Source: a virus
IMG/VR virus record: IMGVR_UViG_3300028548_004857
Span: 1 to 30,799 of that record
Length of the DNA: 30,799 nt
Reading direction: 5' to 3' (one strand)
The notes beneath the pieces were generated by a model, which saw only the letters and a program-made list of their open reading frames with translations, was not told where the DNA came from and did no database searches. This document shows, piece by piece, positions 1 to 30,799 of this stretch. The translations under genes and the position numbers were made by a program. Position 1 is the first letter of the stretch, and every line of letters begins with the position of its first letter.

Positions 1-654
1 CATGTCAGCAACAACAGCAGATGTACCTAACAAATTCATATCAGCAACAATTGCCGCAGTTGCCAGAGTATTCATGTCTGCAACAGCGTCACTAGTTCCC
101 AATAATGCAATTGAAGCTGTGACTGCTGAGAGACTTTGCACCTGGGTAATTGTCGGACCAATTTCTGGATTACCTGTTGAGCTGTTAAAAGCAAGAACAC
201 CACCCAAGCGGGTCGCTTTATTTGGAAGTGTCATGTTTATGCTAGTTGCGTCATTAACGGGCGCTATAAGAGTTCTGGCCCTTCGCTCCTCTGCATCCCC
301 CAATGCCATCGCAACAGTGTCAAAATCGCCCTCTAAGGCCGCAGCAGTTATATTACCGCCCGATGTATAGACTCCAGTCCTTCCAAGAGGGACATCTGAC
401 AAGATAGTTACTATAACACCGTTGCCAGGCGCGGTTCCAAAAACCACTGAACCAATCCCATTTGCATGAAGGCCAGCGTTTGAGGAGCCGTCTTGGATGG
501 CATAGTGTGTGCTCTCGGTTTGTAACGTTGAGGTCAGAAATACCTTAACATCGCTCGTTGCATTAACTCTAAAACTAAAGGCAAAAGCAGTTGTTGAACC
601 GTTTCCTGTTGCCTGGGTTCTGCGAAGAACGTCTGTTACGTCAAAAGTAGCCAT
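1..654 (-). CDS. Tail fibre protein, N-terminal part (runs off the left edge)
   Basis: An open frame of 218 codons starts at ATG 654 and has no stop before position 1, so the C-terminus lies outside. The start MATFDVTDVLRRTQATG and the following beta-rich segment (about residues 20-125) resemble the N-terminal virion-attachment domain of T7 gp17-type fibres, which joins the fibre to the tail. From about residue 170 the protein has short repeats of the type LGTSxAVADMN, typical of fibre shafts in marine podoviruses. An AGGAAAT ribosome site precedes the ATG, and a copy of the recurrent intergenic motif lies just upstream. It is last in the virion gene order, as expected for a fibre. The partial gene at the right edge may be its C-terminal end. 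Confidence 0.85.
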   Translation of the reverse strand, partial: MATFDVTDVLRRTQATGNGSTTAFAFSFRVNATSDVKVFLTSTLQTESTHYAIQDGSSNAGLHANGIGSVVFGTAPGNGVIVTILSDVPLGRTGVYTSGGNITAAALEGDFDTVAMALGDAEERRARTLIAPVNDATSINMTLPNKATRLGGVLAFNSSTGNPEIGPTITQVQSLSAVTASIALLGTSDAVADMNTLATAAIVADMNLLGTSAVVADM

Positions 655-670
655 GTTATTTCCTATCTAC

Positions 671-689
671 TAGTATGGTTTCTATACAC
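671..689 (-). promoter_or_regulatory. Recurrent motif, copy A, upstream of tail fibre
   Basis: On the minus strand this reads GTGTATAGAAACCATACTA, a close match to the motif found in nine intergenic places in this window. It sits in the 54-bp gap between the large internal virion gene and the fibre gene. A TTGTGC hexamer stands 17 bp before CATACT, so the motif could lie over a sigma-70-like promoter for the fibre gene. Whether it is a promoter or an operator cannot be settled by eye. Confidence 0.5.
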
Positions 690-708
690 TTTAAGCACAA
701 GTTTGTCA

Positions 709-3700
709 TTACATATCATCTAACATGTTGTTAATATCCATTTGGACTGCATCAACTTCCGAATTGGAAGGTTTTTTAAGGCGATTTTTATTGTGTCCAG
801 TATAACTTTTATATTCATCCCTTTGCTCTATAAGCGCTCCAAGTTCTGGATATTCGAGCTTTAATAATTTTTGGGCGTAGCCTTTGTACAATGAGTCAAT
901 TGCTCTAAGCCCCTCCACTTGCTTGCCAGCTGGAACAGAAAGATATGAATCGTGATTATCAGTGCCAGGTGTTAAAAGTTCCAGGTATGTTTCATAGGCA
1001 GATATAGGGGCGGGAACGTCAGCAAAAACTTTATCTGCGTATATTGACCTTTCGGGGTAATTATACAATTCTATATATCGGTTGTATTGCTCGCCATTTA
1101 GCTTAATCATCGGCTGGTTCATTGTGCGAGAAAGCATACTTAGCCCAACTCCCAGCCTCTCTAACTCGTTATTTAAAATATCTTTTTTAGGCCGCTTTAA
1201 CACTTTAAAAGGTAAAAACGTTTGCCATCTATTTCCCCTTGCGCTGCCATCCTCCATAACATACGCGCCAGTGTATACTTTTTCGAACCAGCGATTAACC
1301 TTTGGGGGTAACTTGTTTGAAAGACCTGGGATTCGAGCTTGATGTTCTCCAAGCGCTTCGTAAAACCCTCGGATAATAGGCTGGTCTTGAAAGAACGTAG
1401 TTTCTGCATACTGGTCTGCTGGCAAAGTATTTGATGCTTCTGGATTTAAATAACGCTCAGTGAACCCGCTTAAAGAGTTGCTGTACTGACCTAAAGTTTT
1501 AAACTGTTGGCCTATTACTAATCCAGACTTTGTTATTTGTTTGGAAAGTAATTGTTTAATACGGTCTCTCTTTTGCCCTGGCTCTTCAAAGCTCGAACCC
1601 GCAAGCTCTAAAAGTTCACCAAGGAACTGGGTCATAGGCAATGCGGTCGTAATGTATTTCATAGTCGCAAGACCTAAATTTAGGCTCATTTCTTTGTTGC
1701 TTGTATCGTCATCAGAATACATTAGAGCCTCTGATGTGTCAGAAATCATCGCAAGAACCCCAGAAATTGGGTCATACCTTTCATATGAAATCCAATTCCA
1801 ATCACCCTTTTCATCTCTAGTTCCGATTGAATAGGGCCTGTGGTTTTCAAGCCATCTTGACCTTTCTAGCTTTTTAGTAGGGCCGTAACCTGTAATAGTG
1901 AAATCATCAGAAACACCACCTTTTGCTGCGAACATAAGCGAAGAAGCAACTCCAGTTGAAAAAGTAATTTTAGCTATCATTTCCCTTCTTTTTGGCCCTG
2001 GTTTTAATAACTCTGACTCCATCCCTTTATAAACTAAATCAAATGGTAGTATTAAAGGGCTGCGCTCTCCAATTCTTCTCATAATTTGGGTCGGGGTTTT
2101 GAAAAAAGGTACGAATATCTTAGTAATTGGGTGAGACATTATTCCAGAAACTGAATCAAAAACTGGAGGCAAGTCATCTTGAAAAGTCATAACTTTTGCA
2201 AATTCTTGTCCCGCGTCAAAAGCCTCTGGGCTGTGTAAGGTTTTTAAATAAGCATCTAAGCTAACTTGTTTTGCTTCCTTTTTAGAAAGACCGTTTGCAA
2301 TAGCTGACTTATAAGCTTCTATTTGTGAGCCAACAGCAACATTCTCCATTTCCATGCCTCGACCCAAAGCTTTGAAAAATTCATCAGCGGCTAACATTGG
2401 TCTAAAGCCTTGCATCCGCATTAAAGTCCCTAAACCATCAAAGAATAAAGCCCCTGCCGATTCTAGGCCTTTCCCACCATCAGCGGTTCTACGAAGGCCA
2501 GCTCCTTGAGCACTAACAGCGTTCATACTTTGAGAGTCAAATTTAGAAGTAAGGTCCCCAGTCATAGACCGTTCATGCCTCGCTGCGTACAAGCCAGCTT
2601 TTAAAGCTTGAGTAAAATACTTTCCTTGTGCTGTAAGCATAGCTAAAGATTGCCTAGAATCTCCGGCAAGAAACTTTTCAATTACAGCTAACTCCATCAT
2701 TACAGTGTTACCCGCAGCGTTCCAAACATGGGTTAATGGGTTTGACAATAATGCAGAGGTATAAATTTCTGTAAACATTGCCCCACCTTTAGACAAGAAG
2801 CCTCGTGAAAACGCCCATTTCTGTCTGTTGCTAGGTAATTTCTCATAGAAACTAAGTATTTTGTCTAAGCTTTGTTCTCCGCCAAAACTTTCCATAAAAA
2901 TATCCAGGTTGTTTTCGTCAATAATTCCTGTTGGCCCAGAATTTTGCCCTAACATTCCTCTGTTGTCTTGACCCGAAGCCTCAAGCATTAGCTTCATATT
3001 CTCCATATATGCCTTAGATGGGGTCACAATTATTTTATTCGCAACAAAAGCAAATCCAGCATCACTCTTTAGCTGTGTAAGTGAAAGCTGAGCAAATGCC
3101 TGGAGTGCAATACCTTGAGCATATTTAGCTTTATCAACTCGGCTACCTGACACTTTGTAAGCTTTTTGCAATCTTACGACTTCAGCAGCGATTGAAACAA
3201 CAACCCTAGAGGCTGCATAAGACTCTGCTGGGGTAAAGGTTCTAGCGCCAGGCTCACGGTTTACTAATTGTAAAAAAATATCTACCGCTTCTATACTTTC
3301 AGCTTCTTTAATAACGCCTTTCAAACTGTTAATGCGTGACTTAACTGGTCCGTCTAGGTTTGAGATAGGCACTTCTTTATAAGTTTTATAAATTGCTGCG
3401 ATTAAAGTATGCAATTCGTCAGTTGTTGCAGCCTCAACATTGTCTGGGTCTTTAGCTGCACGCTCTGCAATCTTTGACAGGTTAGGTAAGATTACTTTGA
3501 AGTCTACATCTACATTTGTAAATTTGCTAATAGCGTCTATTTCATCAGTCGTAATAGCTCTAATAATAGTATTTTTTCCCTCAATGTTAACCAAGGGCGC
3601 GACTACATCAGTTTTTAACCGTGAGGGTTTTAGAACATCTTCCGGTGGGCCAATCTCTACTTTAGGTGCGGGAACTGGCCTACGAACAACATCAGCTACT

Positions 3701-3858
3701 GCTCCACCACCTTTATTAAAAAGACCAGCAACTTCAGTTCTAGACTCTGCTTCCTGGCCGTCATCAATTAACTCTAAACCAGAATCCACAGCAATAGCTT
3801 CAGCTTGTGCATCTGTCGCTACTTCTTCTTCTATTACGGTTTCTCTATTGAGCGCCAT
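709..3858 (-). CDS. Large internal virion (ejection) protein, T7 gp16-position
   Basis: This 1049-residue protein lies between the ART-bearing virion protein and the tail fibre, the place of gp16 in T7, whose product is ejected and helps form the channel across the host envelope. It is long, mostly helical and low in cysteine, with an acidic start (residues 1-40), several alanine/leucine-rich amphipathic stretches and a basic C-terminus near KKPSNSE. I see no soluble lytic transglycosylase motif of the kind at the N-terminus of T7 gp16. The start overlaps the upstream gene by 14 bp, indicating translational coupling. The role comes mainly from size and synteny. Confidence 0.75.
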   Translation of the reverse strand: MALNRETVIEEEVATDAQAEAIAVDSGLELIDDGQEAESRTEVAGLFNKGGGAVADVVRRPVPAPKVEIGPPEDVLKPSRLKTDVVAPLVNIEGKNTIIRAITTDEIDAISKFTNVDVDFKVILPNLSKIAERAAKDPDNVEAATTDELHTLIAAIYKTYKEVPISNLDGPVKSRINSLKGVIKEAESIEAVDIFLQLVNREPGARTFTPAESYAASRVVVSIAAEVVRLQKAYKVSGSRVDKAKYAQGIALQAFAQLSLTQLKSDAGFAFVANKIIVTPSKAYMENMKLMLEASGQDNRGMLGQNSGPTGIIDENNLDIFMESFGGEQSLDKILSFYEKLPSNRQKWAFSRGFLSKGGAMFTEIYTSALLSNPLTHVWNAAGNTVMMELAVIEKFLAGDSRQSLAMLTAQGKYFTQALKAGLYAARHERSMTGDLTSKFDSQSMNAVSAQGAGLRRTADGGKGLESAGALFFDGLGTLMRMQGFRPMLAADEFFKALGRGMEMENVAVGSQIEAYKSAIANGLSKKEAKQVSLDAYLKTLHSPEAFDAGQEFAKVMTFQDDLPPVFDSVSGIMSHPITKIFVPFFKTPTQIMRRIGERSPLILPFDLVYKGMESELLKPGPKRREMIAKITFSTGVASSLMFAAKGGVSDDFTITGYGPTKKLERSRWLENHRPYSIGTRDEKGDWNWISYERYDPISGVLAMISDTSEALMYSDDDTSNKEMSLNLGLATMKYITTALPMTQFLGELLELAGSSFEEPGQKRDRIKQLLSKQITKSGLVIGQQFKTLGQYSNSLSGFTERYLNPEASNTLPADQYAETTFFQDQPIIRGFYEALGEHQARIPGLSNKLPPKVNRWFEKVYTGAYVMEDGSARGNRWQTFLPFKVLKRPKKDILNNELERLGVGLSMLSRTMNQPMIKLNGEQYNRYIELYNYPERSIYADKVFADVPAPISAYETYLELLTPGTDNHDSYLSVPAGKQVEGLRAIDSLYKGYAQKLLKLEYPELGALIEQRDEYKSYTGHNKNRLKKPSNSEVDAVQMDINNMLDDM

Positions 3859-6046
3859 CTTGTTCTCCGTTCTGAGTAGCAGCTAGACTTGTTATTGCAA
3901 CTGGCCCAACAATTCCGTATTTTTCTAAGATTTTAATCATGTTGTCATCAAATATAACAAAATTACTTGAAGTGCCGCTAGTTTTTCGTGCTGAATTGTC
4001 CAAATATTTTATACCAGGAATACCCGCTTCTGCTAGTTTTTTAGATGCTAATCTACTAGCATCCGACTTTTTAAACCCAGTATAATATGGTAAATTTTTA
4101 CGCTCGTTTAAAAGCTTATCATAATTATCAACAGCTTTGCGGCCTATATCCGTAAGGTTTTGTTGATAGCCACTTGAATTTTTTGAAATAATATCACTCA
4201 ATTTTTTTAGTTCTATGTTAATTTCTGCTATTCTGCCAGTTGTCTCTGCTGTTTCTGTTTTTGCAATATTAGTCATAATGGCCTCAAGAATCATGCTCCC
4301 AGACATGGAGGTATAATCCTCTTCTATATAGCCAGCTCTTATAAGTTTCTCTTGTACTTGTTTAGTTTGCCGTGAAAACGGTAATTCGTTATCAAGCAAA
4401 TCTTCTGGCTTAGGAGCCAATCCAACTTTGTATACTTTGCCATCGGTAGAATTATTAGTGACTCGCCCACGCAATGCTTCCATTTTTGTAACTTCATTAG
4501 CGTAAAGGGCGGCCGCGTCTTTATTTCCAAAATCAAGCATTTCTTGTTGAGCTTCTTTAGCTTCTTTAATTGCTTGCTCTAAATTACCGCCTGTCGCGCC
4601 AAGATTGTCAGCAATATCTTGGTCCCCGACAACCCAATCAAAATGCTTGTTGCCACGAATAAAAGGCGTACCATCAATGTCAACGCTTCTTGAATGAGCA
4701 TCACGGTAATACTTGGCGATGTCTTCCTCTTGTGCAAAATAAAGTCCATACCCAAATGCTTGCGCTCCTTCACCTGTACCAATCATACCAATTTCAAATT
4801 TATTAAAATTGGCCCCTGAGCCGTGAAATGCTATTATGCCAGGCTCTGCTTCTGTTGGCATTATAATCGAAACTGGCTTTTCGGCTGTCGGCGGCTCGAA
4901 TCGTCCAGTCTCAAAATATCGTGCTTGGGAATCTCCAAACCTTTCGCCCACTTTAGCAATACCAGTGTCTATTGCTTTGTCTATTTCACCGGCGCCCATT
5001 GAAGACATAGTTGTGGTATTCTCACCAGCATCGAGGCGTGCTTGCGCGTTTTCGCCCATATCACCTAAAAGCTTTTTTCCAGTATCCACAACCGCCTCCC
5101 CCGCTTTAGCCACAGCTGGGATTGCATTTGATAAAGTATTGCCAAATGTTGCTCCAATGGCATAGCTTTCTAAAGCTTCTCCAGCGCTAAAGTTTTCTTG
5201 ACCACCTCCGTTTATTTTAACGTTTTGGCGGGCTAAATTATCAGCAGCTGTATAAAATCCAGCCTCAAGGCCAATGGTCGAAAAGGGGGCTTTAGCTGTG
5301 CTCATGGCTACCTTGCCAGCATTTGTTAAAATACTTTGCTCCAGAAATTGTTTTAATCCCTGCTTGGTCATAGCTTTTAAGGACTCTCTTCCAAGAGTTC
5401 CTATGCCTAGAGTACCTAGCCCGACCCAGCTTAAAGGGTCAGCCGCAACATTAAACAGACCTTTTGCTACATTGCTGGCTAAAACGCCTTCACGGTCAGA
5501 TGTCTCAAGCATATAGTATAAAGCACGTTGGACACCTGGGGGAGCATTAATTAACTTTGCAGTATTAACACCCATCGCTGTTACGTTCATGTTAAATCTG
5601 TTCATAAAGTTAGCGCCCCAACCTCCATAATACTCAGAGTCAAGACCTGTTTCGCTTTGGTCTATCGCTGATTGAGCAGCGTCCACTGGCAACCAGCTAG
5701 GTCTTTTGTTTATGTCGCTCTTACCTTTATTAAGATAGCTGTGGAGTAATCGAGAAGCGGTTATAAAATTAGGGTCATTTAATTCAGTGCCTTGTTCTTG
5801 AGCAGCAACATTAGCTAAATTGCTTTTTTCAAATATCTCATGCGGCAATGGATAAATACGACCACGATTAAGGTCATACTCGTTAGACTCCTGAGTGTTT
5901 TTAACCATACCTTCTGGGTCTTCGCCCCAGGGCAATGGAACTTCGCCAAATCCAGCCTTAACTTTGAAAGTCTTAGGGTCATGGTAAAAAAAATCTGCAT
6001 TAGTTTCAGAATTTAATTCAGCTGTTGCCTCTTCCCAAATACCCAT
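3845..6046 (-). CDS. Internal virion protein with C-terminal ADP-ribosyltransferase-like domain
   Basis: The protein has 733 residues. Residues 1-390 are helical with Gly/Ala-rich, possibly membrane-active stretches (about 195-225 and 295-335) and fit an ejected internal virion protein. Residues about 404-715 resemble the ART-PolyVal family of phage polyvalent proteins: AFHGSG at 406-411, GTGEGAQAFGYGLYFA at 423-438, and AGIPGIKYLD at 674-683 followed by FVIFDD. In that family the histidine and the tyrosine-phenylalanine pair line the NAD pocket. If active, the virion would deliver a modifying enzyme into the host with the DNA. The insert between the two conserved blocks is long and partly coiled-coil. 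Start and stop overlap the neighbouring genes (TGATG at 6046), so it belongs to the virion operon. Activity is inferred. Confidence 0.78.
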   Translation of the reverse strand: MGIWEEATAELNSETNADFFYHDPKTFKVKAGFGEVPLPWGEDPEGMVKNTQESNEYDLNRGRIYPLPHEIFEKSNLANVAAQEQGTELNDPNFITASRLLHSYLNKGKSDINKRPSWLPVDAAQSAIDQSETGLDSEYYGGWGANFMNRFNMNVTAMGVNTAKLINAPPGVQRALYYMLETSDREGVLASNVAKGLFNVAADPLSWVGLGTLGIGTLGRESLKAMTKQGLKQFLEQSILTNAGKVAMSTAKAPFSTIGLEAGFYTAADNLARQNVKINGGGQENFSAGEALESYAIGATFGNTLSNAIPAVAKAGEAVVDTGKKLLGDMGENAQARLDAGENTTTMSSMGAGEIDKAIDTGIAKVGERFGDSQARYFETGRFEPPTAEKPVSIIMPTEAEPGIIAFHGSGANFNKFEIGMIGTGEGAQAFGYGLYFAQEEDIAKYYRDAHSRSVDIDGTPFIRGNKHFDWVVGDQDIADNLGATGGNLEQAIKEAKEAQQEMLDFGNKDAAALYANEVTKMEALRGRVTNNSTDGKVYKVGLAPKPEDLLDNELPFSRQTKQVQEKLIRAGYIEEDYTSMSGSMILEAIMTNIAKTETAETTGRIAEINIELKKLSDIISKNSSGYQQNLTDIGRKAVDNYDKLLNERKNLPYYTGFKKSDASRLASKKLAEAGIPGIKYLDNSARKTSGTSSNFVIFDDNMIKILEKYGIVGPVAITSLAATQNGEQDGAQ

Positions 6047-7839
6047 CAGTCGCTCCAGTTATCTTTTAAATCAACGCCATCATACTCTGCTGCTTCTAGA
6101 ATATCGTTTATTTTTTTTCTTCTAAGATTGTCTGTTCTGTTATCTTGCAGACCGTTTAACTCTGCTAATAACTGATTTTTAGTTTTATCATTTTTCAACA
6201 AAAGACGATTATATCTAGTTAAATCTTGACCATTATCATCATCAATAAATGGTGTTAAATTTTCATCAAGCCATACGTCAACATCAAAATCTAAAGGGTT
6301 TTTTCTCTTTGCAGCATCCATTAAAAGCTCAAATTCTTGCATCTTATTAAATCTGCTGTTCTGAGCCGCAGTCGGGTTAAACATCATTCCCATAGGTAAC
6401 CTAAAGCTTTTCCTAATTCTTTTTAATCCGTCAGCATAATTAGAGTCCATTCGACTTCTTATAGTGTTAGAATAATCTTTATAATCTTTTGAACTAAGGT
6501 CGCCGTTCAAATACATTTGATTAAGTTTTGTCAAATTAACCTGGTCAACGCCGTTTCCAATAGCCTCAGTTGAGGACAATTTCATATCTAAAGCTGAAAT
6601 TTTAGACACGTTTGAGTTTTCGGGAATAAACAAAGTGCCGCCATCTGTTTGGATTTGATTAATCTTAGTTCTTCTTTCTTGAATCTCAGAGCTAAGCCTG
6701 GAATTTTCTGATTCAACTCTGTCAAGAATTCCTAAATAGTTCTCTAAATTTCCCGCTGGGTCTGATGCAATCTTAACTAAAACCTTTGCAAGCTGGTCAT
6801 CCATATTATTTAGAATTTTTTTATCGTTTTCAATTATTTGCCTAGAAAACAACTCTTCATCGTTTACTGTTTGCATCCAAGCATTTCTAGCCGCTGTAAT
6901 TACTGCAAGCTTTCCTTTGCCAGATTTTAGGATATCAACAGCTGTTTGCAGTTGAGGAGTTACGCTTTCCCCTTTTGCTATGTTTTGGTATATTTCATAT
7001 TTGTCTTCGGCTAAAAATATTTCATTAGAAATGTAACCTTCAGCAGCGTTGTTTATTTCATTGTCAAATTTTAAAGCAAGCCCCTCAATTTCAGATTTTG
7101 TATAACCCGCACGCAACGCGTGATTAAGTGTGTTAGCTTTGTAAATTAATAAAAAGTCTTTAGTTGCCTCATTGTATGAAGGCGAACCATCAGCCATTGT
7201 CCCCAACGGCACACCTAAATCAAAAAGATTTGGAATTACTTTACCAAAAGTTAAATTTAGGCCCATTGCAAAAGATGCTTTATCCTCAATTTTACGATTG
7301 GCTAGATAAGTTTTGGCGTAGCCGTTATATTGAGCGTTTCCAATAGTTGCAATTTCAGCTCTAAATTGTTTTGCATATATTGGGTCTATGCCATCTAAAG
7401 TTTCACCGTACCCTTTTACTATTTCGCCAACTTCGTTAAGAAAAGCCGCAGGACTAGCATCGTTTATCTGTGCATTGTTTAGTGCCTCAGAAAGAGATGT
7501 ACGCGCCATAATTGTAATTTGGTCTGAAACAGTTTTTAGTCCTTGTGCGTAAGCTGACCTTTCAAATAATGAACCTGTTTGATTACCAGGCAGCGATAAG
7601 CTTTCCCCACTATCCATAGCAGCTCTAATCTGTTCAGCTGTTGGGGCCTTATCCGCACCAAATTCAGCTCCAGCTACCTTTGCTTTAATTCTTTCTTTAT
7701 CCATTAACTGAGATGTCATCCGGTCCATTGCCTGACCAAAATTAGCCGCGCCTCTAGCCACAGCTTTTGATGCCGCGAAATCAATCTTAGGAACTTGTAG
7801 CGCTACATTCGCACGTTGATATGGTATGTTACGGGCCAC
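6046..7839 (-). CDS. Internal virion protein, T7 gp15-position
   Basis: This is a helical protein of about 597 residues between the gp14-like and ART-bearing proteins, matching the place of T7 gp15, part of the ejected core. I chose the GTG at 7839 because GGGGGAG lies 6-7 bases upstream, the protein then starts VARNIPYQRANVALQVPKI, and overlap with the previous gene falls to 11 bp. An in-frame ATG at 7875 would add 12 residues without a comparable ribosome site. There are long coiled-coil-like stretches (for example around SRLSSEIQERRTKINQIQ) and no catalytic motif that I recognise. Confidence 0.75.
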   Translation of the reverse strand: MARNIPYQRANVALQVPKIDFAASKAVARGAANFGQAMDRMTSQLMDKERIKAKVAGAEFGADKAPTAEQIRAAMDSGESLSLPGNQTGSLFERSAYAQGLKTVSDQITIMARTSLSEALNNAQINDASPAAFLNEVGEIVKGYGETLDGIDPIYAKQFRAEIATIGNAQYNGYAKTYLANRKIEDKASFAMGLNLTFGKVIPNLFDLGVPLGTMADGSPSYNEATKDFLLIYKANTLNHALRAGYTKSEIEGLALKFDNEINNAAEGYISNEIFLAEDKYEIYQNIAKGESVTPQLQTAVDILKSGKGKLAVITAARNAWMQTVNDEELFSRQIIENDKKILNNMDDQLAKVLVKIASDPAGNLENYLGILDRVESENSRLSSEIQERRTKINQIQTDGGTLFIPENSNVSKISALDMKLSSTEAIGNGVDQVNLTKLNQMYLNGDLSSKDYKDYSNTIRSRMDSNYADGLKRIRKSFRLPMGMMFNPTAAQNSRFNKMQEFELLMDAAKRKNPLDFDVDVWLDENLTPFIDDDNGQDLTRYNRLLLKNDKTKNQLLAELNGLQDNRTDNLRRKKINDILEAAEYDGVDLKDNWSD

Positions 7840-8290
7840 TTGTAGCTCCCCCAGACCAAGTGCTCGCCATTTCATTTACATTTTGAGCACCCTTAGTAAA
7901 AGCCATAATTTTACCCATTCGCCTAGAAGTTCTAGCAGCTGAGAAATATTGGTTAGCTTGATAGGTCCCCATTTTTCTTGCAATTTCTGCGTTATTTAAA
8001 GATATCCTACTGTCTCTCATCGCACCAGAGAGGCTGGCAAGGTCAAGGTAGTGATTGCTTGAGCCAGACTGGAATGGAGATAGTCCACCAGCTGCTGCCC
8101 GTGCGGTGCTTGAGGCTAAGTTTGCTATCACTCTTTCCTTAATCGCGTTACTTTCTAAGGTATAATTAAGCGCAGACACTCGGCTTTGAACTTTTGCTTG
8201 CTCAGCTTGGGCAATATATTGCTCAGACTCGGCATTGCCTTGCAAAATTGATGCGGCCATTGTGCCAACTGTTGATATAATTGCTGTCAT
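7829..8290 (-). CDS. Internal virion protein A, T7 gp14-like
   Basis: The 153-residue protein has an N-terminal hydrophobic/alanine stretch (MTAIISTVGTMAASIL) followed by a long helix rich in Ala, Gln and Glu. This is the usual pattern of gp14-like ejection proteins, which form the outer-membrane part of the DNA channel. It directly follows tail tubular protein B (TAAATG, no spacing) and precedes the gp15-like gene, as in T7. The assignment rests on composition, length (T7 gp14 has 196 residues) and gene order. Confidence 0.7.
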   Translation of the reverse strand: MTAIISTVGTMAASILQGNAESEQYIAQAEQAKVQSRVSALNYTLESNAIKERVIANLASSTARAAAGGLSPFQSGSSNHYLDLASLSGAMRDSRISLNNAEIARKMGTYQANQYFSAARTSRRMGKIMAFTKGAQNVNEMASTWSGGATSGP

Positions 8291-10375
8291 TTATACGCTC
8301 ACTTTATAATCGAGACTTAAAACAGTAAAAAATACTGGTTGGTCCTGGCTAATGGTTATTTGGGCATCTCTAGTGTATCCCAAAAACCCTTGTGTTTTCT
8401 TTAGTCCGGTGAATGTCGGAACTTTGCCTAGCCCACTTATAGGCAGCGTTTGCAAAGGTATGTTCCTAGAATTGATTGTAATATTCTGAGACCGATACAA
8501 CCTGGGCGTTACTTCTAGGATGCGTCTTTTCTGAGAAGAGACAGTTCCAGAAGGCAGTCGAGGCTCAAAAGGTTGCGTTTTCAATGTCACCGTATAATTT
8601 AGCCCGACTTCTGCGTACACAGATGGCACACCGCCAAGGGTTGCATTACCACCAGACACAGTAAAATCAGCATCAACAATATCATCTCTAATAATTTTTA
8701 CTACTTCACCGTTAAGATGAGCCAATCCGCCAGCTGTTGTGTTTGAGGGCTTCGCCTGGTCGGGAGCTAAAGGGTTTGCATAATATTGAATTGCACTATC
8801 TGTCGTTCTGTCATCGTCAAAAATTTCAACGTAGTATTTTGCAGCTCCGCCTATGGTTCTTTTCACAACTGTATAAATCTGGTCCAGGTCTACACCGACA
8901 TCTATAAAATCTCCGTCAGTGGTCCAGGAGGAGGGTGCAACAATCTGCTGGCCCTTGTTTAGCATGAAAGCGGCAATGGTGCCTTTATAGCCAGTAGATG
9001 CGGCCCTGTAGCCAGTTGAGTCCAAACCATTGACGAGGAGGAGGAGGTCCCCTTCTGTGGTGTCAGTCGCGGGCCGCAGGGCCATCCTTTGTGGGTCAAC
9101 AATCAAGTGGGAGGACAGTAAAGATATGTTGTTCGCCACATAGGATATTTCTGTATCTGAAAAAACCATTTCACGTAAAGTTTTGCCCTGGCGCTGGATG
9201 AATAGTGTACCACCTTCAGCTCCCTGTGGACGGATTCCGTATTTTGAACCGCGCTTTGTTGTTGATTTAACTACAATGTTGGACGGTGTTATTGGGTCAA
9301 GGTTTGCTTGGGGAATAAAGAACTCGCCACCAGTTGTGAATATCTGCAAGTCTCTTCCAGAACGCAGGGCGGTAATAGCATTTACAGTATCAGTTGCTAA
9401 TGTGACAAAAATTGCGTCATCATCCAGACCTTCTGCTACGTTAAAGTTAAAATAACTGCTAACCTTGCTGCCAAAAAGGGTGGAGGGCAGCTGTGCCGAC
9501 CCTCCAAAGTAGAGGCGGCCTTCATGGAATGTGCAAGTTCTGGGCCAGCCTCGAGTAGCAGACCACGCTGGTTCATAACCTTGGATTAAATCCCAGCTAT
9601 TTGCGGCAATAGCTCCTGTGCTGTAAAAAGGAACTTCTGTTATAGCAGTTACAACAGTAGCGCTTGTGACTGAAATTATTTTTGCTCGACCAAAACCCGT
9701 GTAGCTTTGAATTCTTTGACCTGTTGTTACACTGCCAAAGACACTAGCGGAAGCAGTTAGCGTTATTGCACCAGAGACAGCTGACGGAGTTAGTGTTGCA
9801 TTAGGTTGACTAACCGCTTCAGTAAAAACAGTGTACGGAGTAGTTTTATCAGGATTAGTCGTGAAATCTATTGTTGCTGTTGACCAGGTTGAATTGTTTG
9901 CTCCCCTCGTAATCTTGAAAGGAACAAAGTTTTCATTTGCAAAAATTATAGTGTCACTGTTTTGTGTATAATATAGTTTGTCGATATCAATTGCTGAAAC
10001 AGAATAAAGAGTTCCTACTGTGCGGTCTAAGTATGCGTTTCCCGAACCGTTTATATTTGTCTGTACGACCCCATTAACAAAAAACCGAAACCGAATTGTT
10101 GACGCAGTATTAAAAACTGACGCTAAAATCATTAGGTTTTGAGTTGTGGAGAATTCAAAAGGTATTAAAACGCATCCGTTTGCTGCGTTGTCAGCTGTAG
10201 CGTCAAACACAAACTTTAGGCCAGGGCGACGAGAAACACCGCCTTGCGGCTCAAATAAAACATTATCAGCTATAGCCACAGACTGGTAATATTGTTCTAA
10301 GTCGATTCTACCTTGGAGTAGGGGGTCGAGTTCTCCTACAGTAAATCCAGATTGATATTGCTGGACTCTACTCAT
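8291..10375 (-). CDS. Tail tubular protein B (nozzle), T7 gp12-like
   Basis: The 694-residue protein begins MSRVQQYQSGFTVGELDPLL and continues LQGRIDLEQYYQSV and QGGVSRRPGLKFV, the standard opening of the gp12 nozzle family in podoviruses. The rest is beta-rich, consistent with the propeller and beta domains of the nozzle that closes the tail tip and carries DNA during ejection. Its ATG overlaps the stop of the gp11-like gene (ATGA), and its stop abuts the next start. Length is a little below T7 gp12 (794 residues). Confidence 0.92.
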   Translation of the reverse strand: MSRVQQYQSGFTVGELDPLLQGRIDLEQYYQSVAIADNVLFEPQGGVSRRPGLKFVFDATADNAANGCVLIPFEFSTTQNLMILASVFNTASTIRFRFFVNGVVQTNINGSGNAYLDRTVGTLYSVSAIDIDKLYYTQNSDTIIFANENFVPFKITRGANNSTWSTATIDFTTNPDKTTPYTVFTEAVSQPNATLTPSAVSGAITLTASASVFGSVTTGQRIQSYTGFGRAKIISVTSATVVTAITEVPFYSTGAIAANSWDLIQGYEPAWSATRGWPRTCTFHEGRLYFGGSAQLPSTLFGSKVSSYFNFNVAEGLDDDAIFVTLATDTVNAITALRSGRDLQIFTTGGEFFIPQANLDPITPSNIVVKSTTKRGSKYGIRPQGAEGGTLFIQRQGKTLREMVFSDTEISYVANNISLLSSHLIVDPQRMALRPATDTTEGDLLLLVNGLDSTGYRAASTGYKGTIAAFMLNKGQQIVAPSSWTTDGDFIDVGVDLDQIYTVVKRTIGGAAKYYVEIFDDDRTTDSAIQYYANPLAPDQAKPSNTTAGGLAHLNGEVVKIIRDDIVDADFTVSGGNATLGGVPSVYAEVGLNYTVTLKTQPFEPRLPSGTVSSQKRRILEVTPRLYRSQNITINSRNIPLQTLPISGLGKVPTFTGLKKTQGFLGYTRDAQITISQDQPVFFTVLSLDYKVSV

Positions 10376-11001
10376 CTAACGTCCACCAGCAAATAATCCG
10401 AAATTACAGTTGGAGTTTGACCGGAGCTATCGATAGAACATGCCTGTCGGAAAAAACCACCTCGCTGATTATCGCCTGGTGTACCCAAGGCAACTGCTCT
10501 CCAATAATCTGTCTTTGTTGTCTGGTCAGTTATAACCTCGGCTAAATGCCAGGCTAACTGATACGTCAAAAGAGTTACGAAATATGTGGGCATCCGCCCT
10601 TCAGCAACTGCCTTTTGATAATCTATGAATATATCGGCTGCTTCAGTAAACAAAACTGTTGAGCCATTTTGACTTTGACCAATTTCCCAATTCTTATATA
10701 AGTTCGCACCAGCTGCGGAAGAAGTCCTGACCGCTCTAGGAACGCCGTTTAGCATATCGCTTGGAAGATTGTATTCGTAAGTCCACTCAGAATTAGGAGT
10801 TAAAGTTCCTCGACTTAAATTTGCTTTTTTTAATGTAAATGACCAATGGTACATCCCTTGAGTGGTGAGAGAGATTTCATTGTAAATTGTGCTACATGCT
10901 GCACCAGCTGCGGAGCCATCTGCAAAACTGGTAATTGGTTCTGCTCCGAGAAGTAATAACGCTTTGTTACAAATCCCAACACTACTATCACCAGCTGCCA
11001 T
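10372..11001 (-). CDS. Tail tubular protein A (adaptor), T7 gp11-like
   Basis: The 209-residue protein contains ICNKALLLLGAEPITSFADGS near the N-terminus, followed by YNEISLTTQGMYHWSF, the hallmark of the gp11 adaptor family that links portal to nozzle. Length matches T7 gp11 (196 residues). It is translationally coupled to the nozzle gene by a 4-bp overlap. Upstream is a strong hairpin (11026-11043) at the place where T7 has its main late terminator. Confidence 0.92.
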   Translation of the reverse strand: MAAGDSSVGICNKALLLLGAEPITSFADGSAAGAACSTIYNEISLTTQGMYHWSFTLKKANLSRGTLTPNSEWTYEYNLPSDMLNGVPRAVRTSSAAGANLYKNWEIGQSQNGSTVLFTEAADIFIDYQKAVAEGRMPTYFVTLLTYQLAWHLAEVITDQTTKTDYWRAVALGTPGDNQRGGFFRQACSIDSSGQTPTVISDYLLVDVR

Positions 11002-11025
11002 ACTCTACTCCACAAGGTTGAAGAA

Positions 11026-11043
11026 GGGGCGGCGAACCGCCCC
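11026..11043 (-). terminator. Strong hairpin between decoration candidate and gp11-like gene
   Basis: GGGGCGG (11026-11032) pairs perfectly with CCGCCCC (11037-11043) around a 4-base loop, which is UUCG in the minus-strand transcript. Only a weak pyrimidine stretch (TTCTTC) follows in the direction of transcription, so it may be a leaky terminator or a 3'-end stabiliser and processing site. T7 places Tphi at the same point, after the capsid gene and before gene 11. Confidence 0.6.
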
Positions 11044-11056
11044 GACTTTAAGTTAT

Positions 11057-11338
11057 TTAATCCCCATCAGTATTTGCGAGGACCGTTCCGTCTGTGACAT
11101 CGACTACACCAGAAGCGTTAGTCAAAACATAAACCAGAGCAGCAACATAAGTTCCGCCAGTAGAAGTGTTACAGAATATTAAATCTCCAACCTCCACTTC
11201 AGCAGAAATTAGGTTGAAATATCCAGCTGTGTTAACAGTCGCAATAGTGTCTGCTGTAGCATATGAGAACATCTGTGGAGCCGAGCCTTTTTTAGACTGA
11301 CCTCCAATTGGGTTTAATCCCGCTCTTGCAAAAGCCAT
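11057..11338 (-). CDS. Small structural protein after capsid, possible decoration protein
   Basis: The 93-residue protein starts MAFARAGLNPIGGQSKKG and is rich in Ala, Thr, Val and Gly with a predicted beta pattern (VGDLIFCN, YVAALVYVLT). It follows the capsid gene by 5 bp and ends before the strong hairpin. Small beta proteins in this position are common in marine podoviruses and are often virion components, perhaps a head decoration or stabilising protein. No motif proves this. Confidence 0.55.
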   Translation of the reverse strand: MAFARAGLNPIGGQSKKGSAPQMFSYATADTIATVNTAGYFNLISAEVEVGDLIFCNTSTGGTYVAALVYVLTNASGVVDVTDGTVLANTDGD

Positions 11339-11343
11339 GCTAT

Positions 11344-12201
11344 TTACTCCCTTGTTGTTATGTCGATGATACCAGCGGCATCAATTGCTACTGCTCCCAT
11401 AGACATGGTTGAAGCGATTAGGTACGAGGTTTTCTCAGGTATCCAATCGATTTTTGTTGATGGAGCAATTCCAACACCACAGCCCAGCGCGTGTTTGTGA
11501 AACGCGAAGTTTGTTCTGTCAGATGAGCTGTCTATTCCAAGACCGCCTTCGTCCATGTCGCCAACAACATGGATTGTGAAACCCATGAAGCTTCCAACAT
11601 TTCCGCCACCTTGAGTTAAAGCTTTTATAGACGCATAATCTGCGCTTACTGCTCTCTCATCACCAAGTAGAGATGCTAAACCTGATGCGTGGATAACCAT
11701 ATGTCGGTCACTAGCTGGCACGTTTGCTACGTTAAGAGCTTTCGCTGCGGCAATAATTTTACCTACGTTCAAATCTCCAGCAGCTGCACTGCCTGATGTT
11801 ACAACATTATTTGCAATTGTTGCACCAGCGGTTGCTGCTGCCAAAGCATCAAGGATTACTTGGTCCTGACGACGACCGATTGCATTACCAACTAATTCGG
11901 CTAGCTCGCGTCTTTCATCAAAGTTAACTTTTGCTTGATTAAACACATCTGAATATTCAGCAGCAATGTAATCAACCATTGTGGCAGATACTGTTGCAAA
12001 AGCTGTGTTTAATGGCACTACATCGGTTTGAGGGGTGCGAACTGTTGCACTTCCTTTACCAACACTTGGGAAATTTACTTGGCTTCCCACAACGCCTGTT
12101 CTCATCCGGCATAAACCTTGAAGTTTAGACGTGGCTTGATAAGCCTGCTTTACTTCAGAATCAAATAACTGGACAAAAGCTGTACTGAGTCCTGTACTCA
12201 T
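11344..12201 (-). CDS. Major capsid protein
   Basis: The 285-residue protein fits the HK97-fold capsid group found in many marine podoviruses: a short N-arm (MSTGLSTAFVQLFDSEVKQAY), a segment with NFPSVGKGSA, an E-loop region, a helix (ERRELAELVGNAIGRRQDQVILDAL, split here by description only), and a C-terminal A-domain with TSYLIASTMSMGAVAID. It is shorter than T7 gp10A (345 residues). It follows the scaffold gene, as usual. The gene has its own 153-bp leader with hairpins and a recurrent-motif copy, unlike most neighbours, which overlap, suggesting separate control of this highly expressed gene. Confidence 0.88.
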   Translation of the reverse strand: MSTGLSTAFVQLFDSEVKQAYQATSKLQGLCRMRTGVVGSQVNFPSVGKGSATVRTPQTDVVPLNTAFATVSATMVDYIAAEYSDVFNQAKVNFDERRELAELVGNAIGRRQDQVILDALAAATAGATIANNVVTSGSAAAGDLNVGKIIAAAKALNVANVPASDRHMVIHASGLASLLGDERAVSADYASIKALTQGGGNVGSFMGFTIHVVGDMDEGGLGIDSSSDRTNFAFHKHALGCGVGIAPSTKIDWIPEKTSYLIASTMSMGAVAIDAAGIIDITTRE

Positions 12202-12213
12202 ATTACTTCTCCA

Positions 12214-12257
12214 TAAAAAAATTAAAAGGGTTTGCCCTGGTTATCGGAGGAACTCCG
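12214..12257 (-). promoter_or_regulatory. Structured leader of the capsid mRNA
   Basis: Two hairpins precede the capsid start. CGGAG-GAA-CTCCG lies at 12245-12257 and AGGG-TTTG-CCCT at 12227-12238. In the minus-strand transcript the second is followed at once by TTTTAATTTTTTT, the shape of a rho-independent terminator, then by GGAGAAG as ribosome site and the ATG. It may be an attenuator, the end of the scaffold transcript, or a 5' stabiliser. Confidence 0.55.
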
Positions 12258-12330
12258 GCCTGGCGGAAATCATTCAACACTGGCCTTTAGGGTTATCAGT
12301 TACTTAAACCTGTACAGCAAAAAACTTATT

Positions 12331-12350
12331 CTGTAAAGATACCATACTAT
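12331..12350 (+). promoter_or_regulatory. Recurrent motif, copy B, between scaffold and capsid
   Basis: CTGTAAAGATACCATACTAT is one of the best matches to the nine-copy intergenic motif. In this copy the consensus reads on the plus strand, opposite to the flanking genes, which argues for an operator that need not be oriented rather than a simple promoter. On the minus strand the same bases supply TTTACA, which resembles a -35 element for the capsid gene. Confidence 0.5.
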
Positions 12351-12354
12351 AATT

Positions 12355-13173
12355 TTAACCAGGGAAACTTTCGCCACGCCTTTTGTATATTTTACGGGCA
12401 ACATCATTGCTGAATTTTGCATCTGAACCGTAACGAGGGTCTGCCATCATAGTATCTATTTCATCTTGGAAATCAGAATCTGTCATCGCAGCTTCAGATA
12501 CAGCAATATTTGGTAATGGGGTCATGTCACCAGTTAGAGACCGAACTGTCTGCAATAATCGTTGCCCTTCAGCTGTGCCTCCCCAAGAGTTCATTTCCTC
12601 ACGCTGAGCATCTGTTATTACACCCTTGCGAAGCAGACCATCAGACCAATTTACATTGCTTTGAATGATTTCGTTTGCATTTTTACCTAGAGATTTAAGC
12701 TCAGTTTCGTAATCATTCTGAATTTGCTGGTTAGTTTCGCCGCCTATACTAGCAATGCTGGTCGCAAGTTCGTCGAAGGCCACCTGATTAAGTCCAAATT
12801 TCTTAGCCCAACCCAAATAAGCATCAACAATTGGGTCTTCATTTGAAAACCCAGCATCGTCTAGAACCTTAGTATCAAACTTTTCTGGGGCCTTATGCTT
12901 GCCTTGGGTAAACGCTTTTTCTAATTCCTCATAGCTTTTAGTCATTTTCTCTAGCTCAAAACCATCCTCATTCCAGAATTTCTCAGGAAACCAATCTGGT
13001 CTTTCTAGGGCTTCTTTTGTTTCTACAACCTCTTCTGCCTCTGGGTCTAAGTGAGGAACAACAACTTCTGCTTCGTCTTCAACAATCTGTTCACTTCCAG
13101 CAACTGACCCCATTAGCCCGTTAGGCATTGCGGTTGTTGCTTCGGCTTCTTTTGTCTCAGCTTGTGCGTTCAT
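12355..13173 (-). CDS. Scaffold (capsid assembly) protein
   Basis: The 272-residue acidic, helical protein lies between portal and capsid, as T7 gp9 does. The N-terminal third is rich in Glu and Ala. The middle has RPDWFPEKFWNEDG followed by a KSYEELEKAF helix, a pattern typical of podovirus scaffolds that guide capsid assembly and are then released. The C-terminus is basic (ARKIYKRRGESFPG), which fits the coat-binding end of scaffolds. The start overlaps the preceding small gene by 17 bp. Confidence 0.88.
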   Translation of the reverse strand: MNAQAETKEAEATTAMPNGLMGSVAGSEQIVEDEAEVVVPHLDPEAEEVVETKEALERPDWFPEKFWNEDGFELEKMTKSYEELEKAFTQGKHKAPEKFDTKVLDDAGFSNEDPIVDAYLGWAKKFGLNQVAFDELATSIASIGGETNQQIQNDYETELKSLGKNANEIIQSNVNWSDGLLRKGVITDAQREEMNSWGGTAEGQRLLQTVRSLTGDMTPLPNIAVSEAAMTDSDFQDEIDTMMADPRYGSDAKFSNDVARKIYKRRGESFPG

Positions 13174-13456
13174 GTGCTCTTTTTATCCTCTGCTTGATTT
13201 CTCTGACTAAACTATTTTGACCCTCGCGGCTAAATCCAAAGCTTGAGTCTGCCCCAGGCACCCAAGAGGGCTGGTCAATCGTAATGTTTATTAAATGGTT
13301 TAAGACTTTTTCCCCTGCTTCGGTTGAGAAGGTTCTTGAGAAAAGAAAATCTAATTCCTGTTGCAAGTCTTTATTCTCAAATTTAAGGGCAGGGGTAGCG
13401 TCTACTCCGTCCCAACCGACATCGTTTATACTTCTAATTCGGTCGGCTTGGTTCAT
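13157..13456 (-). CDS. Small protein between portal and scaffold
   Basis: This 99-residue protein is not recognised. It is coupled to the portal gene (ATGA overlap) and to the scaffold gene (17-bp overlap), so it is surely translated with them. It contains LQQELDFLFSRTFSTEAG, VLNHLINITI and a basic C-terminal helix (LVREIKQRIKRAHERTS). Its place suggests a head-assembly role, but nothing in the sequence shows one. Confidence 0.7.
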   Translation of the reverse strand: MNQADRIRSINDVGWDGVDATPALKFENKDLQQELDFLFSRTFSTEAGEKVLNHLINITIDQPSWVPGADSSFGFSREGQNSLVREIKQRIKRAHERTS

Positions 13457-15033
13457 ACTGGAGCACCTCCTTGTGCTTGAGCGGATGGTCCTTGACCTGG
13501 AGCAGCCTCGCCAGCCCCTTGCATTTGAGCAGCCATCATAGCTTCAGCTTGTGCAGCCATTTGTTCTTGCATTGCCTGGCGTTCTTCTTGCGTAGTTCGA
13601 AGTGATGCTGGAATTCCTAGCTGGTCGGCAATGTAATCACCGACTGCATCCATTTTAATAAGCGTCTGTCCTACTGGACCAAGAGCCTGAGAAATCTGCA
13701 TAAATTGCATTACCTCGTTAATCTTATCCATATTTGAGGCCATTGCCAAAGGTGATATTGGTGTAACGTTGACCTGCAATCCGTTGACTTTTAACGGTAA
13801 ATCTATCATTCCCATTTCGTCCATAAGCTCAAGTGTACGTCTAACAATTGGAAACATTGTTTCTGAAATCAAACGACCAAATGCTGCACCCATATTCTGA
13901 GACAGCTCTTTCATGCGTTCAACAATCTCTGTTGCTGACCTGGCTGACATATTATCTGGCGGTAGCGAGGTATCTAGCAGCGTTTGTTTTATCTGCATTC
14001 GCAAATCATTAGTAAGTATTTGCGAGGTATTGGCATCTCCACTACGTGGGAGAGGTTGAAGGGAGGGACCTCGAGGCCCACCGTTTGAGGAGACACCAAT
14101 TATAGCGCCAGGTACAATGGATATTGCTTGCGGGTTTAAAACCCCGTCATCAACCGCAGTAAAGACACCGCCGATACTGATGCTGGCATTTTTTAGTGTT
14201 AATTCAACAACTTTGTTTAATGTCTTAATGTCGGGCAGGGCGTAGAGAACAGGCCCACGACCGTATCTTTCATTTGATGCTTTCATATACCTGGAGATAA
14301 CCCAAGGAAATGAGTTTAGTTCTTTTGACAGAAGCTTATCGTCACCTTCTTTGGTCATAATGCAGTAGTGAATATAATTTTTTTCTGTGTAAGTCGCCTC
14401 AAGCAGCTCAATCTCTTTTGTCGGGTCTTCAGCGTAGCGTGCAGCTAACTCCGTAGGGATTACTATGCCAGGAAACTCAACCTCTAATACCTTAAAAGGT
14501 CTTTTTAACTCACGGTAAACCGTATCAACTGTACCATTTGGACCTTCGTCAAAGGTTATGTGATAGCTGGGAATAGCAGTGTATCTAATTGGAGTAATCT
14601 CATCCCCAGGGCTAATCATTAGTACAGCTGTACCAACAGCTAGGTCTAACAAGAACTCACCCATTGCCAGGTCAAAACCTGATTGTGCCATAACCCCAAA
14701 CATTTTTTCGGTGTACATATCCAGCACTTTTTGAATATCAATTTTCTTTTCATCGGGGATTTCGTTGCCAGGAACCAAGCGGCACCAGCTACGTTGCGGT
14801 GGAAATAAGCTGGATTGAATTTTATTGGCAAACCTAGAAGTAGAATTTATTGCTGTTGAGTCGAAGACCCTTCGCATTTTGTTCTGACCAGGGACACTGT
14901 CAGCGTAACCATCGTACAAATTACGCATAGGGAGAGCAAACTCGTATGCCTCCTCATAAATATTTCGCCACTGTTCTTTGTGAGCAGCTGCTTTTTTATA
15001 TCTGCTTTTTAATGCCTGGACAGAAAGGACCAT
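13453..15033 (-). CDS. Portal (head-tail connector) protein, T7 gp8-like
   Basis: The 526-residue protein has the length and pattern of the T7-type portal family: an N-terminal helix (LKSRYKKAAAHKEQWRNIYEEA), then FDSTAINSTSRFANKIQSSLFPPQRSW, a conserved block of podovirus connectors, and later LPPDNMSARSATEIVERMKEL, the long helix lining the channel. The C-terminal 60 residues are Gln/Ala/Met-rich and probably disordered. The dodecamer forms the DNA gateway and binds terminase and the gp11-like adaptor. It starts directly after a small basic ORF (TAAATG). Confidence 0.93.
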   Translation of the reverse strand: MVLSVQALKSRYKKAAAHKEQWRNIYEEAYEFALPMRNLYDGYADSVPGQNKMRRVFDSTAINSTSRFANKIQSSLFPPQRSWCRLVPGNEIPDEKKIDIQKVLDMYTEKMFGVMAQSGFDLAMGEFLLDLAVGTAVLMISPGDEITPIRYTAIPSYHITFDEGPNGTVDTVYRELKRPFKVLEVEFPGIVIPTELAARYAEDPTKEIELLEATYTEKNYIHYCIMTKEGDDKLLSKELNSFPWVISRYMKASNERYGRGPVLYALPDIKTLNKVVELTLKNASISIGGVFTAVDDGVLNPQAISIVPGAIIGVSSNGGPRGPSLQPLPRSGDANTSQILTNDLRMQIKQTLLDTSLPPDNMSARSATEIVERMKELSQNMGAAFGRLISETMFPIVRRTLELMDEMGMIDLPLKVNGLQVNVTPISPLAMASNMDKINEVMQFMQISQALGPVGQTLIKMDAVGDYIADQLGIPASLRTTQEERQAMQEQMAAQAEAMMAAQMQGAGEAAPGQGPSAQAQGGAPV

Positions 15034-15144
15034 TTAGTAACCTTTTTTCTTAGACGTATATTTCTTAATCGCCGCCTTCATCGGTGCGCTCTTCGATGTC
15101 ATTTTTGTCTTTAGTGGCTTTTTGACCGCGCTGGCTTTTTTCAT
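15034..15144 (-). CDS. Tiny lysine-rich protein upstream of portal
   Basis: An open frame of 36 codons encodes MKKASAVKKPLKTKMT and ends with YTSKKKGY; about a third of residues are Lys. It ends exactly where the portal starts (TAAATG) and has an AAGAAG ribosome site. It overlaps the 41-codon ORF at 15065-15190 by 80 bp in another frame. Small basic ORFs occur at this place in other marine phages; a nucleic-acid-binding role is only a guess. Confidence 0.45.
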   Translation of the reverse strand: MKKASAVKKPLKTKMTSKSAPMKAAIKKYTSKKKGY

Positions 15145-15190
15145 CTTCTTGGTGCTCTCTGTGTTTAGGGTTTCTTAAATATTGCTTCAT
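15065..15190 (-). CDS. Tiny charged protein overlapping the lysine-rich ORF
   Basis: An open frame of 41 codons encodes MKQYLRNPKHREHQED with an acidic end (IEERTDEGGD). AGAGGAT lies just before the ATG, a better ribosome site than that of the ORF overlapping it. It fills the gap between the two larger genes. It is unrecognised; either or both of the overlapping frames may be real. Confidence 0.45.
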   Translation of the reverse strand: MKQYLRNPKHREHQEDEKSQRGQKATKDKNDIEERTDEGGD

Positions 15191-15191
15191 A

Positions 15192-15446
15192 CTATCCTCT
15201 AGGGTTTCTTCCCGCGCCAAGTGAACGCTTTAGTGTCAATCGACCTTCACCAAATGGGTCAGTAACTGTTGAATCCATAAGTAATTTTCGTCCACCTTTA
15301 GCTCGACGACTTAAACGTTCTTGAAGGCCCGCGTTTCTTTTGTCAGATTCAGCTTTAGCCGCTGCCTCGTTTTCAGAAATACGTTGGTTAACACTTGGGT
15401 CAATCGGCCTACGTTTAGGTTTTAGTTTTTTTACAATTCCAGACAT
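15192..15446 (-). CDS. Small basic protein
   Basis: An 84-residue, strongly basic protein (MSGIVKKLKPKRRPIDPSV, ending SLGAGRNPRG) coupled to the upstream gene by TAATG. It lies between the gp13-like gene and the portal. Composition suggests binding to nucleic acid or to an acidic partner. No family is recognised. Confidence 0.65.
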   Translation of the reverse strand: MSGIVKKLKPKRRPIDPSVNQRISENEAAAKAESDKRNAGLQERLSRRAKGGRKLLMDSTVTDPFGEGRLTLKRSLGAGRNPRG

Positions 15447-15940
15447 TATTCAATCCTTGCGTACATGTAATAATCTGAACCATCCGGTCCATACTTCCTT
15501 AAAACTGCCTCGCGCTCAAAATAACATCGTTTAGCCCACCTGTCAGCGTGTAAATTCAGTGAACACACTGTGAACTGTACCCGATTTGGCCTAGTATTCT
15601 CCCAAAAGTAGTCAAAAAACTGCAAGGCACGCCGATGAAATGGAATGGTATTCTTCTTTAAATCTCTGCCTGGCACCATCCAGAATTCATAAACGCCAGG
15701 CCAAAGCTCAAAAACTCCAAACACACCTGAGATTTTACCGGAGATAATTATGGTATAAGCAAGCCCTTGTTCTGCAAAGCTGGCGAAGTGGCTGCGATAA
15801 TCTGGGAAATCCTTTAAGTTTTTAAGGTCAAACTTGTTTAGCTCTAGGTGTTCGTAGTGATAAAGTTTAAAATCTATTAATTTATCATCAGGATAATTAA
15901 CTTTTAAAACATCGTTTAAAGTTCTAACCGAATACGTCAA
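15446..15940 (-). CDS. T7 gp13-like / GNAT-fold protein
   Basis: The 164-residue protein starts with TTG at 15940, inside the terminase end (17-bp overlap), with AAAGG about ten bases upstream; no in-frame ATG is available early. The pattern GLAYTIIISGKISGVFGVFELWPGVYEFWMV is typical of the acetyltransferase-like gp13 family of podoviruses, and the end YFEREAVLRKYGPDGSDYYMYARI fits the GNAT C-terminal strand pattern. T7 gp13 is needed for virion assembly. Whether this protein acetylates anything is unknown; I do not see a clear acetyl-CoA loop. Confidence 0.7.
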   Translation of the reverse strand: MTYSVRTLNDVLKVNYPDDKLIDFKLYHYEHLELNKFDLKNLKDFPDYRSHFASFAEQGLAYTIIISGKISGVFGVFELWPGVYEFWMVPGRDLKKNTIPFHRRALQFFDYFWENTRPNRVQFTVCSLNLHADRWAKRCYFEREAVLRKYGPDGSDYYMYARIE

Positions 15941-17447
15941 AATCTAATACCTTTGCTTGAGAAACTGAATTGCGACTTCTAGACGGGCTGCGTGTCATGA
16001 TGTTGTGCTCACTGCCTAGCAAGCAATATCCCAGAGCATCGCCAACGTGGGAGTGTTCATTTTTATTTGGTGAGTCCTTAAAGCGTTCTTGACCAGCGCC
16101 CATTGCAATTCTTCTAAAATGATAGCCACCGTTTAAGCTTTTTCGTAATCTCATGCATTTTCTATCGATAAGAAAGCCAGGTTTACCATCGATAAGCCTA
16201 CCCATTGGAATAGCAGCTGCTTCTCTTCTGGTTCTAAATTCGTTTGTTGCAGTCGGCCTGGCTAGGATGCCGTGAGTTTTAAGATGGTCAAATGAGGTTG
16301 TCTCGTAAATCTGATCTCGTGACATACCAGCAGGGTCGCCCCAGACACTGGTTTCAAATCGAGGAAATCTGCTTTCAAGCTCTGATTTAAGCATTGAGCA
16401 AAATCTTTCCAGGCCCATATCCTGAGTTACAAGTTCATGGAGAATATGCCAGGTGTTGTTTTTCATTCGCTGAGCAAACACAGCTGCGGGTGTTAATCCA
16501 AAGTCCAAGCCTATCTGTAACGGTATATTGGGGTCCGGCTCTAAGTCGGTACACATTAACTCATCGTTATATTCCGGCCAGAGAGGTCGACCCTCTTGGA
16601 CAAACGTGTATTTGCCCTCTGCATAGCACCTAATCCAGTCTAAATTCTTACCGCCCAGGAGCTGCTCGTAATATCCGTCAGGCAGATTAGACAGGTTCTC
16701 TGCTTTTTGATTAGTCTTAAACCATTTACCAGCTTGAAAGATATATCCTTGTGCTTCGGGCATATCCTCCGGCAATTCCTCTAAGCCAACCTCTAAAACC
16801 CCACCAGGCTGCTTAAAAAACTCCCACGGAAACCTACCACCAGGCTTTTCTTTTTCAGAAACTTTGTAATACCAGTGGTCGTCATCCATGCTATTGGTGT
16901 CCAAGATAATGCCGTGCCAGGTAGGTCCACCATCTTGTCTGCTTGGATATCTACCAACACGGTGGGTTAATCCGTCCACAATTGCCTTGGGAAGCTCCCG
17001 ACATTCGTTAACCCAGGCACCAGTAAGCTCCAAAGACAGCAGTTTTCTAACGTCTTTAGGCTCATCTAGGGCTAAGAATATAACTTCCATGTCAATTCCA
17101 GAGGCCCCATCTCTGGGCGGTAGCTTGATATGATGCGTTATGGGCGGAGAATACTTAACCGGACCCCAAATATTCTCAGGAAGTAGCTCTAACCAGGTTT
17201 TAAGCGTAGTTGTTCGCAGCATCGGGTGGGTATTTCGCACAATTGCCCACCTGGAATACTTAATTCCGTCCCTGGGACTAGGCTTTTGCTGTACAGAACG
17301 GCGAAATATCTCAGCACAACAGGCATAAGACTTACCAGAACCAACAGGCCCCATTAATCCCCTGACAAATGCTTTACTGTTAAAGAACTTCGCCACAGTA
17401 GGAGAGCTGGAGAAGTTAAGCTTTAATCCGGCTTGACCCTTAACCAT
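15924..17447 (-). CDS. terL: Terminase large subunit
   Basis: The DNA-packaging motor and headful or end-cutting nuclease. Counting from the ATG at 17447, Walker A GPVGSGKS is at about 33-40, a Walker B-like GAWVNE with catalytic Glu at about 158, and the RNase H-fold nuclease starts with IGLDFG (Asp about 315), followed by SVWGDPAG and SHVGDALG with the other metal-binding Asp residues. I prefer 17447 over the upstream ATG at 17492 because AGGAG stands 8-9 bases before it and overlap with the preceding gene is minimal. It encodes 507 residues, normal for T7-like TerL. It follows the small subunit and one short gene. Confidence 0.95.
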   Translation of the reverse strand: MVKGQAGLKLNFSSSPTVAKFFNSKAFVRGLMGPVGSGKSYACCAEIFRRSVQQKPSPRDGIKYSRWAIVRNTHPMLRTTTLKTWLELLPENIWGPVKYSPPITHHIKLPPRDGASGIDMEVIFLALDEPKDVRKLLSLELTGAWVNECRELPKAIVDGLTHRVGRYPSRQDGGPTWHGIILDTNSMDDDHWYYKVSEKEKPGGRFPWEFFKQPGGVLEVGLEELPEDMPEAQGYIFQAGKWFKTNQKAENLSNLPDGYYEQLLGGKNLDWIRCYAEGKYTFVQEGRPLWPEYNDELMCTDLEPDPNIPLQIGLDFGLTPAAVFAQRMKNNTWHILHELVTQDMGLERFCSMLKSELESRFPRFETSVWGDPAGMSRDQIYETTSFDHLKTHGILARPTATNEFRTRREAAAIPMGRLIDGKPGFLIDRKCMRLRKSLNGGYHFRRIAMGAGQERFKDSPNKNEHSHVGDALGYCLLGSEHNIMTRSPSRSRNSVSQAKVLDFDVFG

Positions 17448-17748
17448 CCTTTTTCTCCTGTTTAGCAAATCTTCTAGCAAGCTCAGCTCCACTAAACTTT
17501 AATTCCTCACCGAAAGAACAGCAGTTAGCGCAAGGGTTAAATATTTCCCGAAACGCAGTAACCAGCTCATGGGCGTGTATTTCATTTTTATCGTGTATAT
17601 GAAATATCCAATCAAGCATCTGTGAAGTGCTGTTAATATCCTCTAGGTAAATTTCATAATGGCATAACCCACCTGGGAAAAGTTCGCGAAACTCCAGAGC
17701 TAGGTGCTTAGAGTTAAAAACCCAACCCTCTTTGATTAAATTATCCAT
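17440..17748 (-). CDS. Small protein between terminase subunits
   Basis: A 102-residue unrecognised protein, coupled at both ends by 8-bp overlaps. It contains HYEIYLEDINSTSQMLDWIFHIHD and a CANCC cluster (about 74-78) that could bind a metal, but there is only one such cluster. It ends in EKKDG, as does the preceding TerS, because both junctions carry a similar AGGAG...GGATGG start signal. Its position suggests a terminase accessory role, but nothing shows it. Confidence 0.7.
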   Translation of the reverse strand: MDNLIKEGWVFNSKHLALEFRELFPGGLCHYEIYLEDINSTSQMLDWIFHIHDKNEIHAHELVTAFREIFNPCANCCSFGEELKFSGAELARRFAKQEKKDG

Positions 17749-18154
17749 CCTTCTTCTCCTCGCCAGGCATAACCATCTCTATCGAAACAACAGAAGGCTT
17801 ATCTATCTCCTTCTCATTGTCCAATAAACCCGCAGACTTAGCTAAAAGCTGCAATACACGAACCTTATCAACCATCTCAACCTCCAAAATATCTCCCCTA
17901 GACGTAGGAGTAACCTTAATCTTCTTAATCGCAGACAAAGCACTCTCAGGTATCTTATCTATAGGCTTGACCTTAACGTTCCCATCAGCATCCCAATCAA
18001 TAACATCAGTAATCTTACTACTGCCCAACGCCATCAATTCCATAGCCAGCTCATCACGGTGCTCATAGATTATCTTAGAGCCACGTAACCGACGGTTAAT
18101 ACGCCCCAAAGCAAAAGGCTCAGCCTTGGGAACGCTCTGACGCTTGCCAGCCAT
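17741..18154 (-). CDS. terS: Terminase small subunit (probable)
   Basis: The 137-residue protein lies just upstream of TerL, separated by one short gene. It has a basic N-terminus (MAGKRQSVPKAEPFALGRINRRLRG), a helical segment (IYEHRDELAMELMALGSSKITDVI), a beta-rich middle (DGNVKVKPI, KIKVTPTSRGDILEVEMVD) and a helix VRVLQLLAKSAGLLDNEK. This order of HTH-like, short beta and oligomerisation segments resembles small subunits that code for DNA recognition, with the sequence VRVLQLLAKSAGL typical of the group. The start directly follows the previous stop (TAGATG). Confidence 0.72.
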   Translation of the reverse strand: MAGKRQSVPKAEPFALGRINRRLRGSKIIYEHRDELAMELMALGSSKITDVIDWDADGNVKVKPIDKIPESALSAIKKIKVTPTSRGDILEVEMVDKVRVLQLLAKSAGLLDNEKEIDKPSVVSIEMVMPGEEKKDG

Positions 18155-18409
18155 CTAAAACGGTATCTCGTCGTCTATCTTAACTTCCTTAGAAGGCCAC
18201 GGAGCCCCGCCACCAACAGCAGCAACACCAGTTCTCTCACGGTCATCAGGAAATAGATTTAACCAAACCTCACCCTTCTCATTAGGCAAAGGCAACGCAT
18301 CTAGTTTTATAGAACTAATCTTGCCCTCTTTCTCAAACGCATATCCTAACTTCATCCAATAAGTCTTTCCTTCTTTGCCTTCTCTCGCCTGACTAACATT
18401 GTAATTCAT
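18155..18409 (-). CDS. Small protein with SSB-type C-terminal tail
   Basis: The 84-residue protein has TYWMKLGYAF...KISSIKLDALPLPNEKGEVWLNLFP, a compact beta-rich domain seen in small proteins of plasmids and phages. It ends in IDDEIPF, which matches the acidic tip of bacterial SSB (DDDIPF) that docks PriA, RecO, RecQ, exonuclease I and the clamp-loader chi subunit. The core is too short for a full SSB OB fold. I infer a protein that mimics the SSB tail, binding ssDNA weakly or recruiting host replication-restart proteins. It heads the packaging operon, after a gap with two hairpins and motif copies. Confidence 0.7.
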   Translation of the reverse strand: MNYNVSQAREGKEGKTYWMKLGYAFEKEGKISSIKLDALPLPNEKGEVWLNLFPDDRERTGVAAVGGGAPWPSKEVKIDDEIPF

Positions 18410-18422
18410 TTTATTTCCTTTT

Positions 18423-18438
18423 CTGGGTTTCTATAAAA
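18423..18438 (-). promoter_or_regulatory. Recurrent motif, copy I, upstream of SSB-tail gene
   Basis: The minus strand reads ATTTTATAGAAACCCA, a weaker match to the nine-copy motif, 14 bp upstream of the ATG at 18409 and next to its AGGAAAT ribosome site. It may mark the promoter of the packaging operon. Confidence 0.35.
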
Positions 18439-18459
18439 TATTTCTAAGTGACCTCCCTA

Positions 18460-18510
18460 TTAACGTTATGGGGGGGGGAGGGGGTAAGGCCCCCTTTTTT
18501 TTAACGTTAT
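18460..18510 (+). terminator. G-run hairpin flanked by TTAACGTTAT repeats
   Basis: A run of nine G (18470-18478), A, then GGGGG (18480-18484) pairs with CCCCC (18490-18494), followed by eight T, a terminator shape for plus-strand transcripts. Direct copies of TTAACGTTAT (18460-18469 and 18501-18510) contain the 8-bp palindrome TAACGTTA and can pair with each other, closing a larger structure. All nearby genes are on the minus strand, so this would stop antisense transcription entering the initiator gene. The G-run could also fold as a quadruplex. Confidence 0.5.
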
Positions 18511-18531
18511 CGTATACCCTCGCTGGCTAGG

Positions 18532-18568
18532 TGTATAGATATCATACCAGCGTCTGGTTTCTTTACAA
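18532..18568. promoter_or_regulatory. Recurrent motif, copies F and E, facing each other
   Basis: TGTATAGATATCATACC at 18532-18548 (plus) and TTGTAAAGAAACCAG at 18554-18568 (minus strand reading) lie 5 bp apart in opposite orientation. They fill the space between the stop of the initiator gene and the G-run hairpin. A facing pair fits cooperative repressor binding better than two promoters. Confidence 0.45.
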
Positions 18569-19444
18569 TCATCTCCTCATGTTCATTCTAGCTGTGACTT
18601 GAGCGAGTATTGCCCGATGGTCTTTAGGCTTAGCGGTCTTAGTATACTTGCTTATGAAGTACTGTAAGCTAAGCGCTGGCTTACGGTTGGCCTTCTTCAT
18701 CCATGTGAGTGTAGCCTTTGCATCAGCAAGGAACTCAGCGTTGCTCATGCGTTCTAGTATTGTCCTTGCCAACAGCAGCTGCCTGATGTCGTACCTCCAA
18801 GGTTGACCATGCACCTCGACGATTAGCTGGCCGTAGTCGTTGCACATTCTTTTACATTCATCTTCATTTATATTCTTACTTACTTCTTTAGATAGAGTGT
18901 TATGCACAACCTCCAGGTTGTAGGGGTTTACAACCCCCAGGTTGTAGGAAGATAAGTTATCCACAGGCTTATTGGTGTGTCCTTTGGGTCCTATTGAGGC
19001 TAGTCTGACTGTTTCTTCTGCTCTTATATGCTCTTGTTCTTCGGTTACTGGGGCTGAGTTTAGGCAGTCTTCGTTGCTCATTGATGGGTTGAATATGACT
19101 CTCCATAATGCTCCTTGTGACCCCCATGTTTTACGTGGGTCTTCCTTTCTTATCTTCTCTAGGTATCCGAACCTTACGAGGTTTCTCATGTGCTTTGATA
19201 CTGATTGTTGTGAGCATTCCATGATGACTGACATGGTTGATTGGTTGACGTAGAACTGTGCGTTATATCCTGATGCGTGGCCACAACACAGTGCGAGTGT
19301 ACGCAGTGCCATTGGGAACCTATTGAACCTGTTGTCTACGATAGCGCGTGATGGCATCATTGTTCTTTCACCTGGTGCTTGGTGGTCGCCGTGGCCTTCT
19401 GGTGCATCTCGCAGCGGGTCTGGCGCCATCTTAGTCTTTAACAT
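18569..19444 (-). CDS. Replication initiator, lambda O-like, carrying the origin
   Basis: A 291-residue protein. Residues about 30-120 form a winged helix-turn-helix (RFPMALRTLALCCGHASG..., CSQQSVSKHMRNLVRFGYLEKI) like the origin-binding domain of phage initiators. Residues 120-200 are a polar linker, and the C-terminal helical part (ILERMSNAEFLADAKATLTWMKK...) could bind a helicase or its loader. The linker-coding DNA holds two DnaA boxes and two 19-bp iterons (18845-18965), the same arrangement as ori within lambda O. AAGGTGG precedes the ATG at 19444; the gene overlaps the zinc-finger gene by 14 bp. Family assignment is inferred from domain pattern and the embedded origin, not from clear sequence identity. 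Confidence 0.65.
   Translation of the reverse strand: MLKTKMAPDPLRDAPEGHGDHQAPGERTMMPSRAIVDNRFNRFPMALRTLALCCGHASGYNAQFYVNQSTMSVIMECSQQSVSKHMRNLVRFGYLEKIRKEDPRKTWGSQGALWRVIFNPSMSNEDCLNSAPVTEEQEHIRAEETVRLASIGPKGHTNKPVDNLSSYNLGVVNPYNLEVVHNTLSKEVSKNINEDECKRMCNDYGQLIVEVHGQPWRYDIRQLLLARTILERMSNAEFLADAKATLTWMKKANRKPALSLQYFISKYTKTAKPKDHRAILAQVTARMNMRR
18845..18965. other. ori: Candidate replication origin (DnaA boxes, iterons, AT-rich stretch)
   Basis: The consensus DnaA box TTATCCACA is at 18957-18965 and a second, TTATGCACA, at 18900-18908. Between them are two 19-bp iterons, ACAACCTCCAGGTTGTAGG (18906-18924) and ACAACCCCCAGGTTGTAGG (18930-18948), 24 bp apart and each a near-perfect inverted repeat. 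Next to them, 18846-18895 is AT-rich and pyrimidine-biased, as in DNA-unwinding elements. The whole lies inside the initiator gene. About two TTWTNCACA matches are expected by chance in the whole window, so a pair in 66 bp around iterons is notable. Confidence 0.68.
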
Positions 19445-19634
19445 TATGGGGCCACCTTAACTCTAGAACTTGTACTTCTGGTTCATGCGAATGTGTTCTA
19501 CCTAGTCCGTTACACACAAAGCATTCTTCCCAGTTTACGTCACCTTCGCTGTAAGGATTAGCCTCCAAGGTCCAGCCTTTACCGTCACAATTCACGCATA
19601 CTATTGGAGGTGCTACTTTGGATACGTTAAGCAT
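19431..19634 (-). CDS. Small zinc-finger protein, DnaJ-type motifs
   Basis: The 67-residue protein has two CxxCxGxG-like knuckles, CVNCDGKGW (residues 13-21) and CFVCNGLGR (about 38-46), which together form one zinc site of the DnaJ zinc-finger kind. There is no J domain. Short proteins of this type are frequent next to phage replication genes and may aid protein contacts at the origin. It overlaps the upstream nuclease gene by 8 bp and the initiator by 14 bp, so the three are co-translated. Confidence 0.7.
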   Translation of the reverse strand: MLNVSKVAPPIVCVNCDGKGWTLEANPYSEGDVNWEECFVCNGLGRTHSHEPEVQVLELRWPHNVKD

Positions 19635-20136
19635 TTATAGTCACCCATGTTCCACCCTTTATGTTCCTGGCTGTTGCGACTGGCATTAGAACACCTTGTG
19701 CTCCGGCTCCCTGGTCTCCCATCTTTATGGTTTTGCCTCCCCAGGATTGTCTGTGCATGGTGATTATACTTCTGAGAATTGATGTTTTAATAAACCAAAC
19801 GTCATTAGCTACACCGTGAACCCATAGGTCAGGGTTTGGTCCTTCTGGATGTACGCCGGATGGTTTGCCATTGTCCCATGTTTGGATTGCCAGGTTGTTG
19901 CTTGAGTATGCTCTGTCATCCCACTTACATTCAGCTGAGAAGGCAAGGCTGCCAATCAAAGGGACTTCTACTGTGAACTGTATGTCATGTACGATACTGC
20001 TGCTTTTCCATGCGTCTATATTTGCTTGCTTGTTTAGATAACTTACTACCTTCTTCTCGAACGCTTCACCCTGGGCTAACTTTGCCCCGAAGCTAGTTCC
20101 ATAGCTCTTAGTCTGATATCTATACGCGTTGGTCAA
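19627..20136 (-). CDS. PD-(D/E)XK-like nuclease family protein
   Basis: The 169-residue protein has SAECKWDDRAYSSNN (ExK motif with following Asp) and then GKPSGVHPEG...PDLWVHGVANDVWFI, a pattern shared with phage nuclease-like proteins in which a RecB/Holliday-type active site is followed by a GKPSG loop. An earlier acidic residue on the preceding strand (FTVEVPL) could complete the site. The start is TTG at 20136, overlapping the stop of the DnaA-like gene (TTGA); there is no early in-frame ATG. It may process recombination or replication intermediates. Activity is inferred. Confidence 0.62.
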   Translation of the reverse strand: MTNAYRYQTKSYGTSFGAKLAQGEAFEKKVVSYLNKQANIDAWKSSSIVHDIQFTVEVPLIGSLAFSAECKWDDRAYSSNNLAIQTWDNGKPSGVHPEGPNPDLWVHGVANDVWFIKTSILRSIITMHRQSWGGKTIKMGDQGAGAQGVLMPVATARNIKGGTWVTINA

Positions 20137-20519
20137 AATAAGGCTTTTATTGCCTGGTAATGAGAAAAGTACTCAGGGTTTTCAAGTAAACGACGCGCAT
20201 TTCTTTTACCATTTAGAATGCTTGTATGGTCTCGGTTAAACCTGTCACCTAGTTCAGTGAGGCTTTGACCAGTCAGTTCATAAGCAATAAGATATGTAAG
20301 GTGCCTCCATTTAACCAAGCTTTTACTTCTGGAGTAACCTAGCAATACATTGATATCGATTTCCACGAAATCCGCTACTGCTCTGGCAACTTGAGCTGGC
20401 GATAGGATGCCGGATTTATTTCTATAATCTTTACGCCCAGGTATAAGGCCTCTACTAATTTCTTCTTTAACCGATACACGTCCGTTTTGTACCCTTTCAC
20501 GTCCTCCACTACCGTACAT
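20133..20519 (-). CDS. Stand-alone DnaA domain-IV protein
   Basis: The 128-residue protein consists of a basic linker (1-40) and a DnaA C-terminal domain (about 40-112): VARAVADFVEIDINVLLGYSR, LTYLIAYELTGQSL, and the signature NRDHTSIL at 95-102, where Arg, Asp, His and Thr contact the DnaA box. The AAA+ ATPase and DnaB-loading parts are absent. It could occupy DnaA boxes, either competing with host DnaA or marking the phage origin with the initiator encoded two genes later. The only ATG (20519) lies 145 bp inside the nuclease gene, so the linker is overprinted on the nuclease C-terminus; GGGGCGACAGG precedes it. Confidence 0.82.
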   Translation of the reverse strand: MYGSGGRERVQNGRVSVKEEISRGLIPGRKDYRNKSGILSPAQVARAVADFVEIDINVLLGYSRSKSLVKWRHLTYLIAYELTGQSLTELGDRFNRDHTSILNGKRNARRLLENPEYFSHYQAIKALF

Positions 20520-20761
20520 CCTGTCGCCCCATTTCTGCCTTCTATGTTTTTGTTTATGTATCTGAAATCAGCTAGGTAATCGCAGATTTTATATCCATTT
20601 ATCTCGCACCGTATCCTTGGTTGCAGCTCTAAATGTGTTATTTCTCTTGCTTCAAACTGAGGCTTTAACGTAAACCAATAATGCTTAGCCTCTGCCTGGC
20701 TGTCGAACTTGTAACCGTCCAAGACAACTTTCTTATTCTTAAATTTGCTAAACTTTTGCAT
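20375..20761 (-). CDS. DUF1064-like endonuclease
   Basis: The 128-residue protein begins SKFKNKKVVLDGYKFDSQAEA and continues with YWFTLKPQFEAREI, then CDYLADFRYI (Asp) and VVEDVKGYKTDVYRLKKKL, where the D and ExK-like residues form the active site of this restriction-endonuclease-like family. Such proteins resemble T7 endonuclease I and RusA-type resolvers in phage replication clusters. Length is normal for the family. It overlaps the repressor-like gene by 14 bp and the DnaA domain-IV gene by 145 bp. Confidence 0.8.
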   Translation of the reverse strand: MQKFSKFKNKKVVLDGYKFDSQAEAKHYWFTLKPQFEAREITHLELQPRIRCEINGYKICDYLADFRYINKNIEGRNGATGCTVVEDVKGYKTDVYRLKKKLVEALYLGVKIIEINPASYRQLKLPEQ

Positions 20762-20930
20762 CTTTATCCCTTACCGCCATCAAAAAGGTCTCATCATCTC
20801 CAACGCCCAAGACCTTCTTGAGAAGTATGTCTAACGTAACGTTAACATGCCGTCTTTCAGCTCTGGCTCTATCTTCTAAAGCCTCTTTTACTTCGGGTGA
20901 TATTCTACAAAATAAGGTAACTACTGACAT
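20748..20930 (-). CDS. Ribbon-helix-helix DNA-binding protein
   Basis: A 60-residue protein starting SVVTLFCRISPEVKEALEDRARAERRHVNVTLDILL, a beta strand and two helices of the Arc/MetJ type. Such dimers bind short repeats in promoters. It is the first gene of the leftward replication block and lies next to the divergent intergenic region with motif copies C and D, so it is the leading candidate for the protein that binds the recurrent motif. That link is inference. Confidence 0.7.
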   Translation of the reverse strand: MSVVTLFCRISPEVKEALEDRARAERRHVNVTLDILLKKVLGVGDDETFLMAVRDKDAKV

Positions 20931-20941
20931 TTTTTTGAACT

Positions 20942-20964
20942 CTGTTATGGTTTCTTTACAACAG
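20942..20964 (-). promoter_or_regulatory. Recurrent motif, copy C, upstream of leftward block
   Basis: The minus strand reads TTGTAAAGAAACCATAACAG, about 14 bp before the ATG of the ribbon-helix-helix gene. The copy is embedded in an inverted repeat CTGTT/AACAG (20942-20946 and 20960-20964), which strengthens the case for a dimeric regulator site. Confidence 0.55.
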
Positions 20965-21021
20965 ATAGCTCAGAGATATCACTAATAATAGATGAAAAAG
21001 ATGTGAACACGGAAAATAGTC

Positions 21022-21050
21022 TTGCAATTCTGTAAAGATACCATATCTGT
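21022..21050 (+). promoter_or_regulatory. Predicted rightward early promoter with motif copy D
   Basis: TTGCAA (21022-21027), 16 bp, then TATCTG (21044-21049) make a plausible sigma-70-like promoter for the recombinase operon. The spacer is the recurrent motif CTGTAAAGATACCATA (21030-21045), with the small palindrome AGATA-CCA-TATCT at its right end. A factor bound there would block RNA polymerase. The LexA box begins five bases downstream. Confidence 0.5.
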
Positions 21051-21053
21051 CAT

Positions 21054-21068
21054 GAACACCACATGAAC
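21054..21068 (+). promoter_or_regulatory. Alphaproteobacterial-type LexA box
   Basis: GAAC-ACCACAT-GAAC is an exact match to the direct-repeat box GAAC-N7-GAAC (GTTC-N7-GTTC) bound by LexA in alphaproteobacteria, unlike the CTG-N10-CAG box of Enterobacteria. It overlaps the expected transcription start of the recombinase operon. About one match is expected by chance in the window; the chance of one in this 199-bp intergenic region is roughly 0.6 percent. Confidence 0.65.
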
Positions 21069-21129
21069 GCAGTGCGAATATCACGCAGTTAAAGGCACTG
21101 TACAAACAGAAAAGAAAGGAATTACAATT

Positions 21130-21924
21130 ATGTTAGGTGAACGAACAGACCCACCAAAACCGCGATATGGTAAGTACGCTGCTTACATGCGTGTCAGTAC
21201 CGACGACCAAACTATACAGATGCAGGAGCACAAAATTAAAGAATACCTTAACGGAGGAGAGCATCAAGTTGAATGGTTTGCCGACCAAGGTGTATCATCG
21301 GGTGAGGCTTGGATTAAACGCCAGGGCCTTCAAGATGCTATTGCTTACTGTAAAGAAAGCAAGGCAACTCTTATAGTTTACAGCTTAGATAGGCTCTCTA
21401 GACGTGTCTGGGAAAGTCTACGTTTCCTAGAAGAAGAAGTTGATAGGGGTGAGGTTAAATTTGAAATCGTGACTAACCCTCACATTACACGCAGCTCGAT
21501 TGCGCTGGACGCTATGCTTGCAGAAATGGAGCGTGATAAAATACGTACCAGAACAGCTGCGGGCTTTTCTAGGGTTAAGAAAGAACTAGAAGAGAAGGGG
21601 AGATGGACCACTAAGGCTGGAAAAGTTCGTACCTCAATGGGAAATGAAAACATCATTGAGCAAGCCACACCCAAAGCTGCTGAATCACATAGAGCTAAAG
21701 CAAAGGCTCGAGCAGCTAGGGTTGGTCCTGTTATACAAGAAATGCGTGACAGAGGGATGACATGGGCGGCAATTAGCATGGAGTTTAACAAACTGGATGT
21801 CCCAAGCCCAGGAAGACTAAAAGCAAAGGTAGATAGTCCAGGCAAGAAAATGCATTGGTGGTCTCAGTCGGTTTTAAACACGTACAACATATGGAAGAGA
21901 GACAGAGATGGAGAAAAGGAATAA
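21130..21924 (+). CDS. Serine recombinase (resolvase/invertase/integrase family)
   Basis: A 264-residue site-specific recombinase. The catalytic domain (about 14-150) has YMRVSTDDQ with nucleophile Ser23, LIVYSLDRLSRR (Asp87, Arg88, Arg91) and AEMERDKIRTRTAAGF, the start of the long E helix. The C-terminal part has a recombinase-type helix-turn-helix (MTWAAISMEFNKLDVPSPG). It is longer than small invertases (about 190) and much shorter than large serine integrases (450 or more). It could integrate the phage, resolve multimers or invert a segment. AAAGGA precedes the ATG. First gene of the SOS-type operon. No attachment site could be identified. Confidence 0.88.
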   Translation: MLGERTDPPKPRYGKYAAYMRVSTDDQTIQMQEHKIKEYLNGGEHQVEWFADQGVSSGEAWIKRQGLQDAIAYCKESKATLIVYSLDRLSRRVWESLRFLEEEVDRGEVKFEIVTNPHITRSSIALDAMLAEMERDKIRTRTAAGFSRVKKELEEKGRWTTKAGKVRTSMGNENIIEQATPKAAESHRAKAKARAARVGPVIQEMRDRGMTWAAISMEFNKLDVPSPGRLKAKVDSPGKKMHWWSQSVLNTYNIWKRDRDGEKE

Positions 21925-22621
21925 CTTTACAGAGCAGAATATTGAGCGTTCATCCTTTGATGCAACAGAATATTTGTTTGATAATAATAACGATGGGGTC
22001 GCAGTTCATTGCCCAGAGCCAGTGGATATTGAAAGAGCAAAGGAAGTAGCAAACGTATTTAAAGCAGCTGACGGACCAGCAATCGAAAACGCTTTTAAAT
22101 TCACAGCTGAAAGCTTTGAAAACAGATGTAAGCACTACCAAAGTGAAGACGGTAAAGTTCCTGTTTTCTTCCAAGAGTCCTTAAGAATGGATTTTATCAA
22201 AGCTGATTTAATAAAGAACCTAGAGAGAATCACTACCATTAATGATGCTGAAATCACATATTGGAACTCAACTTCATTAAGATTCGCAGCGTGGTGTTGC
22301 TTAACACTCGCCTGGCTAGACAACAAAGTTGTTTCCGTGAACCAACTGAGCGAGGTATCTAAAACTAGCAAAGAAGCCACGAGGAAAATGCTAAAAGAAT
22401 CTGTAGGTTTTGGTTATATTGAAGAAGAAAAACTTGATGGCAAACTTCATTACTGTGCGAAGCTAAGTACAGTAAACAAGTACTATAGGAACCTTCATCA
22501 AGAAACTCAAAGAGCCTCACTGGAGTCTTTATCTCGACTAATGACAATGCATAGCTTTATCAATTATGAGACTGAATTCGTTGCTTTCTCAGGAACTGAT
22601 GAGTTTTATAAGGAAGTTTAA
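21908..22621 (+). CDS. Winged-helix DNA-binding protein coupled to the recombinase
   Basis: The 237-residue protein overlaps the recombinase gene by 17 bp. The C-terminal half has VVSVNQLSEVSKTSKEATRKMLKES, a helix-turn-helix, followed by the wing GFGYIEEEKLDGKLHYCAKLS. The N-terminal 100 residues are acidic and unrecognised. It might be a regulator of the phage or a partner of the recombinase, such as a directionality factor. The family is not identified. Confidence 0.65.
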   Translation: MEKRNNFTEQNIERSSFDATEYLFDNNNDGVAVHCPEPVDIERAKEVANVFKAADGPAIENAFKFTAESFENRCKHYQSEDGKVPVFFQESLRMDFIKADLIKNLERITTINDAEITYWNSTSLRFAAWCCLTLAWLDNKVVSVNQLSEVSKTSKEATRKMLKESVGFGYIEEEKLDGKLHYCAKLSTVNKYYRNLHQETQRASLESLSRLMTMHSFINYETEFVAFSGTDEFYKEV

Positions 22622-22634
22622 ACCGTTGATTATG

Positions 22635-22651
22635 CCAACTAAGTTGGTTTT
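22635..22651 (+). terminator. Small hairpin with T-run after winged-helix gene
   Basis: CCAACT-A-AGTTGG (22635-22647) followed by TTTT. The loop is a single base, so the real hairpin is shorter than it looks and termination would be weak. A TTGTAA hexamer and AT-rich DNA follow, so a new promoter may start the next genes. Confidence 0.3.
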
Positions 22652-22722
22652 AAAGTTCCCTAAAATTGTATTGTAATAAAGATTTATAACGTTAAATTAA
22701 ATGAACAAGGAGTGAATAACAA

Positions 22723-23106
22723 ATGTACAAGTCATCAAAAGCGAGAGCACGGACGAACTCAACCCTTCAAGCAATTCAAGGTGGTTCCATTCGGTTTAAA
22801 CGCAGAATTGACATCCAAATGTGGCATCCAACGCACGCAACTCAGGCTCTTAAAATATTAGAGGACCTGGTTTCAGAAATGCGTAGGGTAATTTTTGATA
22901 ATCGCTGTAAAGAAGGTCTAACACATCCACAGAAGATGTGGGCAATACAAACTAGCATCCTAAAAGCTAACTCAGATTGTGCGAATATGAGACCATCTGA
23001 CCCTAGAGTTCGTGGAGCTGAATTTGGCAGCTTTACACATAGGGGTTGGACTGAAACAAATGGTCACGATGCGCTCGGAAGTAGAGAAGATTTGAGTAAA
23101 CTTTAA
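22723..23106 (+). CDS. Unknown protein
   Basis: A 127-residue protein with a basic N-terminus (MYKSSKARARTNSTLQ) and a helical middle (ATQALKILEDLVSEMRRVIFDNRC). AAGGAGTG stands before the ATG, so it is probably translated. I recognise no family. It lies between the regulator and the recombination genes, after a 101-bp gap and before the tandem motif copies G and H. Confidence 0.6.
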   Translation: MYKSSKARARTNSTLQAIQGGSIRFKRRIDIQMWHPTHATQALKILEDLVSEMRRVIFDNRCKEGLTHPQKMWAIQTSILKANSDCANMRPSDPRVRGAEFGSFTHRGWTETNGHDALGSREDLSKL

Positions 23107-23119
23107 AGAGGCAAATCAT

Positions 23120-23158
23120 AGTATGGTATCTTTGGGAAGTGGTAAGGTATCTATACGG
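23120..23158 (-). promoter_or_regulatory. Recurrent motif, tandem copies G and H
   Basis: The plus strand carries AGTATGGTATCTTTGG (23120-23135) and GTAAGGTATCTATACGG (23142-23158). Their shared GGTATCT cores are 21 bp apart, two helical turns, so both would lie on one face of the DNA. They precede the membrane protein, exonuclease, annealase and LexA-like genes, and their consensus reads on the strand opposite to those genes. Confidence 0.5.
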
Positions 23159-23218
23159 AAAAAGTCATAGCGCTCTAACTTTAAGTAGGGACCGCAAGTT
23201 GTTGAAAAGGATAGAACA

Positions 23219-23494
23219 ATGTTAAAAAAGACCATACGATTATATAAACGGTTGTCCGATAATATATATTATCTTAGTACGTACTGTATGCCAGTACTGA
23301 CAGTACAGTCTGTACAGTCTGTACAGTCCATACTGTATAAACGTTACTTTTCAGATACTTACGGAAACTTCGATTTTAAAGCTGTCTGGGAACTGGTATT
23401 ATTGGTCGTTTTATTTGCTCAAATACTTGCACTTTCTTGGGGCGCTTGTGCATTGCTCGACAGCTGCTTTATCTCGAACGGCGGGGTGTTGTAA
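23219..23494 (+). CDS. Small membrane protein upstream of exonuclease
   Basis: A 91-residue protein with a basic, Tyr-rich N-terminus, a VQSVQSVQS repeat (about 29-37) and one clear membrane segment (VWELVLLVVLFAQILALSW, about 60-78). AAAGGA precedes the ATG, and its stop overlaps the exonuclease start (TAATG), which supports translation. Function unknown. The N-terminal coding sequence is packed with palindromes and a 9-bp tandem repeat, so the DNA itself may matter more than the peptide. Confidence 0.55.
   Translation: MLKKTIRLYKRLSDNIYYLSTYCMPVLTVQSVQSVQSILYKRYFSDTYGNFDFKAVWELVLLVVLFAQILALSWGACALLDSCFISNGGVL
23258..23340. repeat. Cluster of palindromes and 9-bp tandem repeats
   Basis: The 83-bp stretch holds GATAATATATATTATC (23258-23273, perfect palindrome), AGTACGTACT (23276-23285, perfect palindrome), GTACTGACAGTAC (inverted repeat, 23294-23306), and three units of GTACAGTCT/C (23303-23329). 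ACAGTCTGT units within the array are themselves inverted repeats. Such density is unusual for coding DNA and suggests a protein-binding site, a recombination site for the serine recombinase, or a second origin. Confidence 0.6.
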
Positions 23495-24423
23495 TGCCGA
23501 AGCTTACTATCACCGGAAAAGAGATTGGGTCTTCCGAAGCCAGCGCAATAGTGCTTCAAAAGAATAGTTACCATACTAGGCAAGAGGTCCTTGAGAGGCA
23601 TAAAAGAGCGAGAGCTGGAGTTGAGGAAATAGGCGAGAAAGTCTTTTCAGAAAATGCTCTTCGTCGAGGGACGCACCTGGAACATTCAATAGCGCCGTGG
23701 GCAGCAGAGGAAATTTTAGAAATTCATGGCGTTACTGTCAAAATGTGGGAGCCAGTCAAATCTTACCAAGTTAAGGAGTTAGGAATAGCATCGAGCGTCG
23801 ATAGGATAATTGAGCTAGAGTCTCCGCTTCGTCTGCAAGGTACTGGTGACGATTTTGTTTTAGAGGGCGAAGGAATTTGTGAAATAAAAACTGACTTCTA
23901 TCACAACTCAAAAGTCAAACCTGAGTGGGTGATACAAGTTGCACACCAGATGCTGTGTACAGGTCACAAATGGGCGATAATAATTTGCATGTCGCAGAAG
24001 GGAAAGCTTCACTATTATCCTGTTGAGTCCAACTCTAAGTTTAATGAGCTGCTTAAAGATTGTTATAAAGAGTTCTGGGAATTAGTTGAAATGGATGGTG
24101 ACTATCCACCACTTGATTTATCTAAAAACGAACCTGAGTTTCTAGACTTAGTTGAAGTTTTACCAAAATCTCATGCTGATGTAGCAATGATGTGCTCAGA
24201 CTATTTAAAAGCTAATTCTGAAGCAAACTCTTGGAAAAAAGTTAAAGATGGTTTAAAAAATAAGTTGGTCGATGTCCTAGACAGCTTAGATATTGAAGCT
24301 GCTAAACTCCCTGGGTTTAAGATTGTTTCCAAAACTGTTCTTAAAAATAAGAAAGAGTACGTAGACACTGGCGATAAAGTAGAAAGCCATAGCTTTAGCA
24401 TTAAGGAAATTAGTTATGAATAA
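23494..24423 (+). CDS. YqaJ-family recombination exonuclease
   Basis: A lambda-exonuclease-like 5'-3' nuclease that makes ssDNA for the annealase. The chosen ATG (23494, MPKLTITGKEIGSSEAS) is coupled to the previous stop by TAATG; the upstream in-frame start at 23437 would add 19 residues lying within the membrane-protein gene. From this start the 309-residue protein shows GSSEASAI (12-19), Asp103 in SSVDRIIE, ExK at 120-122 (GICEIKTD) and IQVAHQM (137-143), the usual active-site order. The stop overlaps the RecT start by 8 bp. Confidence 0.9.
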   Translation: MPKLTITGKEIGSSEASAIVLQKNSYHTRQEVLERHKRARAGVEEIGEKVFSENALRRGTHLEHSIAPWAAEEILEIHGVTVKMWEPVKSYQVKELGIASSVDRIIELESPLRLQGTGDDFVLEGEGICEIKTDFYHNSKVKPEWVIQVAHQMLCTGHKWAIIICMSQKGKLHYYPVESNSKFNELLKDCYKEFWELVEMDGDYPPLDLSKNEPEFLDLVEVLPKSHADVAMMCSDYLKANSEANSWKKVKDGLKNKLVDVLDSLDIEAAKLPGFKIVSKTVLKNKKEYVDTGDKVESHSFSIKEISYE

Positions 24424-25360
24424 GATATCAGTATTAGAACCAACTAACTTAACTGAGGCTATGGCCTTTGCCGAGGTCCTTTCAAAGTCAGGAATGGTTC
24501 CAGCTAACTTCCAGGGTAAACCAGCGAATGTCTTGGTTGCTATACAGTGGGGCTATGAACTTGGATTAGCACCAATGCAAGCTTTGCAGAATATCTCCGT
24601 AATAAACGGGAAACCTTCGATATGGGGAGACTCTATGCTCGCCCTGGTAAAAGCTCATCCAGCTTTTAGAGGAATTAAGGAAGTAATTGAGGGCGACACA
24701 GCAATCTGTGAGATAAAAAGGGAAATGGCTGGTGGAGAGATTGAGACTACCACCTCAACCTTCTCAATAGATGAAGCTAAGCGGGCTGGTCTTTTGGGCA
24801 AGTCTGGCCCTTGGCAGCTGTATCCTCAACGGATGTTAAAACTTAGAGCGCGTGGTTTTGGTCTTCGAGACAGCTTCCCTGATGCGATAAAGGGGTTGAT
24901 TACGACTGAGGAGGCACATGACTTCCCTGATAAGGCCACTGGAGTCCCAAGCTTAGCTCCTGAGAAGCCGCCATCAATTGTTGGTGCTCAAACTGCCACT
25001 GAGATTCTAGATGCCCTTAACGAGCCTAAAACTGCTCCAGAAAAAGAAGTTGAGTTCATCAACCCAATGCGCCCAACTCATTATATACTGTACATACCTG
25101 GCAAAGAACCAAAACACCTTCGGGATGAATTAGAGTTTGTTGACACATATTCTGTGTTGCAAGGAAAGGTGTATAAGGCTGAGAAAATTACTCCAGCAGC
25201 TCGACGAACTAAACTTAAAAATCTTGAGGAAGTTAACGAGCCATCGCTGTCAAGGCTAGACGAAAACTCAAGAGAGCAATTGCGTTTAAAAAGGACACAG
25301 ATGAATAAGGTTTTATCAGTGGCTGAAGAGAAGGAAGGCGTGCAAGATGAAAAACAATAG
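24416..25360 (+). CDS. recT: RecT-family ssDNA-annealing protein
   Basis: A 314-residue single-strand annealing protein. The core (about 10-190) has NLTEAMAFAEVLSKSGMVP, NVLVAIQWGYELGLAPMQAL, NISVINGKPSIWGDSMLALV and PWQLYPQRMLKLRARGFGLRD, the standard RecT/Bet signature. The C-terminal 110 residues are charged and variable, as usual. It forms a pair with the YqaJ exonuclease for double-strand-break repair and recombination, which is useful for replication without a phage polymerase. In the SOS-type operon. Confidence 0.93.
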   Translation: MNKISVLEPTNLTEAMAFAEVLSKSGMVPANFQGKPANVLVAIQWGYELGLAPMQALQNISVINGKPSIWGDSMLALVKAHPAFRGIKEVIEGDTAICEIKREMAGGEIETTTSTFSIDEAKRAGLLGKSGPWQLYPQRMLKLRARGFGLRDSFPDAIKGLITTEEAHDFPDKATGVPSLAPEKPPSIVGAQTATEILDALNEPKTAPEKEVEFINPMRPTHYILYIPGKEPKHLRDELEFVDTYSVLQGKVYKAEKITPAARRTKLKNLEEVNEPSLSRLDENSREQLRLKRTQMNKVLSVAEEKEGVQDEKQ

Positions 25361-25601
25361 TGTAGAAAAGATGGGGTTAACTCATAGACAAAGACAAGTT
25401 TTTAACTTTCTTATTATGTTTGACAAGGTTCATGAAGTTTTTCCAACGTTGCGAGAGGTTGCAAACGGAGAGCTGGACGGTAAACAGTGTCTTAGGAAGG
25501 TTAGTTCAGTAGGTGGAATACACCGAATACTTCGAGAACTTGAAACACGTGGCTGGATAGGCATTAGAAGCAGTTCCGAAAGAGCCATTAGAATATTGTA
25601 A
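25347..25601 (+). CDS. Stand-alone LexA-like DNA-binding domain
   Basis: An 84-residue winged helix-turn-helix resembling only the N-terminal part of LexA: LTHRQRQVFNFLI (11-23), FPTLREVANG (32-41), then SVGGIHRILRELETRGWIGI (54-73) and SSERAIRIL. The GIHR...LE.RG.I block is the form seen in alphaproteobacterial LexA, whose box is GAAC-N7-GAAC. The S24 autopeptidase domain, Ala-Gly cleavage site and Ser-Lys dyad are missing, so RecA cannot trigger cleavage. It could bind the box at 21054-21068 and repress, or compete with host LexA. It overlaps recT by 14 bp; AAGGAAGG precedes the ATG. Confidence 0.78.
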   Translation: MKNNSVEKMGLTHRQRQVFNFLIMFDKVHEVFPTLREVANGELDGKQCLRKVSSVGGIHRILRELETRGWIGIRSSSERAIRIL

Positions 25602-25711
25602 GATTAAATCAATTCGTTAATTAAAAAATATAATGTAACGCAGCTTGCTACTAATAATAAAATTATTAATCTTCTATATGTTAGTTTCATCAGTTTGTTT
25701 CCTTATTTATA

Positions 25712-25741
25712 AAGTAGCGCCATAAGGCGCTACTTCTTTTT
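25712..25741 (+). terminator. Rho-independent terminator, end of the rightward operon
   Basis: AAGTAGCGCC (25712-25721), loop ATAA, GGCGCTACTT (25726-25735), then CTTTTT. The 10-bp stem is perfect. It ends the plus-strand operon, about 110 bp after the LexA-like gene, and also contains the stop codon of the convergent holin-like gene at 25730. The 110 bp before it are AT-rich with no gene that I can see. Confidence 0.85.
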
Positions 25742-25906
25742 CTTAGCTTCTTTTTTCTCTTCTGAGATTATTAAGCCTAACGCAGCACACCCAAGACCTA
25801 TAAAAACAGCCTCACCTATGCCAAGAATAGTCCCCAGAGCCATGACACCTATACCAATTGATGCGTAGCTGCTGGCTTCTGATAGCCTAGATTTAATCCA
25901 GTTCAT
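25730..25906 (-). CDS. Small holin-like membrane protein
   Basis: A 58-residue protein: MNWIKSRLSEASSYASIGIG, then two short hydrophobic stretches (ASIGIGVMALGTILGIGEAVF and GLGCAALGLII) and a strongly basic tail (EEKKEAKKKK). This is the shape of a small class II holin. It lies 12 bp downstream of the lysozyme gene. The assignment comes from topology and location. The gene is too short to be noticed by many gene finders. Confidence 0.6.
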   Translation of the reverse strand: MNWIKSRLSEASSYASIGIGVMALGTILGIGEAVFIGLGCAALGLIISEEKKEAKKKK

Positions 25907-25918
25907 GTTATTTCCTTT

Positions 25919-26362
25919 CTAAGTTATACTTCTCATCTGCTCGATGAGTCTGTTGGCTCGATTAGGAACTTGCTTTGCCCATCGAGAATCCAGCATTTCG
26001 TCAGCTGCGCGGTTCCAATCGCGTGCATCAACTCCAGCTTTCATTCCTTTAAATTTTGATAATCTTGGACGGCCCATATTAAACATCATGTTGCAAATTA
26101 TTAATTTAGCCGTTTCGGGCAATGCGTTCCAATCACGATACAGTAACTTGCAGTCCAGCATTACGCTCTTCAAGTCTTTTTGAAACCATTCGTTAACGCG
26201 CTCTTCACTTATTGGCGTTCCTACAGGTTGGTCATACTCTGGCTCATCTTTTAAGATTAAATGCCCACAGCCACCTGTTTTTAAATTTAAATGGTCTAAG
26301 TACAATTCTTTAACAACACCCTCATCAATATAGAGTTGTTTAACTAGCTCGTCTTCATTCAT
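25919..26362 (-). CDS. Endolysin, T4-type lysozyme (GH24)
   Basis: A 147-residue muramidase cutting peptidoglycan. Glu14 (YIDEG), Asp23 (YLDHL) and Thr29 (KTGGCGH) reproduce the spacing of T4 lysozyme Glu11, Asp20 and Thr26 exactly, and the C-terminal half keeps LIICNMMFNMG and SRWAKQVPNRANRLIEQMR. In the GxGH turn a Cys replaces the usual Ile. There is no signal peptide, so release needs a holin. ATGA overlap with the upstream holin gene. Confidence 0.93.
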   Translation of the reverse strand: MNEDELVKQLYIDEGVVKELYLDHLNLKTGGCGHLILKDEPEYDQPVGTPISEERVNEWFQKDLKSVMLDCKLLYRDWNALPETAKLIICNMMFNMGRPRLSKFKGMKAGVDARDWNRAADEMLDSRWAKQVPNRANRLIEQMRSIT

Positions 26363-26757
26363 TTTTTGCCTCCAAAGAATTTAGTTGCTGACCTTACGGC
26401 GAAGCTCGCAGAAACAATCACTCCCAGTGTGTATTGATACCAGTCGGGCATAATCTCTAGCGCTGAGAACCCTGCTGCTACAGTTATGCGTCCAAAGTCT
26501 CCGCAAAAAGCTAGTATAAGAGGGATGCTAAATAAAATTGTTAGCCACTCGTCTTTCCATGAGTCCTGGCTTCCTTTAGCCATTATCCGTTCCCAGTCAG
26601 CAGTGCTGGTTGCCGCGCTGACCATAACAGTGGCTTCAGCTTCTGCCTTGGCCTTGGCGATAGCAGTCTTGCCCTTCTGAACTTCAGTTTTCCCATCCAT
26701 CCAGGAGGACGCTAGATTGCCGACCGGACCTAATATTGAGCTTAACATTCCAAACAT
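26359..26757 (-). CDS. Holin, GTA-type three-membrane-segment family
   Basis: Counting from ATG 26757 the protein has 132 residues. I chose this start over 26811 because GAAGGCGAG precedes it and it does not overlap the small gene. The order is a short amphipathic start (MFGMLSSILGPVGNLASSW), a charged coil (KGKTAIAKAKAEAEA), then ADWERIMAKGSQDSWKDEWLTILFSIPLILAFCGD and later membrane segments, matching the holin family of alphaproteobacterial gene-transfer agents. It would release the endolysin encoded immediately downstream. Confidence 0.82.
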   Translation of the reverse strand: MFGMLSSILGPVGNLASSWMDGKTEVQKGKTAIAKAKAEAEATVMVSAATSTADWERIMAKGSQDSWKDEWLTILFSIPLILAFCGDFGRITVAAGFSALEIMPDWYQYTLGVIVSASFAVRSATKFFGGKK

Positions 26758-26761
26758 TTTG

Positions 26762-26929
26762 TTAACTCGCCTTCTTTTGTGCTGTTTTTGAAAGTTTATT
26801 AAAATGCACAACAGCTTGAGAGCCTTTTGTGTGTTTTAAACCTGTATGCAAAGAACCGTTAGGCATTTTGTGTGTGTTTCCGGTGAACTCATTACCATTT
26901 TTTAGGTAATGCTTTTGTGATTTTGCCAT
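26762..26929 (-). CDS. Small basic protein, marine-phage type
   Basis: An open frame of 55 residues: MAKSQKHYLKNGNEFTGNT, HKMPNGSLHTGLKHTKGS, ending KTAQKKAS. It resembles short KHY..G...G.THKMPNG.LHTG.THT proteins that recur in marine phage genomes; the role is unknown. It is coupled to the upstream small gene by TAATG. Confidence 0.7.
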   Translation of the reverse strand: MAKSQKHYLKNGNEFTGNTHKMPNGSLHTGLKHTKGSQAVVHFNKLSKTAQKKAS

Positions 26930-27096
26930 TATGCTCTCCTTTTCTTTGCTGGTTCTTTCGCAGTCTTTGCCGCAGCTTTAAACGCACCTTTAGCTGGAGC
27001 GCCTTTAGCCCCAACTTTCCGCATTTTCTCTCCAGAACCAGCGGCAATACGCTTTTTCTTTGCCGCAATGTTTGAATACAATCCTTGTTTTGCCAT
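26929..27096 (-). CDS. Small basic protein, marine-phage type
   Basis: A 55-residue, Lys/Ala-rich protein: MAKQGLYSNIAAKKKRIAAG, SGEKMRKVGAKGAPAKGAF, KAAAKTAK. This opening is common in many marine phages and cyanophages, with no known function; DNA binding or a virion role is possible from its charge. It overlaps the next gene by one base (TAATG). Confidence 0.75.
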   Translation of the reverse strand: MAKQGLYSNIAAKKKRIAAGSGEKMRKVGAKGAPAKGAFKAAAKTAKEPAKKRRA

Positions 27097-27102
27097 TCTG
27101 TT

Positions 27103-27354
27103 TTAAGCTTTCATTTGTGTTTCAGTTTTAACAGAACTGCTTGAAGCAGAACTGTTGCTCTTACTTTCTCCGCCCATCCAAACAGCGAAGCACCCAGTTA
27201 ATGCACCCAAGCAGACCGACACTAAGCCAGACTGTTGGATTGAGGGGTCAGGTAGGTTCATAAACCATTCGACCACACGAAATGACATAATAGTAAGTAC
27301 CATCATCATCAGCCTGGGAAGTATCTTCCATTTATCAAGGGAATCTGGACTCAT
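27103..27354 (-). CDS. Holin-like two-segment membrane protein
   Basis: The 83-residue protein has DKWKILPRLMMMVLTIMSFRV as first membrane segment, WFMNLPDPSIQQSGLVSV, then a second segment (VCLGALTGCFAVWMG) and a Ser-rich hydrophilic tail. Similar proteins are frequent in marine podo- and myoviruses near lysis or packaging genes. It may be a second holin or antiholin. Starts by TGATG overlap with the preceding small gene. Confidence 0.6.
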   Translation of the reverse strand: MSPDSLDKWKILPRLMMMVLTIMSFRVVEWFMNLPDPSIQQSGLVSVCLGALTGCFAVWMGGESKSNSSASSSSVKTETQMKA

Positions 27355-27476
27355 TTTTTCTTAACCAGGCGAAGCTTTTTTGGGGCAGGAGCCACGGCTT
27401 CCTTTTTAGGTTTAGGTGGAGCAACAGGATTGTTTAGTTTCCTGAGATGAGGGTTGAGGTCCATGATATTAGCCAT
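27351..27476 (-). CDS. Tiny basic, proline-rich protein
   Basis: An open frame of 41 residues: MANIMDLNPHLRKLNNPVAP, PKPKKEAVAPAPKKLRLVKKK. AGGAGAA stands just before the ATG, and the stop overlaps the next start. It is unrecognised and low in complexity. Confidence 0.55.
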   Translation of the reverse strand: MANIMDLNPHLRKLNNPVAPPKPKKEAVAPAPKKLRLVKKK

Positions 27477-27485
27477 TGTTTTCTC

Positions 27486-28157
27486 CTAATTTAAAAGTGG
27501 GTTGGTTAATGCTTTAGTTATTTTGTTGTCTAAATCTGCTTCCAATTGGTCAATCTTGGTGTCTAAGCGGTCAATCTTTGCGTCCATTCGAATTTCAAAC
27601 GCACTAATTATATCGCGTATGGTTTTGACATTGTTGCGGCTAGTTGTGTTGGAGTCTAAAATTGTTTCTCGATTGCGTACTTCTTGCTGTTCGAGAGATA
27701 ATGTAACCTTATCAACTTCTCGGTTAAGACTCAGCGATGACTTCTCTAGCTTATCACTCTGGGCTTCTATTGACTTGTCCACTCTGGCGTTTAAAGCAAA
27801 CAAGTCTTCCTTTTGAGTTATCTTAGAGTCGTGAACCTGGGTCTGTAGCTCCCCAGCTGTTGCTTTAATTGAGTTAACTTGCTCACGCACAAGCTCATTC
27901 ATTAAGCCGTCAGCGTCTTTCAAAGCGTCAAACTCAATTCCAACAAGTTTTAGCTGAGATTCTACATAGGAAATATGCTTATCAATATGGCTTAAATCGG
28001 GAGACACAAAATTAGCTATCTTCTTTTCCATTGACAAATATCTTTGGTAAGCTTCGAAGCCTCCGTATAAGCCTCCAATTATTGTGCCGACTAAAGGTAT
28101 TATAAGAAGTAGCTTGGAACCACCTACCTTAATTCCTTTATACTCAACCTCTGCCAT
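27486..28157 (-). CDS. Membrane-anchored coiled-coil protein
   Basis: A 223-residue protein with an N-terminal membrane anchor (LLLIIPLVGTIIGGLYGG, about 16-33) followed by nearly 180 residues of heptad-like sequence, ending in IDRLDTKIDQLEADLDNKI. The topology, an inner-membrane anchor with a long periplasmic coiled coil, fits an i-spanin or a membrane sensor, but there is no lipoprotein partner that I can identify. It lies between the lysis genes and the secreted-protein genes. Confidence 0.6.
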   Translation of the reverse strand: MAEVEYKGIKVGGSKLLLIIPLVGTIIGGLYGGFEAYQRYLSMEKKIANFVSPDLSHIDKHISYVESQLKLVGIEFDALKDADGLMNELVREQVNSIKATAGELQTQVHDSKITQKEDLFALNARVDKSIEAQSDKLEKSSLSLNREVDKVTLSLEQQEVRNRETILDSNTTSRNNVKTIRDIISAFEIRMDAKIDRLDTKIDQLEADLDNKITKALTNPLLN

Positions 28158-28159
28158 CT

Positions 28160-29581
28160 TTATCTCCCATACTGACTGTCAATGAGAGCACCCATTTGCG
28201 CGTTGTTAAAACCAATAAACTGCAAATTTGCTAAAAAATTGTCCACGTTATCTGGACTTGTGACTGCACTTCCTGAGAAAAAGCCATCCGTCTGAGTGAA
28301 TGCACGCCCCTCATCAAAGAAACTTTTGTTATCAGCTAGGAGGTTCATAACGATTAGTGTTTTAGTCTGGCCCTCAACTGAATACCTGGCTTTAGGTTTA
28401 ATCTTTTGTATTATTTTTTTTGCAGCAGACTTTATTTGTTTTTTGGTAGGCTTTGCTTTGACAACAACCTTAACTTCTGGCTCTGGTTCAACAGTCTTAA
28501 CCTCAACAGTCTCTGTCTCTTGCTTTACTACTACCTCAACAACTTCCTCTAGCTCAGCTTCAATGGCTGCCTCAATTTCTTGTGTTACTTCAATCTCAGA
28601 GGTTTCTATTGATGGAGCTTCCACACCTGGCAAATCTATTTCAACAACTGGAGCTAAATCTAACTCAATTTGAAAGTCAATTTCAGCCTCAACCGTTTCA
28701 ACCGTGACTTCCATGTCAGGCTCTTCAGCCACGGGTACGATTACGATATCTCCGGCATCATTTTCAATGACCTCATTATTGTCAAAAAAATCTTCCACTA
28801 AAGTATCATTAAACCCCAGGTCTAACGCTATGAAAGTTTCAATTGTTTGGATGTGTTCAGTAACTATTGTTGATATTAAATTATATAAAACTTGGACTTC
28901 AACGTTAGTAAATTGTGCATAGTTTAAAGCAACTCCAAGATTTCTTCCTCGTACCTCAATTATAACATTAGTTAATTTGCCACCAAAATTGAATCCATTT
29001 GAAAGCGTAGAAGCAGAGGTAGTTGCTCCTACGTTTGCAAGCATGTGAGTGCCATCGAATACTGTAGAGCCACCATCCTTACCAGTTATGTGGATAGAGA
29101 TATAATCTGATGCGTCTTCTTTCTTTATTGTAATCGCGTAGTTAACTTTGCCTCCATTGCCTGGCAAAGATAAGTCTGAAATATCAACAGTTTGTTTATA
29201 GGTAGTTAAACTAGAACTTGTTAAACCACCGCACTTTCCATCAGTCGAAATACTGCAAGTGCTTGTGTTTGCAGAACCAGCGCCGCCCCAATCTACGGTA
29301 AGATTCCCGTCTTTGTTAGGTGCTACAAAACCATTATTACTATCAAGCAAATCAACTGATGCTTCATTGCTTGTGGTTTCAGTGGTTGTAGTTGTAGTAA
29401 TTACGTCTGTAGTTGTATGGCCCGTTGAACTTACTTCTGTTGTTGTAACAGTATCGATTATAATAGTTTCAATAACCCCTGGAGTACAAAGGCCAACCAC
29501 ATCAACGCTGCAATCTTGCGCGTTAGAGTAAGAAGATAAGAGCGCCGATGCTAAAAGCAAAGGGCCAACTTTTTTTAACAT
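28160..29581 (-). CDS. Secreted protein with acidic Val/Glu-rich segment
   Basis: A 473-residue protein with a signal peptide (MLKKVGPLLLASALLSSYSNAQ, with cleavage near SNA-QD). Then come a Thr-rich stretch, a beta-rich domain (about 85-230) and a long acidic region rich in Val, Ile and Glu (about 265-365) with a Lys/Pro block near 370. The C-terminal part (AQTKTLIVMNLLADNKSFFDEGRAF, described approximately) precedes NNAQMGALIDSQYGR. Related proteins are found in other marine podoviruses near the tail genes; they may be exported to change the cell surface or be part of the virion. The start overlaps the preceding gene by 59 bp. Confidence 0.65.
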   Translation of the reverse strand: MLKKVGPLLLASALLSSYSNAQDCSVDVVGLCTPGVIETIIIDTVTTTEVSSTGHTTTDVITTTTTTETTSNEASVDLLDSNNGFVAPNKDGNLTVDWGGAGSANTSTCSISTDGKCGGLTSSSLTTYKQTVDISDLSLPGNGGKVNYAITIKKEDASDYISIHITGKDGGSTVFDGTHMLANVGATTSASTLSNGFNFGGKLTNVIIEVRGRNLGVALNYAQFTNVEVQVLYNLISTIVTEHIQTIETFIALDLGFNDTLVEDFFDNNEVIENDAGDIVIVPVAEEPDMEVTVETVEAEIDFQIELDLAPVVEIDLPGVEAPSIETSEIEVTQEIEAAIEAELEEVVEVVVKQETETVEVKTVEPEPEVKVVVKAKPTKKQIKSAAKKIIQKIKPKARYSVEGQTKTLIVMNLLADNKSFFDEGRAFTQTDGFFSGSAVTSPDNVDNFLANLQFIGFNNAQMGALIDSQYGR

Positions 29582-30158
29582 TCGTGGGTCTCACTATCGG
29601 TTTCATTATAAGGCGTTCTTTTTTTGCTTTGATTATTTTTTTTGTAACCAATTCAGCTTTCCATTTAGCCAGTATTTTTGAGTCTTCTGGAATCATGTAC
29701 CAATTCTCTGGTTTCTCCCATTCGGTTAGGGCCTGTTGTCCAATAAGATTTTTAAAGGGTGGGGGGACTCCAGACATTATCATTGAATCAAATGCCTTTG
29801 CGCTGTTAAGGGCAATAATCGTAACAGCTGGTATCTTTAAACCGTATGAGTAAAACAGTTTACTTTGCTTTAGTATCATACAGAAATCTTGTTCAATGAG
29901 GATGCCGCCTGTAGAAATGCCAAAGCTACCAGTCTGAACTCCAAGCCCTAAAGCTGTAGCGCAGATATCATTATTAGAAATCACAGCTGTCCCGCTGTTT
30001 GCAGTTGGTGGTGTTCCGTTTGTTACCACTGTGCTCGACACAGTATTGTCAGCAACAGCATTAACCCAGCTAAGAAAGTATAGAACAAACACTAAAGCAA
30101 AAAGTGAGCGTGTTATTGTCCAGGCAATACTAAAAAGTACTATCCCTACACGATACAT
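29523..30158 (-). CDS. Exported or membrane protein of marine-phage type
   Basis: From ATG 30158, with AAGGGTGG upstream, the protein has 211 residues; the earlier ATG at 30182 lacks a ribosome site. The N-terminus is a signal or anchor (VLFSIAWTITRSLFALVFVLYF), followed by a small domain with NNDICATALGLGVQTGSFG and EQDFCMILKQSKLFYSYGLK, a pair of Cys that may form a disulphide in the periplasm, and a basic stretch. A second hydrophobic segment (FAFSIGALIFLL) ends the protein. It is common in marine phages with unknown role. Its last 59 bp overlap the signal peptide of the following gene. Confidence 0.65.
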   Translation of the reverse strand: MYRVGIVLFSIAWTITRSLFALVFVLYFLSWVNAVADNTVSSTVVTNGTPPTANSGTAVISNNDICATALGLGVQTGSFGISTGGILIEQDFCMILKQSKLFYSYGLKIPAVTIIALNSAKAFDSMIMSGVPPPFKNLIGQQALTEWEKPENWYMIPEDSKILAKWKAELVTKKIIKAKKERLIMKPIVRPTNVKKSWPFAFSIGALIFLL

Positions 30159-30219
30159 TAGCCCACCCTTACTGTCGCACATAACAACAGCAAACTTATA
30201 TAAATTAATCTAGATAACA

Positions 30220-30465
30220 TTAAGATGCAGTGTATCCATTGCCTGCTGTAATTGCATTAGTTGTAGCTGTCATAGACTCACTACCCCAGTCTGACTTAGC
30301 TTTCATTAGCTCAAGATGTTGTGTGTTTCTGTCTACACAACCTTGTCTATCTGCGGCTAATTCACCTGCCATACTATTGCCAGCTATTACATCTGTAATA
30401 AGTGATATGGAGTGACCCATTGCTGTGAAGTCTTGTAGTAGTTCTGCGTCTGTTCTGTCTGCCAT
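30220..30465 (-). CDS. Small helical protein, marine-phage type
   Basis: An 81-residue protein: MADRTDAELLQDFTAMGHSI, with RQGCVDRNTQHLELMKAKS and a Thr/Ala-rich end. AAGGAT precedes the ATG. It follows the fibre C-terminus gene by 6 bp and recurs in this place in related marine podoviruses as far as I recall; a virion or fibre-assembly role is possible but not shown. The 60 bp after it (30160-30219) are AT-rich without a gene. Confidence 0.6.
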   Translation of the reverse strand: MADRTDAELLQDFTAMGHSISLITDVIAGNSMAGELAADRQGCVDRNTQHLELMKAKSDWGSESMTATTNAITAGNGYTAS

Positions 30466-30471
30466 TGTCGT

Positions 30472-30798
30472 TTATCCTTCTAAGGTTGTTAGACGTGCTT
30501 CTAAAGCATCGTTCTTTGCTGATAGTTCTTGTAGTGCTTTAACCATAATAGGCATAAGAGAAGCATCGCCTAGACGTTGTCTTCCGTCTGCTCCATCTTC
30601 CGTCCACATATCAAAACCATCTTTCATGTTATGATTGTCTATTACAGCTTTAACTTCTTGAGCAATAAATCCGTGGTTGTGTTTGCCATTCATAGTTCTC
30701 TTTTCAGAGCCAGCAACGTGTGCTTTCATTTCTTCTGGAATGTCTTTTTCTTTTTTCCATTGGAATGTTACAGGTCTAAGGTCGTTAACAAAACCTAA
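30472..30798 (-). CDS. C-terminal part of tail fibre/spike with S74 chaperone domain (runs off the right edge)
   Basis: The frame is open from the edge and ends at TAA 30472-30474, giving 108 residues. LGFVNDLRPVTFQWK, HNHGFIAQEVKAVIDNH, MPIMVKALQELSAKNDALEARL and the final coiled coil match the peptidase S74 intramolecular chaperone that trimerises and then cleaves itself off fibres and endosialidases. The Ser/Lys active-site start (SDxRxK) lies beyond the edge. It may be the C-terminal end of the fibre gene at 1-654, but the frame does not continue if the two edges are joined directly, so bases are missing or they are different genes. Confidence 0.85.
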   Translation of the reverse strand, partial: LGFVNDLRPVTFQWKKEKDIPEEMKAHVAGSEKRTMNGKHNHGFIAQEVKAVIDNHNMKDGFDMWTEDGADGRQRLGDASLMPIMVKALQELSAKNDALEARLTTLEG

Positions 30799-30799
30799 C

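Follow-up and report, generated by a model that had tools for sequence, protein, structure and literature searches.

How a phage might use a LexA DNA-binding domain that lacks the self-cleaving half of LexA is the question raised by an 84-residue protein encoded at 25347-25601 (+) of the window, which is the whole stretch of DNA analysed here (virus record IMGVR_UViG_3300028548_004857, 30.8 kb). The structural genes of this marine phage are of podovirus type, and among isolated phages the most similar terminase is found in Methylophilales phage MEP301, at 63% identity. For the recT gene of the window, no close relative was found in a set of one genome for each of 84,980 species, which yielded four distant matches only; an assignment of the host through close prophages was dropped for this reason.

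The recombination operon and its last gene

The gene lies at the end of a rightward operon that begins beside a divergent early promoter region (20931-21129), in which GAAC occurs at 20937, 21005, 21054 and 21065. The operon opens with a small serine recombinase of the resolvase/invertase type (21130-21924, +; Pfam Resolvase, 6e-24), followed by a putative winged-helix protein with a weak DnaD-like match (21908-22621, +) and a conserved protein of 127 amino acids whose rightward gene starts at 22723. Next come a small putative membrane protein (23219-23494, +), kept upstream of YqaJ in relatives according to tblastn and bearing a hydrophobic segment read from the sequence, and a YqaJ/RecE-like exonuclease (23494-24423, +; Pfam YqaJ, 2.8e-7; phrog_434, 1.1e-27). 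A RecT-like single-strand annealing protein (24416-25360, +; phrog_561, E 1.2e-50) overlaps the start of the LexA-like reading frame by 14 bp. The first-pass annotation had called this frame the last gene of its operon, and a terminator-like hairpin at 25712-25735 bears this out; the hairpin separates convergent operons, and the genes beyond it include a lysozyme. In the leftward replication operon, a short protein encoded at 20133-20519 (-) carries the DnaA C-terminal helix-turn-helix (Pfam Bac_DnaA_C, E 1e-13).

A separate feature of this operon is a 16-bp DNA site, TGTC[GC][CTG]ATAAT[AG]TATA, at 23253-23268 (+). Besides the window, about 49 of 80 loci collected through RecT contain it (L002-L057), where chance would give 0. 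It always occupies the coding strand, 112-309 bp ahead of the exonuclease gene, and each of these loci has one copy apart from L013, which has two. Since the reading frame that covers the site differs from phage to phage, the DNA itself seems to be conserved. It resembles what we take to be the left half and the central part of bacterial dif sites and of Tn3-type res site I, with 17-19 matches over the 28 positions of the whole site, which does not exceed the best matches that chance gives elsewhere. As a lead from sequence comparison, the site may perhaps be a recombination core of the dif or resolvase type, on which the small serine recombinase or host Xer proteins would act.

A LexA domain that ends after the wing

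The protein had been described from its sequence as a LexA DNA-binding domain without the S24 peptidase half, and profile searches and structure prediction confirm this description. The Pfam LexA_DNA_bind profile (PF01726) matches residues 10-80 with 24.7 bits against a cut-off of 23.7, and it also matches all 22 family members scanned (E <= 0.1; best E 4.9e-15). A direct protein search with the 84-residue frame returned nothing from phage records, viral contigs or PDB sequences. A profile built from its relatives, searched against the PDB, found nine LexA sequences (E 3e-11 to 9e-9), followed by a DsrC-family protein at E 0.0016. The AlphaFold2 model (pLDDT 84) has LexA structures as its best Foldseek matches and superposes on DNA-bound E. 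coli LexA (3jso_B) with Z 10.7 and rmsd 1.7 over 68 aligned residues. Because other winged helices reach Z values of up to 10.0, the fold alone leaves the family undecided, and it is sequence and fold together that decide; the closest matches by PDB profile and by Foldseek are LexA rather than other winged-helix families.

In the model, helix 1 (residues 13-29) and helix 2 (35-40) are followed by an insertion with short strands at about residues 42-49, the recognition helix (55-68) and the wing strands (71-73 and 81-83); residues 57-60 read GIHR and residues 65-71 LETRGWI. The stop codon stands directly after the wing, and the S24 domain is absent. Against the full-length LexA profile TIGR00498, the protein covers positions 3-69 of 203 and scores 27.3 bits, compared with a cut-off of 110.95, so that the C-terminal domain of a full LexA, with its Ser-Lys self-cleavage and its dimerisation, is missing from it. 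No dimerisation element was found in it. The LexA DNA-binding domain on its own is known to bind DNA weakly.

Conservation behind recT

Relatives were gathered by a recT-guided search of IMG/VR, which gave 80 loci that were not dereplicated and include some near-copies. Among the 71 loci with enough downstream sequence, 70 carry a short LexA-domain frame directly behind recT in the same direction, none of these 70 genes includes the peptidase half, and the order of neighbouring genes is the same in most loci. The keeping of a similar short gene in 70 of 71 loci rules out a decayed or truncated LexA fragment. Between the window and the related locus L002, the LexA-like protein is 37% identical, compared with 65-66% for the exonuclease and RecT and 84% for a DUF1064 protein, and the LexA-like protein therefore changes fast. 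MEP301 was considered as a carrier of such a gene after its annealase and rejected, as the annealase gene there is of ERF type and inspection of gp07 showed no relationship.

The recognition helix and the alphaproteobacterial question

The recognition helix had been called typical of alphaproteobacterial LexA. At the five positions that are presumably equivalent to the DNA contacts of E. coli LexA in 3JSO, the window protein does agree with the alphaproteobacterial pattern (S-x-SG-HR) at four (S, G, H and R). The likeness extends neither to the whole domain nor to the family. Compared with 11 bacterial LexA domains, the protein aligns best with those of Rossellomorea (Firmicutes; score 73) and Collinsella (Actinobacteria; 70), followed among others by Sinorhizobium (an alphaproteobacterium; 68), Cereibacter (64) and E. 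coli (47), which amounts to no preference for alphaproteobacterial LexA. With scores about equal for Firmicutes, Actinobacteria and alphaproteobacteria, a specific descent from alphaproteobacterial LexA is not upheld.

Within the family, the contact residues are diverse: SGGHR in the window protein, and SNHFR, STSHR, STSQR, STSAR, STSFK, SQSQR, TQTKY and others elsewhere, with a different recognition helix already in the nearest relative. Such diversity would follow from an operator peculiar to each phage, although within the window's clade the contact positions, taken together, do not vary more than the remainder of the protein (63% versus 52% mean pairwise identity). The same clade has an 8-residue insertion between the two helices of the helix-turn-helix, adjoining the recognition helix, that all 11 bacterial LexA domains lack.

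The divergent promoter region

An exact GAAC-N7-GAAC match lies at 21054-21068 (+); any one 199-bp stretch would contain such a match with a probability of about 0.003. In the window as a whole, the three copies (0.82 expected) are not exceptional, at least three being found in 6 of 100 shuffles, and the two remaining copies lie outside the divergent promoter region. The nearest relatives, L002 and L004, lack the paired box and carry single GTGAACA motifs at two places 60 bp apart. RTGAACR, a motif picked after the fact, occurs three times in the divergent promoter against 0.10 expected. Of the LexA box and the feedback that had been proposed for the operon's own promoter, the exact match in the window stands and its conservation in these relatives does not; feedback on the operon is plausible, as GAAC motifs cluster in the divergent early promoter. 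A GAAC-N7-GAAC match found in many relatives (GAACTCATTTAGAAC) was set aside since it lies inside the exonuclease gene.

Another element of this region, GATAGC-N5-GATAGC / GATAGCACNGTGCTATC, lies at 20965-20985 and recurs in the divergent promoters of L002, L004, L007, L008 and L011; judged by eye, it is better conserved than the GAAC box. The short gene at 20748-20930, close to this element, has no Pfam match and by eye a ribbon-helix-helix look, and its protein could equally be the one for which the element is a candidate operator. Further downstream, tandem 9-bp repeats (GTACAGTCT) and TACTGTA motifs occupy 23276-23338, within the small membrane-protein frame, and both L002 and L004 have them in altered form. 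As an operator, the TGTAC/GTACAG repeats near 23300 were considered and not adopted, since they lie inside this conserved small frame and vary between relatives. No operator for the LexA-like protein was picked out with confidence.

Proposed role and alternatives

The protein is a conserved LexA-family domain, with the fold of that family, encoded last in the recombination operon. Its most probable role, to which we assign a probability of roughly 0.6, is that of a phage-specific transcription regulator consisting of the LexA DNA-binding domain alone and acting at its own operator. Overlap with recT suggests translational coupling, and the protein would be made last and accumulate as the early operon is expressed. 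Once abundant enough, it may bind its operator, most likely in the divergent promoter region, and change how strongly the early operon, the leftward replication and late genes, or both are transcribed, with a sign and stoichiometry that we can only infer. A protein lacking the S24 half should not respond to RecA, and the signal would therefore be the build-up of the protein itself, as with gp6 of Bacillus phage GIL01. Its targets are more likely to be genes of the phage than the host SOS response, and it would act independently of host SOS boxes. This regulator reading is weakened by the GATAGC promoter element, which could equally serve the protein of 20748-20930, by contact positions that are no less conserved than the rest within the window's clade, and by the weak binding of an isolated LexA domain in which no dimerisation element was found.

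A role proposed at the outset was that of a LexA mimic that binds SOS boxes without being cleaved. Such a protein would recognise GAAC-N7-GAAC and, even with RecA activated, hold down either the SOS response of the host or a phage promoter under LexA control. Agreement at four of five recognition positions, the exact box and the enrichment of RTGAACR in the divergent promoter, a motif chosen afterwards, speak for it, and LexA-style self-cleavage is indeed not possible. It is nevertheless unlikely, since MEP301, with the most similar terminase, infects a Methylophilales bacterium and not an alphaproteobacterium, the box is not kept in the nearest relatives, the nearest relative has a different recognition helix, the insertion adjoins that helix, and the tested precedent, GIL01 gp6, acts otherwise (PMC6182141). 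Recognition positions vary so widely that binding to host SOS boxes finds no support as a family trait. Very unlikely, too, is the broader form of the mimic reading, in which a widespread lineage of marine tailed phages would close its recombination operon with a LexA mimic that cannot be cleaved, occupies host SOS boxes during infection and blocks SOS induction by the RecA filaments that phage recombination produces.

Alternatively, the protein could be an accessory factor of the YqaJ-RecT pair, a winged helix that binds double-stranded DNA and assists the annealase instead of regulating transcription. That the gene directly follows recT in 70 of the 71 eligible loci would fit this role. We consider it distinctly improbable all the same: a relative of the gene was not found in the four bacterial-genome loci with a homologous recT, some phages carry members of this family at a distance from any recognised recT, the recognition helix varies, and GIL01 gp6, the nearest homologue that has been tested, activates transcription. 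That a temperate phage uses the protein as its maintenance or immunity repressor is very improbable, even though the small serine recombinase and the conserved dif/res-like site could serve integration, because the gene ends the recombination operon while CI-type repressors are divergent, no conventional integrase appears among the open reading frames scanned, and recT has no close relative in species genomes. The earlier suggestion that the protein keeps the phage silent has little behind it for similar reasons, as the scanned frames of the window contain neither a phage repressor nor a conventional integrase.

In a common group of phages from the environment, most of them marine, the recombination operon regularly includes a LexA-domain-only protein, probably a regulator. 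The 70 loci form a ready set for finding operators and for asking whether the late-gene control exerted by GIL01 gp6 is general.

Comparison with known systems

Proteins consisting of the LexA domain alone are already known in phages, and the window protein adds another. It matches three groups of short phage LexA-domain proteins, PHROG 362 (transcriptional repressor), 3502 and 24920, the latter two without a function label (E 4.2e-6 to 5.2e-4), whose profiles are 106-131 positions long compared with its 84 residues; PHROG 3502 matches all 22 family members scanned. Several entries of about 70-100 amino acids in a viral structure library are named LexA repressor DNA-binding domain-containing protein. 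Close parallels are gp30 of Pelagibacter phage HTVC103P and its counterpart in HTVC104P ('putative transcriptional repressor LexA'), which likewise come from marine phages, are about 85 amino acids long and are limited to the LexA domain. When two relatives of the window protein served as queries, identities to these proteins were 30-37%; their gene neighbourhood is different, with no recognised recT adjoining. Further annotated examples occur in cyanophage Ssp-JY39 and in Edwardsiella phage EPP-1, where the gene is away from recT and beside an antirepressor-like gene.

Compared with bacterial LexA (E. coli, 3jso; T. maritima, 3k2z), the window protein has the same domain fold, lacks the linker and the S24 dimerisation and self-cleavage domain, and carries the insertion in its helix-turn-helix. 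The tested counterpart is gp6 of the betatectivirus GIL01, an early-encoded, truncated LexA homologue made up for the most part of the winged-helix domain. It binds a palindrome that is separate from the LexA boxes and overlaps the -35 element of the late promoter P3, does so while LexA occupies its own boxes, and activates late transcription (PMC6182141). GIL01 gp6 is 44% identical to the host LexA domain and is a shown activator of P3, and its helix-turn-helix differs from that of the window protein, which is split by the 8-residue insertion. Both proteins consist of the LexA domain alone and are encoded by an early phage gene, early expression of the one described here being suggested by its operon.
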